In this document: positions 1 through 64,000 of the stretch, piece after piece | Position numbering within the stretch: position 1 is the stretch's first letter | Layout: every line of letters begins with the position of its first letter | Assembly: GCA_023259115.1 (NCBI GenBank) | Contig: JAHFQW010000001.1 | Coordinates: 17,929 to 81,928, forward strand | Reading direction: 5' to 3' | From: an archaeon | GTDB taxonomy: Archaea; Nanobdellota; Nanobdellia; Woesearchaeales; GW2011-AR9 | Length of the DNA: 64,000 nt | Program-made: the position numbers and the translations under genes | Notes under the pieces: model-generated | Told to the model about the DNA's origin: nothing | The model's input: the letters and a program-made list of their open reading frames with translations, nothing else | Database searches by the model: none

Positions 1-238
1 TCGCATAAAAAACACAAAACAAATAATTAGGAAACTCCTCTACTTTAACTCGGGTATTTGAACTAATCAAATCTTCTTGCGTTAACGGATGCAAATCAAA
101 TTCTTTACCCAAAAAATCCGCATCGTCTTTGGTAATATGCGTAATATCAATCCACAGAGGCATCATTTTACAGCTGCTAAGATTTTCAACACTACCCCTC
201 TTAACCTCTCCATCTTCAAAATAAAAAATATCAATCAT
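1..238 (-). CDS. corA: CorA-type divalent cation transporter, N-terminal part (runs off window)
   Basis: Reading leftward from the ATG at 238 gives 79 codons open to the window edge. The translation begins MIDIFYFEDGEVKRGSVEN and contains DFLGKEFDLHPLTQEDLI followed by RVKVEEFPNYLFCVFYA. That pattern (xLHPLxxEDLI, then RxKVEExxNYLFxVFY) is the typical start of the cytoplasmic funnel domain of CorA Mg2+/Co2+ channels. The membrane segments and the GMN pore motif would lie beyond base 1 and cannot be checked. The start is the first ATG of the frame. CorA-like proteins work as pentameric channels in the cytoplasmic membrane; that role is inferred from the family only. Confidence 0.72.
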   Translation of the reverse strand, partial: MIDIFYFEDGEVKRGSVENLSSCKMMPLWIDITHITKDDADFLGKEFDLHPLTQEDLISSNTRVKVEEFPNYLFCVFYA

Positions 239-334
239 TGACCTATAACATGCTAATCTCTATTATAAAGTTATGCCAAAAAAAAGTCTGTCCAGAAAGC
301 CACCATTCTAGACAGAACTCCAAAAAAGAAAAAG

Positions 335-343
335 CATTTATAC
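335..343 (+). promoter_or_regulatory. TATA box for the gene at 366
   Basis: CATTTATAC is centred 27 bases before the ATG at 366. With an archaeal start site about 26 bases after the box centre, the transcript would begin at or next to the start codon, i.e. a leaderless mRNA. No Shine-Dalgarno sequence precedes the ATG. This arrangement recurs throughout the window. Confidence 0.6.
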
Positions 344-365
344 TCCAAAATAAACATCCCACCAC

Positions 366-1118
366 ATGAAAAAAAAGACCAAACACCTAAAAAAAATAAA
401 ACAACAGAAAGTAAATACAAACATCCCCCTCCCCCCCACACAACGCCCCATCATCACAAAAATCAAATTAATCACAACAACTCTACTCCAAAATATTCCC
501 CTCTTCTGGGAAAAAATAAAATACCACAAACGCCGCAACCTGCTCTCAAAAAAAGATATTTTCAAAATATATCTCAAAATTAGAAAAGGTGACATCATTC
601 TCGCAGGCAACTTAAAAAGTCCAACAAATCTTCTCATCGCCGGAGCAGTAACTCACGCCGCCCTCTATTTAGGCAGAGGAAAAATCATCCATGCCATAGG
701 ATCTGGTGTAGAATATACTAAACTAAGACATTTTGTCAAAACCTATGACACCATCGCCTTACTTCGGCTTCCCAAAAAAATACCTCAACGTCGCCATATT
801 ATCAAAAACGCCATTCATTACGCAAAACAACAACTAGGCCAACCTTATGATAATTTCTTTCAACGTGAATCAAAACACTTCTTCTGCACAGGTCTAGTCA
901 ACACCTCATTCCAAAAAGCAGGATATAAAACAGGACTTGAAAATATCAAGCCATTTCGCTCAACTTTAAGTAAAATTGAAAAAGAATTTCTCATTGTAGA
1001 TCATTGGCTCAAACCAGCCGAATTTGTGTATGGTAACTTCTCGATCATCTTCATCTCACACAACCTCGCTTACAATGGCAAAGAAATACTCATTCGAGCC
1101 GATGCCTTGACAAAATAA
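366..1118 (+). CDS. NlpC/P60-superfamily (permuted papain-like, YiiX/DUF830 type) protein
   Basis: 250 aa. A basic Lys-rich first 70 residues precede a domain that starts KGDIILAG, followed by THAALYLGRGKIIHAIG and, after about 65 residues, FFCTGLVNTSFQKAG. The order His first (THAALY), Cys later (FFCTGL), is the circularly permuted NlpC/P60 arrangement seen in YiiX/YebB-type cysteine hydrolases. These cleave amide or thioester bonds in peptides or lipids; the substrate here is unknown. No signal peptide is evident, so it is probably cytoplasmic or membrane-associated through its basic N-terminus. It stands alone on the plus strand behind its own TATA box. An inactive relative cannot be excluded. 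Confidence 0.68.
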   Translation: MKKKTKHLKKIKQQKVNTNIPLPPTQRPIITKIKLITTTLLQNIPLFWEKIKYHKRRNLLSKKDIFKIYLKIRKGDIILAGNLKSPTNLLIAGAVTHAALYLGRGKIIHAIGSGVEYTKLRHFVKTYDTIALLRLPKKIPQRRHIIKNAIHYAKQQLGQPYDNFFQRESKHFFCTGLVNTSFQKAGYKTGLENIKPFRSTLSKIEKEFLIVDHWLKPAEFVYGNFSIIFISHNLAYNGKEILIRADALTK

Positions 1119-1169
1119 GAGAAAAGAGTGTAAAAATCAAATTTTTAAAACGAAAACCTCTATGATACC

Positions 1170-2255
1170 TCACCCTAACCTATCCAAAATATCATGTGCA
1201 TTCATTGCATTCAAATAATCAACAAACTCTCGATTCTCATCACGTAGCAACAACTTCATCCGAAGCCCATCTCGCTCTACATTTGACACTCTCGCCATCT
1301 TATCCACCAAAATCAACCCATAAGGATACCCTAAGAACAACGCATCGCAGCTATTCTGCGCTAAATACCCTAACACCTCACAACAACCTTCAAATCGAAA
1401 AATATGCCGAGATTTAGCATGCAATCGCACAAAATAAATCTGCTCATCAACATGATAACTCCAACACTCCGGCAGCGGACTCAACGCTCGCAGCAACACC
1501 ACCGGATTATTGCCACATGTAGTAAATAAGGAACAACTCTTCGCAAGCGCACACACCTTCTCACCTAAAGCTCTGCGATACTTCTCCTCAGATGGATACT
1601 TCACATCTAACGTTCCATCCAACACCACATAATCAACTCTCATTGCCATACGAGACGCCAACTTCAACTCCCCCAATCGTCGAGCCATATTCGCAACACT
1701 ACTAATAGCTGCCCTCTCCCCTCCACCATTAATTGATGTATCATGAGAACAAATCACTAAATCTTCTTCATCAACCAAACAACCACCTACCTCATCACCA
1801 CAATTATTGATATCACCATTATTAATATCACCATTAGTAATAACACCCTTATTCGCACCCTCCTCCGTAACATTATCACAAGCATTATCCCCATTATTTC
1901 CTCTCTGCATCGGAAAAATCTTGCTCTCATACCAAATATCGCCTCTCTTATACACCGCCGTTGTCAGCACATAAAACTCATGCATCTCGCTACCTATCTT
2001 CGCTGAACCTCGCATCACCTGCCCAAACACCCGAATAAAACTCAAACAGATATTTCCCCCAGATAGAATCTCCGCCTGCCCTCCATCCACATACGCAATT
2101 GTCTTCAAACCCGTCACAGTTAAACTACTAACTTGCCCAATGGGCTCAAACTTCTCCTGCACAATGGGCATAACTTTATTCTTAAACACCAAATCATCTG
2201 TTAAAAAAAAAACTTTCAACTTCTGCCGTAAATGCGCTGAGATTTGTGATAACAT
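1170..2255 (-). CDS. nurA: NurA-like 5'-3' nuclease-domain protein
   Basis: 361 aa. AYVDGGQAEILSGGN (residues 54-68) and YVVLDGTLDVKY (209-220) match the two Asp-containing motifs of NurA, the nuclease that partners HerA/Mre11-Rad50 in archaeal end resection. N-terminal helices and a C-terminal segment with HVDEQIYFVRLHAKS also fit. No HerA gene is in the window. Between the two motifs lies an Asn/Gly/Asp-rich insert (119-158) built from NGDINNGDINN-type repeats, probably a disordered loop from an expanded triplet repeat. ATG at 2255 directly follows TTATTAGGGG; the upstream TATTTATT may be its TATA. Family assignment rests on motifs only. Confidence 0.55.
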   Translation of the reverse strand: MLSQISAHLRQKLKVFFLTDDLVFKNKVMPIVQEKFEPIGQVSSLTVTGLKTIAYVDGGQAEILSGGNICLSFIRVFGQVMRGSAKIGSEMHEFYVLTTAVYKRGDIWYESKIFPMQRGNNGDNACDNVTEEGANKGVITNGDINNGDINNCGDEVGGCLVDEEDLVICSHDTSINGGGERAAISSVANMARRLGELKLASRMAMRVDYVVLDGTLDVKYPSEEKYRRALGEKVCALAKSCSLFTTCGNNPVVLLRALSPLPECWSYHVDEQIYFVRLHAKSRHIFRFEGCCEVLGYLAQNSCDALFLGYPYGLILVDKMARVSNVERDGLRMKLLLRDENREFVDYLNAMNAHDILDRLG

Positions 2256-2297
2256 CCCCTAATAAATAAAAATGCTAGTTAAATAACTTTTGTTTGA

Positions 2298-2439
2298 AAG
2301 TAAACAGGCTAATATGAAACCCTCCCGCTCACTTGCTCTAATCAATGTAAATTTGAATGGAGCACCGAGTGTTGTCTAACGAGACACCAGACTAGTTCGC
2401 TGGCCCTTTGGCGAGGGTTTCATATTAGCCAAGTAAACA
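2298..2439. mobile_element. Short palindromic (MITE-like) element with target-site duplication
   Basis: Bases 2307-2324 (GGCTAATATGAAACCCTC) and 2413-2430 (its exact reverse complement) form a perfect 18-bp terminal inverted repeat around an 88-base centre. The element is flanked on both sides by the same 9 bp, AAGTAAACA (2298-2306 and 2431-2439), outside the inverted repeat. That is the signature of a transposed, non-autonomous element with a 9-bp duplication. The centre carries no ORF but can fold into small hairpins (GCTCT..GGAGC, TGTCT AACG AGACA, CCAG..CTGG), so a structured RNA gene is the alternative reading. It sits between the divergent promoters of the NurA-like gene and the zinc-ribbon gene. 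Confidence 0.6.
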
Positions 2440-2444
2440 CATAC

Positions 2445-2453
2445 ATTTATAAC
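2445..2453 (+). promoter_or_regulatory. TATA box for the zinc-ribbon gene
   Basis: ATTTATAAC lies just right of the palindromic element, about 68 bases before the ATG at 2517. A start site near 2475 would give a roughly 40-base leader that carries the strong ribosome-binding site AGGAGG at 2504-2509, so this gene is not leaderless. Confidence 0.5.
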
Positions 2454-2516
2454 TAAACCTCCATATTACAGAACATAACATTTTCTCAAAGAGATAGATG
2501 TCTAGGAGGCGCCATA

Positions 2517-2639
2517 ATGCCAAAAATGCAATTAAAACATAAATGTAAAATATGTAAACAAGAATGGATTCTAGTCAAAGCACGTGAACCTATTATCTGC
2601 ACAAAATGTAAAGATCGCAGAAAACAATACACGAATTAA
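2517..2639 (+). CDS. 40-aa zinc-ribbon protein
   Basis: A 40-residue ORF, too short for most gene callers, begins MPKMQLKHKCKICKQEW and ends CTKCKDRRKQYTN. Two CxxC knuckles (CKIC and CTKC) 18 residues apart would bind one zinc ion; basic residues surround them, which suggests nucleic-acid or ribosome binding. A perfect Shine-Dalgarno, AGGAGG (2504-2509), stands 7 bases before the ATG, with a TATA box further upstream. Small zinc ribbons of this size are common in archaea, many of them without known function. Confidence comes from the RBS, the knuckles and the clean termination. Confidence 0.72.
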   Translation: MPKMQLKHKCKICKQEWILVKAREPIICTKCKDRRKQYTN

Positions 2640-2707
2640 AAAACTAATTAATGAGAAATAATTTTTCTACAGATTTCACACACACCCAAAAAATAGAACC
2701 TAAAGGA

Positions 2708-3754
2708 CTACTTTATCGCTCTCAGAGAATACCATTTTCCATTCGTTACTCTTCCATTATTTAATAGAATCTCCGCTGATTTTTGCCACACCAAATCTAG
2801 ATGAAAACGTTCACGCCTAAAATATTGTTCTATATCCAAATCAGACTCAAAAGGGTAAAAATGATCATGATTTGCAAAAGTCTGCATACAACTCATCAAA
2901 TCTCTTCTTGCGTTACTCATTTCCCCTTTATAAGAATTCACAAGACTAAGAAAATAGGGTAAGAGATTAGGTTTCACATTAGAATTAACACATAACTCTT
3001 CATCCACAAAATGTGCTCCATGTTTTAATCCACGCTGAATCTTGCATATCACTTCAGACTTATCATAGGAGCGAATATGCGTAAAAAAAAGATGCGTTGC
3101 CACCATATCCCATATATTTTCATCAATACCTAATCTATGAAGAATATTTCCCTGCCTATATTCAATTTTCACTCCATATAATTCATTTCCACAATACTTC
3201 TGTGCAATCTCCAGAGGGTTCTCATTAAAATCAAATGCACAAATCGTTGGATTTTTTACATCTGCCACATGGAGCATAGCTGCTAGATTTTCCAGTGAAT
3301 AAATCGTTGAAAAACCTAACAACAAAACTCTAGGATTTTCAATCAATTTATCATGTAAATCAGTAATAGCTCTCTTAAAAATCGCTGTACCCCCTGGATA
3401 ACCCAGCGTACTTGCACCTCTCTGTAACGTATAATACACCAACGCCGCCCTATGATACGCATCTTTACCAACTAACGCCCCATCTGCCATTTGCAATGCC
3501 CCCTGCTGTCGCAACAAACTCAAAGAGGATTGAACTTGTTCAGCTTGTGAAGAAGAAAAACGATGAGATAACAATGCCAGTTCTTTTTGTAAATCAACTG
3601 ATTTATAAAAATCTTGGAATCTTCCTCTGTGAAAATCCACCTCCACATCACTAGCCATTCTCCTCAAATCGTCTTGCGAACTCAACTGCTCATACGTTCT
3701 ACCATTAAATACAACAGCATTCTCTAACCGCACCGGAAATGTATCTGTACCCAT
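2708..3754 (-). CDS. Class I SAM-dependent methyltransferase-like protein
   Basis: 348 aa. After about 130 helical residues comes a Rossmann-like core: RVLLLGFSTIYSLENLAAML (motif I position, although GFST lacks the classical GxGxG), ICAFDFNENPLEIAQKY (acidic end of strand 2), EYRQGNILHRL, and DMVATHLFFTHI before GLKHGAHFVDEE. This order is that of small-molecule methyltransferases. The substrate is unknown. The ATG at 3754 is preceded by GAGGGTGG, a good ribosome-binding site. It is divergent from the PLP enzyme at 3853 and ends close to the zinc-ribbon gene. The degenerate glycine motif leaves open that it binds SAM weakly or not at all. Confidence 0.6.
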   Translation of the reverse strand: MGTDTFPVRLENAVVFNGRTYEQLSSQDDLRRMASDVEVDFHRGRFQDFYKSVDLQKELALLSHRFSSSQAEQVQSSLSLLRQQGALQMADGALVGKDAYHRAALVYYTLQRGASTLGYPGGTAIFKRAITDLHDKLIENPRVLLLGFSTIYSLENLAAMLHVADVKNPTICAFDFNENPLEIAQKYCGNELYGVKIEYRQGNILHRLGIDENIWDMVATHLFFTHIRSYDKSEVICKIQRGLKHGAHFVDEELCVNSNVKPNLLPYFLSLVNSYKGEMSNARRDLMSCMQTFANHDHFYPFESDLDIEQYFRRERFHLDLVWQKSAEILLNNGRVTNGKWYSLRAIK

Positions 3755-3852
3755 AAACCACCCTCAGAAATCACCTCTTTATTAATCTGATTAGACATTA
3801 TTCACTACTTTAATTGAATAAAGCTTATAAACTAATTTTGTAAACCCTAATT

Positions 3853-5175
3853 ATGTTGCCAGAAGACTCCCGTAACTTTGTTGTAAATGAATGGTTTAAT
3901 TCTCATTGGCAAAGGTATAAACAACATATTCTCATCAGCCCTGATTCTTTTGAAAAAAACTATACTACCCAATATACACCACAATATACTCCACAACAAA
4001 GCAATACACAATCCCAAAATCGCCTAGAAGCCAAACGAAATCATATCAGTAAACCATTTCAAAGCGTCGGGCAATTAGGTGATACGCTCAAAGATATATC
4101 CTCTTCAGATTATTATTTCCGTTATGGCAGTAGCATTGAAAGAGAATTACGCCGTACCCTCACTCATCTCGAAGTTGGATATGCCCAAAATAACCAAGAT
4201 CATCTTGACACAACTATCCATAATTCTGGTATGAGCGCCATTTCCAGTTTAGTTTTAGCCTTACGAAAAAAAATTCCCAACGCCCAAGATCTTAAATTTA
4301 TGGTTGGAGCAAATTCCTATCAAGACACCAAAAATTTCTTTGAATACATTGTTCCGACACTTGGATTTGGCCCATCCATTTTTGTTGAGGTAAATAACCT
4401 TGAAAGCATCAGCACCCCTCTGATGTACAACCCAAATAAAATTATCGCTTTTATCTGTGAAAACCTAAGCAGCCCGTACATGGAATATACCAACATAAGA
4501 CAACTAACAACCCTCGTACAATCATATAACGTACCCCTAATTATCGACGCCACCCTTCTTCCTGCATTTCTCCAGCAGCCTTTTCGTCTTGGTGCTGATA
4601 TCGTTATTCGCAGCATGACCAAATACGAAAGCGGACAAGGTGACATCAAAGCTGGCTCTCTTACAGGTCCAAAACAAGTAATACAAGAGATACGTCAAAT
4701 GCAGCGCTACGTTGATACCCTTCCATCAATAACCGAACTAATCTCCTTTCAAGAGCGACTGACAACCCTCCCAGAACGACTACATCAACATCTCGACAAC
4801 CTTCAAGAAATGAAAAAATTTCTAGAAACCCATCCGCTCATCGAACGCACCTACTACCCCATGCCTCTCGAATCTGTTCGCTACGCTCAACCAGGAGGCA
4901 TGCTAAGCTTCCAGTTTAAAGGAACACCCCAAGAAAAAGAAACACGAGAAAAAAACTTAATGCAACAGCTCATTAACCACAACCATTACCCCATCTCTTA
5001 TGAAGTGAGTTTTGGCTCCCAAAAATGGTCCATGCTCGGTTTATCAACATTAGGAATAACATCTATAACCCAACCAAATCATTATCCCCCAGGTTTAGTA
5101 CGAGTAGCTATAGGAAGAGAGCCATCAGCCTCACAAGTAATTTCATTTCTTGAGAAAATACTCAGAGAGATATAA
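3853..5175 (+). CDS. PLP-dependent enzyme of the Cys/Met metabolism (trans-sulfuration) family
   Basis: 440 aa. SMTKYESGQGDIKAGSLTG carries the PLP-binding lysine in the SxTKYxxGxxD motif of cystathionine gamma-synthase, gamma-lyase and methionine gamma-lyase. PLIIDATLLPAFLQQPFRLGADI supplies the Asp that contacts the pyridine nitrogen; NSGMSAISSLVLAL is the phosphate-binding region. The family makes or breaks C-S bonds in cysteine, homocysteine and methionine; which reaction occurs here cannot be read from sequence. The first 80 residues are Gln/Thr/Asn-rich and unlike the family. A TATA box (CTTATAAAC, near 3825-3833) lies about 25 bases before the ATG, so the mRNA is probably leaderless. 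Confidence 0.8.
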   Translation: MLPEDSRNFVVNEWFNSHWQRYKQHILISPDSFEKNYTTQYTPQYTPQQSNTQSQNRLEAKRNHISKPFQSVGQLGDTLKDISSSDYYFRYGSSIERELRRTLTHLEVGYAQNNQDHLDTTIHNSGMSAISSLVLALRKKIPNAQDLKFMVGANSYQDTKNFFEYIVPTLGFGPSIFVEVNNLESISTPLMYNPNKIIAFICENLSSPYMEYTNIRQLTTLVQSYNVPLIIDATLLPAFLQQPFRLGADIVIRSMTKYESGQGDIKAGSLTGPKQVIQEIRQMQRYVDTLPSITELISFQERLTTLPERLHQHLDNLQEMKKFLETHPLIERTYYPMPLESVRYAQPGGMLSFQFKGTPQEKETREKNLMQQLINHNHYPISYEVSFGSQKWSMLGLSTLGITSITQPNHYPPGLVRVAIGREPSASQVISFLEKILREI

Positions 5176-5224
5176 CATTAAATGTAACGAATACCACAAA
5201 AACGTATCAAAGAAAATAAAAATA

Positions 5225-5335
5225 AGCCCCTGGCGAGATTTGAACTCGCGACCTCGTCCTCATTGTCTTTTCATTAAAAACATCTTTCCAACAAAACATA
5301 CCAAGGACGCGCTATAGCCACTAAGCCACAGGGGC
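5225..5335 (-). tRNA. tRNA-Thr(GGT) with intron
   Basis: On the minus strand the acceptor arms GCCCCTG and CAGGGGC pair, the T arm is GCGAGTTCAAATCTCGC, and the anticodon stem is CGTCC/GGACG. The loop reads TT-GGT-A then an insert of about 38 bases, then A, which places the intron at the canonical 37/38 site cut by the archaeal splicing endonuclease. The discriminator base is T, usual for archaeal tRNA-Thr. CCA is not encoded. A T-rich run follows the 3' end. Confidence 0.9.
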
Positions 5336-5422
5336 AATTAGTGAATAAAAATTATACATTGTTTAAAAACTTAACCTTTTCAATTTTTATTGGCAACACT
5401 ATCTAAAAAAAGAAAAAATGAG

Positions 5423-5547
5423 TGCCGGGGAAGGGATTTGAACCCTCGAACCCACTAAGAGACAGGATATCTTCTCTTCTGCACAAACAGAAGTGTCTTT
5501 CTGGGTACTTAAGTCCTGCGCATTTGGCCAAGCTTTGCTACCCCGGC
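5423..5547 (-). tRNA. tRNA-Leu(TAA) with intron
   Basis: Minus-strand acceptor arms GCCGGGG and CCCCGGC pair; the T arm is GAGGGTTCAAATCCCTT and the long variable arm marks a class II tRNA. The anticodon stem CAGGA/TCCTG encloses CT-TAA-G, an insert of about 39 bases, then A: anticodon TAA with an intron at 37/38. The discriminator is A, as for tRNA-Leu. CCA is not encoded. TTTTTTC followed by more T bases downstream is a likely terminator. It is oriented like the tRNA-Thr gene, 87 bases upstream of it. Confidence 0.9.
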
Positions 5548-5625
5548 AAGATATCCTCTCATGAAAGAACCTCGTTTAAAAACCTTTTCTTTCTAATTGA
5601 GAATTTTAACTCATCCCCTTGGAAA

Positions 5626-6438
5626 TTAACACAATTTTCTCAACTTTTCCACCAGCAGCTCATGATACACCCCATTACTCACCAAAATTCCATTATTAAA
5701 ATTAGGATCAGACACATTATACTTCAACATCTTCCCCTCTAAATCAGTTATTCGACCGCCCGCTTCCCGTAAAATAACCTCCACCGCACAACTATCCCAC
5801 GCATTACACTTATTACCCAATTTAACATACACATCTCCTCTTCCTTCCACAACTGCCAACACTTTTGCCGTAAAACTTCCTATCGGTCCATATCGCGCTG
5901 ACAAATCTAAACCAGAATAGAAGCGTTCCATCTCACTAAAAGAATGTGAACCCAAAACACCTACCAAATCAGCACCCGCCCGAGAACTCACTGCAAGAGG
6001 ATACTCCACCCCTGCAGAAATATCTCTTAATTTAGCACCCTTTGTAGATGAACCGTAAAAAAGTTTACTATATGCTGGTTGATAGACAACCCCTAGTTGA
6101 GGAACATTATCGCAAGCCACAAACCCAACCGAAATTCCATACTCTTTTTCCCCTGCAAGATACCCGCGTGTTCCATCTATTGGATCAACCCACCAAAAAC
6201 CTTGCGCAGAACCTCGCGAAATTGGATCATCTACCTCTTCACTAAACACCAAAAATCCCGTTCTCTCTAAAATACGTTTAATCTCTTCCCCCACCACCAC
6301 ATCAGGCTCACGAACTAAACGTGAATCAGACCGATTCAAGAGAACAGACTGATGCAAAAGAGTATTTCTCTGAATAAGACAATTCCCTCCCGCAAAAACC
6401 GCGTCCCACGCCGCATGCATCAACAAATTCTCATCCAT
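5626..6438 (-). CDS. cysQ: Inositol-monophosphatase-family phosphatase, CysQ-like
   Basis: 270 aa. The family's metal-binding motifs are complete: GFLVFSEEVDD (first Glu), WWVDPIDGTRGYLAG (DPIDGT) and CNAWDSCAVEVILREAGG (WDxxxxxxIxxxAGG). Length and the SEE/DPIDGTR-xF/Y pattern resemble 3'(2'),5'-bisphosphate nucleotidases, which recycle PAP from sulfur assimilation, more than inositol monophosphatases, but substrate choice in this family cannot be settled by eye. Mg2+-dependent, cytoplasmic. The ATG at 6438 follows GGTTGATG, a partial ribosome-binding site; the gene lies 31 bases downstream of the APH-like kinase gene, possibly co-transcribed. A sulfur-metabolism type PLP gene lies nearby. 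Confidence 0.78.
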   Translation of the reverse strand: MDENLLMHAAWDAVFAGGNCLIQRNTLLHQSVLLNRSDSRLVREPDVVVGEEIKRILERTGFLVFSEEVDDPISRGSAQGFWWVDPIDGTRGYLAGEKEYGISVGFVACDNVPQLGVVYQPAYSKLFYGSSTKGAKLRDISAGVEYPLAVSSRAGADLVGVLGSHSFSEMERFYSGLDLSARYGPIGSFTAKVLAVVEGRGDVYVKLGNKCNAWDSCAVEVILREAGGRITDLEGKMLKYNVSDPNFNNGILVSNGVYHELLVEKLRKLC

Positions 6439-6469
6439 ATTTCATCAACCAAATATTTTTCAAAACAAA

Positions 6470-7981
6470 TTAGCCCCTCCCTAATACCTCGGCACCTTTA
6501 CCACGATAGCGTTCTAATGGAGGCATAATATAGGTACTATGAATCAAATGACGTACCATTTCCAAAAATTCATTTAACTTCTCTTTTCTCGCTTTGTGCG
6601 CCCCAGAAAGCAAAGCATTACCATCACCAATTGTATAGAAAGGAATTGTTTCCTCTAAACTAATAATTCTATCATACTTAAAACGTACATCCCTCTCTTT
6701 GGTAGAAGAATACCCCTCAAATGCCGGATGTCCCTCTGTAAATCTCTCTACATCAGCGGATTCATAATCCATATTCCGTGACGCAATGCGAATTGACTGC
6801 ATAACCCGAGTCGCAATACACCCTGCCAAAAAATCAGGAAACGAAGGATAAGCTTTTTTCACACCCTCCTGCTTATTCCAAAAATATTCCACTAACCTCG
6901 GCACCCTACTCTCGCGAGGATTACTATACAAATTAAATAACGCCAAAGAAACATCAATATGGGGATACCCCACTCGACACTCATTAAAATCAAGAATTGT
7001 TCCTAACTTTTCTGGATCATACAATACATTATGGGGTCCAAAATCACCATGCACAATACGTAATTTTTTTTGTTCTAACTGCTCAACCAGCGATAACGCT
7101 CGCAATTTCCCGCTCCCATTATCTTCACCAGAAACAATTTCCCCATACAATCCTTTAAATTTCTCAACAAAATCATGAAAATCAATATTCTTAGAGAGTA
7201 AATACTTTTTAATTTCTTTTTTTGCCACATTCCATAACGCTTTACGCTCATCCGGATTTTTGGGAATATTACCCACGCCATAAAACTCGGGGTGGCCCAG
7301 TTTAAATTCCTCACTGCCACCATACACTAACTTTAATAAATAATGGCGCAAACGTGTATCCTCTTCTTCTAAAGAACGTAACCCAATACCAGAAGAAAGA
7401 ACACTATATCTACGTAAAGTATACTCTGTTTTTTTCTCATGAATCAACGCTCTTGTCGCTTTAGCGCTCAAGTCCTCTGTTTGATTATAGAACTCCACCA
7501 AATGCTCTAAGAGACGTTCTCGAAGCGTATTCTTTTTAACCTCTTTATCACGAGGTGACAATCGTTCTGATAATTCTTCCGAAAGCGCTTTCTTATCCAC
7601 ATCCAATAATTTTTTACTAAACGCCTCCCCTTCCACATAATCCATAATAATCACTAAATGCTCCGGCATAATTCCTAATAGGGGAGGAACAATCTTAGAA
7701 TTACACAGAACCTCTAATAATCCTGTCTCTTTAAAAAAATAAGACCGATCCGGCCTCGAATTATAGCTTGAACCAGAAAGAACCGTGAGTAAATTACTCT
7801 GCTTTCCTCTTTTATCTAAAGCCGGCTGAGGTGACCAAGAAGCTGAATATGACTTTAAAACAACCTCTTTATCTAAAACTGTGTCCCACATAGCATAAAC
7901 AACTGAAGTAGAAGAACGTGACAAAAGTCTAGGTTTAATTAATCTATCTTCTAAGAGGCGTGGATTCCAGCGTTCTACCAT
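6470..7981 (-). CDS. Aminoglycoside phosphotransferase/choline-kinase-like protein
   Basis: About 503 aa. LRIVHGDFGPHNVLYDPE (HGDxxxxN catalytic loop) and TILDFNECRVGYPHIDVSLALF (metal-binding DFxxxxxG..DVA-type segment) define an APH/choline-kinase-like fold. The N-lobe has VVYAMWDTVLDKEVVLKSYS, with VLKSY as the likely ATP-binding lysine. It should phosphorylate a small hydroxyl compound or protein; the target is unknown. A helical, charged insert of about 150 residues lies before the catalytic loop. The ATG at 7981 is preferred to an upstream TTG at 7993, because TTTATAAATATG lies about 26 bases before it and because the family-like sequence starts at MVERWNPR. Confidence 0.68.
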   Translation of the reverse strand: MVERWNPRLLEDRLIKPRLLSRSSTSVVYAMWDTVLDKEVVLKSYSASWSPQPALDKRGKQSNLLTVLSGSSYNSRPDRSYFFKETGLLEVLCNSKIVPPLLGIMPEHLVIIMDYVEGEAFSKKLLDVDKKALSEELSERLSPRDKEVKKNTLRERLLEHLVEFYNQTEDLSAKATRALIHEKKTEYTLRRYSVLSSGIGLRSLEEEDTRLRHYLLKLVYGGSEEFKLGHPEFYGVGNIPKNPDERKALWNVAKKEIKKYLLSKNIDFHDFVEKFKGLYGEIVSGEDNGSGKLRALSLVEQLEQKKLRIVHGDFGPHNVLYDPEKLGTILDFNECRVGYPHIDVSLALFNLYSNPRESRVPRLVEYFWNKQEGVKKAYPSFPDFLAGCIATRVMQSIRIASRNMDYESADVERFTEGHPAFEGYSSTKERDVRFKYDRIISLEETIPFYTIGDGNALLSGAHKARKEKLNEFLEMVRHLIHSTYIMPPLERYRGKGAEVLGRG

Positions 7982-8029
7982 ATTCCTCCTCAAAAGCGAG
8001 CATATTTATAAACCTTTTGAGAGTAATTA

Positions 8030-8989
8030 CTATGGAGTGAAATCAGATTGATATACTACTCGCGCCAAATTATGAACTCCGCTGATAATAGATTTTAACC
8101 TCTCCACCAGCATCCCTAAATTCTCAACTTTCTTATTCTCCGAATAAAACAACTCACACGCTCGAATAACCTCATCTTTAGATTCAAGCATCACGTGCGC
8201 TAAATCCTCATCATGTGTATAAAACGCTTTCATCACACCAACATAATTCTCTTTTGCTCCACCCAATAATTTTAAAAACATCTCTTGCTGTTTCTTATCA
8301 AATCTCACCTGTTTCATATAACGCGCAATACGTTTAACCTCATCCGCCGTAGACTCCAAATTAAACGAAAACCACCACAAATGCAACAACTGCTGACAAG
8401 TAAGATTATGTTTTTTCAGCATAAAAGACGCATTACCCATCCCAAATTCCACCACTCGAAAAATCAGAAAAACTAAACGATTAACATCATTATCTCTCAA
8501 AGAAATACTGGCATAATTATCCTCTATAAACATCTTCTCGCAATCCTCAATCATTGCTCGCAAAATAACATCCACTTTACGTAATAGATTGATAATCGAA
8601 ATGTTATTCATATCCAAAAAATCACGCGCCGCAATTTTCTTAGACGTCTGCTCCATAATTTCCAGCGCCATAAGATTTTGGATAATATTTTGAATCTCTT
8701 TTGCTTTATCCTTAACTTCATTACCTATCAGAACAATCGACTTATAATCTTTAATATACGCAGAAATAATCTCTCGCTGAATTCGTCGTATAGATTTCCC
8801 ATCCACCGCAATCGTCTTAACTCTCTCCTCAACTTCTTTATCATTTTTGATAGATAACAACAGATTACTGCTCGTCTCTTCCATCGACACCAAATCGCCT
8901 TTTTGCAGTTTATTTTGCCTCACCCAATTCTTAGGCAACGACACCACAAAACTATTTTTTCCAAATGAGATTAATTTTCGATATTCCAT
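8030..8989 (-). CDS. phoU: PhoU-like phosphate-uptake regulator with N-terminal AbrB domain
   Basis: 319 aa. MEYRKLISFGKNSFVVSLPKNW is a SpoVT/AbrB-type swapped-hairpin DNA-binding segment (residues 1-45), followed by two PhoU-like three-helix bundles with recurrent E/DxxR/K helices. The AbrB-PhoU fusion is a standard archaeal architecture thought to regulate phosphate transport. No Pst transporter or phoR gene is in the window. The strong ribosome-binding site AGGAGGGC lies 4 bases before the ATG. A 200-base divergent intergenic region separates it from the small gene at 9193. Confidence 0.82.
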   Translation of the reverse strand: MEYRKLISFGKNSFVVSLPKNWVRQNKLQKGDLVSMEETSSNLLLSIKNDKEVEERVKTIAVDGKSIRRIQREIISAYIKDYKSIVLIGNEVKDKAKEIQNIIQNLMALEIMEQTSKKIAARDFLDMNNISIINLLRKVDVILRAMIEDCEKMFIEDNYASISLRDNDVNRLVFLIFRVVEFGMGNASFMLKKHNLTCQQLLHLWWFSFNLESTADEVKRIARYMKQVRFDKKQQEMFLKLLGGAKENYVGVMKAFYTHDEDLAHVMLESKDEVIRACELFYSENKKVENLGMLVERLKSIISGVHNLARVVYQSDFTP

Positions 8990-9116
8990 AAAGCCCTCCT
9001 AAATAATATACCCTCAACAACAATTACCCTTGCCTAATCATTCAAAGTATTGATTGTTTAACAATAAAGATACTTTAGTGATAAACATATACCCCCTATA
9101 TAGTATTAGAGAAAAG

Positions 9117-9130
9117 TATTTATATTTAAA
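9117..9130 (+). promoter_or_regulatory. TATA box and leader for the gene at 9193
   Basis: The AT-rich box TATTTATATTTAAATG lies about 70 bases upstream of the ATG at 9193, so a leader of about 45 bases is expected. The leader contains a small GC hairpin (AGCGTAAAGCGC) and a G-rich ribosome-binding site, GGGGGGGTGG, 5 bases before the ATG. Confidence 0.45.
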
Positions 9131-9192
9131 TGTTTTGTAACTATAATACAAGCGTAAAGCGCAAGCTCTAACTAAAACGGGGGGGTGGACAT

Positions 9193-9438
9193 ATGGAACT
9201 AAATGCAAAACTAAGCTTGTATCTCAAAAAAGATACAAAACAGTCAAGCCATAAACCAAGTGGCATGGAACAAGAGAGACAAAGTAGCCTTGAGAGTATT
9301 TACACCAAAAGTTATCGTGAATCACTTCTTGACGCCGATGAGCTAAGCAGTGAAGAAGAAGGTTTTATGCAAGGCTATGAAGAAGAGGATGAAACCAATC
9401 AGTTCATACATAAAAAAAACTACGAAGAGATAATCTAA
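9193..9438 (+). CDS. 81-aa acidic hypothetical protein
   Basis: I do not recognise this protein. It is short and hydrophilic, with a C-terminal half rich in Glu and Asp (DADELSSEEEGFMQGYEEED) and no Cys, membrane segment or obvious fold motif. The G-rich ribosome-binding site and TATA box upstream support it as a real gene. It is followed after 30 bases by a 68-aa gene with its own GGTGATG ribosome-binding site, so the two form a small operon. A role as an antitoxin-like or adaptor protein would be a guess. Confidence 0.6.
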   Translation: MELNAKLSLYLKKDTKQSSHKPSGMEQERQSSLESIYTKSYRESLLDADELSSEEEGFMQGYEEEDETNQFIHKKNYEEII

Positions 9439-9468
9439 CCTCATCACTCAAAGAAATCGGGTGATGAA

Positions 9469-9675
9469 ATGAGCATAAAGATACTCTTAGGACTGGAAAA
9501 TAGTGCTTTTACAGAAGAAGAAATAATGCAACAAATCCAATACTGTGAGCAACACCAAAAAGAGAGTATAGAATTCTCAACAAAAGAGGGCATAATCCAT
9601 ATCAAAATATCACCCATAAACCACAAAGGTATCATGGACGGCTATGACAACTATTACAAAACCGGCGAAATATAG
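9469..9675 (+). CDS. 68-aa hypothetical protein
   Basis: Unrecognised. The sequence MSIKILLGLENSAFTEEEI... then IEFSTKEGIIHIKISPINHKG suggests a small alpha/beta protein: a helix-forming start with TEEEIMQQIQYCEQ and a beta hairpin after it. GGGTGATGAA at the -10 position is a good ribosome-binding site. It shares a transcript with the 81-aa gene upstream. Its TAG stop lies inside the hairpin that follows. Confidence 0.6.
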   Translation: MSIKILLGLENSAFTEEEIMQQIQYCEQHQKESIEFSTKEGIIHIKISPINHKGIMDGYDNYYKTGEI

Positions 9676-9699
9676 AGGGGTTTGACAAGCCCTTCTATA
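9671..9699 (+). terminator. Hairpin at the end of the 9193-9675 operon
   Basis: TATAGAGGGG and CCCTTCTATA pair (9 of 10) across TTTGACAAG. The left arm includes the stop codon of the 68-aa gene. The element resembles hairpins at 20298, 37284 and 42636, which share the words TATAGAG and TTTGA(C/A)(A/T)AA. A terminator role is likely from position, but there is no long T run. Confidence 0.45.
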
Positions 9700-9775
9700 A
9701 ATGTAACAACCCAGAATTAGAAAAACAGAGGATAGACAGAAAACTCTTTAAACACCCAACTACTTCTTAACATTA

Positions 9776-10678
9776 ATGACTTCAATACATTTCCTAAAGC
9801 ACACACTCACTCAAACATATCAATCTATTCGCACACACAAGCTAATAACCGCCCTATTAATACTAATACAAATAATTCTCATAACCACGCTCAGCATTGT
9901 ATTCTTTCTCTACTCCATCCACATTATCAACAACCTTAACAACATCATAGGACCAATACAACAAGCATCACAAATCAATCAAACCCAAACTACTCTCACA
10001 AGTGCACTAAGTATCTCTCAAAATTACCAAAACCTCACCCACAATATATTTATGCTAATAACCCTCACCAGCATAACATTCATTCTAGGAAACAGCATAG
10101 TATGGGCATTAACACATCAACTATTCACTAAACAGAAAACATTTCGCCAAAGTATAGTCGCAGTTATCCAGTGCATGACTAAATATATTTCCACAACTCT
10201 CATCATACTGTTACCATTTGCTTTAATTGTATACAGTCTAACCAACTACATTATTGCCAATAATCTCACCCCAGATTCACTCAATACCCTCTTTAAAGTC
10301 AGTGGCTACATTTTCTGCACACTATATCTAGTACTAATTTACTTCTACGCGTTTATCAACCAACCCAGCTGGCGCTTATATCTGCACAAAATCATCAACC
10401 CCTCCTCAGAAAATAAAGATAAAATTCAAAATGAAATTCAAAACAAAAATCAACATAAAATCACTCCCAGAACTTTTTTTGCACATCTCATAATCATTCT
10501 ATTTATCCACGCATTTTTAATTACATTAACCACCTATTTGATTTATCTATCTATCAACGCTAACCAAGAAATACTGCCCATCATTCTCACTTTTCTCTTA
10601 ATTATATTTCTCCCCCTGACTCGCATCCACTGGATATGTACACTAAATCAAAATATAACGAAGAGCGTAAATTATTAA
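9776..10678 (+). CDS. Multi-pass membrane protein of unknown function
   Basis: 300 aa with about six hydrophobic segments (near residues 20-50, 90-115, 138-162, 172-195, 232-258 and 266-285) separated by short polar loops; one cytoplasmic-type loop (about 210-232) is made of Lys/Asn/Gln repeats. No catalytic or transport motif stands out. A TATA box (CTTTAAACA, about 9746-9754) lies 26 bases before the ATG: leaderless. The last nine codons lie in the left arm of the paired-hairpin element at 10651, which supplies the stop codon, so the C-terminus may have been altered by arrival of that element. Confidence 0.62.
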   Translation: MTSIHFLKHTLTQTYQSIRTHKLITALLILIQIILITTLSIVFFLYSIHIINNLNNIIGPIQQASQINQTQTTLTSALSISQNYQNLTHNIFMLITLTSITFILGNSIVWALTHQLFTKQKTFRQSIVAVIQCMTKYISTTLIILLPFALIVYSLTNYIIANNLTPDSLNTLFKVSGYIFCTLYLVLIYFYAFINQPSWRLYLHKIINPSSENKDKIQNEIQNKNQHKITPRTFFAHLIIILFIHAFLITLTTYLIYLSINANQEILPIILTFLLIIFLPLTRIHWICTLNQNITKSVNY

Positions 10679-10741
10679 TACTTTTTGACTCTTCGTTATA
10701 TTTGAAACGCCTAACAATCATATTAAAAATGTAGGCGTTTC
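10651..10741. repeat. Paired-hairpin element
   Basis: Two adjacent perfect stems: AAATATAACGAAGAG/CTCTTCGTTATATTT (15 bp; arms 10651-10665 and 10689-10703) and GAAACGCCTA/TAGGCGTTTC (10 bp; 10704-10713 and 10732-10741). Size and two-stem design match the repeats at 19720, 24161, 25800 and 38058, but the TATT linker of those copies is missing. It overlaps the end of the membrane-protein gene and may serve as its terminator. Confidence 0.6.
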
Positions 10742-10857
10742 ATTATAATAAAGAGACAAATAACTAACATTAATAATAATAACAACCAATAATAAGTAGA
10801 GCACACAAAATCATAGAGCCATAAAAAATCATCAAAAAGGTATAACAAGCATAAAAA

Positions 10858-11238
10858 ATGAATCAAAAACCAAAAATCATCATCCCCGACACCAACGCGC
10901 TTATAGCAATAGCAGAATACAAAATAGACCTCTTTGAAAATCTCAATCGCATCTGTGACTTTCCCTATCAAATCCAAGTTCTCCAAGCAACACTAGAAGA
11001 ACTCGAAAAGATAAAACAAGCATCATTAAAAAAATCACGCCTTGTTCAATTCATCAACCTATTATTAAAACAAAAGAAAATTGAAATTATCCCCCAAGAA
11101 GGCTATGTTGATGATCTTCTTGTTGAACATTCCTATCTCAACAACCATATTCTCACGCAAGACAACGCCCTCAAAAAACGCTTAAAAAAGCCATATTTCA
11201 CCATTAGACAACAGAAATATATCATCCTAGTTAAGTGA
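10858..11238 (+). CDS. PIN-domain protein (FCF1/VapC9-like ribonuclease)
   Basis: 126 aa, the full length of a single PIN domain. IIIPDTNALIAIAEY holds the first catalytic Asp; LEELEKI a conserved Glu; HILTQDNALKKRLKK the second Asp. The last part, KPYFTIRQQKYIILV, matches the final strand of archaeal FCF1/Utp24-like and VapC9-like PIN proteins, which cut rRNA precursors or tRNA in the cytoplasm. No antitoxin gene is adjacent, so a housekeeping RNA-processing role is more likely than a toxin. Start at the first ATG of the frame. Confidence 0.75.
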   Translation: MNQKPKIIIPDTNALIAIAEYKIDLFENLNRICDFPYQIQVLQATLEELEKIKQASLKKSRLVQFINLLLKQKKIEIIPQEGYVDDLLVEHSYLNNHILTQDNALKKRLKKPYFTIRQQKYIILVK

Positions 11239-11334
11239 GACAGAAGAGACAAAGAATTTTGCGATAACTATTCTAACCTCTCTCTAAAAACACAAAAGTT
11301 AAGTTTAAATAAACAAACAATTTACCTAAACCCT

Positions 11335-12675
11335 GTGAAAAAAGAGCGTGATGAAAAAACGAAAGTAAAAAGTAAAGAAATACAGACTATAGAAAAAAAA
11401 CTAACACCACCGCATTCAACACTACAAAAAATTCTAAAAAAATTTGGTCCAGGTTTTATAACCGGCGCATCTGATGATGATCCCTCCGGCATTGCCACCT
11501 ACTCTCAAACCGGCGCAAAATTCGGCTACACCCAACTCTGGACCTCACTATTCACTTTTCCATTCATGTCTGCCGTGCAAGAAATGTGTGGTCGTATTGG
11601 TCTTGTAACCGGAAAAGGACTTGCCAGCCTCATAAAACATCACTACTCCAAAAAACTATTATACTTTTGCGTATTTCTCCTCGTATTTGCTAATACTATC
11701 AATATTGGTGCAGATCTAGGCGCTATGGCCTCCTCCGCCCAATTAGTCTTTGGCATCCCCTTCATTTTCTGGCTTCTCTTCATCACCGCAACCACGCTCC
11801 TCCTCGAAGTATTCGTCTCCTATCAAGTGTACGCCAAAATACTCAAATACCTCACCATCTCCCTCTTCTCCTACATCGCTGTCGTATTTATCATCCAGCA
11901 AGACTGGAGCAAAATTATCCTCTCCACATTCATTCCCACATTTATCTGGAGTAAAGACTATCTCTTCAACATTGTCGCTATTCTTGGTACAACCATCTCT
12001 CCGTACTTATATTTCTGGCAAACCAGTGAAGAAGTAGAAGAACTAGTAGAACGCAAAGAACTCAAAACAATGGGCAGCGGTACACCTCATTTTCATCGCC
12101 AAGAAATCAAAGATATGCGCACAGACACCCTCATAGGCATGTTCTTCTCGAATCTCATTATGTTCTTTATCATTGCCGCAACCGCCTCAACTCTTGGAAT
12201 TCATGGAATCACAGAGATTCAAACCGCCAATCAAGCCGCTCAAGCCCTCCAACCCATTGCCGGCAATTTTGCCTACATCTTATTCGCCCTCGGTATCATT
12301 GGCACAGGACTATTAGCCGTCCCCATCCTCGCCGGTTCCGCCTCTTATGCACTCGCTGAAACATTAGGCATGCGCGAAGGATTATATCGAAAATTCAAAC
12401 AAGCCCATGGTTTTTATGGCATAATAACTATCGCCACAATCTTAGGGTTGCTCATCAATTTTACATCCATTCCTCCCTTCAAAGTATTATACTACACCGC
12501 CATTCTCAACGGCATCTGTGCTCCTCCTCTGCTATTTGTTCTCCTCAAAATATCCAACGACAAAAAAATCATGGGAAAATATACCAATAGCAAACTCTCA
12601 AATATATTAGGGTGGTCTATCGCCATAATTATGAGTATTGCCGCCATTGCCCTACTCATCGAGATACTACTTTAA
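11335..12675 (+). CDS. Nramp-family divalent cation transporter with GTG start
   Basis: 446 aa with about 11 membrane segments. GPGFITGASDDDPSGIATYSQTGAKFG corresponds to the broken helix 1; in classical MntH/NRAMP this reads DPGN, here DPSG. The helix-6 region reads TTISPYLYFWQ and lacks the MPH-type methionine that coordinates Mn2+ and Fe2+. Such variants occur in Nramp-related transporters, some of which carry Mg2+; substrate is therefore open. The start is GTG at 11335: AGTTTAAATAAAC lies 26 bases upstream, so the mRNA is probably leaderless with a GTG first codon. A cytoplasmic loop (about residues 230-260) is highly charged. Confidence 0.82.
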   Translation: MKKERDEKTKVKSKEIQTIEKKLTPPHSTLQKILKKFGPGFITGASDDDPSGIATYSQTGAKFGYTQLWTSLFTFPFMSAVQEMCGRIGLVTGKGLASLIKHHYSKKLLYFCVFLLVFANTINIGADLGAMASSAQLVFGIPFIFWLLFITATTLLLEVFVSYQVYAKILKYLTISLFSYIAVVFIIQQDWSKIILSTFIPTFIWSKDYLFNIVAILGTTISPYLYFWQTSEEVEELVERKELKTMGSGTPHFHRQEIKDMRTDTLIGMFFSNLIMFFIIAATASTLGIHGITEIQTANQAAQALQPIAGNFAYILFALGIIGTGLLAVPILAGSASYALAETLGMREGLYRKFKQAHGFYGIITIATILGLLINFTSIPPFKVLYYTAILNGICAPPLLFVLLKISNDKKIMGKYTNSKLSNILGWSIAIIMSIAAIALLIEILL

Positions 12676-12746
12676 AAAAAAGAAAAACAAGTAGAGAAAC
12701 CAAAAGAATAAACCCAAACAAAAGAATAAACCAAAAAACCTCAAAC

Positions 12747-13436
12747 TCATCTCAATCCAAACTTCTTCATCTTTCGCTGCAACGTTTCTCCTCGTAAGCC
12801 CATCTTCATCGCCACCTTCTTCAAATCACCCCTCTTCTCCTCAAGATGATGCACAATAAACTGTTTCTCAAACTCTCGCTCCGCCTCTTTCCAACCTAAC
12901 TGCTCAAAAGCGAGCACTTTGGCGATATTTTTTGAAAGAGCCGGAACTTCACGATACAAATCCTCCATTTTCTGCGGATGAAAAATACGTTTATATTGTT
13001 CAAGTGTTCCTCGAATCGTATCCTCCACCACTTTTTCTTTATATTCTAATTCTCCTTTTACATCCCCTCGAACAATATCCACATCAATCTCAAACTCTTT
13101 AATCGCCCGATGTACCGAACGTCGATCAATTCCCAGTATCTTTGCCAACTGCGATACATTCCCTCGCTTCAACATCAACTCACGTCGTAAAAAATCCTCT
13201 TTGAATTTCTTCTTGGCATCTTTAAACGAAGCGGTTAGTGGAACATATATACTCAGCGATGGTTTTGCCAACTGATCCGTAATATCTGACTCAATTTTTG
13301 GAATCGTAATACCAAAACTCTTCTCCAGCGTCTCCTCCAGCAGAGGCACAACCTTATCTTTAATTGTTGCTTCCAAATCTTTCTTATCTGACTCTTCTTT
13401 CTTCCAAAATAATTTTTTTGATTTTTGATCCATCAT
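12747..13436 (-). CDS. Transcription regulator with two Fis-type helix-turn-helix domains
   Basis: About 229 aa from the ATG at 13436 (or 13433). Two HTH units are visible: ELMLKRGNVSQLAKILGIDR followed by RSVHRAIKEF (about residues 105-135), and HHLEEKRGDLKKVAMKMGLR followed by GETLQRKMKKFGLR at the C-terminus. Each has the GN/DxxxxAxxxGxxRxxxxRxxKxF pattern of the Fis/NtrC DNA-binding module. A duplicated Fis unit without AAA+ domain is typical of archaea. Upstream residues in the same frame are rejected because they overlap the preceding gene and are Cys-rich nonsense; TTTAAG about 28 bases before the ATG may be its TATA. Confidence 0.68.
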   Translation of the reverse strand: MMDQKSKKLFWKKEESDKKDLEATIKDKVVPLLEETLEKSFGITIPKIESDITDQLAKPSLSIYVPLTASFKDAKKKFKEDFLRRELMLKRGNVSQLAKILGIDRRSVHRAIKEFEIDVDIVRGDVKGELEYKEKVVEDTIRGTLEQYKRIFHPQKMEDLYREVPALSKNIAKVLAFEQLGWKEAEREFEKQFIVHHLEEKRGDLKKVAMKMGLRGETLQRKMKKFGLR

Positions 13437-13452
13437 AGTAGTAATGCAGTAA

Positions 13453-13902
13453 TTAATTCTTAAATTCATACTTGAAATAGCACTCTTTCCACAACGATCC
13501 CGCGGGCAATCCATACAAAAACAACAACACAATCAACAACAATTGACTATCAACACTTTGTCGCGCAAAATTCACAAGCATCAAAAACCCTCCCGCTCCA
13601 AAACCGTAACGCACTACATCAATTAATATTCTTCGCCATATACCTTGATTTTTTTTCACAATATATTCCATTGAAAAGAACATTCCTCCCCCCAATAAAA
13701 ACAACCAAAACAAAAACCACATCTGCTCTAAAAAAAGAATATAACTCAGAAGCGCAATCATACCCAAAAAAAGAACTTGACACAGCCACACAAAATATCT
13801 TCTCCCAAATTCCAATTCCTCAGACGCAACAAACCCTAACAGAACACCAAAACACCAGCCCAATAATACCACAAGCAACATCCACACCATCATTAAATTC
13901 AA
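13453..13902 (-). CDS. Small multi-pass membrane protein, unknown
   Basis: 149 aa with about five hydrophobic segments (residues 4-25, 36-58, 62-82, 92-112 and 118-135), ending with a polar KECYFKYEFKN tail. No known family is evident. It lies between two other minus-strand genes: 41 bases after the start of the DHH gene transcript region and 16 bases before the Fis-like regulator start, so the three may share a transcript. Continuous membrane-type hydrophobicity over five segments supports coding. Confidence 0.58.
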   Translation of the reverse strand: MNLMMVWMLLVVLLGWCFGVLLGFVASEELEFGRRYFVWLCQVLFLGMIALLSYILFLEQMWFLFWLFLLGGGMFFSMEYIVKKNQGIWRRILIDVVRYGFGAGGFLMLVNFARQSVDSQLLLIVLLFLYGLPAGSLWKECYFKYEFKN

Positions 13903-13943
13903 CCTTTAATAATTCAACAATTAATATAATATACTACTCAACT

Positions 13944-14993
13944 TTACTCACTTAACTCCACTTGACTTTTAAACTGTCCTAAAAACTTCTCCCAATCTTC
14001 TTCTTTGATAACGGCACCGCACGCATTCTGATGCCCTCCCCCATATCCCTGTACCCCTTCCAACGCTTTCTCAACCGCTGAAAGTATGGGAAACTGCGCT
14101 CGCAAGCTCGACTTATACTCCCCCGACTTCTTGCGTGCAATGATAATCACTTTCTGTGGATATAACGCCATGAGTTCATTAGCCAAATTCGCTGTAAACG
14201 ACCACTCCGTCTCCGTATAATAAAACAACACCAGTTTACTCTTAGTCACTTCCTTCTTCGCCAGCTTCAACAACCCTTCATATTTATGATCAAGCATCTC
14301 AAAGCGTTTCCATAAAAAATTTCCCTGCGCTGTTGTCTGTAAAAACACTTCATCAGGAGATTCCAAACGCATCAAAATCTTAATGGACTTATGCACATCT
14401 TGACTTTTGCCTTTCAACAAAAAGAAAAACATCTTAACTAACTTTCCTAACTTCTGATAATACATCGCATCTGTTAAATCCTTCTTCTCAGATAAATAGG
14501 TTGGATATTTCAACACAAACGAATCAATAAAATCAGGCATATACCAATCCGCAATACACCCAGAAGTCGCAATCCATAAATCCAAAGGATTACCTGCAAC
14601 ATCACCCGTCACTTGATACGCCATACGCGACGTTGGCACATACGCATTTGCATCCGCAATACGCGGATTAAAATAATGAATATGTTCTCTCTTGAGCGGC
14701 TGATGATGATCAATCCAAAAAATGGGTCGCATCACCGCATCAATAAACTCTTGTTCCACAATCGGCACATCCAACACAAAAATCTTATCCGGATTGATCT
14801 CCAAGACTTTATTCACAAGCCGATGATCCAGCTTTGGCGCCGTCTTCAAAGCCAACCCCCTCCCTAACTTCTTAAAACGATATAATAACAGAAACGAACA
14901 CAACCCATCCGCATCATCATCATGGATAAAGAGGGGATTCTTCGCCGTTTCCAATTCTTCCCGTAAAAAGCGGATTTGTTCAACAGATAGCAT
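13944..14993 (-). CDS. DHH/DHHA1 phosphoesterase, RecJ-like
   Basis: About 349 aa. FIHDDDADGLCSFLLLYRF carries the DxD metal motif, IFVLDVPI and FWIDHHQPLKREHIHYFNPR the DHH motif, and GYGGGHQNACGAVI the GGGH motif of the DHHA1 domain. This set defines the RecJ-like exonuclease/nanoRNase family; archaeal members include the GINS-associated nuclease, which works at replication forks, and oligoribonuclease-like proteins. The start at 14993 (MLSVEQIRFL) is chosen over 15011 because CTTTAAAAAGC is centred 26 bases before it, giving a leaderless mRNA. Confidence 0.78.
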   Translation of the reverse strand: MLSVEQIRFLREELETAKNPLFIHDDDADGLCSFLLLYRFKKLGRGLALKTAPKLDHRLVNKVLEINPDKIFVLDVPIVEQEFIDAVMRPIFWIDHHQPLKREHIHYFNPRIADANAYVPTSRMAYQVTGDVAGNPLDLWIATSGCIADWYMPDFIDSFVLKYPTYLSEKKDLTDAMYYQKLGKLVKMFFFLLKGKSQDVHKSIKILMRLESPDEVFLQTTAQGNFLWKRFEMLDHKYEGLLKLAKKEVTKSKLVLFYYTETEWSFTANLANELMALYPQKVIIIARKKSGEYKSSLRAQFPILSAVEKALEGVQGYGGGHQNACGAVIKEEDWEKFLGQFKSQVELSE

Positions 14994-15058
14994 AGAGGTG
15001 CATATTCCCATCCGCTTTTTAAAGGTTGGGGTGGATAAAATCGCATGTTCTAAAGAAT

Positions 15059-15204
15059 GTATAGATACGGCAGTAATTTATCGAACATATAAAAGCCGTA
15101 TCTATATGCGGGGAAACCGCCGTTTCCTGCATGCCAGAAATCGTAGTTTCTGTGCATAGGGCGGCACTAACTATTTGTTCGATTAATTAGTGCCGCACGT
15201 ATAC
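15059..15204. repeat. Complex hairpin element A (mobile-element-like)
   Basis: The ends are imperfect inverted repeats: left GTATAGATACGGCAGTAATT and reversed right end GTATACGTGCGGCACTAATT, continuing on both sides with ATCGAACA. Inside are GATACGGC../GCCGTATC, GGAAAC cgcc GTTTCC, CAGAAA tcgtag TTTCTG and the hairpin GCGGCACTAA..TTAGTGCCGC. No ORF fits in 146 bp. It resembles element B at 15331. It fills most of the gap between the divergent DHH and kinase genes. Confidence 0.6.
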
Positions 15205-15251
15205 CAAAATCTAAAGCAAATTATTTAAAGAACATTTCTTAAGTTAGAAAG

Positions 15252-15338
15252 ATGTACATCCATAATCAAAAAATTAAGAAATGGCATGGTTACATTGGCA
15301 AAGAAGAAACAGATAAAACCATGGATGAATTATACTAA
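15252..15338 (+). CDS. Possible 28-aa ORF between the two hairpin elements
   Basis: ATG at 15252 opens a 28-codon frame, MYIHNQKIKKWHGYIGKEET then DKTMDELY, behind a TATA-like TTATTTAAAG about 26 bases upstream. The frame stops at a TAA made by the first bases of hairpin element B, so it could be the start of a longer gene cut by that element, or a genuine micro-protein, or chance. No family is recognised. The remaining bases around it (15205-15251) show nothing else. Confidence 0.3.
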   Translation: MYIHNQKIKKWHGYIGKEETDKTMDELY

Positions 15339-15543
15339 AAGCACGAAATATTTGTATACACAAAATGTGAAGAATATCACATTTGTGCACCAATGAAATC
15401 GTCGTTTCATTGTGTGTTTGTTCGTGCTTTTATACACAAAGCAAAGAAACGACTTTGCTTGTGCACAAATGGAATCGTTATTCCATTTTGTGTATACAAA
15501 GGCACTAACTATTTCGTACGATTAATTAGTGCCTTTGGTATAC
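15331..15543. repeat. Complex hairpin element B (mobile-element-like)
   Basis: 213 bp bounded by TATACTAAAAGCAC at the left and the inverse of TATACCAAAGGCAC at the right. It contains at least five nested or tandem stems: AAAAGCACGAA..TTCGTGCTTTT, ACAAAATGTGA..TCACATTTGTG, CAATGAAA..TTTCATTG, CAAAGCAAA..TTTGCTTG and ACAAATGGAA..TTCCATTTTG. The last hairpin, AAAGGCACTAA..TTAGTGCCTTT, matches the last hairpin of element A except that the stem base is changed on both arms (GCGG/CCGC to AAGG/CCTT). Confidence 0.6.
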
Positions 15544-15652
15544 GATAAAAGAAAGATTAACACAATCTTATAACTTCTTATTTTTTCATTACTATTTAAA
15601 AATGATAAAAATACTGAAATATTTATAAAGAACAACGCAAAATCAACTTTTT

Positions 15653-17236
15653 ATGAGCGATTCCCAAAAAAGTACTATCGAACAAACCACCACTCCAGCC
15701 ATAAAAACCGGCACTATTCTCATTCAAGACACGAAACGCACATTTGAAATTGAAGGTACCAAATATCAAGAACTTGCAACATTAGGCTCAACTACCACAA
15801 ATCGTACCTATCTCGTTCAAGGCCCAAACGGCAAAGCCGTCATCAAATCATTAAACGATCGTATAACCACAACACAAAACATCCAAGACCAAACCAAAGC
15901 CATGGAACTCTTTGAACGCGAAGCCGCCCTCTTAGCCCGTCTAGATCATCCTCAAATCCCCAAACTCTATCAATGTTTTCAAGCCCCAGATGCCGATGGA
16001 AGAATTGGACAGTACCTCATGCAAGAACATTTTGAAAGCAAAAATCTCGAAGCTCTCCTCCAACAACGCACTAAAATAACCCCGCAAGAAGCCATCAGTA
16101 TTCTTCTCTCCGTCATAAAACCTCTAGAATATATTCACTCCCACAACCCCCCAATCATTCATCGCGACATAAAACCCGCCAATATATTATGGGATGGCAT
16201 TGAAGCCAAACTCGTTGACCTCGGCTCCGCCCTAGATAAAAAACACGATTCCCTTGGCGGTTCCACCATCGCCGGAACTCGTGGCTACATGGCTCCTGAA
16301 CAATGGATTGGCTCCGCCGCACCTCAATCAGACATCTATAGTCTTGGCGCCACTCTGCTTCGTCTCATCACCGGCATCCCTATCGAAACTCTCTATGACG
16401 AAAAAGCCACAAAATTTGAAAAACGCTTCGCCATCCAATACAAAGAAAAAGTCGGAGAGAACATACCTCCCGATTTGCAAACCATCCTAGATAACTGCCT
16501 CCAATTCGATACCGACAAACGCTATACATCTATAACAGAATTACACACCGCACTAGAAACATATCTGGACACAACAGCAGCCTCACCACAAAAGAGAACA
16601 AAAGAAATCAAAAACAACAAAACATCCTCAATTCAACCAAAATTGATGGTAGGAATAATGGTTCTAGCAACCGTAGCAGTTATGGGAATAGTAGAGATGT
16701 CGGATTATAGAAAAAAACACTTCCACACCCTCTCCCAAAACGAAGTCGCCATCTTAATAGATGACAAAGGCAATTACCGAGAAGATACAGAATGCAAAAA
16801 TCCTCCTTTTTCAGGACTACAAGTCAAACACCCCAGCGACACCGTCATCGAATACACCACACCCAACCATGTCAGCACCATTCAGACCTTCAATAAAATA
16901 CCCCTCTACAGCGTGCTTCACTATAGAATCACCGACCCCGTTAACATTCACACCATCATGAACATGTATGATCGCTCACACCAAAGTATGGGCAATAACT
17001 CTGAACAATATCCTAATCCAACTAAACTCACCCTCTTCCTAGAAGACTTTTTGCAGCAAGAGGTTGCCAACTACTTCAAAGAACACCCCAACACCAACAT
17101 AGAAAAATCAACCAATCCCTCCCAAACCGACCCCCTCGATGACTACATCAAAAAATCCTGCCAACTCAAACTCCCTCGTGGCCTCGAATGTATCTCCTAT
17201 GAATGGACTAAAGGCATATCACTTCCCGCACAATAA
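15653..17236 (+). CDS. Ser/Thr protein kinase fused to a membrane segment and an SPFH/band 7-like domain
   Basis: 527 aa. Residues about 38-305 are a Hanks-type kinase: ATP lysine in KAVIKSL (65), EREAALL, catalytic IIHRDIKPANILWDG (HRD at 170), DLG (189-191), and GTRGYMAPEQW. A single membrane segment follows (about 331-349, LMVGIMVLATVAVMGIVEM). The outer or C-terminal part (358-527) starts SQNEVAILIDDKG and contains LYSVLHYRITDPVNIHTIM, very like the YRIxDP stretch of SPFH/band 7 (prohibitin/stomatin) domains. The kinase should be cytoplasmic. A TATA (TTTATAAAG) lies about 26 bases before the ATG. The transglutaminase gene starts 23 bases downstream, so they probably act together. Confidence 0.78.
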   Translation: MSDSQKSTIEQTTTPAIKTGTILIQDTKRTFEIEGTKYQELATLGSTTTNRTYLVQGPNGKAVIKSLNDRITTTQNIQDQTKAMELFEREAALLARLDHPQIPKLYQCFQAPDADGRIGQYLMQEHFESKNLEALLQQRTKITPQEAISILLSVIKPLEYIHSHNPPIIHRDIKPANILWDGIEAKLVDLGSALDKKHDSLGGSTIAGTRGYMAPEQWIGSAAPQSDIYSLGATLLRLITGIPIETLYDEKATKFEKRFAIQYKEKVGENIPPDLQTILDNCLQFDTDKRYTSITELHTALETYLDTTAASPQKRTKEIKNNKTSSIQPKLMVGIMVLATVAVMGIVEMSDYRKKHFHTLSQNEVAILIDDKGNYREDTECKNPPFSGLQVKHPSDTVIEYTTPNHVSTIQTFNKIPLYSVLHYRITDPVNIHTIMNMYDRSHQSMGNNSEQYPNPTKLTLFLEDFLQQEVANYFKEHPNTNIEKSTNPSQTDPLDDYIKKSCQLKLPRGLECISYEWTKGISLPAQ

Positions 17237-17259
17237 TAAACCTCAACACTAAAAAACCC

Positions 17260-18219
17260 ATGACCAACTATCCCACTCGCCGTGACTTTCTCTCATTCCT
17301 ACTCCAAGCAAGTGTTGGAACTGCCCTAGAATTCTGCGCACAAGAAGCACAAAGCGTACCCCAAAAGAAACAACGAACTCTCCAACTCAACTATCAAACC
17401 ATTCTAGGAAATGACCCACAAAATGATCAAAGAATAAAACAACAAATCCAAGAGCAGTATAAACAACGAAATTTTGAACAATATCTCACCGAAGAAGGCG
17501 TCGCCATGCATCCCAACGAAGATTATATCATCCCCTATGTTAAACCCGCCACCATAGAATACACCCCTCCTCAAAATAAACCCACCTCACCACAATATTA
17601 CAAACAATCTAACACCACCCTAACAGTATGTGACAAAAATAATGTCTGTAAAACCGGTCATCCCCTAGAATACGCTTTATCAAAGTACACGTTGCAAAAT
17701 GACCAAGCACTAGGAACTCTTGCAGAGAAAATTACCCAAGGATACGATTCACTAGAAGAAAAAGCCCAAGCACTACTTTGTTTTGTTCAAACTGCCATTC
17801 ATTACGATAAACGAAAAGCAAATCGAGCCAGCGTAAAAATAAATGGCCTACCATATACTGACCCTAATAAAGATTTTATCAGAAGTCCACACCACACATT
17901 AGTAGATCGGTTAGGCGACTGCAAAGATACCTCTATTTTATACGCCAGCTTAGTAGCGCAGTTAAATATCAACGCAATCTATATAGAACTCATCACGCAA
18001 AACACCCCTCATGTAAATATCGGCATCGCCCTAGATTTTGAAGAAAACAGAATACCTCTTGTACCAAAATCTCTCAAGCTCGATGGAAAAATAGAATATA
18101 ACAATACCATTTATTATATCGCCGAAACAACTACAGACAAACCCCTCTTCATCGGAAGAAAGCTTGTAACCGAACGTGGTAGCCCAATTATTGGTATTCA
18201 CCCCATTCTGCCCGCATAA
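17260..18219 (+). CDS. Exported transglutaminase-like protein with Tat-type signal
   Basis: 319 aa. The N-terminus, TNYPTRRDFLSFLLQASVG, has a twin-arginine motif (RRDFL) before a weakly hydrophobic stretch, suggesting Tat export. The catalytic core is near residue 225: HTLVDRLGDCKDTSILYASL (Cys), then HVNIGIALDF (His), as in transglutaminase-like cysteine proteases or cross-linkers. The role on the cell surface is unknown. It follows the kinase-SPFH gene by 23 bases without its own promoter or clear ribosome-binding site, so co-transcription is likely. Confidence 0.7.
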   Translation: MTNYPTRRDFLSFLLQASVGTALEFCAQEAQSVPQKKQRTLQLNYQTILGNDPQNDQRIKQQIQEQYKQRNFEQYLTEEGVAMHPNEDYIIPYVKPATIEYTPPQNKPTSPQYYKQSNTTLTVCDKNNVCKTGHPLEYALSKYTLQNDQALGTLAEKITQGYDSLEEKAQALLCFVQTAIHYDKRKANRASVKINGLPYTDPNKDFIRSPHHTLVDRLGDCKDTSILYASLVAQLNINAIYIELITQNTPHVNIGIALDFEENRIPLVPKSLKLDGKIEYNNTIYYIAETTTDKPLFIGRKLVTERGSPIIGIHPILPA

Positions 18220-18288
18220 TGAAGCAATCTCTTACCTCCTCTTCTACCAAAATCCATTATCACAAAAACCCCATAAGTTTTCCGAAAT

Positions 18289-18300
18289 CTTTATAAATAA
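18289..18300 (+). promoter_or_regulatory. TATA box of the aEF1A gene
   Basis: CTTTATAAATAA is a near-consensus archaeal TATA box. A start site about 26 bases after its centre (near 18320) lies about 9 bases before the ATG of the 28-codon leader ORF and about 100 bases before the aEF1A start codon. Confidence 0.6.
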
Positions 18301-18328
18301 ACTCAAGAACAACCCTCTACAACCAACA

Positions 18329-18415
18329 ATGATGTTGAGTACAACTAAAAATCAAAAAAAAGATAAAAAAAACAAAAATAAACTAACACTTCAGTCTAGA
18401 AAAGGAGGAATATAA
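18329..18415 (+). CDS. Leader ORF upstream of aEF1A (28 codons)
   Basis: ATGATG at 18329 opens a frame [18 protein letters not shown] then [10 protein letters not shown] that stops at 18415, four bases before the aEF1A ATG. The aEF1A ribosome-binding site (AAAGGAGGA) is read as the codons for Lys-Gly-Gly of this leader. The position of the TATA box predicts that this ATG is the first one on the mRNA. A coupled-translation or attenuation role is inferred; the ORF could also be accidental. The Lys-rich composition may simply reflect A-rich leader sequence. Confidence 0.4.
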
Positions 18416-18419
18416 TAAA

Positions 18420-19721
18420 ATGGCAAAAACAAAAGAACACATTAACTTAGTATTTATTGGTCACGTTGATCACGGTAAATCAACCACCGTTGGGCGATTG
18501 TTATTCGATACCGGAAATATTGACGAACAAGCCATGCGAAAATTAAGAGAGAAAGCCGAACAACTAGGCAAGAAAGGCTTCGAATTTGCATTTGTCATGG
18601 ACAACTTAAAAGAAGAGCAAGAACGTGGAGTAACCATTGACCTCTCCCACAAGCGCTTCGATACAGACAAATATTACTTCACAATTATTGACGCACCTGG
18701 GCACAAGGATTTCATTAAAAACATGATTACTGGCGCATCCCAAGCAGATGCCGCCGTCATTGTTGTTGCCGCAAACGACGGTGTCAACGCTCAAACTATC
18801 GAGCATCTCCGTCTGAGCAAAATCTTCGGTGTTGGTCAATTATTAGTTGCCGTCAACAAAATGGATATGCCCGGTGTTGACTTCGCAGAAAAACGCTTCA
18901 ATGAAGTTGTCGAAGACGTTAAAAAACACGCAGCCCAAGCCGGCTGGAAAGTGGACAAACTACGATTCCTCCCCATCGCATCATTGCCTGGTGAAAATAT
19001 CACTAAAAAATGTGCAAAAATGCCTTGGTGGAGTGGAGACACATTATTAGAAGGAATTAACAAATTCGAAGTACCTCCAAAACCAACCAACTTACCACTA
19101 CGTATGCCCATTCAAGATGTATACAATATCACCGGAATTGGTGTAGTCCCCGTTGGACGTATTGAAACAGGTATCATGAAAGCAGGAGACAAAATTATGA
19201 TCGTTCCTGGACGTGAAGGAAAAGGTGTTCCTGGCGAGATTAAATCTATTGAAATGCATCACGAAAACGTCGCTCAAGCAGAACCTGGAGACAACGTTGG
19301 TATCAACGTCCGTGGTTTAGGTAAAAAAGACATCGCTCGTGGAGACGTTCTCGGACATGCTGACAACGTACCAACTGTTGCCACTGAATTCACCGCGCAA
19401 ATTGTGGTCATGAACCATCCTAGTGTTGTAACCGTTGGATACACACCAGTATTCCACATCCACACCGCGCAAGTTGCCTGTCAGATCATCGAAATCTTGA
19501 AAAAGATCAACCCTGCAACCGGTCAAGAAATCTCTGAAAACAAAGACATCTTGAAAAACGGTGACGCTGCTATTGTCAAATTAAAACCAATGCAGCCGCT
19601 TGTTATCGAGAAAGGTACTGGTGACAATGCCATTCCCCAACTATCTCGATTCGCTATCCGCGATTCCGGAACAACCGTAGGTGCTGGAATGTGTATGGAT
19701 GTTGTCAAAAAAGTATTATAG
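18420..19721 (+). CDS. tuf: Translation elongation factor aEF1A
   Basis: 433 aa, usual length for archaeal EF-1alpha. GHVDHGKST (P-loop, about residues 14-22), the switch region [26 protein letters not shown] (G3), NKMDMPG (G4) and the C-terminal beta barrels with [14 protein letters not shown] are all intact. It delivers aminoacyl-tRNA to the ribosome in the cytoplasm. The gene has the strong ribosome-binding site AAAGGAGGA about 10 bases before the ATG. Its base use is more balanced than that of neighbours, as expected of a highly expressed gene. uS10 follows, the standard archaeal order, but behind its own promoter. Confidence 0.97.
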
Positions 19722-19808
19722 TAAATGTGTGAAATAATCGAATATTAACTTACACATTTACTTATTAGTAATGGTGAACAAATATTCGAAAATTATTCAC
19801 CATTACTA
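19720..19808. repeat. Paired-hairpin repeat at the aEF1A terminator
   Basis: Stem 1 AGTAAATGTGT/ACACATTTACT (19720-19730, 19752-19762), linker TATT, stem 2 AGTAATGGTGAA/TTCACCATTACT (19767-19778, 19796-19807). The junction TTTACTTATTAG is identical to that of the repeats at 24161 and 25800 although most of the stem sequence differs. A T run (AATTTTTTTTTATTT) follows, so this copy very likely terminates aEF1A transcription. Confidence 0.7.
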
Positions 19809-19844
19809 TATAATTTTTTTTTATTTGATTTATTTAAAAAAGAA

Positions 19845-19855
19845 ATATTTATAAA
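19845..19855 (+). promoter_or_regulatory. TATA box of the uS10 gene
   Basis: ATATTTATAAAG is centred near 19850, predicting a transcript start near 19876, nine bases before the ATG of the 13-codon leader ORF. This separates uS10 from aEF1A transcriptionally although the genes are adjacent. Confidence 0.58.
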
Positions 19856-19884
19856 GAGGAGCTAATCCCCACAACAATAGAAAC

Positions 19885-19926
19885 ATGATGAATGAAACAT
19901 TCACCCTGTACATGAGGAAAAAATGA
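19885..19926 (+). CDS. Leader ORF overlapping the uS10 start (13 codons)
   Basis: ATGATG at 19885 encodes MMNETFTLYMRKK and stops at TGA 19924-19926, overlapping the uS10 ATG by ATGA. The uS10 ribosome-binding site (GAGGAAA) is inside the ORF. As with aEF1A, the predicted start site places this ATG first on the mRNA, about 9 bases from its 5' end. Translational coupling or autoregulation through the leader is a reasonable inference, but chance cannot be ruled out. Confidence 0.42.
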   Translation: MMNETFTLYMRKK

Positions 19927-20237
19927 CCCAACGAGCCAGAATAAAAATAGCTAGTATTGAAATTGAAAAAATCAATACCATTTGCAGCGAAATTAAAGAT
20001 ATCGCTCAAAAGACAGGCGTTGACATGAAAGGCCCAATTCCTCTTCCCACTAAAAAATTAAAAGTCGCAACCAGACGTTCTCCTTCCGGTGAAGGGAAAG
20101 CAACCTGGGAACGCTATGAAATGCGCATCCATAAACGCTTAATTGACATCGGTGCGGATGAACGTACACTTCGTTTGGTCATGCGTGTACCCATTCCAGA
20201 AGGACTCAACATCGAAATCGAAATGGTTGATAACTAA
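19923..20237 (+). CDS. rps10: Ribosomal protein uS10
   Basis: 104 aa, normal length for archaeal S10. The sequence MTQRARIKIASIEIEKINTI, the loop GPIPLPTKKLKVATRRSP and the C-terminal MRVPIPEGLNIEIEM are characteristic. It is part of the 30S head and contacts 16S rRNA. GAGG stands 6 bases before the ATG. It lies downstream of aEF1A, the conserved archaeal order, but with its own TATA box and a 13-codon leader ORF. Confidence 0.95.
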   Translation: MTQRARIKIASIEIEKINTICSEIKDIAQKTGVDMKGPIPLPTKKLKVATRRSPSGEGKATWERYEMRIHKRLIDIGADERTLRLVMRVPIPEGLNIEIEMVDN

Positions 20238-20297
20238 ATTTTTGTAGTTAACTTCTTAAATTAATACTTTTTAACATTAAATATTCCTCAGAAGAGT

Positions 20298-20345
20298 TAT
20301 AGAGGAGTTTGACAAGTTTTATAGGGTTATTCAAACCGCTCTATA
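20298..20345. repeat. TATAGAG/CTCTATA hairpin between convergent genes
   Basis: TATAGAG (20298-20304) pairs with CTCTATA (20339-20345); inside, TTTGA pairs with TCAAA. The words GAGTTTGACAAG and GGTTATTCAAACC recur in the hairpins at 9671, 37284 and 42636. It lies between the convergent uS10 and kinase genes and could end both transcripts. Confidence 0.45.
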
Positions 20346-20405
20346 GTGCATTTTGTTATAATTCAGAACGTTTTTCACTTCTTTAAATTCAATTAATCTC
20401 TAAAA

Positions 20406-21662
20406 TCATTGATTCTCACGTTCACTCCCAAGTCTTGCTGCAATCGCATTGGCCACATCATCCCCAGCTTCAAACGTCTCACGAATTCGAACAAGTCGAT
20501 TGGCACTATCCGATCTTGCACTAGTTGAAAGCCCACCAACTAATGGCTCCTGGCGCGTTGCCGCAAAATCTATTTTTTTCACAGACTTTTCTTTTGGCCT
20601 ATAACAACTTATTTTTCCATCCAAAATATCCGTAGAGATTGCCAGCAACGAATTCAAATCTCTCTTCTCAATATCCCCCTGTAACAACTGTGCTACTGCT
20701 TCCACAAATTGCATTTGAAATGCCGAATTATCAATCATCTTCTGATACACAAATGCAATATCCGTATCACCAATTTGTTTTCGAACAATTCCCGAGAAAG
20801 GTAGTTCTCCCGTAATTTCTGCATATAACACAGCGCCCAAAGACCACCTATCTGCATAAACACGACTCTGATTTCCCCATATAACTTCCGGCGCCAAATA
20901 ACCTGCCGTTCCAATCGCCAATCCCACATCACGCGTATCATCAACTCGACAAGCCGTACCAAAATCCACCAAAGAAAAAATCGATTTGCCCGCCTCTTTT
21001 GCTTTACGTAAAATATTTCCTCTCTTCACATCACGATGTAAAATTCCCCATTTTTCTAACAACTGTAAATTCTCACACATATCTTTAGCTAACTTCACTG
21101 TATCCAACGGATGAATCAAACCCATATCAGATTCATGAGGTGTGACATACCTCTTATTTTTATCATCTAAACAAACTCCCTTTTTCTCTTTCATAAGCGT
21201 TCGCAAATATAACGTGTCATCTAGATAAAATAACTCCGCATTCTTACCCGTATCTCGACAAAATACCCGTCGTACAAAACGCTCTGGTGTATCTTGCTGC
21301 GCCAAATAATCCAAAATCTCAACCTGCCGCAACTTAAATCGAATATCATGTTGCTCTTTTGAAGATAATTGATATTTCTGCCCATCACATTCTAATACCT
21401 CTCCCGAAAAACCATACTCCTGCACAGGCCGTAACCCTTGGGAAAAATGTTCAGAGAAACTGTGAGAATTACGAGCGCCCGAAAGAACAGGCTCAATTTT
21501 AGTCAAAATGCTCGCACCCTCAAAAGTATACTGTTCACGTAAAACAACTGCTCCCAAATCATGCACCAACTCTTTCTTATCAAAACAAAATCGTTCTGCT
21601 AAATGAGGTATATTCTTAGCATAGCGAGATAACTTTTTGTATAATGACATTTCTTCAGACAT
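20406..21662 (-). CDS. Ser/Thr protein kinase
   Basis: 418 aa. WGILHRDVKRGNILRKA is the catalytic loop (HRDxKxxN), SLVDFGTACRV the DFG motif, GTAGYLAPEVIWG the activation-loop end, and YADRWSLGAVLYAEITGELPF subdomain IX. The N-lobe is atypical: no clear GxGxxG loop is seen and the ATP lysine is not obvious, so activity should be tested. No membrane segment. It should act in the cytoplasm; target unknown. It is the second Hanks-type kinase within 6 kb, unusual for a small archaeal genome. CATTTATAAAT is centred 26 bases before the ATG: leaderless. Confidence 0.78.
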   Translation of the reverse strand: MSEEMSLYKKLSRYAKNIPHLAERFCFDKKELVHDLGAVVLREQYTFEGASILTKIEPVLSGARNSHSFSEHFSQGLRPVQEYGFSGEVLECDGQKYQLSSKEQHDIRFKLRQVEILDYLAQQDTPERFVRRVFCRDTGKNAELFYLDDTLYLRTLMKEKKGVCLDDKNKRYVTPHESDMGLIHPLDTVKLAKDMCENLQLLEKWGILHRDVKRGNILRKAKEAGKSIFSLVDFGTACRVDDTRDVGLAIGTAGYLAPEVIWGNQSRVYADRWSLGAVLYAEITGELPFSGIVRKQIGDTDIAFVYQKMIDNSAFQMQFVEAVAQLLQGDIEKRDLNSLLAISTDILDGKISCYRPKEKSVKKIDFAATRQEPLVGGLSTSARSDSANRLVRIRETFEAGDDVANAIAARLGSERENQ

Positions 21663-21824
21663 AACAAAACCATAACGTAAACCATTTATAAATCTTTCTT
21701 ATTATTCCACTACAAAGTAACAACAACGAGATAATGAGTGAAACTCCCACAAAAATCAGAAAGTAAAAATTACAACAGTTGAGCAAACATAGAATTTATA
21801 TAGTAAAATGCCCATTCAAAAACC

Positions 21825-22070
21825 ATGCCCTCCTCCGAATTCTATCCTAAATCCTGGCAATGGATATTCTACCTGCTTGGCTGGATCTTTGGCACCCTCA
21901 CTCTCGTCTTCTGGCTCATGCTCTATATATCCTATCTCACTTACGACAAACCACAAAATCTCAAATTCATCAACAACAACTTCCATCGAAGAATCTATCT
22001 ATTTGGACTATGGACATCATGTATTGTAGCAATACTCGCAATTATATGGACCATTCTATTATTTATATAA
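21825..22070 (+). CDS. 81-aa protein with two membrane segments
   Basis: Three overlapping frames are open here; this one is chosen because it gives two clear membrane helices (FYLLGWIFGTLTLVFWLML and IYLFGLWTSCIVAILAIIW) and because AATTTATATAG lies about 26 bases before its ATG. The loop between the helices is polar and basic. No family is recognised. It converges on the radical SAM gene, 18 bases away, and could be unrelated to it. Confidence 0.6.
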   Translation: MPSSEFYPKSWQWIFYLLGWIFGTLTLVFWLMLYISYLTYDKPQNLKFINNNFHRRIYLFGLWTSCIVAILAIIWTILLFI

Positions 22071-22088
22071 CAACTATTCAGAATTGAC

Positions 22089-23408
22089 CTAATAACACCC
22101 CAGCTCCTCATTCACCATATCCACAAATAACTTTGTCAAATACAATTCCAGCACATCCTGCGTCTGTGTTTTAATCACCATACTGCTTGCCAAAGGCGTG
22201 AACCGAACCACACCACCAATATTATTATTATTATTATTATCTGTAAAATGAGTAGTATCATTAAAACCACCATCATTAAACTTAACATCATTAAAAGTAG
22301 TATTATTCAACAGCATAAAATGATGTGCCACCACCTTCTTCTGCCTCAGAGCATATTTAAGTAAAAAACGCATAGATTGCAAAAAAGAAAAAAATGTATC
22401 TCCTGGAAGCCCATACATCAAATCAATCTTATATTTAATTCGTGAAGTATTCAAAAGCCCCAGTGCAACTCTTACTTTTTCCATATTCGTCGGTCGATTT
22501 GCCAAACGCAGCACCTCAGAACTCGAAGACTGAAATCCCAGCTCACAACGCAGCGCAAAAGAATACTTCTCTATCCTCTCAACCATCTCTGCATCAATTA
22601 ATTCCGGCCGTAACTCACAATGCACCTCAATCTTCTTGCCATACTTCAACGTATACTCCTCCACCATATCCAATAGGGTAAACATCCTCTCTTTGTGCGT
22701 ATTAAAATTCGCATCAATAAACGTCAGATTATGAAAAGAAAACTCAGAAAACAAATACTCTAAATTCTCCCGAAGATATGGTAATGAAAAAGTACGAAAC
22801 GCCGGTTTGGCATAATGACAAAAATTACAATTAAACACACAACCCCGCGCCGTCTCCACTCGCAGCGCTTGAAAGTGTTTCACCTCACTACATCGATAGG
22901 GAAAAGGAATCTCATCCAAATTCTCCACCTCTTTTTTCACCGTTTCAACTACACGTCCCTCTCGAACACACAAAATATTATGAACCTCCTCAATCACACG
23001 CTCTCCCTTCAAGAAATCAACCAACTCTTTTAATGCAATCTCCCCCTCCCCCACCACAATAAAATCAATTTCCGAACGCAAATGCTTCCGATCAACCTCA
23101 ACCCCCCCCAACACCACCGTAATAGTAGGATCAAGCACTTTAATTGCTCGTGCAAAATCTTGCGCCATCTCCCCGCTCCAGATATAATTACTAAACGCCA
23201 CAACCTCAGGCTTACTCAACAAAATATAAGATAACACCTGTAATTCCAAATTTTTATTCGTTTCATAACTCTGTCGATTGCCAAATGAAAACTCTTTCAG
23301 ATCAATCTCCACATCAGGGTGATATTTCAACAAATAGCCCTTCAAATACATAAGACCCAGCGGAAACACCGATTCTTGTACATTAAAACCGAGCAGTAAA
23401 ATCTTCAT
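22089..23408 (-). CDS. B12-binding-type radical SAM enzyme
   Basis: 439 aa. The N-terminus (MKILLLGFNVQESVFPLGLM..., then GGVEVDRKH and IDFIVVGEGEIALKELVDFL) is a cobalamin-binding-like fold, without an obvious DxHxxG, and ARGCVFNCNFCHY supplies the CxxxCxxC that holds the 4Fe-4S cluster. Further TIM-barrel motifs are LTFIDANFNTH, ELRPELIDAEM and LRCELGFQSSSSEVL. The family includes methyltransferases, cyclases and methylthiotransferases; the substrate is unknown. Near the C-terminus is an Asn-rich insert (residues 368-399, including six Asn in a row) from a TTA-type repeat. The gene overlaps its upstream partner by 26 bases, so the two are translationally coupled. Confidence 0.8.
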   Translation of the reverse strand: MKILLLGFNVQESVFPLGLMYLKGYLLKYHPDVEIDLKEFSFGNRQSYETNKNLELQVLSYILLSKPEVVAFSNYIWSGEMAQDFARAIKVLDPTITVVLGGVEVDRKHLRSEIDFIVVGEGEIALKELVDFLKGERVIEEVHNILCVREGRVVETVKKEVENLDEIPFPYRCSEVKHFQALRVETARGCVFNCNFCHYAKPAFRTFSLPYLRENLEYLFSEFSFHNLTFIDANFNTHKERMFTLLDMVEEYTLKYGKKIEVHCELRPELIDAEMVERIEKYSFALRCELGFQSSSSEVLRLANRPTNMEKVRVALGLLNTSRIKYKIDLMYGLPGDTFFSFLQSMRFLLKYALRQKKVVAHHFMLLNNTTFNDVKFNDGGFNDTTHFTDNNNNNNIGGVVRFTPLASSMVIKTQTQDVLELYLTKLFVDMVNEELGCY

Positions 23409-24126
23409 GATTCACAAAATTCAAAACCCCCTCATATTTTCTTGTAACTACTGTGGTTGTATCTAAAATAGGTGCAGGAATAAATCTCTCCCATTTATAC
23501 TCTTTATAAAAACAATACTTCATCAAAACACATCCCGCACATTCTTTTGGTTTATCTCTGCTCAAATCTACTCTCAAATCCCCTCTCAACCCATCTCGAA
23601 TATAAATCTCAAATGCGTGCTTCACATCAATCTTACAGAGAGGAACATTCTTAACTATAGGAAATCTCTTCCACAACACCATCTCTTTAAATATATCCGG
23701 TATTCGTAACAATTCCTCCTCAGAATCAACAGAAATAATCACTCGATTGACACGTTCACATTGTTTTAAAATATCTGCTGTAAATAACTTAACTGGCACA
23801 ATTAACTCCAAATATAGTTTTAAATTGAGTTTTTTATCTAACTCAATTTTACCCAACTTAAGAATCAGCCCAATATCTTCTCCCTGTTCCAACACAATAG
23901 ATAGATAATTCACAACCCCGCCCGTTCTCTTAAAATCTACAACCTCCGCAATAACAGAATCTAATAAAGAACTAGATAACTGTAACCCTCTCAACCCATG
24001 CTTCCTTGTTTTCAAAATCTCAAACGCCCTAGTCAATTCCAAGCCCGATTCAACCACCAACACCACAGGTTTATCTTCAAATAACAATGTATAATCAGAC
24101 ACACCAATATACCATTTTTGCAACAT
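23383..24126 (-). CDS. Partner of the radical SAM enzyme, with C-terminal Cys cluster
   Basis: About 247 aa. No known family is certain. The C-terminus has KECAGCVLMKYCFYKEYKW: three Cys in a CxxCxxxxxC pattern, like the auxiliary cluster regions of radical SAM proteins and small Fe-S proteins. The rest alternates strands and helices, as in a TIM-barrel-like domain without a SAM motif. The start at 24126 is preferred because CTTATAAAAT is centred about 24 bases upstream; an ATG at 24186 lies inside the paired-hairpin repeat. Because it overlaps the radical SAM gene, it probably binds or feeds that enzyme. Confidence 0.58.
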   Translation of the reverse strand: MLQKWYIGVSDYTLLFEDKPVVLVVESGLELTRAFEILKTRKHGLRGLQLSSSLLDSVIAEVVDFKRTGGVVNYLSIVLEQGEDIGLILKLGKIELDKKLNLKLYLELIVPVKLFTADILKQCERVNRVIISVDSEEELLRIPDIFKEMVLWKRFPIVKNVPLCKIDVKHAFEIYIRDGLRGDLRVDLSRDKPKECAGCVLMKYCFYKEYKWERFIPAPILDTTTVVTRKYEGVLNFVNHEDFTARF

Positions 24127-24160
24127 AAACATCCAAAATACACCTATTTTATAAGAATAT

Positions 24161-24249
24161 AGTAAACTACGTAGGATTTCGCACATGAATCATCGCAGTT
24201 TACTTATTAGATAACTGCGCCAAATGTGTTATAAACCGCGCAGTTATCT
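24161..24249. repeat. Paired-hairpin repeat, copy 1
   Basis: Stem 1 AGTAAACTACG/CGCAGTTTACT, linker TATT, stem 2 AGATAACTGCGC/GCGCAGTTATCT. It matches copy 2 at 25800 in the same orientation at 86 of 89 positions. The outermost bases (ATATAG..CTATAT) also pair. On the minus strand the loop of stem 2 holds TTTATAAC, a possible TATA box. Confidence 0.85.
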
Positions 24250-24261
24250 ATATCTTACATT

Positions 24262-25017
24262 TTATCGCTTCAAAAACTTCTCCACCCCTTCACGAAACGA
24301 CGGTGCCGCAACTGCCACTGCTTGCAATTCTTCCTCCAAACGCAACTGCTCATCAAAACGTTCAATAGTTCTACTCCTCATCGCTTTTTTAACCAAATTC
24401 AGAACCAGTGGCGAACGTCCTGCTAACTCTTGTGCTATCTGATAGGTCTCTCTTGCCAACTCATCAACCGTAGCATAGACTCCTGTAAGTAACCCCTCTG
24501 CTAACGCATCAGATGCTTTATATGTTTTTGCACGTAGTACAATCTCTAAAGCTTTCTTCTCACCCACCAATGCTGGAATCAAATACGTCCCCCCACACGC
24601 CGGAATTAACCCTCTCTCCACAAATGTAAACGCCAAACGACTCTGCTCAACCGCATACGTCAAATCACAAGCTAACGCAAACATCAACCCCGCACCAGAT
24701 GCCGAGCCATTCATTGCGCACACCACTGGTTTGGCACAAGAATAAATCTCTTTTGCAATCGGATCAAACAATGAACGATGCAATCGCACAATAGTATCTG
24801 TATCACTGAGATCCACACTTTTCAGATCCAATCCCCCGCAGAAAACCCCACCAGAACCCGTCAAATAAATAACCCGAACCTCATCAGACATACGTGCATC
24901 TTGAACAGCCTCATACAACAATCTCGCCGCAGGTTCATCCAACGTATTCGCCGCAGGTCTATTGAGCACAATTTTTGCAATGTGTTCATCCACACTATAT
25001 TGAATCATATCAGCCAT
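24262..25017 (-). CDS. Enoyl-CoA hydratase/isomerase (crotonase) family protein
   Basis: About 251 aa. IAKIVLNRPAANTLDEPAARLL, GSGGVFCGGLDLKSVD (oxyanion-hole glycines), NGSASGAGLMFALACDLTYA and FVERGLIPACGGTYLIPALVG (catalytic Glu position in VERGL) are the signature of the crotonase superfamily. It acts on CoA thioesters; no other fatty-acid gene is in the window, so substrate is unknown. The ATG at 25017 follows GGAGAGG by 8 bases; an ATG at 25038 overlapping the previous stop (ATGA) is the alternative. Such genes are rare in reduced archaea, so acquisition from bacteria is plausible. Confidence 0.82.
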   Translation of the reverse strand: MADMIQYSVDEHIAKIVLNRPAANTLDEPAARLLYEAVQDARMSDEVRVIYLTGSGGVFCGGLDLKSVDLSDTDTIVRLHRSLFDPIAKEIYSCAKPVVCAMNGSASGAGLMFALACDLTYAVEQSRLAFTFVERGLIPACGGTYLIPALVGEKKALEIVLRAKTYKASDALAEGLLTGVYATVDELARETYQIAQELAGRSPLVLNLVKKAMRSRTIERFDEQLRLEEELQAVAVAAPSFREGVEKFLKR

Positions 25018-25034
25018 TTCAATTTCCTCTCCAT

Positions 25035-25757
25035 TCAATTTCTTCCAAATACTTTTCTTGCCCCTCTCATAAGTTCCGCCGCAAGTGTCGTAATTTCACG
25101 TTCAACTAATTCTTGCTTTGTTGGCGGCACACCAGAATAAGATATACATCGTGCACTAGATGTCAACAGACTCACAAACCCATTCAAAATATATTTTGCT
25201 CCTTCTTGCACTTTTTCTCCTTCATGCATAAAAATCGGATGCACCGGAAACACCGCAAGTGTTCCTTGTTCTGGTCTAATCCGTAGCACTTCACAACGAG
25301 CACTGCGAAACACCGTATCCCCTCCTCTAAAATTATCATTCAGATACAAAATATACGCAAAACGCCTAGACAGTGCCAGAACCGAAGAATCATCCGAATG
25401 AATAGGAAAGCCATCACCCACATTATATTTTTTCATTCGAGGATCTAGTGTATAAATCCCTGCTTTCACTTTTTCCAAAAAAGGTTCATACGCAATATGC
25501 TCATCCAAATACTCATCAATCTGCGCACGTAATTTTCGATAGACAATTCCTAATAATTTCTCCCCCTGCATCTTCTCATCAGTCATAATAATCTGTTCAA
25601 ATGTAATAGCAGAACCATTCAACTGCTCTTGCGAATTTCGCTTAGGAGTCGCCTCAAAATAATCAATCACTCGTGAACACAAATCAGGAGTTAAAACACT
25701 CTGATAGAGTGCCATCCCATAGGGCAATCCCGAACCAATACGTGTAATATCTCCCAT
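25035..25757 (-). CDS. 2-oxoglutarate/Fe(II) dioxygenase, prolyl-4-hydroxylase-like
   Basis: About 241 aa. GFPIHSDDSSVLALSRRFAYILYLN gives the HxD iron motif, FMHEGEKV the distal His, and GAKYILNGFV the basic residue for 2-oxoglutarate; GGDTVFRSA is the usual GGxxxF turn. The family hydroxylates protein or small-molecule substrates and needs oxygen, which is notable in a group usually anaerobic. Start is unclear: ATG 25757 (MGDITRIG) is used; TTG at 25769 stands 9 bases after AGGAGG and is a good alternative. The frame continues upstream into the repeat. It overlaps the crotonase gene and shares its transcript. Confidence 0.78.
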   Translation of the reverse strand: MGDITRIGSGLPYGMALYQSVLTPDLCSRVIDYFEATPKRNSQEQLNGSAITFEQIIMTDEKMQGEKLLGIVYRKLRAQIDEYLDEHIAYEPFLEKVKAGIYTLDPRMKKYNVGDGFPIHSDDSSVLALSRRFAYILYLNDNFRGGDTVFRSARCEVLRIRPEQGTLAVFPVHPIFMHEGEKVQEGAKYILNGFVSLLTSSARCISYSGVPPTKQELVEREITTLAAELMRGARKVFGRN

Positions 25758-25799
25758 AATAAAAAACAACCCAAGAAACCTCCTCAATAATAATGATAT

Positions 25800-25888
25800 A
25801 GTAAACTGCGTAGGATGTCGCACATGAATCATCGCAGTTTACTTATTAGATAACTGCGCCAAATATGTTATAAACCGCGCAGTTATCT
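25800..25888. repeat. Paired-hairpin repeat, copy 2
   Basis: Stem 1 AGTAAACTGCG/CGCAGTTTACT, linker TATT, stem 2 AGATAACTGCGC/GCGCAGTTATCT. It differs from copy 1 at three of 89 positions, one of which (A to G in stem 1) completes the pairing. The two copies are direct repeats 1.64 kb apart and bracket exactly the crotonase and dioxygenase genes. Confidence 0.85.
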
Positions 25889-26006
25889 ATAACAATGAAT
25901 TTACCTCAATTTTATTTAAACCTTTCCCACTAAATTATGTCAAAAACGTACACATACCACTTATTTCACAACCTTTTTAAACAACCACCCACCCTCATAA
26001 ATTAAC

Positions 26007-26774
26007 ATGATGCTGCGCAAACTCTATTTAGGCGAACCAACCACAACCGCCCCCTCATTCTTCAAAGATAGATTAGTTCTCTGGTTTGACGCCGTGACAC
26101 CACAAACCATGAATACTCTAGATACATTTCTAGGTGGAAAATATCAATTAAAACAAGAAGCACCCGCCGAAGAACTAACAGGAGTGGACATTGTAGAGTA
26201 TGCGAACCAATCTTTATTTTTTCTGGGAAATGAAACCACAAACCTTTGGAAACATTTGAAGGAAAAAAAAGATGAATATTTGGATTTACTATCTGATGAA
26301 CTTAAAGATAATACTCCCGGAAATGATATACCCTTTACTTCAAATGCATTAGAATACAGCAATGCCATTAAAAATGCATTCACACAAATCACAAAAAAAA
26401 TGACAAAATTACAATACCACCAAAACCTAGAACATCACCTCCAAACCGGCAGTTCCGCCATGCTCTTCTATGCCAATCAATTACAATCATTTAAAGCAGA
26501 CACATGGACAATGGACCATCCCTCAGACGATTGGAACAGCGAACCATTGCAACCTCAAATCATAAAACTATCATTCCAACCATTCAGAAAAGATGTTCTA
26601 ACAGACCTTATAGGAATCCTCTTCGGAGAAGACCTCAACTACGAATCTCCTCGTCATAAAGAAGTATTACAACAAATCGTCTCCGGAAAACTCACCGAAT
26701 ATAGAGGACATGCTCTCTGCGAACATCGTGAAGCAGAACATAAAAATAAACAAGCTGCTCAACCAGCTCTATAA
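26007..26774 (+). CDS. Hypothetical protein, 255 aa
   Basis: I do not recognise this family. The protein is soluble and mixed alpha/beta, with a conserved-looking LVLWFDAVTPQTMNTLDTFLGG early and QPQIIKLSFQPFRKDVLTDL near residue 190; Lys/Glu-rich helices fill the middle, and the tail EHREAEHKNKQ is charged. No Cys cluster or membrane helix. TTTTTAAAC is centred about 28 bases before the ATG at 26007, so it is probably leaderless. It lies alone on the plus strand between minus-strand genes. Confidence 0.6.
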   Translation: MMLRKLYLGEPTTTAPSFFKDRLVLWFDAVTPQTMNTLDTFLGGKYQLKQEAPAEELTGVDIVEYANQSLFFLGNETTNLWKHLKEKKDEYLDLLSDELKDNTPGNDIPFTSNALEYSNAIKNAFTQITKKMTKLQYHQNLEHHLQTGSSAMLFYANQLQSFKADTWTMDHPSDDWNSEPLQPQIIKLSFQPFRKDVLTDLIGILFGEDLNYESPRHKEVLQQIVSGKLTEYRGHALCEHREAEHKNKQAAQPAL

Positions 26775-26807
26775 AACTAAAGAGAAAATCATCTCATTTC
26801 TTCACAC

Positions 26808-28727
26808 TCAAACCTCCTTCTTCAACTCCATCAAATAATCTCGCAGCTCCATCGCCGCTTCAAAATCAAGCTTCTCCGCCGCTGCGCGCATCTGCGCCTC
26901 AACTTCAATCATCTTTTTGTGCAAATCAGATTTAGCTAGATGTTTTACTCCTTTTACCGAACGTTTTTGAGTTGTAATATGTTTAATAATGGTTTGTGGA
27001 ACAATGTTATGCATTTTATTAAACACGATTTGCTCTTCTCTTCTCTGTTGCGTAATTGAAATAGCACGACGCATAGAATCAGTAATTTTATTCGCATACA
27101 TAATCACGTGACCCGATTCATTACGTGCCGCTCGTCCAATCGTTTGAATTAAACTACGCTCATCTCGTAAAAATCCTTCTTTATCCGCATCTAAAATAGC
27201 AACTAATTGCACTTCTGGCACATCTAACCCCTCACGCAATAAATTGATCCCCACCAACACATCATACTCCCCCGCTCGTAACGCCCGCAACAATTCAATC
27301 CTATCTAAACTCTCAACCTCCGCATGCATATATCTAACACGTACATCTTTTCCCGCTAAATACTCCGTCAAATCCTCTGCCATCTTCTTGGTAAGTGTTG
27401 TCACAAATACGCGTCCACCCAAAGAAACCGTTGCAGCAATCTCAACGAGCAAATCTGTAATCTGCCCCGTAATTGGCCGCACAACAATTTGAGGATCAAG
27501 TAAGCCTGTCGGACGAATAACTAAATTAACCACCTGCCCACTTCGCTCCAGTTCATACAACGCCGGTGTTGCCGACACAAATATCACATGCTTCAAATAC
27601 TTCTCAAACTCTGAAAACATCAAAGGCCGATTGTCATACGCACAAGGCAGCCTAAACCCATACTCCACCAAATTCTTCTTACGTGAATAATCCCCTTTGT
27701 ACATCCCCTGCGCCTGCGGAATCGTTCGATGACTCTCATCAATAATCATCAAAAAATCTTTTGGAAAATAATCTAACAAACAAAACGGCGCACTCCCCGG
27801 CTCTCGACCATCCAAATGCCGAGAATAATTCTCAATCCCCGTACAATATCCCACTTCTTTAATCATCTCCAAATCATACGTCACCCGTTTACGTAACCGT
27901 TCTTGTTCCAGCAGTCCCAGTGTTGGTGCATAATCCTCCAACTCCGCAAGTATTGCCTCTGTTGCCTCTTTCATCTTCTTCTCTGGTGCAACAAACTGCT
28001 TGGCAGGAAAAATCTTAATCCCATCAAGAACCGTAATCACCTCAAGCGTCACGGCATGCAGTTCTGAAATCATCTCAACCTCATCACCACATAATTCGAT
28101 ACGAATAATCGTTTTATCATATGCCAAAAACACATCAATAACATCTCCTCGAACCCGAAACCTTCCCTGCTCAAGCACCTCATCATTGCGCACATACTGC
28201 ATCGCAATCAAATGCTCAATGATACGCTGCCGTGAAAAATTTTCCCTCAGCGCAATCCGCAGCGACATCTCTGTAAAATCAAACGGATTCCCCGCACCAT
28301 AAATGCACGAAATAGATGCCACCACAATCACATCATCACGTGACAACAATGCCGCCATCGTCTTGAGACGCATCTTCTCAATCTCCTCATTCACCGTAGA
28401 CTCTTTTTCAATATACGTATCAGACGTAGGGATATAACTCTCTGGTTGATAATAATCAAAATAAGAAATAAAATACTCCACCCGATTCTCTGGAAAAAAC
28501 TCCCTAAATTCCGTATACAACTGCGCCGCCAGCGTCTTATTATGTGCAAGTACCAGTGTTGGCATCTGTACTGCCGCAATCACATTCGCCATCACAAACG
28601 TCTTCCCACTTCCCGTTATACCCAGCAACGTCTGGCTCGCATACTTCTTATATCCCACAACCAGTTTTCTAATAGCTTCAGGCTGTCCACCTGCTGGTTT
28701 CATGGTAGTTGATAATGTAAATGCCAT
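26808..28727 (-). CDS. uvrB: Excision nuclease subunit UvrB
   Basis: 639 aa, close to full length. LLGITGSGKTFVMANVIAAV (Walker A), the beta-hairpin region YFDYYQPESYIPTSDTYIEKE, DFLMIIDESHRTIPQ (DESH box), VIFVSATPALYELE, VGINLLREGLDVPEV and QTIGRAARN cover the helicase motifs; the C-terminal UVR motif (KKMIEVEAQMRAAAEKLDF) binds UvrC. It verifies DNA damage and loads UvrC. UvrABC in archaea is a transfer from bacteria. It shares orientation with uvrC and uvrA but has its own upstream region. Confidence 0.97.
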   Translation of the reverse strand: MAFTLSTTMKPAGGQPEAIRKLVVGYKKYASQTLLGITGSGKTFVMANVIAAVQMPTLVLAHNKTLAAQLYTEFREFFPENRVEYFISYFDYYQPESYIPTSDTYIEKESTVNEEIEKMRLKTMAALLSRDDVIVVASISCIYGAGNPFDFTEMSLRIALRENFSRQRIIEHLIAMQYVRNDEVLEQGRFRVRGDVIDVFLAYDKTIIRIELCGDEVEMISELHAVTLEVITVLDGIKIFPAKQFVAPEKKMKEATEAILAELEDYAPTLGLLEQERLRKRVTYDLEMIKEVGYCTGIENYSRHLDGREPGSAPFCLLDYFPKDFLMIIDESHRTIPQAQGMYKGDYSRKKNLVEYGFRLPCAYDNRPLMFSEFEKYLKHVIFVSATPALYELERSGQVVNLVIRPTGLLDPQIVVRPITGQITDLLVEIAATVSLGGRVFVTTLTKKMAEDLTEYLAGKDVRVRYMHAEVESLDRIELLRALRAGEYDVLVGINLLREGLDVPEVQLVAILDADKEGFLRDERSLIQTIGRAARNESGHVIMYANKITDSMRRAISITQQRREEQIVFNKMHNIVPQTIIKHITTQKRSVKGVKHLAKSDLHKKMIEVEAQMRAAAEKLDFEAAMELRDYLMELKKEV

Positions 28728-28828
28728 AATGAATAGGAATAGTTAGTAAAAATAAATTATTAAATGAATTTTTTATTAAAGTATCGGTAAAAAAATAAGT
28801 GGAATGTTTTTCCAATGAGAAATCATAT

Positions 28829-29221
28829 TTATTTTACTTGGGGCAATAGTTTATTTTTCGTTAGTTTGTGATAACAAATATAAGACGCAACTAAGATGCC
28901 CAGGAAGAATAACGGGAATAGAGCCATAGCCCCGAATCCATCAACTGCTATTATACTTACAAAAGCAAAGATAAAATCAAACCCAAATCCGGCATATGCC
29001 CACTCTTTTATACGAGAGGGTACCTTCGGAATTATTAACGTAAGCGTACCTAGGACTTTAAATACAACAAGTATTACCCCAAAATAATCAGGATAACCTA
29101 AATGTCTAATACCCTCTTTTGCAAATTCAGTTTGAAAAGTCAGAGCAGGTAATATTCCCTCAAATAAAAAAATGATGATAGTTGATATCCAGAACATAAT
29201 TTTTATTTTTTTTATATCCAT
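28829..29221 (-). CDS. DoxX-like membrane protein
   Basis: 130 aa with four membrane segments. The pattern EGILPALTFQTEFAKEGIRH, LGYPDYFGVILVVFKVLGTL, then WAYAGFGFDFIFAF matches the DoxX-like (DUF/DoxX_2) family that occurs in bacteria near SRPBCC genes; function is unknown, perhaps redox or transport related. It lies 35 bases downstream of the SRPBCC gene, so they form an operon. The two genes are A/T-rich with less strand bias than neighbours, consistent with recent arrival. Confidence 0.75.
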   Translation of the reverse strand: MDIKKIKIMFWISTIIIFLFEGILPALTFQTEFAKEGIRHLGYPDYFGVILVVFKVLGTLTLIIPKVPSRIKEWAYAGFGFDFIFAFVSIIAVDGFGAMALFPLFFLGILVASYICYHKLTKNKLLPQVK

Positions 29222-29256
29222 TGTATTTACTCTTAAAAATGTTTATTTTCCAACTA

Positions 29257-29670
29257 TTATTTAATTGTTTCGATATATCTTTTAAAATTGTCAAGTATAG
29301 CCTGCCAACCTTTTCTCTGAAGATATTCTGAATTTTCATTCTCCATCTCAAAAGTCTCAGAGATATGAATACCTCTTTGTGTTTGTGTGAAATGTACTTC
29401 TACATTTCTTCCATCTTCAATTCTATATGAAATTTTTTTAGAAGGTATAATTTCAGTATATATTCCCTTAAAATCAAATCCAAAACTACCATCTTTAGCT
29501 TCCATACGTGAAAAAAATTTCCCACCAACACGTAAATCATTTTCTGCTTTTAGTGTATGCCAGTCATCCGAGGCATTATTCCATTTTATAATATGTTTAG
29601 GCTCAGTCCAATATGTCCAGACTGTTTCTATCGGAGTATGTACCATTGTTTTAACAGTGATTGTATTCAT
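29257..29670 (-). CDS. SRPBCC (AHSA1-like) protein
   Basis: 137 aa. TVKTMVHTPIETVWTYWTEP then HIIKWNNASDDWHTLKAEND and RVGGKFFSRMEAKDG are the start of the activator-of-Hsp90-like START/SRPBCC fold, with a C-terminal helix QRKGWQAILDNFKRYIE. These proteins bind hydrophobic ligands; the function of this subgroup is unknown. Together with the DoxX-like gene it makes a pair common in bacteria, which suggests horizontal transfer. The ATG is preceded by an A/T-rich stretch with no clear ribosome-binding site. Confidence 0.8.
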   Translation of the reverse strand: MNTITVKTMVHTPIETVWTYWTEPKHIIKWNNASDDWHTLKAENDLRVGGKFFSRMEAKDGSFGFDFKGIYTEIIPSKKISYRIEDGRNVEVHFTQTQRGIHISETFEMENENSEYLQRKGWQAILDNFKRYIETIK

Positions 29671-29731
29671 TATTGTTTAAAAAATATTTTCCTAATCAAC
29701 TGAAATAATTTTCCCTTATTTATAAATATTC

Positions 29732-31285
29732 TCACTTCACAAACTCCATCTCCCTCTTTTTCCTATTATACGATAACACAAAACGATGCACACTATCCCG
29801 AACTTGTCGAATAAATAACATCATCGGACTTGCCGCATCAAAGCGTAAAGCCTCAGATGACCCAGGAATATAAATCTCCTCCTCTTGCTTTGCCAATCCA
29901 ATAATAGGAATATGTAACCCAACACTTTGCAACGCCTCAAGCGCCGCACCCAATTGTCCCAATCCCCCATCAATAATAATCAAATCAGGCATCTTCAACC
30001 CCTCATCACGCAATCTCAAATATCTTCTTAAAACAACCTCTTTCATCGATGCAAAATCATCCTGCCTCGAAACAGAACGCACCTCAAAGCGCCGATACTC
30101 TTTTGTATTAGGCATTCCACAAAGCCACTGTGTCATCCCCCCTACAATAAATTGATCACCTAAATTCGAGATATCAAAACATTCAATCACATAAGGTATA
30201 CTTGGTAAATAAAGCTTTTCCTGCATTGTCTTAAGCACCACACTCTCAAGCGCAAGCAAAGCATTTTTCTCTGCAAGTAACACCAAATCATGCTTCTCAC
30301 CACGAAGAGGAAACGTCAACCTAACCACCCTAGTAGAAAACCGTGCCAAATACGCCTCCACAACCTCTCTCTGCTCACCTAAATCCTCATTTACAATGAT
30401 TTCCTGCGGCACATAATTTTGTGAATAATACAATGTCAAAAAACTCACAAAAACATCTGGAACATAATCAAAACGAAACTCTTTCTTTCCCGAAATAACT
30501 CCCCGAGAGATAGAGAACAACACAACCACTGCTAAAGAATCATCATGACGCATCACCACCACATCCTGATCAAACTGCTTGAGTAAATCCACTTTTTGTT
30601 TCTCATCTAAATGATCAATCGCCTCAATATTTCTCTTTATCTCCAGTGCCGCTTCATAACGCATCCCCTGTGATGCCTCTTTCATCTCTTCATTCAACCG
30701 TCCAACCACCTCTTTTGTATCGCCTTTCAAAAACAAGATTGCCTCACGAACCTGTTGGGCATATCCCTCTTTATTAACCGCCCCAATACAAGGAGCCGTA
30801 CACAACCCAATATGATAATTCAAACATGCTCGTTTTGGCATTGTTCGACACACCCTCAACTTAAACAACCGCACCGCCAGATCCAGCACCCTCTTGCGTG
30901 AATATCCATCCGTATACGGTCCAAATAACTTCACCCCTCGCTCCACGCTGCGCGTAGAAAAAATCCGTGGAAACTCCTCCAAACTCAGCCCAATATACGC
31001 ATACGTCTTGCCATCTTTCAAATCAATATTATATTTAGGTTTGTGCTGCTTAATCAATCTATTCTCCAATAGCAGCGCCTCTACCTCAGAATCAACCACA
31101 ATAAAATCCATATCCGCAATATGAGAGACCAAAACCTGTGTCTTTGCATTCTTCTCAGACGCATTAAAATAAGAACCAACCCTGCTCTTAAGACTCTTCG
31201 CCTTGCCAATATAAATAATCTTCCCCTCTTTATCTTTAAAGAGATAGACCCCAGGCTGTTGCGGAAGAGAGGATACAGTAATCAT
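29732..31285 (-). CDS. uvrC: Excision nuclease subunit UvrC, lacking the C-terminal HhH domain
   Basis: 517 aa, about 80-100 shorter than typical UvrC. Present are the GIY-YIG nuclease (QPGVYLFKDKEGKIIYIGKAKSL), the Cys-rich linker (CRTMPKRACLNYHIGLCTAPC), a UVR motif near residue 200 and the RNase H-like 5' nuclease (IECFDISNLGDQFIVGGM, DLIIIDGGLGQL, DSVHRFVLSYNRKKR). The protein ends shortly after the last motif, where other UvrC proteins continue with two helix-hairpin-helix motifs that bind DNA. The end is a clean stop, not a window artefact. The double incision may thus depend on another DNA-binding partner. Confidence 0.95.
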   Translation of the reverse strand: MITVSSLPQQPGVYLFKDKEGKIIYIGKAKSLKSRVGSYFNASEKNAKTQVLVSHIADMDFIVVDSEVEALLLENRLIKQHKPKYNIDLKDGKTYAYIGLSLEEFPRIFSTRSVERGVKLFGPYTDGYSRKRVLDLAVRLFKLRVCRTMPKRACLNYHIGLCTAPCIGAVNKEGYAQQVREAILFLKGDTKEVVGRLNEEMKEASQGMRYEAALEIKRNIEAIDHLDEKQKVDLLKQFDQDVVVMRHDDSLAVVVLFSISRGVISGKKEFRFDYVPDVFVSFLTLYYSQNYVPQEIIVNEDLGEQREVVEAYLARFSTRVVRLTFPLRGEKHDLVLLAEKNALLALESVVLKTMQEKLYLPSIPYVIECFDISNLGDQFIVGGMTQWLCGMPNTKEYRRFEVRSVSRQDDFASMKEVVLRRYLRLRDEGLKMPDLIIIDGGLGQLGAALEALQSVGLHIPIIGLAKQEEEIYIPGSSEALRFDAASPMMLFIRQVRDSVHRFVLSYNRKKREMEFVK

Positions 31286-31445
31286 AGGATAGAAAATAGA
31301 TAGTAATTTAAGAAGGTTATTGAAGAGAAGTGTATCATTGAACTATTTTGATATAACATAAATCTTTGATAGACACAACGCTTCAACTAGTACGAAATCT
31401 ATCCAGAGAAAGCCAAAAATCCATACACACAACCTACACCACTCC

Positions 31446-31486
31446 CCACTGGTCACACTGGTCAAGTGCGGAAAAGATATTTAAAT
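31446..31486 (+). promoter_or_regulatory. Double-box operator and TATA upstream of the RhuM remnant
   Basis: Bases 31446-31468 contain two copies of ACTGGTCA separated by one base (first part CCACTGGTCACACTGG), followed after 8 bases by the TATA box ATATTTAAAT (31477-31486). The same arrangement, with ACTGGACA boxes, precedes uvrA (37219-37178 on the minus strand); 20 of 23 bases agree. A shared activator or repressor site is inferred. Confidence 0.55.
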
Positions 31487-31507
31487 ACCATCGGGTTATT
31501 ATGTAAG

Positions 31508-31771
31508 ATGACCAAAGACCTCACCATGAGAAACAGCACCGCTGAATTCTTAATATTTACCGCTCAGTCACAAGAAGAATCAATTGAAGTAAAGTACGCT
31601 GATGAAACAGTCTGGCTTACTCAAGCTATGATTGCCAAGCTTTTTGATAAAGGAAGAAGTACAATAACGCAACATTTAAATGAAATATTTAAATCTGGAG
31701 AATTGGATGAAAATTCAGCATGTCGGGATTTCCGACATACTGCTTCTGATGGACAGAAATATATAACCTAA
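31508..31771 (+). pseudogene. RhuM-family protein, N-terminal fragment
   Basis: 88 codons from ATG 31508: STAEFLIFTAQSQEESIEVK, DETVWLTQAMIAKLFDKGRS, then TITQHLNEIFKSGELDE. This is the start of RhuM-like proteins (virulence RhuM / Fic-associated), which are normally over 300 aa and continue DGKxYxTxFYNLDAIIAVGYR. Here the frame stops at KYIT-TAA and the rest is missing, so it is a truncated remnant or a minimal DNA-binding version. The ATG is 26 bases from the TATA centre (leaderless). The intergenic 31772-31835 shows no further RhuM sequence. Confidence 0.7.
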
Positions 31772-31835
31772 AACAGAGGCAACCTAAAATGTTTGCACCC
31801 TACTTCAAACACACCATGCAAAACAAGAGGCAAAT

Positions 31836-32684
31836 ATGAATCCTACTAACGCTTTAGTAGCCTTTGAAGGAAAGAACATTCGTAGATTATGGTATAACGA
31901 GAAATGGCACTTTTCAGTTATAGATGTCGTGGAGGTATTAACAGATAGTTCTATTCCTAAAAGATACTGGTCTGATTTAAAAACTAAGCTTTTAGAAGAA
32001 GGATTTGAACCGTACGATAAAATCGTACAGTTGAAAATGCTGGCAGAAGATGGTAAATTAAGAGAAACAGATTGTGCCAATACAGAAAACATGCTAAGGG
32101 TAGTCCAATCCATCCCCTCAAAGAAAGCAGAACCATTTAAACGCTGGCTGGCTCAAGTTGGCTATGAAAGAATTAAGGAAATTGAAAACCCAGAACTTGC
32201 TCAAGATAGGGTAAAAGAATATTATGAACTAAAAGGATATCCAAAAGAATGGATTGATAAACGTTTAAGAGGAATAGCTATCAGGCAAGAACTAACTGAT
32301 GAATGGAAAAGTAGAGGTGTTGAAGAACAGAAAGATTTTTCTATTCTTACAAATGAAATAAGCAAAGCCACTTTTGGCAAAACAGTGGGGGAATATAAGC
32401 AGTTTAAAGGATTGAAAAGACCAAATCAGAACCTACGAGATCACATGACTGATTGGGAACTTATTTTAAATATGGTTGGAGAAAAAGCTACTACCGAAAT
32501 CACTATTGCCAAAGATGCTAAAAGATTCTCAAAACTTAAACAAACAGCTAAAGAAGGTGGAAATATCGCTAAAAATACACGTAAAGAATTAGAGCAAAAG
32601 ATTGGGAAATCAATCATCTCTAATGAGAACTACCTCCACCTAGAAAAAGAGAAGAAGAAAAATGAGTTAGAGTCTGACAAATGA
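31836..32684 (+). CDS. dinD: DinD-like protein with BRO-N antirepressor domain
   Basis: 282 aa. LVAFEGKNIRRLWYNEKWHF then SVIDVVEVLTDSSIPKRYWS is the BRO-N fold, and the rest (VVQSIPSKKAEPFKRWLAQV, ALxDEWKxRG-like ELTDEWKSRGVEEQKDFSIL, KATFGKTVGEYKQFKGL) is the conserved body of DNA-damage-inducible protein D, an inhibitor of RecA-type recombination in bacteria and common in prophages. Base use lacks the regional C bias, so the gene is probably acquired. The clear promoter belongs to the RhuM remnant 330 bases upstream; the two may be co-transcribed. Confidence 0.82.
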   Translation: MNPTNALVAFEGKNIRRLWYNEKWHFSVIDVVEVLTDSSIPKRYWSDLKTKLLEEGFEPYDKIVQLKMLAEDGKLRETDCANTENMLRVVQSIPSKKAEPFKRWLAQVGYERIKEIENPELAQDRVKEYYELKGYPKEWIDKRLRGIAIRQELTDEWKSRGVEEQKDFSILTNEISKATFGKTVGEYKQFKGLKRPNQNLRDHMTDWELILNMVGEKATTEITIAKDAKRFSKLKQTAKEGGNIAKNTRKELEQKIGKSIISNENYLHLEKEKKKNELESDK

Positions 32685-32825
32685 TTTCCAAATTCAGCCC
32701 TGCCGAACTCAAAGCTTGTACCAAATAATAAAAGCCTATCAAGAAAATGCTCCAGAAAGTGAAGAAGAATCTTACCATGATTACTATGGTAAATAGGAGG
32801 AGCAAATCAGTAAGAAAATTATCTC
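32685..32825 (+). other. Intergenic stretch with a possible peptide remnant
   Basis: A frame without start codon reads PCRTQSLYQIIKAYQENAP then ESEEESYHDYYGK and stops at TAG just before AGGAGGAGC. It looks like the tail of a lost gene. The AGGAGG is too far (about 40 bases) from the next start codon to serve it. Confidence 0.25.
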
Positions 32826-32837
32826 GTGCCCCAAACC

Positions 32838-34286
32838 ATGAAACCACTCTCTAAATCCGACTACGTCATCGGTCTTGAATGCCCCGGACATCTCTGGATG
32901 AAGTACCACGATAAAGAAAATATTCCACCACAACCAGCAGGAGTGTTAAAACGATTCGAACAAGGAATTCTCGTTGGCCAATTAGCCAAGAAACTGTTTC
33001 CCCCGGGAATAGATATTCCTGATAGAGATTATCTGAAAAATCTTGAAAAGACCAAAGAATTACTTCCCAAACAAAAAATTCTCTTTGAAGCAGCCATTCA
33101 AGTAGATAACCTCTACGCAAGAGCAGACATTCTCATACCCATAGACAAAAACCAATGGGATATTATCGAAGTAAAGAGTTCTTCTAAAGTTGACAAAAAT
33201 AAACATTATCCCGATTTAGCATTTCAACGCTATGTCTATGAAAAAGCGGGGCTTAAAATCAGAAAATGCATCTTAATGCACCTCAATAATGAATATGTGC
33301 GTCGTGGAGATATAAATGTTACAGAACTGTTCATACAAGAAAATTTAACCTCAGAAATTGAAAAAATAATGGTTGAAGTGCCTGAGAATATCGCCTCTCT
33401 CTGGAATATTATCAACTCCAAAACGTTTCCAAATACAGCAGAGAAGAATTATTGTACTGCTCCAAAAGAATGCTTAATCAAAGAAAAATGCTGGGGCTTT
33501 CTGCCTGAACACCATGTTTTTCATCTTTATAATGGAAGAAAGAATAGAGAATTATTTGATGAGGGGGTTCATGCTCTCGTTGATGTTCCTGAAGAACGAC
33601 TATCTAATGAACAGCAGGCAATTCAACTCAATTGCGCTAAAGATGGAAAGACTCATGTTGATAAGCAACAGATTACAACATTTTTGGAGAATTTAGACAA
33701 AGTTCAATGCCATCTTGATTTTGAAACCTGCTCTTTTGCCATACCTCAATTTGAGGGAACAAGACCGTATCAACGTTTGCCATTTCAGTTCTCGCTGCAC
33801 ATCGTTCCCGGAAAACATGTTGAATATCTCCATGATGGAAAAGATGACCCCCGACCTGCATTTTTAGTTGCGTTGAAAAAGATGCTGCCAGATTCAGGAG
33901 ATATTATTGTCTATTCACAAGGGTTTGAAAGTTCGATTTTGAAAGAATTAGCCCGAGATTTCCCAGAGTATAAAGTATGGGTTGATTCTGTTTTAAAACG
34001 AATTGTTGATTTACGAGTTCCCTTCAGCAAGTTTTGGTATTATAATCGTGTGCAAAAAGGATCAGCTTCGATTAAGAAAGTATTACCTGCTTTAATTGGC
34101 AAAGGTTACGAGGGCCTCGATATTGCCGATGGAGATTGTGCTTCTATTGCCTATATGGACATGACATATGGAAAAATGACGGCCGAGCAGAAAGTTAAAA
34201 CGAGGAAAGATTTACTGAAGTATTGTCAGCGAGACACAGAAGCAATGGTGTGGATTGTCGAAAAGTTACGAGAGTTAGTGCAGTGA
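32838..34286 (+). CDS. DUF2779 protein: Cas4-like PD-(D/E)xK domain plus DEDD-like nuclease domain
   Basis: About 482 aa. The N-terminal half has ARADILIPIDKNQWDIIEVKSSSK, the D..ExK core of a PD-(D/E)xK nuclease, and Cys residues (YCTAPKECLIKEKCWGF) that may hold an Fe-S cluster, as in Cas4/AddB. The C-terminal half is DUF2779: VQCHLDFETCSFAIP (DxE), IIVYSQGFESSILKELA and KYCQRDTEAMVWIVEKL, resembling DEDD 3'-5' exonucleases. Likely a DNA-processing enzyme of mobile or defence context. Start at ATG 32838 (MKPLSKSDYV); a GTG at 32826 is possible. It is co-oriented with the DinD gene and lacks the local strand bias. Confidence 0.75.
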   Translation: MKPLSKSDYVIGLECPGHLWMKYHDKENIPPQPAGVLKRFEQGILVGQLAKKLFPPGIDIPDRDYLKNLEKTKELLPKQKILFEAAIQVDNLYARADILIPIDKNQWDIIEVKSSSKVDKNKHYPDLAFQRYVYEKAGLKIRKCILMHLNNEYVRRGDINVTELFIQENLTSEIEKIMVEVPENIASLWNIINSKTFPNTAEKNYCTAPKECLIKEKCWGFLPEHHVFHLYNGRKNRELFDEGVHALVDVPEERLSNEQQAIQLNCAKDGKTHVDKQQITTFLENLDKVQCHLDFETCSFAIPQFEGTRPYQRLPFQFSLHIVPGKHVEYLHDGKDDPRPAFLVALKKMLPDSGDIIVYSQGFESSILKELARDFPEYKVWVDSVLKRIVDLRVPFSKFWYYNRVQKGSASIKKVLPALIGKGYEGLDIADGDCASIAYMDMTYGKMTAEQKVKTRKDLLKYCQRDTEAMVWIVEKLRELVQ

Positions 34287-34307
34287 ATAACATTTTAACA
34301 ATCATTT

Positions 34308-37157
34308 TCACTTCTCAAGCACCCCCCTCAAAAACATCCCGGTATAAGAAGCTTTAACCTTTACAATCTCCTCTGGTGTTCCCTGCGCAATAATCTCTCC
34401 CCCGCCAACTCCTCCCTCTGGACCCATATCAATCACATAATCACACGATTTGATCACATCTAAATTATGTTCAATCACATAAATTGTATTGCCTTTTTCC
34501 ACCAGCCGATTCAACACCATAATTAACTTGCGTACATCCTCAAAATGCAATCCCGTCGTTGGCTCATCTAATAAATAAATTGTATTCCCCCGCTTCACTT
34601 TCGCAAGTTCTCGCGTCAATTTAATTCGTTGCGATTCCCCTCCCGATAACGTCGTTGCACTCTGGCCCAATTTAATATACCCTAGCCCCACGTCAAAGAG
34701 CGTCTGTAACTTACGCATAATCGAACTATGATTCTTAAAATACGGCAACGCCTCCTCAACACTCATATTTAGCACATCCGCAATATTCCTCTCACTATAC
34801 AAAATCTCCAATGTATCTTTATTATATCTCTTGCCGCGGCAATCCTCACACTCCACATACACATCAGGTAAAAAATTCATCTCAATCTTAATCACACCAT
34901 CTCCAAAACACGTCTCACATCTCCCACCCTGCACATTAAACGAAAACCGCCCGGCAGTATATCCTCGCGCCCTCGCTTGCTTGGTTGATGCAAATAACTC
35001 TCGCACCTCATCAAAAATTTTGGTATACGTCGCCGGATTTGATCGCGGCGTTTTCCCAATCGGATCTTGATCAATCACAATCGTATCTTTAATCTCAGCT
35101 GGAACTTCCAACCTAGAATGCACCCCAATCTTGCCAACCTGCATCTCAAATTTCTTCTGCAAAGCAGGGATAAATGTCTGAGTCATAAGCGTTGATTTAC
35201 CCGAACCACTCACACCCGTAATACCACACAACACCCCAACAGGCAAACGCAGTGTCACATGTTTCAAATTATTCTCATACGCATCATGTAACACTATAAA
35301 TTTCTGAGGCGTTCGTCGAATAGAAGGCATAGCTACTGACTTTTTGCCAGATAAATACTCTCCCGTCAAACTCTGTGTATGTTGCATAATCTGCGATGGT
35401 GTACCTTGCGCGCAAATATACCCACCATGAATCCCCGCTCCCGGCCCAATATCCACAATATGATCCGCCGCCATCATCGTATCCTCATCATGCTCAACCA
35501 CAAGTAACGTATTTCCTAAATCACGTAATCGTTGCAATGTACTAATTAACTTCGCATTGTCACGTTGATGTAACCCAATCGATGGCTCATCCAGAACATA
35601 TAACACCCCCATCAAATTCGCCCCAATCTGTGTTGCCAGTCTAATACGCTGCGCCTCTCCTCCTGAGAGTGTGCGCGCCGTTCGCGACAAATTCAAATAC
35701 CCCAATCCCACATTTTTCAAAAATCCCAACCGATCACAAATCTCTTTAAGCACCTGTCGAGCAATAAACATCTCTTTGGTGCTCAAACTCTTCCCCAACT
35801 GTTCAAAAAACGCAACCGAACTATCAATACTCATATCCGTCACATCAATAATAGACTTCCCCAGAATCTTCACAGACAACATCTTCTCTTTTAAACGCTT
35901 ACCTTCACACGTCTGACACACACGAGAATCCATCAACCCCTCAAACTTCTCTTTTCGAGAATCTGATTCCGTATCTTTATACAACCGCATCGTTTGTGGA
36001 ATAACCCCCTCCCACCCCTGCTCCATATTCATCGATGCACCATTGCTCCACGTACCTCTCATTTTCTTCTGCGTACCATATAATAGCACCTGCAGCTGCT
36101 TCGCACTCAACTCTTTAATCGGTGTAAATAAATCAAACCCATACTCTTTGGCAACAACCCCCATCTGTTGTGCTCGCCACTTCAAATCAAGACGTCCATA
36201 CACCACTAATGCCCCATCAATAATCGACTTATTTTTGTCAGGAATCAATAAATCAGGAGAAATCTCCCTATGCTCACCTAAACCCAAACACGTCGGACAC
36301 GCTCCGAACGGTGAATTAAATGAAAACATTCTTGGTTCCAGTTGTTCAAACACAAATTCTGGATGAGTGGGACAAGCACCAAAAGTGGAATAAAGCGTCT
36401 CACCTGCTCCTCTGCCAATTTCTTTGCCATCGGTTTTAATTTCAGGATCTAAAATAATAATCGTCCCATTACTCTTATGTAAACCCTGCTCAACTGCGTC
36501 TGATAAACGTAACCTATTCTCATCATTAATTATAATCCGATCAATCACCGCCTCAATCCAATGCTTCTCATAACGCTCAAGCTTCACATTCAACCCCTCT
36601 ACACGATGTATCGCCCCATCCACTCGAACCCGCGTAAATCCTGCTTTTTTCGCCTCCTCAAAAATCTTCTCATGCGTCCCCTTCATCCCTCGAATGAGAG
36701 GTGCAAGCACCACTATCTCCTCACCGCTCTGCGCCATTAAAAGTGAGACAATATTCTCAGCCGATTGCGGCTGCAACGTACTCTGACACAACACACAATG
36801 AATCACCCCAATTCGCGCAAACAACAACCGCAAATAATCATAAATCTCTGTAACTGTACCAACGGTAGAACGTGGATTTTTCGATGTCGTCTTCTGCTCA
36901 ATAGAAATCGCGGGAGATAACCCCTCAATCGAATCAATATCTGGCTTGTTCATAATACCCAAAAACTGGCGCGCATACGCAGAAAGCGATTCAACATACC
37001 GCCGCTGCCCTTCCGCATAAATCGTATCAAACGCCAGCGTAGATTTACCTGAGCCAGATAAACCTGTTATCACAATCAGCTTATTTCGCGGCAATTCCAA
37101 AGAAATATTCTTCAAATTATGTTCTCGAGCTCCCCGCACAATTATTTTATCTAACAT
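34308..37157 (-). CDS. uvrA: Excision nuclease ATPase UvrA
   Basis: 949 aa, full length. Two ABC ATPase halves: GLSGSGKST (residues 33-41) with [13 protein letters not shown], and [10 protein letters not shown] with [12 protein letters not shown] and [15 protein letters not shown]. Zn modules are present: CVLCQ and CPTHP...CPTC in the first half and RCETCFGDG...CEDC in the second. UvrA finds lesions and loads UvrB. The ATG at 37157 lies 26 bases after CATTTATAAATG, so the mRNA is leaderless. A 23-bp double-box motif shared with the RhuM-remnant promoter lies 7 bases upstream of that TATA box, suggesting regulation. Confidence 0.98.
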
Positions 37158-37177
37158 AGCAATATTTTACTTATTTT

Positions 37178-37219
37178 CATTTATAAATGTTATTACCACC
37201 TGTCCAGTGTGTCCAGTGG
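37178..37219 (-). promoter_or_regulatory. uvrA promoter with double-box operator
   Basis: On the minus strand, two ACTGGACA boxes one base apart (37219-37197; starts CCACTGGACACACTGG) are followed after 7 bases by the TATA box CATTTATAAATG (37189-37178), then the uvrA ATG 26 bases from the box centre. The double box matches the one at 31446-31468 at 20 of 23 positions. It lies directly upstream of the TATA/BRE, where an archaeal activator would touch TBP/TFB. Confidence 0.58.
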
Positions 37220-37283
37220 CTCATAAGCAAAAAATATCAGAAATCACCCTGTCCCAAAGCATAACACCTAGAAAAAAATAATT

Positions 37284-37311
37284 TATAGAGGACTTTGAAT
37301 AACGCTCTATA
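37284..37311. repeat. TATAGAG/CTCTATA hairpin at the methyltransferase stop
   Basis: TATAGAG and CTCTATA pair across GACTTTGAATAACG. The loop words recur (reversed) near 42662-42680 and in the hairpin at 20298. It overlaps the last codons of the minus-strand methyltransferase and lies upstream of uvrA's operator. Terminator or small dispersed repeat. Confidence 0.45.
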
Positions 37312-38014
37312 TTCTCACAAAAATCTCTAAACTCTTCTTCTCAACCAAATTATCTTGCCGAAAACCTCGCTCCAGCAGTTTAGCTCCATTTAAATCTTGA
37401 CAACAATTAATAATAACCGCATCGCCCACTACAGAAACTCGCGCCAATTCATCATATAAAGCATCAAAATAAGATTCCCACACGGGAAAGACTACCGCCT
37501 CTCTTCTCATCCAATCAGTAATCTGCAAGCCGCTTGCAAAAAACACAGTCCCCTCTGAACACTTCATTTTCGAAACAAAATATAACAGATCATCAACAAC
37601 CCATGTACTCTTAAATTCATTATCTATTTCTCTTTTAATCACTTTAACACAACCCTCTTCTCGTAGACGATTAATCTCACTAGATATATTCACAAATGTC
37701 TTGAGCTCATTTGAATGATTAAAATAATCTTCACTATCAACCCCAATATAACTTCTTGCCCCATACATTTTTGCCAGATTTCGAATAATGTCTCCCTTCC
37801 CACAACCTACATCAATGAAATCTTTTCCTCTGACCAGTTCCTGCACCAAAAGACCAAGAGCACTAGGAGTAAGAGGACTACACTCATCATAAAACCTATT
37901 CGCAAAGAGCTTATCGGGAGCAGAGCACTCAGAATCATTATACATCGGAGCACTACCAAGAAGTCTTACATAAGAACTAGGAACAACACGTGTCAGATCA
38001 ATTTCAGGAATCAT
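37307..38014 (-). CDS. SAM-dependent methyltransferase
   Basis: 235 aa. ELVRGKDFIDVGCGKGDIIRNLA is motif I with GCGKG, and ARSYIGVDSEDYF the acidic end of strand 2; GTVFFASGLQITDWMRRE and GDAVIINCCQDLNGAKLLERGF are later core strands. The substrate is unknown. The first 50 residues (ARLLGSAPMYNDSECSAPDK-like region) do not suggest a class. AAATATAAATATGG lies about 26 bases before the ATG at 38014, predicting a leaderless mRNA. It ends in a small hairpin and is 150 bases from uvrA. Confidence 0.72.
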   Translation of the reverse strand: MIPEIDLTRVVPSSYVRLLGSAPMYNDSECSAPDKLFANRFYDECSPLTPSALGLLVQELVRGKDFIDVGCGKGDIIRNLAKMYGARSYIGVDSEDYFNHSNELKTFVNISSEINRLREEGCVKVIKREIDNEFKSTWVVDDLLYFVSKMKCSEGTVFFASGLQITDWMRREAVVFPVWESYFDALYDELARVSVVGDAVIINCCQDLNGAKLLERGFRQDNLVEKKSLEIFVRI

Positions 38015-38057
38015 TATAAACCCATTTCAAGCCATATTTATATTTTTTATGTGTTTG

Positions 38058-38142
38058 TGAATCTTTACGTTGATTTGTAAAATATTTACGCAAAGATTCA
38101 TATTAGAAATACGTTATTTTTTAAACTAATCAACGCATTTCT
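38058..38142. repeat. Paired-hairpin repeat with TATT linker
   Basis: Stem 1 TGAATCTTTACGT/ACGCAAAGATTCA (38058-38070, 38088-38100), linker TATT, stem 2 AGAAATACGTT/AACGCATTTCT (38105-38115, 38132-38142), each with one A-C mismatch. The TATTAG junction and two-stem plan match the repeats at 19720, 24161 and 25800, while the stem sequences are different. It lies in the divergent region between the methyltransferase and the gene at 38256. Confidence 0.6.
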
Positions 38143-38255
38143 CTATATGTAACTGATTTGTATTCACCAGCGTTCATATAACATTTTTAGAATAAAAATT
38201 CAAAAAACCCCTCTTCCACAACATATTTAAACACCCATCCCTCCAAAAGAAAAGC

Positions 38256-38699
38256 ATGTCCAGAGAACTATCTATCAAAGACGGCGATCTCGAAATCCGC
38301 CTCAAAAAACTTGAAGTTAATTTTTTCATCCATCAAAAAAAACCACTGCGTTATGAATTCGCTAATACATTCATAAACACCCTCGCGGTAGAAGAGAAAA
38401 CTCCACAACATACCTCCCTATCAGATTTAACATATACTCATGGCAATATTTTTCCAAACAGCTCCTTGACTAACAAAACAAAATACCCACAAGCATACAC
38501 CCCGCAAAGTCTTTTTGTAGAACAATTTAAAGTCTTTTACGATAAACTAATAGAAGAAGAATTAATTCCCGTAGTAAGAAACTACATTGGCAAAAATCCA
38601 CTGCCACAGGGCATAACCATGAAAAAAACAAAACTGCAATTTGCCGACGAAACACCGCCACGTAACACCTATAGGATAACTGTAGATCTAACAATATAA
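38256..38699 (+). CDS. Hypothetical protein, 147 aa
   Basis: Unrecognised. Soluble, with a charged start (MSRELSIKDGDLEIRLKKLE), a Thr/Asn-rich middle and a strand-forming end (NTYRITVDLTI). No cysteine and no membrane segment. ATATTTAAACACC lies about 28 bases before the ATG, so a leaderless mRNA is predicted. It has the C/A-rich plus-strand base use of its neighbours, which suggests a resident rather than newly acquired gene. Nothing in the neighbours suggests a function. Confidence 0.58.
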   Translation: MSRELSIKDGDLEIRLKKLEVNFFIHQKKPLRYEFANTFINTLAVEEKTPQHTSLSDLTYTHGNIFPNSSLTNKTKYPQAYTPQSLFVEQFKVFYDKLIEEELIPVVRNYIGKNPLPQGITMKKTKLQFADETPPRNTYRITVDLTI

Positions 38700-38815
38700 G
38701 CAGTATTAAGAAAAAGTAAATCTCTTACAATTTTCTTCTTATAGTACATTCTGTTAATTAGGCTAATTTTTATTTGATTCATATAACTTTTATTTAACTC
38801 AATCAAGTAAAAAAA

Positions 38816-38980
38816 GCGCCAGCGCCCGGACATTCACGTAACTGCTCACACAATTACCATTTGAACCGGGAATTCCAGAGGAATCAGTTAGCTCGAGTGG
38901 GCTTCACCCTCCCTTTTGGTACAGCTTTTATAACATGTGCTTCGAGACTGACGCAATACCGGATTATGCGACGCTGGCAA
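38816..38980 (-). ncRNA. Candidate structured non-coding RNA
   Basis: No protein frame fits this 340-base gap. On the minus strand GCCAGCG (38978) pairs with CGCTGGC (38818-38824) to close a domain of about 160 bases containing CCCGG/CCGGG, ATTCC aga GGAAT, GAGTGGG/CCCTC and GTACA/TGTGC stems. Just after the closing stem the minus strand reads TTTTTTTAC, a T-rich terminator; upstream, TTTATAAA (39010-39003) is correctly spaced for a start near 38980. I do not recognise RNase P, SRP or 5S motifs. Strand is inferred from promoter and terminator. Confidence 0.48.
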
Positions 38981-39002
38981 TAAGAGTGAAATAAGACATA
39001 GA

Positions 39003-39010
39003 TTTATAAA
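39003..39010. promoter_or_regulatory. Palindromic TATA box, possibly used in both directions
   Basis: TTTATAAA reads the same on both strands. Rightward it stands about 34 bases before the ATG at 39041; leftward it is about 26 bases from the proposed 5' end of the structured RNA near 38980. Confidence 0.45.
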
Positions 39011-39040
39011 AATAGCGTAAAAAATCAATAATCAAAGAAA

Positions 39041-39964
39041 ATGACTGCAAAAGACCAAACTCAATGGAACGATGATAATCTCATCAAGAGTCTACTCCAT
39101 CCTGAAAACATATCTCCCCTCGAACACTTACTAGACCTACAATCACAACAGTTAAGGCAACTAAAACAGCAGAAACACCCTCCCGGACAAAAAGTAAAAT
39201 CAACTGAGCTTGAAGAACTATTTTTCAACATTAGCAGTGATGTAAACGAATTCTTGGAAATTACACCACAATCCTACCCAAAAATAGCATTTACCAATTT
39301 GATGAATCCCCTACTAAATAACGCCATGGAAAAAATGATAGGAGTTCCATTAATCATTAGCTACGGTATAGCTCTCAATTCTGTAATAACATACCTCATA
39401 GATATTTCTTCCAGACAGCCCACTCATCTGGATAATAGTTCCTTGCTAGTCCCCCTCATTGGATTCTCCCTAACCAAAATAATGCACAACTGGGCAAATC
39501 AAAGTGTAGTAGGATACGATTCCGAAGAGAAAAAAATAACCGTAAACAACCCTCACAGAATAGACTTAATACCAACCATTGCTCATGAATACACCCATCA
39601 CTTACAGGGACAACAAGGATATTCACAATATGGACACCAAATATGTAAAGAAGGCCACGCTCGTGGTGTTGAACGAAAAATTGCTGAAATATATGCTCAA
39701 ACAGAAGACAACAATGCTTTTTTACTGGATATAACAGATACAACTATAGGAGAACTAAAAAGTACCTATCGCTGGCTGTGTACAAAAACAAAGAGTATAC
39801 CAAACAAAAATCTTCTTGCAACAAAAACAATCAGAGATCTAGATGAAACATGTAATAGGGCAATAGAACGATTCCCCACATCACACGCATTAGGTAACAC
39901 TTTCTTTTCAATTTATGAACTAACCCATGGAAGAGAAATATACAAAGAACTACTCCAAGACTAA
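39041..39964 (+). CDS. Zinc-metallopeptidase-like (HExxH) protein
   Basis: 307 aa. IAHEYTHHLQG (residues 181-190) is an HExxH zinc motif, followed by KEGHARGVERKIAEIYAQ, where a Glu could be the third ligand, as in gluzincins. One or two hydrophobic segments precede it (about 101-121 and 134-148), so the protein may be membrane-bound with the active site in the following domain. The N-terminal 80 residues are charged and helical (LLDLQSQQLRQLKQQK). Substrate unknown. It is the last gene with C-rich coding strand before the skew switch at about 40 kb. Confidence 0.68.
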   Translation: MTAKDQTQWNDDNLIKSLLHPENISPLEHLLDLQSQQLRQLKQQKHPPGQKVKSTELEELFFNISSDVNEFLEITPQSYPKIAFTNLMNPLLNNAMEKMIGVPLIISYGIALNSVITYLIDISSRQPTHLDNSSLLVPLIGFSLTKIMHNWANQSVVGYDSEEKKITVNNPHRIDLIPTIAHEYTHHLQGQQGYSQYGHQICKEGHARGVERKIAEIYAQTEDNNAFLLDITDTTIGELKSTYRWLCTKTKSIPNKNLLATKTIRDLDETCNRAIERFPTSHALGNTFFSIYELTHGREIYKELLQD

Positions 39965-40120
39965 ACTTCTTTATTACTCTGGCAATCATCATTATTTCTA
40001 ATGTCAATAATCCTCTTTATGAATGGGGGAGATTTTAAGTTTTGGTTTTCTCCCATTTAAGTTGAATACTACTGTTTCTTCGACGAAAGGTTTAAAAAGT
40101 AAATGCTTGAGATTGTAGAT
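39965..40120. other. Intergenic region at the strand-composition switch; possible replication origin
   Basis: A/T-rich, with an inverted repeat AATGGGGGAG..CTCCCATT (about 40022-40058) followed by the rtcB TATA box TTTAAAAAG (40091-40099). Plus-strand bases change from C-rich to G-rich here: 39901-39960 has 11 C and 7 G, 40381-40440 has 20 G and 10 C (hand counts). Gene direction also changes from mostly minus to mostly plus. No ORB-type repeats or cdc6 gene were recognised. Confidence 0.4.
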
Positions 40121-41683
40121 ATGACAGAGAAGACCACCCCTAGTGAAATTCCTACTAATATCTCTCATAATGCTCCTACTTCTTCTTCAGATGAGTTTGT
40201 GCAACGACCACAACGAGTAGGGCCGCCTGATGAGATTAAGCGTATTTCAGAGTGTGTGTGGGAGTTGCCCACTTCTTATAAATCAAGTATGAGGGTGCCC
40301 GCGAGAATTTATGCGACAGAGGGTATTATTAATGCGATGGATGCGGGTGTGTTTGATCAAGTGACAAATGTGGCGTCTTTGCCAGGCATTGTGAAGTATG
40401 CGTATTGTATGCCTGATGGGCACTGGGGATATGGTTTTCCTATTGGGGGAGTGGCGGCGTTTGATCCGGCAGTAGGAGGAGTTATTTCGCCAGGTGGTAT
40501 TGGGTTTGATGTGAATTGCGGCATGCGTCTTATTACAACGAATTTAATGATTGATGAAGTGAAGCCAAAGATTAAGCAATTGGTTGATGAGTTGTATAAA
40601 GCGGTGCCTGCGGGTGTTGGCTGCAAGGGATTTGTGAAGATTTCAAAAGAAGAATTTACCAATGTGATGGTTGAGGGGGCGCAGTGGTGTGTGAAGAACG
40701 GGTATGCCTGGCCGGAAGATATTGATCATATTGAGGATCGAGGGCGAATTACGTTTGCCAATCCGTTGAAGGTATCTGATAGGGCGGTTAAGCGAGGGTT
40801 TGATCAGTTGGGAACACTTGGTTCAGGAAATCATTATTTAGAGATTCAGGAAGTCAAAGAGGGGATGATTTTTGATCCTGATGTTGCTCGGGCGATGGGG
40901 ATTACCAAAGTTGGGCAGGTTGTGGTGATGGTGCATTGTGGTTCGCGGGGATTTGGTCACCAGATTGCGACAGATCATTTGAAGGTGTTTTTGGATGTGA
41001 TGCCTAAGTATGGTATTGCAGTGTTGGATAAAGAGTTGGCGTGTGCGCCTTTTAATTCTCCGGAAGGGCAGGATTATTATGGTGCAATGGCCTGTGCGGC
41101 AAATATGGCGTTTGCAAATAGGCAAGTGATTACACAGCGGATTCGAGATGTGTTTGCGCATGTGTTTGGTCGGAGTGCGAGAGAGATGGAGATGAATTTG
41201 GTGTATGATGTGGCGCATAATATTGCGAAAGTTGAGAAGTATAAGATTGATGGGGTTGAGAAAGAGTTAGTGGTGCATCGCAAGGGTTCGACACGGGCGT
41301 TTGGTCCGTCACGTACAGCGGATTTGCCTGCGGTGTTTGCGGCAAAAGGCATTGGGCAACCAGTCATCTTAGGGGGCTCGATGGAAACAGGTTCGTATCT
41401 TTTAGTTGGGGTGGATGGGAGTGAGGAGACGTTTTGTTCCACAGCGCATGGGGCCGGGAGAACGATGAGTCGGGCACAAGCGAAGCGAGAAGTGCATGGG
41501 CGTGAGTTGCAGAAAGATATGGAAAAGCGAGGGATTTATGTTCATGCGGTTACGATGGATGGATTGGCTGAGGAAGCGGGAAGAGCGTATAAAGATGTGG
41601 ATGATGTGGTTATGGCGCTGGAGAGAGCAGGGATTACGAAGCGAGTTGTGGCGTTGAAACCAATTGGGAATGTGAAAGGGTAG
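40121..41683 (+). CDS. rtcB: RNA ligase RtcB (tRNA-splicing ligase)
   Basis: About 520 aa, no intein. KYAYCMPDGHWGYGFPIGGVAAF, then GGVISPGGIGFDVNCGMRLI (Mn-binding Asp and Cys), LGTLGSGNHYLEIQEV, VVMVHCGSRGFGHQIATDHL and GAGRTMSRAQAKREV (His-guanylate region before it, VYDVAHNIAKVEKY) are intact. It joins tRNA halves with 2',3'-cyclic phosphate ends using GTP and Mn2+, consistent with the intron-containing tRNAs at 5.2-5.5 kb. The start at 40121 (MTEKTTPSEI) fits a TATA centred about 27 bases upstream; ATG 40103 lies too close to it. The first 45 residues are a Ser/Thr-rich extension. Confidence 0.96.
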   Translation: MTEKTTPSEIPTNISHNAPTSSSDEFVQRPQRVGPPDEIKRISECVWELPTSYKSSMRVPARIYATEGIINAMDAGVFDQVTNVASLPGIVKYAYCMPDGHWGYGFPIGGVAAFDPAVGGVISPGGIGFDVNCGMRLITTNLMIDEVKPKIKQLVDELYKAVPAGVGCKGFVKISKEEFTNVMVEGAQWCVKNGYAWPEDIDHIEDRGRITFANPLKVSDRAVKRGFDQLGTLGSGNHYLEIQEVKEGMIFDPDVARAMGITKVGQVVVMVHCGSRGFGHQIATDHLKVFLDVMPKYGIAVLDKELACAPFNSPEGQDYYGAMACAANMAFANRQVITQRIRDVFAHVFGRSAREMEMNLVYDVAHNIAKVEKYKIDGVEKELVVHRKGSTRAFGPSRTADLPAVFAAKGIGQPVILGGSMETGSYLLVGVDGSEETFCSTAHGAGRTMSRAQAKREVHGRELQKDMEKRGIYVHAVTMDGLAEEAGRAYKDVDDVVMALERAGITKRVVALKPIGNVKG

Positions 41684-41845
41684 ATAAGATAGGTGTTTTT
41701 AATTTCTGTACTTGAGTTGGAGAATCTGTTTGGTGCAGTCGTTAGATTTAAATAGGTGATGGTTCTACTTTGGGGTTAGTTATGTTATTAGGGGATATTG
41801 TTTTAAGATTGTTATTTAATAATTGATTATAAAAAAGGTGGGATA

Positions 41846-42553
41846 ATGAAATATAAATTTATGATGTTGAGTGTGTTGATATTGTTCTTGTTAGTTGGTT
41901 GTGCAGAGCAGAAAGCGGTAAGTTCAAGTGATGCTGGGGTGGCGGCAGAGAAGAGTTCGGTGGTAGTTGCAAAAGATGTTTCTACTAATCAGAATGTGCA
42001 AGGAGCTGGTGTGAGTAATACGGCGAGTACAAAGCCTCAAGAAGCTTCTGCTGCGGTTGGTGTAAAAACAGAGGAGGTGAATTCCAAGAGTAGTACGGCG
42101 AGTGGTGTTTGCAAAGTGGGTTGGAAGTGTATTAGTTCAACTTCTCGGGCATATCAGCATGAGGATTGCAGCTGGTCAGATAAAGCGAAGTGTACGTTGA
42201 GTTGTGTTCCTGATACGGGGCAGTGTAAGGCGGCGCAAAAATGTACGTCAGGATTTAAATGTCGCACAGAGGAGATTCGAGGCTACCAAGATGAAGGATG
42301 CGGCTGGACAAAGGAGACGACGTGTGATTTAGGATGTGCTAATGGGGATTGCAAAGTGCAGGTTGTGCAAACTGCTTTTGGGAGTTCTACGGTTTCTGCA
42401 GATGATCCTTATGCGGTTCAAAATAAGACGTCTGGTTGTGGGGCAGGGTATAAATGTGTCAGCAGTGAATATAAAGCATATCAGATGTCTGATTGTTTTG
42501 TGCAGGCGAAAACGTTTTGCGCAAATGGCTGTGTGGCAGGGCAATGCTCATAG
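41846..42553 (+). CDS. Lipoprotein with three Cys-rich repeats
   Basis: 235 aa. MKYKFMMLSVLILFLLVGCA is a signal with lipobox LVGC. After a Ser/Ala/Val-rich linker come three repeats of about 45 residues with the pattern C-x3-G-x-KC-x7-YQ-x3-C-x3-K-x2-C-x3-C-x5-C (for example GWKCISSTSRAYQHEDCSW and GYKCVSSEYKAYQMSDC), likely disulfide-stabilised and outside the membrane. A related unit ends the lipoprotein at 44840. Function unknown; adhesion or binding is a guess. GATTATAAAAAAGG and AGGTGGG precede the ATG. Confidence 0.75.
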   Translation: MKYKFMMLSVLILFLLVGCAEQKAVSSSDAGVAAEKSSVVVAKDVSTNQNVQGAGVSNTASTKPQEASAAVGVKTEEVNSKSSTASGVCKVGWKCISSTSRAYQHEDCSWSDKAKCTLSCVPDTGQCKAAQKCTSGFKCRTEEIRGYQDEGCGWTKETTCDLGCANGDCKVQVVQTAFGSSTVSADDPYAVQNKTSGCGAGYKCVSSEYKAYQMSDCFVQAKTFCANGCVAGQCS

Positions 42554-42635
42554 AAAGGTTTTAATAGTTGTTTTTATTATACCTTTTAGATATGTATTAA
42601 TATATTATTGGGTCTATAATATTGGTATTGTGGGG

Positions 42636-42677
42636 TTTGAATAATAGAATAATAGATTGAATATAGGGTTATTCAAA
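42636..42677. repeat. TTTGAATAA/TTATTCAAA hairpin
   Basis: TTTGAATAA and TTATTCAAA pair across about 24 bases ending ATATAGGG. The words match hairpins at 20298 and 37284. It sits between the lipoprotein gene and the next gene; the preceding AAAGG..CCTTT with T runs (42554-42588) probably terminates the lipoprotein mRNA. Confidence 0.4.
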
Positions 42678-42743
42678 GTCTTTTATTAATATTCATTTGA
42701 TACAGTTGGTTATGGGGATAAAATGAGTGATGAGGTATATACA

Positions 42744-43736
42744 ATGAAAAAAATAATTTCGATGGTGTTGATGTTTAGTCTGCTTTTGCTGAGTGCTTTT
42801 GCGCTGCAGGAAAATGCGGTTTCTCTGAGTACGCACGTGAGTGATATTAAAGCGCAAGTGGTAGGTAAAGAATTAGCAGGTGCACCTGGGAGTTTATTTG
42901 GTAATGAACGAATTAATGTGCATGTGGCGCTGGATAGTGGCAAAGAGCATGTTGTAGGTGTTGTGACAAAAAATAAGAAAGTGGAGTTGATTGATGAGAA
43001 AGAGTTAGATAATCCTACGTTGAATGTGTATACCTCTGAGAGTGTAATTCGAACGATAGTTGTATCGCATGATCAGTTGGGAGCGTTACAGCAAGCATTA
43101 CAAGATAAAACAATTACCTATACTGCGGTTGGTTTCTTTAATAAGATTAAGTTTTCGTTTGTGTCATTGTTTGCAAAGTTTGGTAAAAAAGGAATTGCGA
43201 ATGAAAAGACGGTTGTGCCTGATGCGAAACCGGCAATAAAAGTGGATGAGAAAATGGATGTGGCAGAAAAAGCAAAAGTTGAGACTGTGGTTAAAGTTCA
43301 ACAGAAAGGATCAGGAGCAGCAGACACAACGGGGCAAATAAGTCCTACTGGTGCAGTTGTTACTAATTCAGCCGGTGCTCGTGTTGATACCGAAAAGCCA
43401 ACAATGACAAAGTTGAGAGAAGCAACAGAAGTAAGTGTGCCGCTACAAGAGAAGGAGAATGAGGTGGTGCATGAGATTTTGATTACCAAATCAGCATTTG
43501 ATCCTAATTCGGTAACGGTGCATGTTGGAGATATTGTGGAGTGGAAGAATGTGCGTGATGCAAAAGATCGTTTGAATAAGGCGATGGTGGTTGGTGGGCA
43601 GCAGTGTTATCATATTAAGAGTAAGATTTTGGCATCGGGTGAGATGTATCGATGGAAGGCAGATAGGCCTGAGACATGTACGATTGTGGAAGGTATCTCT
43701 GCTGTACAAATTAGTACATTAGTGGTTGAAAAATAA
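42744..43736 (+). CDS. Secreted protein with C-terminal cupredoxin-like domain
   Basis: About 330 aa. MKKIISMVLMFSLLLLSAFA is a signal peptide. A first domain (to about residue 140) ends in an amphipathic FFNKIKFSFVSLFAKFGKKG; a Lys/Val/Thr-rich linker follows; the last 90 residues, SAFDPNSVTVHVGDIVEWKN then MVVGGQQCYHIKSKILASG, EMYRWKADRPETCTIVEGI, have cupredoxin strand order, but the usual second His and Met ligands are not evident, so copper binding is doubtful. ATG 42744 follows GAGGT by 7 bases and is preferred to 42723. Confidence 0.66.
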   Translation: MKKIISMVLMFSLLLLSAFALQENAVSLSTHVSDIKAQVVGKELAGAPGSLFGNERINVHVALDSGKEHVVGVVTKNKKVELIDEKELDNPTLNVYTSESVIRTIVVSHDQLGALQQALQDKTITYTAVGFFNKIKFSFVSLFAKFGKKGIANEKTVVPDAKPAIKVDEKMDVAEKAKVETVVKVQQKGSGAADTTGQISPTGAVVTNSAGARVDTEKPTMTKLREATEVSVPLQEKENEVVHEILITKSAFDPNSVTVHVGDIVEWKNVRDAKDRLNKAMVVGGQQCYHIKSKILASGEMYRWKADRPETCTIVEGISAVQISTLVVEK

Positions 43737-43829
43737 ACAACTTTAAAGTTATTTTTTTTATTTTAATTTAGTTTGTGAATGAGTGTTTGATTAGTTTAAA
43801 CGTGTGGTTGGTATAAGAGGTGTGGATGT

Positions 43830-44843
43830 TTGAATATTGCGTTTTTTGATATTGAGGCGTGGGAGAAGAAAGTACTGGTGACAGAGTTTTCTAGAGATAA
43901 GTTACTTTTTTTTTCTAGTGGCGTTACAAGTGCGGTTGCGGCAAAACAATGTTCGCAGGTTGAGGTGTTATCTGCGTTTGTGCATACGCCGCTTTCTGCT
44001 AAAATATTAGCACATTTTCCTAAACTGAAAATGATTGCAAGCCGAGGAACGGGATTTGATCATATTGATTTGGCCTATTGCCAGAAAAGAGAGATTATGG
44101 TTTGTAATGTGCCTACGTATGGTGAGAATACGGTGGCGGAGCATGCGTTTGCGTTGATATTGTCGTTGAGTCATAGGATAGTTGAGTCGGTGGAGCGAAC
44201 ACGAGCAGGGAGTTTTGTGTATTCGGGTTTACGTGGGTTTGATTTGAAAGGAAAGACAATAGGGGTTGTTGGCGGGGGGAATATTGGGCAGCATGTTGTG
44301 CAAATTGCTCGAGGATTTGGGATGGATGTGCTGGTGTTTGATTTGAAACAAGATAAACTGTTGGCTCGTAAGTTGGGATTTAGATATGCCGGAATGGAGG
44401 AGTTGCTGCGGGATGCGGATATTGTAACATTACATGTGCCGTATAATAAATACACTCATCATTTGATGGATCGCAAGAAGTTTGGATTGATGAAACGAGG
44501 AGCGTATTTGATTAATACGTCACGAGGAGCGATTGTTGAGACAGATGCGTTAGTTCATGCGTTGAAATCTCATCGCTTGGCGGGAGCTGGATTGGATGTG
44601 CTTGAAGAAGAGGATGAATTGAATCGGGATTTAAGTTTAGCGGGTAAGAGGGGAGTGAGGGTTGAGGAGTTAAAAGTGTTACTTGAGGATCATGCGTTAC
44701 TTGAGATGCCAAATGTGTTGATTACGCCGCATAATGCGTTTAATACGCAGGAAGCGCTTATGCGGATTTTGAATGTGACAATTGAGAATATTCATGCGTT
44801 TGAGAGGGGGAAGAGAGTGAATGTGGTTGAGGTAAAAAAATGA
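43830..44843 (+). CDS. D-isomer-specific 2-hydroxyacid dehydrogenase, TTG start
   Basis: 337 aa. MIASRGTGFDHIDLAYCQKR, VPTYGENTVAEHAFALILSL, the NAD loop GKTIGVVGGGNIGQHVVQIA with D at VFDLKQD, LINTSRGAIVETDALVHAL, GAGLDVLEEEDELN and VLITPHNAFNT are intact; catalytic Arg, Glu and His positions are filled. The closest pattern is D-lactate dehydrogenase, reducing pyruvate-like acids with NADH. The start codon is TTG, 7 bases after GAGGTG, with GTTTAAACG as TATA. It overlaps the next gene by ATGA. Confidence 0.88.
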   Translation: MNIAFFDIEAWEKKVLVTEFSRDKLLFFSSGVTSAVAAKQCSQVEVLSAFVHTPLSAKILAHFPKLKMIASRGTGFDHIDLAYCQKREIMVCNVPTYGENTVAEHAFALILSLSHRIVESVERTRAGSFVYSGLRGFDLKGKTIGVVGGGNIGQHVVQIARGFGMDVLVFDLKQDKLLARKLGFRYAGMEELLRDADIVTLHVPYNKYTHHLMDRKKFGLMKRGAYLINTSRGAIVETDALVHALKSHRLAGAGLDVLEEEDELNRDLSLAGKRGVRVEELKVLLEDHALLEMPNVLITPHNAFNTQEALMRILNVTIENIHAFERGKRVNVVEVKK

Positions 44844-45403
44844 GAAGAATGGTAGGTGTATTTTTTTTGGTGTTGTTGTGTGTTTTGATATTTTTGTTTG
44901 GTTGTGTTAGGTCTGAAAAAGTAAGTGAGGGTGCCGATGTAGTGAGACATGTGCAACTTCCCATCCAACCGGTTATTCAGCAACCTACAAAAGTTGAGAG
45001 TGAACTACCTCCTGTGTTTGAACCGGCTCAAGAGGTTGTAGTAATTAAGAATGAAACGGCTGCTGAGAACAAGATAGTTGTTGAACGTAAAAATGTGACT
45101 GTGCTCTCTGTAAATGTTACGAGTAGTATAGTTCCATTATCGCAAGTTCCAAAAGTGAGTACAAATCATGTGCCGGTGGAAGTTGGTTGTACTGGACCTG
45201 CGGGAAATGATGTGTATGTTCGTGAAACGGTTGTTCGAACATATGATGATGGAGGTGTTGTGAATTTTACGGATCAATGCAAGGGAGCTGATTACTTGTA
45301 TTATTATCAATGTTCGATTGCAGAGAAAGCTCGTTCTGTTTCTTGCAAGTATGTGGCAGGCAAAGGGGCGGTGTGTAGAGAGGGGGCATGTGTGAAGAGT
45401 TAA
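44840..45403 (+). CDS. Lipoprotein with Cys-rich C-terminal domain
   Basis: 187 aa. A hydrophobic start with lipobox (VLIFLFGCV) leads into a Pro/Val/Glu-rich linker (about 30-115) and a C-terminal domain with six Cys (VGCTGPAGNDVYVRETVVRT, DQCKGADYLYYYQCS, VSCKYVAGKGAVCREGACVK). It is a surface lipoprotein of unknown function, similar in plan to the one at 41846. It starts inside the stop of the dehydrogenase gene (ATGA), so the two are translated together, which does not by itself imply a common pathway. Confidence 0.68.
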   Translation: MRRMVGVFFLVLLCVLIFLFGCVRSEKVSEGADVVRHVQLPIQPVIQQPTKVESELPPVFEPAQEVVVIKNETAAENKIVVERKNVTVLSVNVTSSIVPLSQVPKVSTNHVPVEVGCTGPAGNDVYVRETVVRTYDDGGVVNFTDQCKGADYLYYYQCSIAEKARSVSCKYVAGKGAVCREGACVKS

Positions 45404-45457
45404 TTCTTTTTCTTTTTTTCCTCACATTTTATATACTAGTATTCTTTCTCTTTTTGT

Positions 45458-46366
45458 ATGAATGGGGGTACTAAGATTGGCAGAATTGCGGGTATTGATA
45501 TTCGTTTGCATCTGTCGTGGTGGTTTATACTGGTTCTTCTGAGCTGGAGCTTGGCGACAAGTTATTTCCCGCTGCAATTTAAAGGGTATTCTGTGGGATG
45601 GTATTGGGTGATGGGGGTTATTGCGGCGGTGTTATTGTTTGTGTCGGTGTTGTTGCATGAGCTGAGTCATTCTTTTGTGGCAAGGTGGAAGAATATTGAG
45701 GTTACGAGTATTACGTTGTTCTTTTTTGGCGGGGTTGCAGGGATTACCAAAGAGGATATGAAACCGCAAGATGAGTTTATGATGGCGATTGCGGGGCCGT
45801 TGTTTTCACTTTTCTTAGGGGGATTGTGTTATGTGATGTTTAAGTTTGTTGTCGTGGGTATTTGGCTGCCGATTTTTTCATATTTGTACCAGTTAAATAT
45901 TACGCTTGCGGTGTTTAATTTACTTCCCGCGTTTCCACTTGATGGGGGAAGAGCGTTTCGGGCAGTATTGTATGGGTATATGAAAGATTTGAGTAAAGCG
46001 ACAAAATGGGCAGCGATAGTGAGCAGAGGCTTTGCAATGCTGATGATGGTGCTGGGAGTTGTGAGTTTATTTATTGATTCGGGCAGTGGGGTGTGGTTTA
46101 TTTTACTGGGTGGGTTTTTGTATTTTTTGGCAGGTGTGAGTTATGAGCAGGTTCTAATGCGCCAGACAATGATGAAGTATTGGGTGCGAGAGGTGATGAG
46201 TGAGTTACGTGTGGTTGATCCAACTATGACTTTTTTTGATTTTTTTTCCCAGTATGGGTATATGGGGAGGAGATATTTTATGTTTGTGATGAGAAGTTTC
46301 GCGGGGTTTTGGATATGCGTTTTGTGCAACCAATGTCAATATCAATGCAGCAGGTGGTTTTGTTAA
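45458..46366 (+). CDS. Site-2 protease (M50 family), interrupted by a frameshift
   Basis: 302 aa as read. VLLHELSHSFVARW (HExxH inside a membrane helix) and VFNLLPAFPLDGGRAFRAVLYG (LDGGR with the third ligand) define a rhomboid-unrelated intramembrane zinc protease of the S2P/YdcA archaeal type with about six membrane segments. It cuts membrane-bound regulators. A CBS domain begins at VREVMSELRVVDPTMTFFDF, but after about base 46290 the frame changes and the sequence degenerates (SFAGFWICVLCNQCQYQC), while the next frame continues the CBS domain. TTTTATATAC is centred 26 bases before the ATG: leaderless. Confidence 0.85.
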   Translation: MNGGTKIGRIAGIDIRLHLSWWFILVLLSWSLATSYFPLQFKGYSVGWYWVMGVIAAVLLFVSVLLHELSHSFVARWKNIEVTSITLFFFGGVAGITKEDMKPQDEFMMAIAGPLFSLFLGGLCYVMFKFVVVGIWLPIFSYLYQLNITLAVFNLLPAFPLDGGRAFRAVLYGYMKDLSKATKWAAIVSRGFAMLMMVLGVVSLFIDSGSGVWFILLGGFLYFLAGVSYEQVLMRQTMMKYWVREVMSELRVVDPTMTFFDFFSQYGYMGRRYFMFVMRSFAGFWICVLCNQCQYQCSRWFC

Positions 46367-46665
46367 GTCAGGTGGCGATGTCACTAGATGAGTTGAGAAG
46401 TATTGGTTTAAATGATACGGCGTATGAGGCGTTGCAGATGTTATTAAGCCAGAGAGGCGATGTTCTGGTTGTGAAAGAGAGAGGTGAGGTTTTGGGGTTT
46501 GTGATTCGGCGCAGATTAATGGAGAGTGTGGAGCTAGAACTAAAGTTTGGGGTGAGTGGAATTAATGGAACTGAGGATGGTTTGAATGAGAGAGAGATAG
46601 GAAAAATGAATGGGTTGAAACAAAAGAAGAAGAATGCAAAGAAGAAAAAAGTGGTTGGTCGTTAA
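46291..46665 (+). pseudogene. CBS-domain continuation of the site-2 protease (other frame)
   Basis: In the frame one base behind the protease frame, bases from about 46291 read DEKFRGVLDMRFVQPMSIS, then DELRSIGLNDTAYEALQMLL and GDVLVVKERGEVLGFVIRRR: the rest of the first CBS motif and a second CBS unit, ending in a Lys-rich tail. Restoring one base near 46290 would give one protein of about 402 aa. A base missing in the genome or in the assembly is more likely than programmed shifting, because no slippery heptamer stands at the junction. Confidence 0.7.
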
Positions 46666-46808
46666 TTTTTCCAGTGTTTCTGTTTTTGGTGTTTTGTTTT
46701 GATATATTGCAGATAGTTGAACTCATCGTTGTCTAGGGTGTTTAGGTGGTGTTGATATTCTGGTTGGTTTTGGATGGGTTTTATTTCGCTTGGTTTTAGG
46801 GTTGTCAT
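46662..46808 (-). CDS. 48-aa small basic protein
   Basis: A short minus-strand frame, MTTLKPSEIKPIQNQPEYQH, ending DNDEFNYLQYIKTKHQKQKH, WKN. It has a clear ribosome-binding site (GAGGTGA, 7 bases before the ATG) and a TATA box (GGTATTTATAAC, about 46852-46862) upstream, so I regard it as real. No known family; His/Lys/Gln-rich. It is convergent with the CBS fragment and overlaps its stop codon by four bases. Confidence 0.6.
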   Translation of the reverse strand: MTTLKPSEIKPIQNQPEYQHHLNTLDNDEFNYLQYIKTKHQKQKHWKN

Positions 46809-46943
46809 ATTGTTTCACCTCAGGTTTTTGATGGTTTTATGGTAGAAGATGAGTTATAAATACCCTGTGAAGAGTGTTTCGATAGTTGACTTCTTGAGAG
46901 GCAATCCACAAGTTTTTTAAATAGTGTTTTTATTATATCTATT

Positions 46944-47648
46944 ATGGAGCTTGCAACTATTTGGCATTTATTGTATGGGAAAGATGTGTTTATGGATATT
47001 GTGGGAGTGATTGTTTTGACGCTTATTGGGGTTTTTGCGTTTAAATGTTATCGATTGGATGCAAAAAATAAGAAGTATATGTATTTTGCGTTAGCGTTTT
47101 TTGTTCTGGCAACAGGATTTTTCTTTAAGATTTTAACGAATTTTACGCTCTATTATACGGCGGTTAAAACACAACAGGTGGGGGTGTATATGCTAACATA
47201 TCAGGAAGTGAAGCAGTCGGATGTATTATTTGATGTAGGGCTTTTGGTGTATCGGTTGTTAACGTTACTTGGCTTGTATTGGCTGTATGTGTTGTATTAT
47301 CCCAAACAGGAGAAGTTTGCGATGTTTTTGCAGGTGTGTTTTATTTTAGCGGTGAGTTATTTTTTACGCCAGTCGTATCATATCATTTTTCACTTTATTT
47401 CGTTGTTGTTTTTGGGATTGATTACATGGCATTATTATAAAATATATTGTAAAACAAAAGATTGTTTAGGGAAATATTTGCTGATGAGTTTTGTTGTACT
47501 TGCGTTGAGTCAGTTGTTGCTGATGTTATTTGTAATTCATCCGTTCTTTTATCAAGCGGGGGAAATTGTGCAGTTGATTGGGTATGTAGGGCTTGCGGCG
47601 ACATTTTTTATGGTGCGACGATATGGGAAGAAAGCGTTCAAGAACTGA
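46944..47648 (+). CDS. Seven-helix membrane protein, unknown
   Basis: 234 aa with about seven hydrophobic segments (residues 15-37, 45-65, 92-115, 125-142, 146-165, 178-200, 203-225), few polar residues and short loops. This layout resembles the 7TM sensor modules of archaeal signalling proteins, but no kinase domain follows. TTTTTTAAATAG is centred about 25 bases before the ATG (leaderless). The following winged-helix gene starts inside its 3' end, so it may sense a signal for that regulator. Confidence 0.62.
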   Translation: MELATIWHLLYGKDVFMDIVGVIVLTLIGVFAFKCYRLDAKNKKYMYFALAFFVLATGFFFKILTNFTLYYTAVKTQQVGVYMLTYQEVKQSDVLFDVGLLVYRLLTLLGLYWLYVLYYPKQEKFAMFLQVCFILAVSYFLRQSYHIIFHFISLLFLGLITWHYYKIYCKTKDCLGKYLLMSFVVLALSQLLLMLFVIHPFFYQAGEIVQLIGYVGLAATFFMVRRYGKKAFKN

Positions 47649-47895
47649 TATTATTGGAGATATGCTGGATGTAATTCAGACAAAGCATGGCTCTATTAAA
47701 CAGACGCATCTGATGTATAAGTCTAATTTGTCGTATGGGCAATTGACTTCTTATCTTGAGGAGCTGGTGGATAAGCATTTTGTGGAGAAGATGGATAGAG
47801 GAAGTAATGTGTATGTAATTATTACGGATAAAGGTTCAGAGTTCTTAGAGAAGTTTCGGGAAATGAAGCAGTTCGAGAAGACGTTTGGGTTGTGA
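47623..47895 (+). CDS. Winged-helix transcription regulator
   Basis: About 90 aa from ATG 47623. RTDIIGDMLDVIQTKHGSIK, then TLMYKSNLSYGQLTSYLEEL-like sequence and VDKHFVEKMDRGSNVYVIIT, then DKGSEFLEKFREM: three helices and a wing, as in the archaeal HTH_45/PadR-like single-domain regulators. It binds DNA as a dimer; targets unknown. The start overlaps the last 26 bases of the membrane-protein gene, so translation is coupled to it. An upstream in-frame start at 47593 is less likely. Confidence 0.75.
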   Translation: MGRKRSRTDIIGDMLDVIQTKHGSIKQTHLMYKSNLSYGQLTSYLEELVDKHFVEKMDRGSNVYVIITDKGSEFLEKFREMKQFEKTFGL

Positions 47896-48023
47896 TGGTG
47901 GGTTTATTTTGTTATAAATTTTACACTCTTTTTATGTTTGAATTCTTTATCTCCTGTGACAAATTTTATGCCGTGAGTGAGTAGATATAACCAATGCAAT
48001 CAAAGAATGAGAGATTTTGTGAT

Positions 48024-48290
48024 TTATTTTGGAACGAGTATTTCTGCGAGATCGGCTAAACGGTTTGCTTCCGTATTGATAATGCTATACATGCGTTGAT
48101 GGTAGAGTTGTAGATTTTGAAGAGTGGTGGTAATTTCATCAAGATTGGCGCATTGTTTCTGATATTTTTTCCAATTTTCTTCTGCGCCTTTAGCTGTTGC
48201 TTCGAGATGTAGTCGTTTTGCTATTTCTTGCGATGTGGCGTAGAAGGGGCTCTCTTTCTCATTTGTTTCTGAGATAACTTTGTTGGTCAA
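48024..48290 (-). CDS. 88-aa hypothetical protein with TTG start (possible frameshifted tail of the 48435 ORF)
   Basis: Unrecognised helical protein (SPFYATSQEIAKRLHLEATA, EENWKKYQKQCANLDEITTT, NTEANRLADLAEILVPK). Its only early start is TTG at 48290, inside the preceding 58-aa ORF. Because that ORF has the only clear promoter, either the two are overlapping coupled genes or they are one gene of about 140 aa with a frameshift near 48265-48290. I cannot tell which from the sequence. Confidence 0.45.
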   Translation of the reverse strand: MTNKVISETNEKESPFYATSQEIAKRLHLEATAKGAEENWKKYQKQCANLDEITTTLQNLQLYHQRMYSIINTEANRLADLAEILVPK

Positions 48291-48435
48291 TTTTATATAA
48301 ATCAGCTTGAAGTTGGGGAATTCTATCGATTCCTTCGGACCATCCTTTAAATCCTAATTCTTTTAAACGAGGTGCCCACGTATTGTAAGGGATAGTAGCT
48401 GGGGTGTATTGTGTATCTTGGTTCTGTTTTGGCAT
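48259..48435 (-). CDS. 58-aa ORF with promoter, overlapping the 88-aa ORF
   Basis: The frame MPKQNQDTQYTPATIPYNTW then APRLKELGFKGWSEGIDRIP ends at TGA 48261-48259. CATTTAAAACATCC lies about 27 bases before the ATG, as in other leaderless genes here. It overlaps the TTG-start ORF by 32 bases in another frame. No family is recognised. The 70 bases to the right of it (48436-48508) hold only this promoter. Confidence 0.45.
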   Translation of the reverse strand: MPKQNQDTQYTPATIPYNTWAPRLKELGFKGWSEGIDRIPQLQADLYKIDQQSYLRNK

Positions 48436-48508
48436 ATTGTGTTTTTTTGTGTTGGATGTTTTAAATGTTTTGGTTTATTTTTGAGGAGTGTTACTTTTTA
48501 AAATCATG

Positions 48509-49273
48509 TTATGCCATTTTTAGAATAAAGTTTTCATAGGATTTAGTTTGATTGGGATATGTAATCTGTTGATATTCTTGGGCTAATTTGGCCATGATGT
48601 AGGCGCGTTGTTGTGGTTCTTGCAGACCATGTTTGATTCTGATTTCGCCTTGTGGTTTGAGGAAGGAGATGGCTTGTTTGAGGATGTTGTAGATTATGGT
48701 GACGCGTGGGACATCTTTTTCAACCACTTCAAGAAAAAAGGTGAGATCAGGGGGGTTTAGGTTACCTCCAAGAATTTCTTTTTGAGTTTGTTCAAGGTAA
48801 TTAAAGAAACGAAAAGTTATGTCCTGCTGTTTTCTAGAGGGATCATGCTTGAGTAAAGCTACGCCTAATGATTCAGGGAAGAGGATGTAATCAAATTTTT
48901 TTTTGAGATTGGGCCAAGGAGAGGTGAGGTCAAAGAGATGATGTCGGAATCCGGCTTGGAATATTTTTTGGTCAAGATAGAGATCTGAGGTGTGGATGTT
49001 TTTTTTTGGTATGTCGAAGCCTTTGTTGAGAAGACGTTCAAGATGGCCTTCTCCGCAGCCTACACTGAGCAGGGCTGCATTTTGGGTGAGATTTTGGATG
49101 AGATCGGGGGTGATGATTTCAGCTTTGAAATACCACATGGCGGAGAAGTATGAATAGTTCTTTTTTTCGATGTAGTAGATATCTGTATGCTGTTCTTCTT
49201 TGGGGAATACTTCTATTATCTTTTGTTGTGCGATTGATATTAATTCTGTTTGGTTTAAAGAGAGGTAGTTCAT
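48509..49273 (-). CDS. SAM-dependent methyltransferase-like protein
   Basis: 254 aa. NAALLSVGCGEGHLERLLNK is motif I (GCGEG), IHTSDLYLDQKIFQAGFRHH the second strand, FDYILFPESLGVALL and QAISFLKPQGEIRIKHGL later strands. The domain is preceded by an N-terminal region with Tyr-rich DIYYIEKKNYSYFSAMWYF. Substrate unknown. It is the last gene of the seven-gene minus-strand operon, 102 bases after the gene before it, and could also be separately transcribed. It is followed by a short A/T-rich gap. Confidence 0.72.
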   Translation of the reverse strand: MNYLSLNQTELISIAQQKIIEVFPKEEQHTDIYYIEKKNYSYFSAMWYFKAEIITPDLIQNLTQNAALLSVGCGEGHLERLLNKGFDIPKKNIHTSDLYLDQKIFQAGFRHHLFDLTSPWPNLKKKFDYILFPESLGVALLKHDPSRKQQDITFRFFNYLEQTQKEILGGNLNPPDLTFFLEVVEKDVPRVTIIYNILKQAISFLKPQGEIRIKHGLQEPQQRAYIMAKLAQEYQQITYPNQTKSYENFILKMA

Positions 49274-49374
49274 TTTTTAATTTTTAATTGTAATTCTTGA
49301 ATGAAATTTTTATCATTAAATGTTGTCATAATCTTATTGTTGTGGTGAGGGTTTTCATTTCTTTTGGAATTGTG

Positions 49375-49749
49375 TCATTTCTGTTCCCCTAATTCTTTTA
49401 ATCTATCAAATAATTTCTCTGCTCCTCTTTGGTTTTGTCTTTCAAAGATATGGTAGACTTCGATGTTTTTTTCAGTTAATGTGGGGGTATAGGTTTCTTT
49501 AGTTAAGTCTGTGGTAAAGTAGATGATGGGGATGGCTGTATGTTTACGAATGGCTCTTGCTAATCCTGCATCGGTTTCACTTTGTCCATGGATGAGCAAT
49601 GCGTCTAGGGTGTGTTGGGGAATATACGATGGTTCAAAATTATCTGCGTTGAAGTATTCTTTTTCTAGAGATGATTTTGCTTCTGTAATTATACCTAATA
49701 CTTTTGCTATTGGACTTTCTAGATTTTGGGTGATGATGCCGATTTTCAT
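49375..49749 (-). CDS. 124-aa receiver/flavodoxin-like protein
   Basis: Alternating strands and helices (MKIGIITQNLESPIAKVLGI, DALLIHGQSETDAGLARAIR, TAIPIIYFTTDLTK, KNIEVYHIFERQNQRGAEKL) suggest a CheY- or flavodoxin-like fold. A conserved phosphorylatable Asp is not obvious; HG replaces it after DALLI. It lies 15 bases downstream of the 133-aa gene in the operon, which makes co-expression almost certain. Function unknown. Confidence 0.55.
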   Translation of the reverse strand: MKIGIITQNLESPIAKVLGIITEAKSSLEKEYFNADNFEPSYIPQHTLDALLIHGQSETDAGLARAIRKHTAIPIIYFTTDLTKETYTPTLTEKNIEVYHIFERQNQRGAEKLFDRLKELGEQK

Positions 49750-49764
49750 GGTTTATTTTCTCTC

Positions 49765-50166
49765 CTAGTCATAATTTAAGAGGTATATTTTAGCATTATG
49801 TTCTGGTATGATCTCAGGAATTATTGTTCTTGGTATGATACGTGTGTGCATATCTCCTAGATCATATGAAATGGATGTTCGAAGTAGTGCGATATTTTTA
49901 TTTTCCTCCCAATCATCTATGCCCATTTCTGTTAAAGACGGTTTTTCGGTTGTTAAGAGATATATTTTATCATGTATTTCAAACTCACAAAAATCACATG
50001 GACGTGATGTAAGATAGAGTGTATCTGTTAATGAGAGAAGTTCTTGTGCTGCGGCAATAAAATGATCTTCCATAACATATTCTGGATCGAATAAATCAAG
50101 ATGGGGATTTTGTTGTTGTACTCTTTGTACTAAATCATATGGTTTTGGTGGTTGTATGATGGTCAT
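49765..50166 (-). CDS. 133-aa hypothetical protein
   Basis: Unrecognised. It contains YLTSRPCDFCEFEIHDKIYL, with a CxxC that could bind metal or form a disulfide, and ends HTRIIPRTIIPEIIPEHNAK. Soluble. It lies between the 200-aa and 124-aa genes, with spacings of 39 and 15 bases. GGAGAAAA occurs just before the ATG and may be the ribosome-binding site. Confidence 0.55.
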   Translation of the reverse strand: MTIIQPPKPYDLVQRVQQQNPHLDLFDPEYVMEDHFIAAAQELLSLTDTLYLTSRPCDFCEFEIHDKIYLLTTEKPSLTEMGIDDWEENKNIALLRTSISYDLGDMHTRIIPRTIIPEIIPEHNAKIYLLNYD

Positions 50167-50205
50167 TTTATTTTCTCCGTTATTTTTCTTTGTTTTAATT
50201 TTTAT

Positions 50206-50808
50206 TTATGGATTTATTTCTAATGCTTCACTGAGATATTCTGTTATTAAAATTGGTTCAGCTAGTTTTTGATTGAGTTTACTAATAGACCATCTTATTT
50301 TTTGTTCATCTCTTTCTAGTATTGCTTCTAGAAATTCATCGCAGGTGAGTAAATATTTAGCATGGGATACTTTTTTGGGGATGTCAAGCGCATATCCTGT
50401 TTCTTGGGGAGTTGTGTTAGTATATCCACTGGCGTTACCATAAAACATACTATATCGAGCGATAATTGATCCGGAACCTTTGAAGGATTTTATCAGCTTT
50501 TCATAATCTGTTGTACTGCCGGCGATGGTGAATTGGCAATGATGTGGTCCACGTTCTCTGATTCGTTGGCTATTTTTTGGTGTTTCGATAGTGATGTGGT
50601 ATTTTTCACTCTCAACATAATCGTTTCCGTGCAAGTTATTTGGTTCATAGCCACATCTCTCTATCTCTTCTTGAAGTCTTGCTTCTGTAACCTGTTTCAT
50701 TAGGGGGCTATCTTGATTTATAAGATTAAATGTGTCTGCGAAGTCATCATATAGATAGGGTGTCAAAATTGCTACTTTGATTATTGGTTTTTGTGGTTGT
50801 GGGGTCAT
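50206..50808 (-). CDS. 200-aa hypothetical protein
   Basis: Unrecognised. It starts IKVAILTPYLYDDFADTFNL, a beta-alpha start like Rossmann or receiver folds, then CGYEPNNLHGNDYVESEKYH, GPHHCQFTIAGSTTDYEKLI and a C-terminal helix region (DEFLEAILERDEQKIRWSIS). No catalytic motif is certain. It follows the receiver gene by 65 bases, an A/T-rich gap that could hold an internal promoter, though none is clear. Confidence 0.52.
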   Translation of the reverse strand: MTPQPQKPIIKVAILTPYLYDDFADTFNLINQDSPLMKQVTEARLQEEIERCGYEPNNLHGNDYVESEKYHITIETPKNSQRIRERGPHHCQFTIAGSTTDYEKLIKSFKGSGSIIARYSMFYGNASGYTNTTPQETGYALDIPKKVSHAKYLLTCDEFLEAILERDEQKIRWSISKLNQKLAEPILITEYLSEALEINP

Positions 50809-50873
50809 GGTATCACTCTTTAATTTATTTTTTTATTTTTATTTTTTCTTATTTATTCTCTTTTTTTTTTATT

Positions 50874-51383
50874 TTACTTTTGTCTTATTGTTTCTAGTAC
50901 TTTCATCCAATCTTTTGCTCCGTCTTTTAAGAAGGGAGCATGGAAGATGCCTAGGAGGGAGTTGTTTATGTGGTATAATGATGCGTTAGAGGTGTTATCA
51001 TTCCAATATGCGTCGCTTAAATTGTCAATACAGGCGGACATGGGGTGGTCATGATGGTTGATATCGGTGACAATGGAGATGTAGGGAATGTTTTGTTTTG
51101 CTGCTAGGAATGCGAGGGGGAAGCCGTAGGGTAGAAGATCAAACATATATTCTATGCCTTTGTGACTCATGGTATCTCTGCCACCTTTGGGCATCATGAG
51201 ATCGGTTAGGAGGATGTCATAGGGTGATTTTTCAGATTGGATGAGATATTGTTTTGCGTGTTCGTAATTGTGGGTAAGAGTGAGTTGATAGAGTTCTTTG
51301 TTCTCAAATTGCAGTTGGGCGCTGTTTTGATGCAGCGGGGTGTCTTCAATGAGGAGAATATGGAGAGGTTTTGTGGATGTCAT
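50874..51383 (-). CDS. Receiver-domain (CheY-like) protein
   Basis: 169 aa. LHILLIEDTPLHQNSAQLQF gives the acidic pair (Glu13, Asp14), YDILLTDLMMPKGGRD the phospho-acceptor Asp (61), and YISIVTDINHHDHPM the conserved Thr (106). An insert (residues 68-92) lies between strands 3 and 4. Phosphorylation by a histidine kinase would be expected, but no kinase is nearby and no output domain is attached, so a partner protein probably reads its state. Its start overlaps the stop of the upstream gene by one base: translational coupling. Confidence 0.72.
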   Translation of the reverse strand: MTSTKPLHILLIEDTPLHQNSAQLQFENKELYQLTLTHNYEHAKQYLIQSEKSPYDILLTDLMMPKGGRDTMSHKGIEYMFDLLPYGFPLAFLAAKQNIPYISIVTDINHHDHPMSACIDNLSDAYWNDNTSNASLYHINNSLLGIFHAPFLKDGAKDWMKVLETIRQK

Positions 51384-52144
51384 TATAAGAACCTCCCAAG
51401 TCCACCGTATTGGTTGGTTATGATCATTATTTTTTTTCCTTTTGCTTTTAATTCTTGGGCAGTTTTGAGCTCTTCATCTTCCCTACAATGTTGTACTAAA
51501 GGGGTGGAATCCAGAAAAAAGAGGGTAAAGCCGTCATGTTCTTTGGCATGTCTTAATAGTTTCCAGGTGTGTGGTGCTTGGTCTCTATTGCAAATTTCTA
51601 CTCCGCTATAGATTCTATCATCAAAATGTTCATCTGTTCCTATATCCTCATAATTCCATACTTTTACAATGCCGCCATCGGCTCGCAGAATATTGGCTAC
51701 ATTTTTAAATGTGTTTGGTACGTTTTCTCCGTAGTATAGGATTATTTTTCGATCTTTTGGATTATATTCAGTGATATATGATTTTCTCACGTGTGAGCCA
51801 TTGGAGCAAGGTCCATCTATTTTATCTTTTAGGGTAAAGAATGCAGCGACTTTTTCGTCTAAACTGAGGGATTTTAGTGTTGTATCTCTTTCTTGTTGTG
51901 TTATATAATCATCAGGAGTTGCAGAACCTCTTGTTACTTTTAATGTAAACTGAAAAATCTCACTCTTTAATTCATTTAATTTCTTCTTGGTACTTTCATA
52001 TAGATTAATCTCTTGTGGTGTTATTGTGGATTTGAGTTCTTGATAGGTTTCATACTCTTTTCCTAATAAAATTTTCGCATAGGATGCCAAGAATTGTTCT
52101 GGTGTTTGAAATGCTGGCGTATGGGGTTGTGCTAGAACTTTCAT
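51383..52144 (-). CDS. 253-aa protein with degenerate receiver-like C-terminal domain
   Basis: N-terminal half helical (FLASYAKILLGKEYETYQEL, NLYESTKKKLNELKSEIFQF). From about residue 130 a receiver-like order appears: KIILYYGENVPNTFKNVANI, FTLFFLDSTPLVQHC with an Asp at the phospho-acceptor position, and KGKKIMIITNQYGG in place of strand 4. The acidic pair is reduced to one Glu. It overlaps the gene before it by ATGA and the one after by a single base, so all three are made together. No family known to me. Confidence 0.55.
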   Translation of the reverse strand: MKVLAQPHTPAFQTPEQFLASYAKILLGKEYETYQELKSTITPQEINLYESTKKKLNELKSEIFQFTLKVTRGSATPDDYITQQERDTTLKSLSLDEKVAAFFTLKDKIDGPCSNGSHVRKSYITEYNPKDRKIILYYGENVPNTFKNVANILRADGGIVKVWNYEDIGTDEHFDDRIYSGVEICNRDQAPHTWKLLRHAKEHDGFTLFFLDSTPLVQHCREDEELKTAQELKAKGKKIMIITNQYGGLGRFL

Positions 52145-53025
52145 GGGTAGACCTCATGTAGATTTCGTGTAATAAATGAACTTTGAGAAGCGGCGAGACG
52201 TATTTTGGCAAGGGTTTCTTCGATATCTTCTAAGGCGTATGTATGAGGACTTTTTTGATCTTGTTTTTGTTCTGTTTCAAGTTGTTCTGTTTCAAGTAAG
52301 TCTCTATGTTCATAATATTCTTGAGATATTTTGAATGCTTCTTCGATGTTGAGACCTCCTGCCATGAGGGTATTATTTTCTACGATTACGCCAGGACCGT
52401 ATAGAAAACATTGATCAGATGGTTTATGTTTTGCAATGCGTTGGTTTTTATCCAGATTACTATTTAATTTGTGTAGATCATAGATAAATTCTTGTTTGTT
52501 ATACGAGGGGTTGGTTGTGAAGTATTGTATGCCTGCGCCATGGCAGCCGGAGCCTGAGGCGAATACATGGCCGAGAATAGAATTATGTTCTGGGTCGGGG
52601 AAGGTTAACTCTCCCACGATGGCATATGTGTTGAATGGCACACGAGTGGCAAATTTGACATCAAATGAATCGTCGTCTAAAGAGTATGTACCACCGAGTA
52701 TTGCGCCGTCACAGCACCAAGACATAGCGCCAATTAGCATGTTGAATTGATTTGGCTGCTTAGGGTTTTGATGAATTTGCATACAGTGGATATAATTTGC
52801 AGAGGTGGGCTGTAGATGAAATTCGTGATAAATGGGCAAATCTTCCAGGGCAATGGCATTTATGGTTTGATCTTTTTGTACGTAGAAGCCTCTTTTTGGT
52901 CTATATTTTTCTGTTTCTCCCACAAAATCTGTTATACCAAATTTAATGGGGAGGTTGTTCGCAATAAAATTTGGATTGGTGCATAGTTTTTCTAGTGTGA
53001 TTACTGGCGTTGGTTCTGTTGTCAT
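52141..53025 (-). CDS. 294-aa hypothetical protein, first gene of the operon
   Basis: Unrecognised. Beta-rich: FGITDFVGETEKYRPKRGFY, HCMQIHQNPKQPNQFNMLIG, AMSWCCDGAILGGTYSLDDD and VFASGSGCHGAGIQYFTTNP contain paired Cys and His that might bind metal. The C-terminal 60 residues are Gln/Glu-rich and helical. TTTAAATATC, about 53052-53061, lies 27-36 bases before the ATG and probably drives the operon; the Lrp-type gene diverges from the same 97-base gap, making it the likely regulator. Confidence 0.55.
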   Translation of the reverse strand: MTTEPTPVITLEKLCTNPNFIANNLPIKFGITDFVGETEKYRPKRGFYVQKDQTINAIALEDLPIYHEFHLQPTSANYIHCMQIHQNPKQPNQFNMLIGAMSWCCDGAILGGTYSLDDDSFDVKFATRVPFNTYAIVGELTFPDPEHNSILGHVFASGSGCHGAGIQYFTTNPSYNKQEFIYDLHKLNSNLDKNQRIAKHKPSDQCFLYGPGVIVENNTLMAGGLNIEEAFKISQEYYEHRDLLETEQLETEQKQDQKSPHTYALEDIEETLAKIRLAASQSSFITRNLHEVYP

Positions 53026-53122
53026 GTAGTTGTAGATACGGGTGCTGATATTTAAAGAGCTAGGGGTCTATTTTACGAAAAAACAAGAAAAGTTTATAAA
53101 TAAATTTAGTTTTAATGGGAGA

Positions 53123-54073
53123 ATGGATAAGAATGATTATAAAATACTGCAAAAATTAGATGAAAATGCACGTATTTCTGTGGTTAAATTGGCGCGTGAG
53201 GTGCGATTATCAAAAGATGTGGTGAATTATCGTTTGCGTAAATTGCAGGAGGAGAAGGTTTTAGTGGGTTCGCGAGCAAATATTGCAATTGCGAAGCTGG
53301 GGTATACGTATCATAAGATTTTGGTTAAATTTGTGCCGTTAAATACGGTGCAAGAAGAGCAGTGGTTGGCGTGGGGAAGGCTACATCACGAAGTGATTTG
53401 GATGGGGACGTGTGATGGGGAGTGGAATGGGAATATGACAGTGAGAACAAAGAGTTTTCAAGAGCTGGCGTTGTTTTTAGATGATTTTTTTGGTACGTTT
53501 GGGGGATTGGTGTTGAAAAAAGAAATACTTCGAGTGATGAGTTCATATCGATTTAATCGGAAATTTTTGTTTTTGGATGGCAAATATACGCATGAATTTT
53601 ATCATAGCTTTTTTGCAGAGCGTGTTGAGATTGATGCAAAAGATAGTGTGATTATTCATCTGTTAACAAAAGATGCTCGTACAAAGCTTGTGGATATTGC
53701 GCAGAGCGTAGATTTGAGCCCGGAGGCGGTGGCAGTGCGTTTAGCGCAATTAGAAAAGAACAAAGTAATTATTGGGTATCGTCAAAAAATTGATTATACC
53801 AAATTTGGATTGCAAAATTATGAAGTGCTCTTGGTTGTGAAAAATCCACAGCAGAAAGCTAAAATTATTTCGTATTGTCGTTATCATCGTGCGTGTGATA
53901 CGGTGATGGAGTTTATGGGGTATTATGATTTACAACTGACATTTTTATTGAAGAGCCAGGCAGAGTTTCGGTTGTTGCTTGCGGATATGCGTGATGCGTT
54001 TGGAGAGCACATTATTGAATATCAGCCACTGGCGGCGTATCAGGAGTTTTTTACAAGTCCTGTGGGGAAGTGA
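53123..54073 (+). CDS. Lrp/AsnC-type regulator with two HTH units
   Basis: About 316 aa. MDKNDYKILQKLDENARISV, then VKLAREVRLSKDVVNYRLRK, is an AsnC-type winged helix, followed by a RAM-like domain; a second unit (DSVIIHLLTKDARTKLVDIA, QSVDLSPEAVAVRLAQLEKN) and a second RAM-like domain follow. Such duplicated Lrp proteins are common in DPANN archaea. The start at 53123 is chosen because TTTATAAATA is centred 26 bases upstream; the longer frame from 53042 includes promoter sequence. It is divergent from the seven-gene operon and may control it. Confidence 0.82.
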   Translation: MDKNDYKILQKLDENARISVVKLAREVRLSKDVVNYRLRKLQEEKVLVGSRANIAIAKLGYTYHKILVKFVPLNTVQEEQWLAWGRLHHEVIWMGTCDGEWNGNMTVRTKSFQELALFLDDFFGTFGGLVLKKEILRVMSSYRFNRKFLFLDGKYTHEFYHSFFAERVEIDAKDSVIIHLLTKDARTKLVDIAQSVDLSPEAVAVRLAQLEKNKVIIGYRQKIDYTKFGLQNYEVLLVVKNPQQKAKIISYCRYHRACDTVMEFMGYYDLQLTFLLKSQAEFRLLLADMRDAFGEHIIEYQPLAAYQEFFTSPVGK

Positions 54074-54165
54074 GGATATTTTTGAATGTTTGATTTCTAG
54101 GGTAATTTACTTTGTGATATTTTGGTGTGAGAAGACATAAAAAGAGGGCTTATTTTTTGGAGTAG

Positions 54166-55008
54166 ATGAGCAAAGATATGATTATTGAGCGGTTGATGCA
54201 GTTGACTGGCCATCGTTTTATAGAACTTACGACAAGAGGAAATACGGCGATTAGTGCGGCGCTTTCAATTGTTGCTTCTGGGAAAAAAGTGATGATTCCT
54301 GCGGAAGGGGGATGGTTGACGTATAAAACGATTCCAAAGAAGTTGGGACTTGAGATGGTTGAAGTTAGATGTCGGGATGCGGTGATTGATGTAGCTGATT
54401 TACATGCGAAGTTAGAGTCTTGTGAGGTTGGAGTGTTGTTGTATCAGAATCCGGCGGGGTATTTTGCGGAGCAGCCGATGCGGGAGATTTATGATATTTG
54501 TAGAAAACATGATTGTTTGGTTGTGCTTGATGTGTCTGGAGGGATTGGCACTTCGTTATGTTCTGGAGAGTTTGCGGATATTATTATTGGTAGTTTTGGG
54601 ACGTGGAAGCTTGTGGAAGCAAGAGGCGGGGGGTTTATTTCTACGAGTAATTCTGCGTTGTGGAAGGAGATATGTTTGAAGGGGATGGAGAAGCTAGAAG
54701 ATGTAGTACAGATGGAGGTTATTTCTGTGGAGCTTGGTAAGTTGGATGAGAGAATTGCGATGTTGCTTTTGGCTCGGCAGAAGGTTGTTGATGATTTAGT
54801 GGAGTTGAAGTTGGATGTGGTGCATGCGGATGATATTGGGTTTGTGGTGGTTGTGCGATTTGAAACGGAATATGAGAAAGATCAAATTTTGGAGTATTGT
54901 CGGAGAGAGGGGTGGGAATGGACGGAATGTCCGCGCTATATTCGATTGAATCAGAAGGCGATTTCGATTGAATTGAAGAGAAGAATTGAAGAGAAGTTGA
55001 GCGATTGA
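54166..55008 (+). CDS. DegT/DnrJ-like PLP aminotransferase-fold protein
   Basis: 280 aa, shorter than typical (about 370). RFIELTTRGNTAISAALSIV is the cofactor phosphate region, VGVLLYQNPAGYFAEQPMRE and CLVVLDVSGGIGTSLCSGEF hold the Asp for the pyridine nitrogen, and IIIGSFGTWKLVEARGGGFI the PLP lysine (SFGTWK). The family transfers amino groups to sugars or, in other branches, cleaves C-S bonds; the C-terminal substrate domain is reduced here. It starts 92 bases after the Lrp-type gene. GGAG just before the ATG may be its ribosome-binding site. Confidence 0.72.
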   Translation: MSKDMIIERLMQLTGHRFIELTTRGNTAISAALSIVASGKKVMIPAEGGWLTYKTIPKKLGLEMVEVRCRDAVIDVADLHAKLESCEVGVLLYQNPAGYFAEQPMREIYDICRKHDCLVVLDVSGGIGTSLCSGEFADIIIGSFGTWKLVEARGGGFISTSNSALWKEICLKGMEKLEDVVQMEVISVELGKLDERIAMLLLARQKVVDDLVELKLDVVHADDIGFVVVVRFETEYEKDQILEYCRREGWEWTECPRYIRLNQKAISIELKRRIEEKLSD

Positions 55009-55089
55009 TTATTTTTAAAATTTTGGCAATCGAAATGTTTATATTCTACTTCTGTGTTACATCTGATACAAAAATGAGAGGAGATTATT

Positions 55090-55812
55090 ATGGCTACTAC
55101 TAATTTTATTAAGAAGATTTTTGAGAAAGATATTACCGAAGAGGTACATCATGCGTTTACGCGTTATAGTTTGGGTGAGTTTGTGAAAGAGCCGTTTGTG
55201 GTTAAAATTAAGAAAGAGATTACGGTGCAGGGAGGGTTTGAGTATCTTAATTTTTTTCAGAAATTTATTGCGCAGAATGTGAAGGGGGATGTAACTATTA
55301 ATGGGACGATTGAGACGGTGAAAGATTTGTCTGAAACGCTTGGTCGGTTGGGATTAGTGTATGATAATGCGCGAAGATTTGGTAAATCAGGGAGCAAGTT
55401 TGTGTTATCTGAGCAGAAGATTAGCAAAGTGACGTTTCAAAAGATGATTTCGGAGCTGTTTACAGAGTATTTGTTATTTAATGTAAATTTTGAGGGGGGA
55501 CTATTGAAAGTGAAAAAACAAACAACGCCAAAGTTGGGTTCTCCTACAGATGCGTTTGTGACGTTAAAATTGTCTAAAGACTGGCTGCCATTGTTAACGC
55601 AGGATTATTTATTTGATGTGCAAGGGAAAGATTTTTCGGAGTTATGTGTGAATAATATCTATAGGATTGATGATATTAAAGTTGATGAGAAGCTCTTGGC
55701 AAAAGATGCGGATGGGGCACGCAAGAAAGCATTACGTATTGGTGAAATTACACGTAAAATTACTGTAGATGGGAAAGTTGAGAAAGAGTATAAGATTAAG
55801 TTTGTGATTTAA
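55090..55812 (+). CDS. Hypothetical protein, 240 aa
   Basis: No known family. A soluble protein with alternating strands and helices: MATTNFIKKIFEKDITEEVH, FVVKIKKEITVQGGFEYLNF, GDVTINGTIETVKDLSETLG, FVTLKLSKDWLPLLTQDYLF, ending ITVDGKVEKEYKIKFVI. No Cys cluster or membrane segment. GAGGAG lies about 8 bases before the ATG, and TTTATATTC further upstream. Its plus-strand G-rich base use fits the region. The balanced domain-like composition suggests a conserved archaeal protein. Confidence 0.62.
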   Translation: MATTNFIKKIFEKDITEEVHHAFTRYSLGEFVKEPFVVKIKKEITVQGGFEYLNFFQKFIAQNVKGDVTINGTIETVKDLSETLGRLGLVYDNARRFGKSGSKFVLSEQKISKVTFQKMISELFTEYLLFNVNFEGGLLKVKKQTTPKLGSPTDAFVTLKLSKDWLPLLTQDYLFDVQGKDFSELCVNNIYRIDDIKVDEKLLAKDADGARKKALRIGEITRKITVDGKVEKEYKIKFVI

Positions 55813-55872
55813 TACTTTTTAATGTTGCTTTTTGAGATATTTTTTGATATTCCATCTCTTCTTTTTTTCTCT

Positions 55873-56232
55873 TTATCTCTTTATTGGTGTTTGAGAAGAA
55901 GGAGAATTAGATGTTTGAGTAGTTGTACTTTGGGCTGAGGTTGATGGGAATGTGGTGGTGGAAGTTTGTTGTTGTGATGTTTGTGAAGAAAGGGGTGTTT
56001 GTGGGAATGTTGTGGGGGTGAATGATGCAGTGGTTTGATCTGCAGGTTGTTCTGCTTCGGAGGCTTTTTCACGCATGTTATCTAGGAAGTAGATGATAGT
56101 GAATGTTATGGCCATGGTGATGCCTAATTCTGCTTTTCCAAGTGTGGTTTTCGTATCAAAGAGAAGAAAGATGGCGGCGAGGAGTGCAACGATTATTATT
56201 ATTTCAATTACAAGGATGATTTTGGAGTTCAT
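55873..56232 (-). CDS. Membrane-anchored protein with Ser/Thr/Gln-rich tail
   Basis: 119 aa. Two hydrophobic segments (IILVIEIIIIVALLAAIFLL and LGITMAITFTIIYFL) are followed by a 60-residue tail of Thr, Ser, Gln and Pro (for example TTFPQTPLSSQTSQQQTSTT) that is probably disordered or glycosylated. No known domain. The coding direction is against the regional trend. The low-complexity tail makes the exact gene call less certain, but the membrane segments are convincing. Confidence 0.55.
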   Translation of the reverse strand: MNSKIILVIEIIIIVALLAAIFLLFDTKTTLGKAELGITMAITFTIIYFLDNMREKASEAEQPADQTTASFTPTTFPQTPLSSQTSQQQTSTTTFPSTSAQSTTTQTSNSPSSQTPIKR

Positions 56233-56347
56233 TGGGGTTAGGATATGTTTTTTATTTATATGTGTTTCTCTTGAGAGAGAGATCTTTTAGTAAAAAATAT
56301 GAAAAGGGAATGTTTAAATAGCTAGATATAATTTCTGATTTGGTGAA

Positions 56348-57631
56348 ATGATGAGTAAATTTTTTTTTTCTGTTTTATTGATTGTTTTGTTTAGTTTTAC
56401 TTTTGTTATTGCAGCGGGAGGAGGGGGCGGTGGTGGTGGTTCTAGTGGTGGCTCGAGTAGTGGAGGTTCTTCGTTGGGGAGTGGTGGCGGGAGCGGGCCG
56501 TTTTTATATGGGCTGAAGTGTGATGATAAAGGGGTATTGCAGTTTTATGAGGCACCGCAGATAAAGCCGGTGCAAGTTAAGCTTTGGGATGGAACGCTTT
56601 TAGAAGTTGCGGGAGAGTGGCAGGGGAGTACGTTTACTTCAGAGGAGGCGATGCTTGTGAAGAGTGGATCATATGAAGTAGTGGATGGGCTTAATGGAAA
56701 TAAGAAGGTGGATTGTCCGGGGTTGAAGTTTAGCTGCAAGTTAGTGAATTTAAATGTGGAGAGTTGTGTGCGTGAAGGTGATCGGTTAGAGGTGCATTTT
56801 ACAGCAGATAATATGGATGTGAATGATTTGAAGTTTGATTTTTCTAGGCAGGGGTCAGGTTATGCGGGAAAAGTGCTTAGTTATGCGAAGAGCGGTTATT
56901 CTACAGAGCTAAAGTCGTTGAAAATACGGCCGTTGACGCTGCAAGGACGGTATGCACTTGAGGTGGAAGGAGCAACTGATATTTCTAATATTGATCTGGT
57001 ACAAGTGAGCCATCCTGAGTGTGTGGGAAAATATTACAAATATGCGAAAGCAAAGTGTGTGCAAGAGGATGTCGTTGTAGCTGAGAAAGAGAAGAAAGGG
57101 GAGGAGTTGAAGTGCGGGGGCTATATTGATATTAAAGATCGAGTACAGTGCAGATTAGGTTTGCGTGAAGATCAAAAAGACGAATATGAAAATTTTTATC
57201 CTGAGGAGTGTCGAGTACGTTCAGATGTTGATGATTGTTTGAAAACGTATAAGAGTGTGCAGCCGTGTTGGAAGATGGCGAATGGGGCTGAGAGGATTGC
57301 GTGTGTACGTGGGGCATTGGAGTTAGGATCATTTGCGGATGAGAAAAAAAAGTGTGCAAAGTTTATGGGTGAAAATCGCGATTTGTGTATGGATAGATGG
57401 AAGCAGAGAGGGTATGCGCTGGTTAAATTTCGATTGTATAATTTAGAAGAGAATGCAGAGGAGTTGATGGAAAAAGGTTATTTATCACAAGAAGAGGTGG
57501 GAGATTTTGTGGTGAAAATGGAGGAGAAAAAGCAGAAGTTTAATTTGGTTGGATCAACTAAGGGGCGTAAACAGATTTTGCTTGATGCACGCCAAGATTG
57601 GAGAGAGTTGATGAGTCGGGTGAGAGAATGA
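56348..57631 (+). CDS. Secreted Gly-rich/Cys-rich protein
   Basis: 427 aa. A signal peptide (SKFFFSVLLIVLFSFTFVIA) is followed directly by a Gly/Ser run (eight Gly, then GGSSSGGSS repeats), a beta-rich domain (residues 55-240 with paired Cys) and a C-terminal helical domain with Cys pairs (CGGYIDIKDRVQCRLGL, CRVRSDVDDCLKTYKSVQPC, CAKFMGENRDLCMDRWKQRG). Probably exported and disulfide-bonded; function unknown. GTTTAAATAG and GGTGAAATG precede the start. The lipoprotein gene overlaps its stop by ATGA, so the two form a coupled pair. Confidence 0.7.
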   Translation: MMSKFFFSVLLIVLFSFTFVIAAGGGGGGGGSSGGSSSGGSSLGSGGGSGPFLYGLKCDDKGVLQFYEAPQIKPVQVKLWDGTLLEVAGEWQGSTFTSEEAMLVKSGSYEVVDGLNGNKKVDCPGLKFSCKLVNLNVESCVREGDRLEVHFTADNMDVNDLKFDFSRQGSGYAGKVLSYAKSGYSTELKSLKIRPLTLQGRYALEVEGATDISNIDLVQVSHPECVGKYYKYAKAKCVQEDVVVAEKEKKGEELKCGGYIDIKDRVQCRLGLREDQKDEYENFYPEECRVRSDVDDCLKTYKSVQPCWKMANGAERIACVRGALELGSFADEKKKCAKFMGENRDLCMDRWKQRGYALVKFRLYNLEENAEELMEKGYLSQEEVGDFVVKMEEKKQKFNLVGSTKGRKQILLDARQDWRELMSRVRE

Positions 57632-57852
57632 GGGTGATGGTAATTGTTATGTTTATGTTGTTGCTATTTTATATAGTGGGATGTTCTGAGTCAACGCAGA
57701 CGATTGGTAATGTTTCGGAGCAGAAAATAGGGGATAATTTGGCACATACTGATACCCTGGTTATTCCTGATGATGGGCTGGATGCGGCGCTGCAGGATTT
57801 AGAAGAGATTGAGGGTAATGAGACGAGTTCTTTGGCGGTTAGTTCTTCGTAA
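57628..57852 (+). CDS. 74-aa lipoprotein
   Basis: ATG 57628 overlaps the previous stop (ATGA). MRVMVIVMFMLLLFYIVGCS is a signal with lipobox IVGC; the mature part is about 55 acidic residues (VIPDDGLDAALQDLEEIEGN). Small surface lipoprotein of unknown function, coupled to the Gly/Cys-rich secreted protein and perhaps its membrane anchor. An earlier in-frame start (57598) would disrupt the signal peptide. Confidence 0.68.
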   Translation: MRVMVIVMFMLLLFYIVGCSESTQTIGNVSEQKIGDNLAHTDTLVIPDDGLDAALQDLEEIEGNETSSLAVSSS

Positions 57853-57937
57853 GGTTTATTAATCAATTCGTTTATTGTTCTATTAAGAGTACTTTTATGA
57901 TTTTAATTGTTATGAAATCTAAATATTACGGATCTAT

Positions 57938-57977
57938 AGAGAAGTTTGATTAATTCGTATTTTAGTCAAACTTTTCT
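57938..57977. repeat. Hairpin between the lipoprotein and DoxX genes
   Basis: AGAGAAGTTTGA and TCAAACTTTTCT pair at 11 of 12 positions with one G-T, across TTAATTCGTATTTTAG. The loop resembles that of the 15.1-15.5 kb hairpins (TTAAT-CG-TA..TAG). It could end the preceding transcript. Nothing else is seen in this 158-base gap besides the G-rich ribosome-binding site of the next gene. Confidence 0.4.
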
Positions 57978-58010
57978 AAGAATTAAACAAATAAATAGGG
58001 GGGATTTAAT

Positions 58011-58463
58011 ATGACAGAATATTGTGCAGTAAGTAAATGGTTAGCGAAGCATGCAGAGTGGGCACCAGTTTTTTTACGTTTGGGTGTAGGAATTGTGTTT
58101 TTGGTGCATGGATTGGGTAAGTTATTGGCGATAGGTCCTGCACCTTTGGGCTTGGCGGGAACAGCAGGATTTCTTGCAAGTATTGGTGTTCCAGCAGCAG
58201 GCTTCTTTGCATGGGTTGTGGCATTAGTTGAGACGCTTGGCGGGCTCGCATTGATTTTAGGGTTGTTTGTACGCTATGCGGCGTTGTTGCTGGCAGTGGT
58301 TATGCTTGTGGCGATTGTGACAGTCCATTGGAAGAACGGGTTTATTTTACCTGCCGGATATGAGTATGCTCTGACGTTGCTTGCGGGTAGTTTGACGTTG
58401 ATGTTTAGCGGTGCGGGTAGTAAGTGGAATTTAGAGCACAAGTTTTGTAAGAAAGAGTGTTAA
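58011..58463 (+). CDS. DoxX family membrane protein
   Basis: 150 aa, four membrane segments. APVFLRLGVGIVFLVHGLGK, GFLASIGVPAAGFFAWVVAL, ETLGGLALILGLFVRYAALL and HWKNGFILPAGYEYALTLLA match DoxX/YphA proteins; the conserved E-x-GG and R of the second and third helices are present. Some DoxX proteins take part in oxidative-stress complexes or thiosulfate metabolism; role here unknown. AGGGGGGAT stands 6 bases before the ATG. It is unrelated in detail to the DoxX-like gene at 28.8 kb. Confidence 0.85.
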   Translation: MTEYCAVSKWLAKHAEWAPVFLRLGVGIVFLVHGLGKLLAIGPAPLGLAGTAGFLASIGVPAAGFFAWVVALVETLGGLALILGLFVRYAALLLAVVMLVAIVTVHWKNGFILPAGYEYALTLLAGSLTLMFSGAGSKWNLEHKFCKKEC

Positions 58464-58512
58464 AGTTCTTTTTTAGTACTCTTATTTTTTCTTTTTTTTT
58501 GATTTTTTCAGG

Positions 58513-58758
58513 TTATTTTGGTACTAACATTACAACGGAGAGAATATGGCTAAGGGGTTGGGAACTATATTTTTGGGGGATTTGGTTCGGGCCATTTGAT
58601 GATTGATAATAAGTCAATTGTGGGGGGTGGTTTTCTTCTATCCCTCGGAAATAACCTAATTCTTTTACTGTTTGAGGAGGAAAACTCTCGCGGTTTACTT
58701 CTATCTCTAGGGGAGATAGGGGAAGGATATTCATATTCTTTATGTGGTCAAGTAGCAT
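58513..58758 (-). CDS. 81-aa hypothetical protein
   Basis: MLLDHIKNMNILPLSPLEIE, ESFPPQTVKELGYFRGIEEN and PQLTYYQSSNGPNQIPQKYS form a Pro/Gln-rich soluble protein without known family. ATTATAAAAAC lies about 32 bases before the ATG and would support transcription, but no ribosome-binding site is seen. Base use is the C-rich type of other minus-strand genes in this half of the window. Direct repeats lie upstream at 58840-58876. Confidence 0.45.
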   Translation of the reverse strand: MLLDHIKNMNILPLSPLEIEVNRESFPPQTVKELGYFRGIEENHPPQLTYYQSSNGPNQIPQKYSSQPLSHILSVVMLVPK

Positions 58759-58839
58759 AGTATTTTTGTGTGTTGGTTCTGTTTTTATAATTTGTCTGAT
58801 TGGAATAGTCGGGTTGGATTAGCATTGCTAGATTGGGAC

Positions 58840-58876
58840 TGTTGTATTGGGGGTGTTGTATTAGTGCTGTTGTATT
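58840..58876. repeat. Three direct repeats of TGTTGTATT at 14-base spacing
   Basis: TGTTGTATT occurs at 58840, 58854 and 58868, separated by five different bases (GGGGG, AGTGC). It lies upstream of both the minus-strand 81-aa ORF and the plus-strand MetRS gene. It may be an operator for either or a small expanded repeat. The rest of the 58759-58968 gap holds only the MetRS TATA box (CTTTTTATAGAG). Confidence 0.4.
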
Positions 58877-58968
58877 TGGATAGTTATAATGGGCGTGTTA
58901 TAATAGTTATATTTCAGTAGGTACTTGGGGTAAGCTTTTTATAGAGTGTTGTTATCCTTTGGATATTG

Positions 58969-61284
58969 ATGGTTATGAAAAAAAAGAAGGTTGCCCTGCA
59001 GAAGATGAAGAGTGTACAATCTGGAAAGAAGGGTGTACAAGCTATAAGTAGGGAGGCTAAAAGTAAGGTCATTAAAAAAGCAATATCTGTGAAGAGATTG
59101 GGTTCTAAAAAAAGTGTGATTTCTAGAAAAAGAGTTCTAGTTAGGGGGGTTTCTCTTAAAAAGGTTAGTGTTGCTCAAAAAAAAAAAAATGATAAAATAG
59201 TTGTGACGGCAGCGTTGCCGTATGCTAATGGGTCTATTCACATTGGACATTTATTGGAGTATATTCAGGCGGATATTTTCACGCGGTTTTTGAAGCTGCA
59301 GGGCAAAGATGCACGGTATATCTGTGCGTCAGATATGCATGGGACACCAATTGAGGTGAATGCGGCGAAGGCGGGTGTTGTGCCGGAGAAGTTTGTGGAG
59401 AAGTATTGGGAAGAGCACAAGGAGGATTTTGCCTCTTTTTTGATTGAGTTTGATGAGTATTATAAAACGCATTCTGTGGAGAATAAAGAGTTGGCGGAGT
59501 TGTTTTATACTACACTTAAGAAGAAAGGATATATTTATCATAAGAAAATGGCGGTGATGTTTTGTGAGCATTGTAGACGATCGCTGCCAGATAGGTTTGT
59601 GAAAGGGGTGTGTCCAAAATGCCATGCGGCAGATCAATATGGGGATGTGTGTGAACAATGTGGAAGTGTGCTTAAAGCGTTTGATTTGATTAAGCCCTAT
59701 TGTGTGATATGTAAAAATACTCCGATTCGTTGCGAGAAAGAACATTATTTTTTTAAGCTGAGCGCATTTGCAACGCAGTTACAGGCATGGTTATTTTCTG
59801 CAAAGAATTTACAATCTGAAGTGAGAAATTGGCTGCAAGAGTGGATGAGAAGAGGGCTGGAAGATTGGTGTATTTCACGTGATGCGCCGTATTTTGGATT
59901 TGAGATTCCAGGGGCAGTGGAGGAGATAGGTGAGAAAAGATTTTTTTATGTGTGGTTAGATGCGCCTATTGGATATATTTCGTCCACTAAGCATTGGGCA
60001 GAATTACATGATACAACCTGGGAAGAGTATTGGTATGGCGGGGAGGTGTATCATTTTATAGGAAAAGATATTGCGTATTTTCATTTCTTGTTTTGGCCAG
60101 CGATGCTCATGGCGATGGGTATTGCCTTGCCGACATTGACGGTGCATGGGTTTATTACGGTCGATGGGCAGAAGATGAGTAAGAGCAGAGGGACGTTTTT
60201 TACGGCAAAAGATTTTATTGCACTCTATCCGGTTGAGGGGCTGCGTTTTTATTATGCAATGCATCTGGATAGGAAGTTAGTAGATGTGGATTTGAATTTG
60301 GAGGAGTTTCGTGCAGTTAATAATAATGTGTTGATGGGCTCATTGGGTAATTTTTGTTATCGGGTGTTGACGTTTGCGCAGAAGAATTATGGCGAGGTTA
60401 GTGTTGTTAGTTCTGAGAATGTGTTTAATAAGGAAATCAAAGGGTTGATTTCTGAGGTTGAGAAGAGTTATGCGGGGATGGATTTTAAGTCTGCGGTGCG
60501 GGGGATATTACAGATTGCAGATGCGGGGAATGCGTATTTTCAGCAGTCAGAAGTGTGGAAGAGTAAAGAGAGTGCTGAATCGAGAGCTAAGGTGGGTTGG
60601 TGTGTGAATTTGGCGCGTAATTTAGCTATTTTAATTTCTCCTGTGTTGCCAGAGTTTAGTTCTAAAGTGTGGGGTGTGTTAGGAGAGAAGAATTTAAAGT
60701 TGAGTGAGATAGGGTTTGGCTGGTTGGGCAAGTTGCATGAGGTGCCACTGCTGGTTGTAAAAATTGATGAGCTGAAGAATAAAGCTGTATTTCCTCTGCG
60801 AATGATGGTGGGAGAAGTTGTGACTGTGCGTGATCATCCAAATGCGGATAGTTTGTATTTATTGCAAGTGGATTTTGGTGATGCTAGTGGATTTGGTGAG
60901 AGTTCAAGTGGTGGCTTTGGTACAAAGCAGATTGTGGCGGGGTTGAAGAAGTTTTTGACAAAAGAAGAGCTGCAAGGTAAGAGGGCGGTGTTTTGTGTGA
61001 ATATGAAGCCGGCGAAATTACGTGGTGAGATGAGTGAGGGGATGATTTTAGTGGGGGATGATGGTGCAAGAATTGGGTTGTTGAACGTGGAGGGTGGCGA
61101 GAGAGGGGACGGAGTTGTGTTTGATGGAATGGATTCAAATAAAGGTGAAGTGACGTATGAGGAGTTTACGAAATTGAAGATGGAAGTGAGGGGAAAGAGG
61201 GTTGTGTATGAGGGCAGGATGCTTAAGAGTGGTGTGAAAGAGGTTGTGTGCGAGGGTGTGAAAGAGGGGGCAAGGGTTAAGTAA
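58969..61284 (+). CDS. metG: Methionyl-tRNA synthetase with basic N-terminal tail and C-terminal tRNA-binding domain
   Basis: About 771 aa. TAALPYANGSIHIGHLLEYI (HIGH box), the zinc knuckles CEHCRRS..CPKCHA..CEQCGS..CVICKN, and FITVDGQKMSKSRGTFF (KMSKS) define MetRS; the anticodon helices follow. The last 150 residues (FPLRMMVGEVVTVRDHPNAD, KQIVAGLKKFLTKEEL, MKPAKLRGEMSEGMIL) are the EMAP II/Trbp111-like tRNA-binding fold. The first 75 residues are an unusual Lys/Arg/Ser-rich tail, perhaps tRNA- or ribosome-binding. The start at ATG 58969 fits a TATA about 27 bases upstream; a TTG immediately before it is in frame. Confidence 0.96.
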   Translation: MVMKKKKVALQKMKSVQSGKKGVQAISREAKSKVIKKAISVKRLGSKKSVISRKRVLVRGVSLKKVSVAQKKKNDKIVVTAALPYANGSIHIGHLLEYIQADIFTRFLKLQGKDARYICASDMHGTPIEVNAAKAGVVPEKFVEKYWEEHKEDFASFLIEFDEYYKTHSVENKELAELFYTTLKKKGYIYHKKMAVMFCEHCRRSLPDRFVKGVCPKCHAADQYGDVCEQCGSVLKAFDLIKPYCVICKNTPIRCEKEHYFFKLSAFATQLQAWLFSAKNLQSEVRNWLQEWMRRGLEDWCISRDAPYFGFEIPGAVEEIGEKRFFYVWLDAPIGYISSTKHWAELHDTTWEEYWYGGEVYHFIGKDIAYFHFLFWPAMLMAMGIALPTLTVHGFITVDGQKMSKSRGTFFTAKDFIALYPVEGLRFYYAMHLDRKLVDVDLNLEEFRAVNNNVLMGSLGNFCYRVLTFAQKNYGEVSVVSSENVFNKEIKGLISEVEKSYAGMDFKSAVRGILQIADAGNAYFQQSEVWKSKESAESRAKVGWCVNLARNLAILISPVLPEFSSKVWGVLGEKNLKLSEIGFGWLGKLHEVPLLVVKIDELKNKAVFPLRMMVGEVVTVRDHPNADSLYLLQVDFGDASGFGESSSGGFGTKQIVAGLKKFLTKEELQGKRAVFCVNMKPAKLRGEMSEGMILVGDDGARIGLLNVEGGERGDGVVFDGMDSNKGEVTYEEFTKLKMEVRGKRVVYEGRMLKSGVKEVVCEGVKEGARVK

Positions 61285-61434
61285 GGTTTAGTTTTTTTGA
61301 ATGGAGTTTTTTGCGTTGTGTTTGTGTCTTTTTTCTATTTATGAGTGGTTTCTTTGTGTTATTTTTTAGTTCTTTTTGTCCTATATATGACGAAAACCTT
61401 TATATACCTTAGTTCTTTCCTGTGGGTATATACT

Positions 61435-64000
61435 ATGGTGGTTAAATCGGGGAGTGTAGATGGTGATAGAACTAGAAATAGAGGATGTTTTAGAGAGAGA
61501 GGTTTTCTGAAGAGTTATAACAAAAAATGTTCTAAAAAAGGACAGATTACGGTGTTTATTATTGTGGGTATTCTTATTTTGTTTACGACGGCGGGGATTT
61601 TGTATTTTACAAAAACGGTGACGACACAGAAACTGGAAACGGCAAAAGAACCAACGATTAGTGCTGTGCCAGTGGAGTTTCAACCAATACAGCAGTATAC
61701 TGAGAATTGTTTGTTGCAAGAGGGAAAGAGTGGGCTTGTGTTGCTTGGTGGACAAGGCGGTTATATTTATCCGGATGTGGTGGGCAAATTTAGTACTGGG
61801 GTGCTGAGTGGGGGTACGGGTGGTGCAACTGATATGACTAATGCGGATGGGATAACGCTGGGTGCGGCGCATGTTCCCTATTGGTATTATAATGTGAAGC
61901 CTAATGTGAATCCAGAAGTGGTGTTTTCTTCTCTGAGGCCAAAACTGTATGCGAAAGAGGATGATGTGATGAGTGTGGAGAGTCAATTAGGGAGATATGT
62001 GAAAGAGAAATTGGATGAGTGTTTACAAAGTTATGGGGCATTTGCAGGAGAGGGGTTTAGGGTTGAGAAACAAGAGAGTGAGGGAGTGATGGAAGTTGAG
62101 GCGAGAGTGGCTGAGAATTCGGTGAATTTTTGGCTTAAGATGCCACTACGAGTAACAAAAGCGGGAAATACGATTGAGATGAATGAGTTTTATGTGAAAA
62201 TACCACTGCAGTTGAAGAGGTTTTATGATGTGGCAAGCGAGGTTGCGCAGACGGAACAAAATTTTAGTTTTTTAGAACGTGATGCGATGGATATGATTGT
62301 GACGTATAGCGGGGTTGATATGAAGAAATTGCCGCCAACACAAGCGGTTACGTTTGATGCGATCCCGAGTGTGTATTGGTTGGAAAAAGATGTGGCGTTG
62401 AATGTGAAGAGTTTATTGACATCTCATGTGCCGTTGATTAGATACTATGGAGCGGATAATTTTTATCGTTTTGATTATTTGAATGGAAATACTAACAAAG
62501 GAAGTAATAATGGGGTACAGGAGAGTAGTGGAGTAAAAGAGGGGGCGGTTGCGGATTTATCTGGTTTATATCAGAAGAATTATGATGATATGATTTTGCC
62601 ACTGGATTCGGGAAAAGGGTTGGATGTTACTTTTGATTATTTTAATTGGGTGCCGTATGTTGATTTGAATGATAAAGGGGGAAAGATTGAGGCGTCATCT
62701 GCGGGAGCGAGTGTGATGCAGTTTCAGTTTCATACAAATAGTTATTATACAACGTATGATTTGAGTTATCCGGTGCTTGTGACGCTGCGTGATACGAAAG
62801 CGTTTGATGGTGAAGGATATACTTTTGCATTTGCGTTGGAGAGTAATATTCGAAATAATGAGGTTGTGAAATCAGGATATATTCAACCACCGCCTGTTGT
62901 TGCACAAGGGAAGAGTTTAGTGTGTGATGAGGATAAACGTGGAACGCAGCCAATTGTGACACAAGTTGTGGATAGTAGTAATCTCAAACCTCTTGAAGCG
63001 GTACAAATTGGATATTCTATTCCACAAGATACGGATTGTGTGATTGGACAAACTGATAATTTAGGTAGTTTGGATGAGTCATATCCGGCGGTGTATGGGG
63101 GAGTGGTGAGTTTTGCAAAAGAGGGTTATTTGACAAGTTTTTATCCGGTTGATACGTATCAGTTCAAAAATCGAAGAGGAGTTATTGGCAATGCGTTTGC
63201 GGGGTTGAATGATAAAGTTGTACCACTTCATAAAATTAAGACTATTAATGTGTCTGTGAAGAAAAAAATGATGGAGAAGTGTGTGGGTGAGACGGGGGCA
63301 AATATTAAACAAGGGGCGATAGCGGTGTCTGCGGTAACAGGAGTTGGTGGAGTTGCGGAAGCGACAATTACAACGGGTGAAAAAGCTCGTTGTTTTACGC
63401 AGGGGTTATTTGGCAATGTGAGCGCGCCGTTGTATTCTTATACACCTGAGTTGTTGGATCGGGTGCATAGTTGGGTGTTTGTGGATAGTGCTCGTGCACT
63501 TGATGTCAAAGAGAGTGCGACGATTATTTTAACGCGAGTGGCGGATTTATTGCCGGGTGTGAGTAGTGATGATTTTGTGGCAACGGCAACGGTTACGGGA
63601 AATGAGATGAGCTCAGTTGATTTAGTGCCTGGAATTTATCGTGTGGATGGTTTATTGAGTACGACGCAAGAGATTATTATTCCTCAAGAAGAGAGATGCA
63701 GCGAGGGAGTGGTGGAAGCTATTGCGTGTACGGATGTGAATGGGTGTTGTAATACGTTTGATGAACAAAAGTTGGATAAGCTGCTTGAGGGTCAAGTGCA
63801 GTGGGATACGCCAGGAATGTATTTAGCAATTACGCCTGATCAATTATATGGTTCACAACAAATCACATTTTATGTAGTTGGTTTTGATGAAGCGAATGTG
63901 CCACAGCAGGAGCATATACGGGTATTAGAAGATTTACAGGTGATGGGGCAGTTGGGGAATATTTCAAGAACGTTGCGAGGAAATTTAGAGCCGTCATTTC
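61435..64000 (+). CDS. Giant surface protein with class III (pilin-like) signal, partial
   Basis: 855 codons from ATG 61435 stay open to the window end. The N-terminus is basic (KSYNKKCSKKGQ), followed by ITVFIIVGILILFTTAGILYF: a KKGQ-hydrophobic junction like archaeal class III signal peptides and the GQxTxFIIxGI anchors common in DPANN surface proteins. The rest is beta-rich with scattered Cys (KCVGETGANIKQGAIAVSAV, CSEGVVEAIACTDVNGCCNT) and no enzyme motif. TTTATATACC is centred about 30 bases before the ATG. The minus-strand frames over it are shadows. Function unknown; probably part of the envelope or a pilus-like structure. Confidence 0.82.
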   Translation, partial: MVVKSGSVDGDRTRNRGCFRERGFLKSYNKKCSKKGQITVFIIVGILILFTTAGILYFTKTVTTQKLETAKEPTISAVPVEFQPIQQYTENCLLQEGKSGLVLLGGQGGYIYPDVVGKFSTGVLSGGTGGATDMTNADGITLGAAHVPYWYYNVKPNVNPEVVFSSLRPKLYAKEDDVMSVESQLGRYVKEKLDECLQSYGAFAGEGFRVEKQESEGVMEVEARVAENSVNFWLKMPLRVTKAGNTIEMNEFYVKIPLQLKRFYDVASEVAQTEQNFSFLERDAMDMIVTYSGVDMKKLPPTQAVTFDAIPSVYWLEKDVALNVKSLLTSHVPLIRYYGADNFYRFDYLNGNTNKGSNNGVQESSGVKEGAVADLSGLYQKNYDDMILPLDSGKGLDVTFDYFNWVPYVDLNDKGGKIEASSAGASVMQFQFHTNSYYTTYDLSYPVLVTLRDTKAFDGEGYTFAFALESNIRNNEVVKSGYIQPPPVVAQGKSLVCDEDKRGTQPIVTQVVDSSNLKPLEAVQIGYSIPQDTDCVIGQTDNLGSLDESYPAVYGGVVSFAKEGYLTSFYPVDTYQFKNRRGVIGNAFAGLNDKVVPLHKIKTINVSVKKKMMEKCVGETGANIKQGAIAVSAVTGVGGVAEATITTGEKARCFTQGLFGNVSAPLYSYTPELLDRVHSWVFVDSARALDVKESATIILTRVADLLPGVSSDDFVATATVTGNEMSSVDLVPGIYRVDGLLSTTQEIIIPQEERCSEGVVEAIACTDVNGCCNTFDEQKLDKLLEGQVQWDTPGMYLAITPDQLYGSQQITFYVVGFDEANVPQQEHIRVLEDLQVMGQLGNISRTLRGNLEPSF

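Follow-up and report, generated by a model that had tools for sequence, protein, structure and literature searches.

Bacterial SOS regulons operate by LexA-type derepression. Bacteria also possess WYL-domain damage activators, namely PafBC and DriD (PMC11804915, PMC12340889). For archaea, the literature searched yielded one DNA-damage regulon whose master regulator has a name, that of the Sulfolobales. In Sulfolobus, this regulator is Orc1-2, a non-initiator Orc1 protein with ANTTTC as its binding sequence, at its own promoter as well (PMC9738581). The Sulfolobus damage element is located at -44 to -39, upstream of BRE/TATA, as are other archaeal activator sites (PMC5817253). Orc1/Cdc6 proteins also bind the ORB, of which the archaeal consensus is TCCA[CG]T[TG]GAAA[TC][GA]AAGGGGT (PMC4164010). 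For DPANN archaea, which are nearly all uncultivated, and for Woesearchaeota, no damage regulon was found in the literature.

A 64-kb stretch of a Woesearchaeota-type genome, analysed here at its full length and called the window, carries a double box at two promoters. On balance, this double box is probably the operator of an order-wide DNA-repair/damage regulon of Woesearchaeota-type archaea, read by Orc1-S, a short Orc1/Cdc6 paralog, as its likely activator. By analogy, the Woesearchaeota system resembles the Orc1-2 response of S. islandicus and S. acidocaldarius, with a different site and different genes. In both systems, a non-initiator Orc1/Cdc6 paralog (here a predicted one) exists alongside an initiator paralog, and the element is non-palindromic and fixed in position upstream of BRE/TATA. 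In the Sulfolobales, the element also stands at the gene of the regulator; here, the gene of the candidate regulator has it in some lineages and not in most loci. In contrast to ANTTTC of the Sulfolobales, the element is CACTGGWCA and often tandem. The targets are the radA operon, BRO-N/DinD genes, Hef, recombinases and, in the window genome, uvrA, whereas those of the Sulfolobales are Ups pili and tfb3; moreover, the present system belongs to a DPANN lineage. Similar to the LexA/SOS system, recombinase, UvrA and DinD-type genes stand under one operator, but here the site has no palindrome, the promoter is of the archaeal TATA type and the site lies upstream of the core promoter. With PafBC and DriD, the system would share an activator-type, LexA-independent damage response, although those belong to another protein family and act at bacterial promoters. 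The box also shares the core CCACT[GT]G with the ORB, an element bound by Orc1/Cdc6 proteins, and in some genomes box arrays are found close to an orc1 gene. However, the box has neither the GAAA nor the G-string of the ORB consensus, is located at promoters, and genuine ORBs are found at the other paralog.

The features of the window are compiled in Table 1. Both double boxes fit ACTGGWCA-N-ACTGGWCA with 0 mismatches and span 60 to 44 bases ahead of the ATG. The original prediction of two ACTGG(A/T)CA boxes one base apart at uvrA and at the island, sharing 20 of 23 bases over the two 23-bp sites, is thus borne out, as is the equal TATA-to-ATG spacing (22 nt between TATA end and ATG at both). 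The box-to-TATA distances of 7 and 8 bases given there were wrong, the distance being 13 bp at both promoters. A promoter-type scan of the window yields only two clear sites, at uvrA and at the island, in agreement with the predicted lack of the site at uvrB and uvrC. The transcripts starting from the two box promoters are probably leaderless. Within the island, the truncated RhuM-like ORF alone has no match in Pfam or NCBIfam, and in BLAST clustering it groups with one other box-linked first ORF. The 282-aa BRO-N protein matches DinD (PRK11525) with an E-value of 1.5e-5 and 24.5 bits, under the cut-off of 242, and its family recurs under the box in many genomes. Judging from gene order and strand, the DUF2779/Cas4-like gene probably shares a transcript with the BRO-N island.

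Table 1. Box promoters and neighbouring genes in the 64-kb window
Feature	Position	Strand	Basis
Double box ACTGGACACACTGGACA, uvrA promoter	37201..37217	-	PWM score 28.7
uvrA TATA box TTTATAAA, 13 bp past box	37180..37187	-	sequence
uvrA, 949 aa, regulon member	34308..37157	-	Pfam UvrA_inter, UvrA_DNA-bind, ABC_tran
Double box ACTGGTCACACTGGTCA, front of BRO-N/DinD island	31448..31464	+	PWM score 34.8
Island TATA box TATTTAAA, 13 bp past box	31478..31485	+	sequence
Truncated RhuM-like ORF, 87 aa, first gene past box	31508..31771	+	
BRO-N/DinD-like protein, 282 aa	31836..32684	+	Pfam Bro-N 35.7 bits, cut-off 25.6
DUF2779/Cas4-like nuclease-type protein, 486 aa	32826..34286	+	Pfam
uvrC, box promoter absent	29732..31285	-	Pfam + scan
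uvrB, box promoter absent	26808..28727	-	Pfam + scan

The regulon of the window genome was defined by pattern searches. The 1.57-Mb genome contains seven exact double boxes and one copy with a single mismatch, and all eight lie 13-15 bp ahead of a TATA box. Most of these sites share the frame CC-ACTGGACACACTGGACA-N13-TTTATATA, while their flanks are unrelated outside the box, spacer and TATA. A box with TATA at the right distance was found at 11 places in the genome and at 0 for the reversed-pattern control. The copies are therefore not due to chance, as all eight precede a TATA box and the control yields none. They are placed ahead of uvrA, the radA operon (a small ORF followed by RadA), RadC, two BRO-N/DinD genes (one of them a BRO-N fragment gene), an RNase H-like exonuclease and the gene of a 42-aa protein next to a YrdC-like gene; a tyrosine recombinase gene lies ~350 nt downstream of its box. 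Additional single boxes ahead of TATA-like sequence are present in the same genome (G000:C53:112817 and 112892; G000:C15:45470; G000:C22:2875), some of them ~75 bp from another box.

The search was extended to 352 genomes of the order (Woesearchaeota), mostly metagenome bins in which absences are error-prone. Doubles with a 9-bp period (up to 1 mismatch) occur in 93 of the 352 genomes; for these, as for the copies in the window genome, the reversed-pattern control is weak because ACTGGTCA is nearly the same read backwards. Better controls are box plus TATA, 7-bp doubles, orientation at radA and mirror-side TATA counts. Doubles with a 7-bp period were detected in 184/352 genomes, up to 21 in each, and their reversed control gave almost none. 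When 100 sites were aligned on the box without gaps, TATA fell into one register and an extra leading C was kept in 98%, so the unit is CACTGGWCA, single or doubled upstream with a period of 7 or 9 bp. Single-box promoters retain the TATA-proximal box. Rather than being scattered without relation to promoters, the motif is followed by TATA-like hexamers that begin 13, 15 or 17 bp past the box and almost nowhere else: they stand at these offsets in 110 of 135 double-box sites, collected without requiring TATA, vs 9 of 135 on the mirror side. Unlike a palindromic operator of the LexA type, which overlaps the core promoter, the box forms a direct repeat and ends 13 bp ahead of TATA; its place is upstream of both BRE and TATA in fixed helical phasing, and it overlaps neither. 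Upstream of radA, 92 of 112 genomes have the exact box in forward orientation and 9 have it reversed; most of the remaining radA promoters hold closely related forms, e.g. CACTAGACA or CACTTGCCA. Two loci (L133 and L138) also carry inverted pairs CACTGGACA...TGTCCAGTG ~620-690 nt upstream of radA, near the promoter box. One contig labelled Candidatus Nomurabacteria (L042, MFTJ01000026.1), probably a mis-binned archaeal contig, has the archaeal box promoter together with genes for YhcG nuclease and tyrosine recombinase.

The analysis demonstrates a regulon, with its fixed promoter geometry and its gene content. Among 183 promoter-type sites, chosen by pattern and not by gene, the radA operon is represented 29 times, BRO-N/DinD genes 24, the small-protein/YrdC operon 12, tyrosine recombinases 11, LAGLIDADG genes 10 and Hef helicase 9. 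HTH118 follows at five sites, RhuM/ORF6N at four, a radical-SAM putative DNA repair protein (rSAM-UDG-linked) at three, RadC, YhcG, Orc1 and RNase H-like exonuclease at two each, and PolB and UvrA at one each, with 71 sites lacking an assigned family. Non-repair genes are also among the targets, including the YrdC-like gene and, in one genome, the thermosome. In its composition, the set matches a DNA-damage regulon, and it suggests induction by damage. The proposal of a DNA-damage operator, initially made from two promoters, thereby gains support from the whole genome and 352 related ones, in which the RadA recombinase operon is the most frequent member. UvrA was found under the box in the window genome only, which makes local recruitment of uvrA probable.

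Several small proteins are encoded under box promoters. Throughout the order, the radA operon also encodes, ahead of RadA, a conserved protein of ~100 aa (e.g. L001:1618-1962, G000:C4) that has no Pfam or NCBIfam match. Its predicted structure (pLDDT 86) comprises four strands and one helix; no PDB match was significant, and Pur-alpha and SSB appeared among the weak ones only. It is possible that the protein is a ssDNA-binding partner of RadA. A conserved ~42-aa protein (MIDLTNRTIKRLFEKQ...SGGWIR) is also found under box promoters (L006, L039, L056, L069, L075, L082); its gene often adjoins a YrdC-like gene and lies near orc1-S in other genomes. Two further box-driven small-protein families are represented by L071/L079/L083 and L058/L081/L090. 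The ~42-aa protein and these two families may be small regulators induced by damage.

A short and a long Orc1/Cdc6 paralog were present in all seven genomes examined closely. A curated profile assigns the short paralog, Orc1-S, to the Orc1/Cdc6 proteins (TIGR02928, 187.1 bits, cut-off 181.3; Cdc6_lid); its winged helix is shortened and strongly diverged from that of the long paralog. In 7/7 genomes, the locus of the long paralog has at least two canonical ORBs, mostly inverted, and no box, whereas shuffled loci hold a mean of 0.1 ORBs and two were reached in 0 of 100 shuffles. The inverted ORB pairs TTCCATnnGAAATnAAGGGGT lie beside the long orc1 paralog in L396-L402; in the window genome, this gene is at G000:C50 near 12369-13352 and the ORBs are at L397:673 and 1384. 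The long paralog is thus likely the initiator and its locus likely the origin, as canonical ORBs are located there, and Orc1-S appears to be a non-initiator, since ORB pairs occur only at the long paralog. The idea of the box as an ordinary origin ORB was rejected, because genuine ORBs adjoin the long paralog and box loci have no ORB pairs.

Orc1-S is the most likely binder of the box, judging from sequence comparisons. Of 48 orc1-S loci, 29 have a box no farther than about 1.5 kb away (18/29 and 11/19 in two sets); the own promoter of orc1-S contains one in a minority of loci, about 7 of 29. Arrays of four boxes occur upstream of orc1-S in two loci (L361 and L368), and single or double boxes elsewhere; ~40% of orc1-S loci have no nearby box, including that of the window genome (L394), where orc1-S is located at contig C53:65517-66584. 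In family f78, the order-wide Orc1 search, in which the five best candidates per genome were scored, gave no Orc1-S match, no box lies upstream of radA in 5/5 genomes and doubles do not exceed noise, this joint loss of Orc1-S and box counting as one evolutionary event. Some box-bearing genomes (G001, G064, G252, G314, G316) also gave no Orc1-S match, these being incomplete bins whose absences are uncertain either way. The winged-helix Gln (TFQRK) is kept in 47 of 50 Orc1-S proteins and is replaced by Ala and Tyr in two fetched genomes with a CACTTGCCA-type radA box, on which two genomes the argument from the Gln change rests; one of them has the same variant box beside orc1-S. In another Orc1-S protein (L386), Trp occupies this position.

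Other readings of the same data were weighed. There is next to no probability that the pattern arose by chance or that a mobile element dispersed it as a repeat unit: several targets are indeed mobile or defence genes, but sequence beyond the box, spacer and TATA is unrelated and the radA operon, a core gene, retains its box through most of the order. This explanation is refuted by the conserved position within unrelated flanks. Viral spread was rejected after a viral contig collection had been scanned for the double box with TATA, with one match only. This match (L358, IMGVR_UViG_3300035698_012682, 1142-1180, minus strand) has a double box at the right TATA distance, and a virus of these archaea may sense the host damage signal. 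It is rather doubtful, although possible, that the same regulon is read by a small transcription factor, e.g. of ribbon-helix-helix or winged-helix type, on tandem 7-bp units, with Orc1-S merely a frequent target or neighbour. Ribbon-helix-helix repressors use heptad operators, which the contiguous 7-bp tandem units resemble, and the orc1-S loci not beside a box would fit such a factor. However, no other factor was found to track the box, and the co-loss and the winged-helix change favour Orc1-S. It is highly improbable that the binder is HTH118, a ~155-aa winged-HTH-like protein without a Pfam or NCBIfam family, which has the box in its own promoter in many lineages, as in autoregulation. HTH118 is nearly universal, being single copy in 293 of 352 genomes (L328-L357; alignment A1), and an own-promoter box (score above 13) was found in 18 of 30 loci examined, from several families. 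In spite of this, it has no match at E<=1 in G021, G016, G034 and G163, all of which keep the box regulon, and it is present in f78, which has no box; HTH118 was accordingly rejected as universal regulator.

The remaining alternatives concern the signal and the sign of regulation. That the regulon tracks replication or cell-cycle state instead of damage, with Orc1-S coupling initiation to the expression of recombination genes, seems distinctly unlikely. Boxes do cluster by an orc1/cdc6 gene and the adjoining small-protein/YrdC operon, but the origin boxes are at the other, long paralog, BRO-N/DinD, UvrA, RadC, Hef and recombinases belong to the damage-type genes, and no other replication-fork gene was found repeatedly among the targets. 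It is also unlikely, though less so, that the box is a repressor operator for LexA-like derepression instead of an activator site. The mode of action of bacterial SOS regulons speaks for a repressor, whereas the non-overlapping, helically phased placement upstream of BRE and TATA speaks against it, as this position is occupied by the Sulfolobus damage element and other archaeal activator sites (PMC5817253). Activation by TBP/TFB recruitment is favoured because the box lies upstream of BRE/TATA, like that damage element. That the site activates instead of represses, and that damage is the trigger, are both inferred.

In the proposed mechanism, Orc1-S as the short, non-initiator Orc1/Cdc6 paralog would bind the box 13 bp ahead of TATA and help TBP/TFB onto a weak core promoter. 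On damage, it would turn on radA together with the small gene that partners it, as well as BRO-N/DinD, Hef and further repair genes. Orc1-S would additionally turn on its own gene in some lineages and, in the window genome, uvrA and the DinD island.

The result offers a defined operator, a predicted regulon spanning the whole order, and testable small proteins of unassigned function; for the candidate regulator, it makes a prediction at residue level (winged-helix Gln vs box type). More broadly, we see about an even chance that archaea without a LexA-type system run an SOS-like response by a spare initiator. In this reading, a promoter box would be recognised by the re-specialised winged helix of a non-initiator Orc1/Cdc6 paralog, which would switch on RadA and other repair genes, in DPANN as in Sulfolobales, with different sites and targets. 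If true, the link between replication initiator and damage control would extend to a second, distant archaeal branch.
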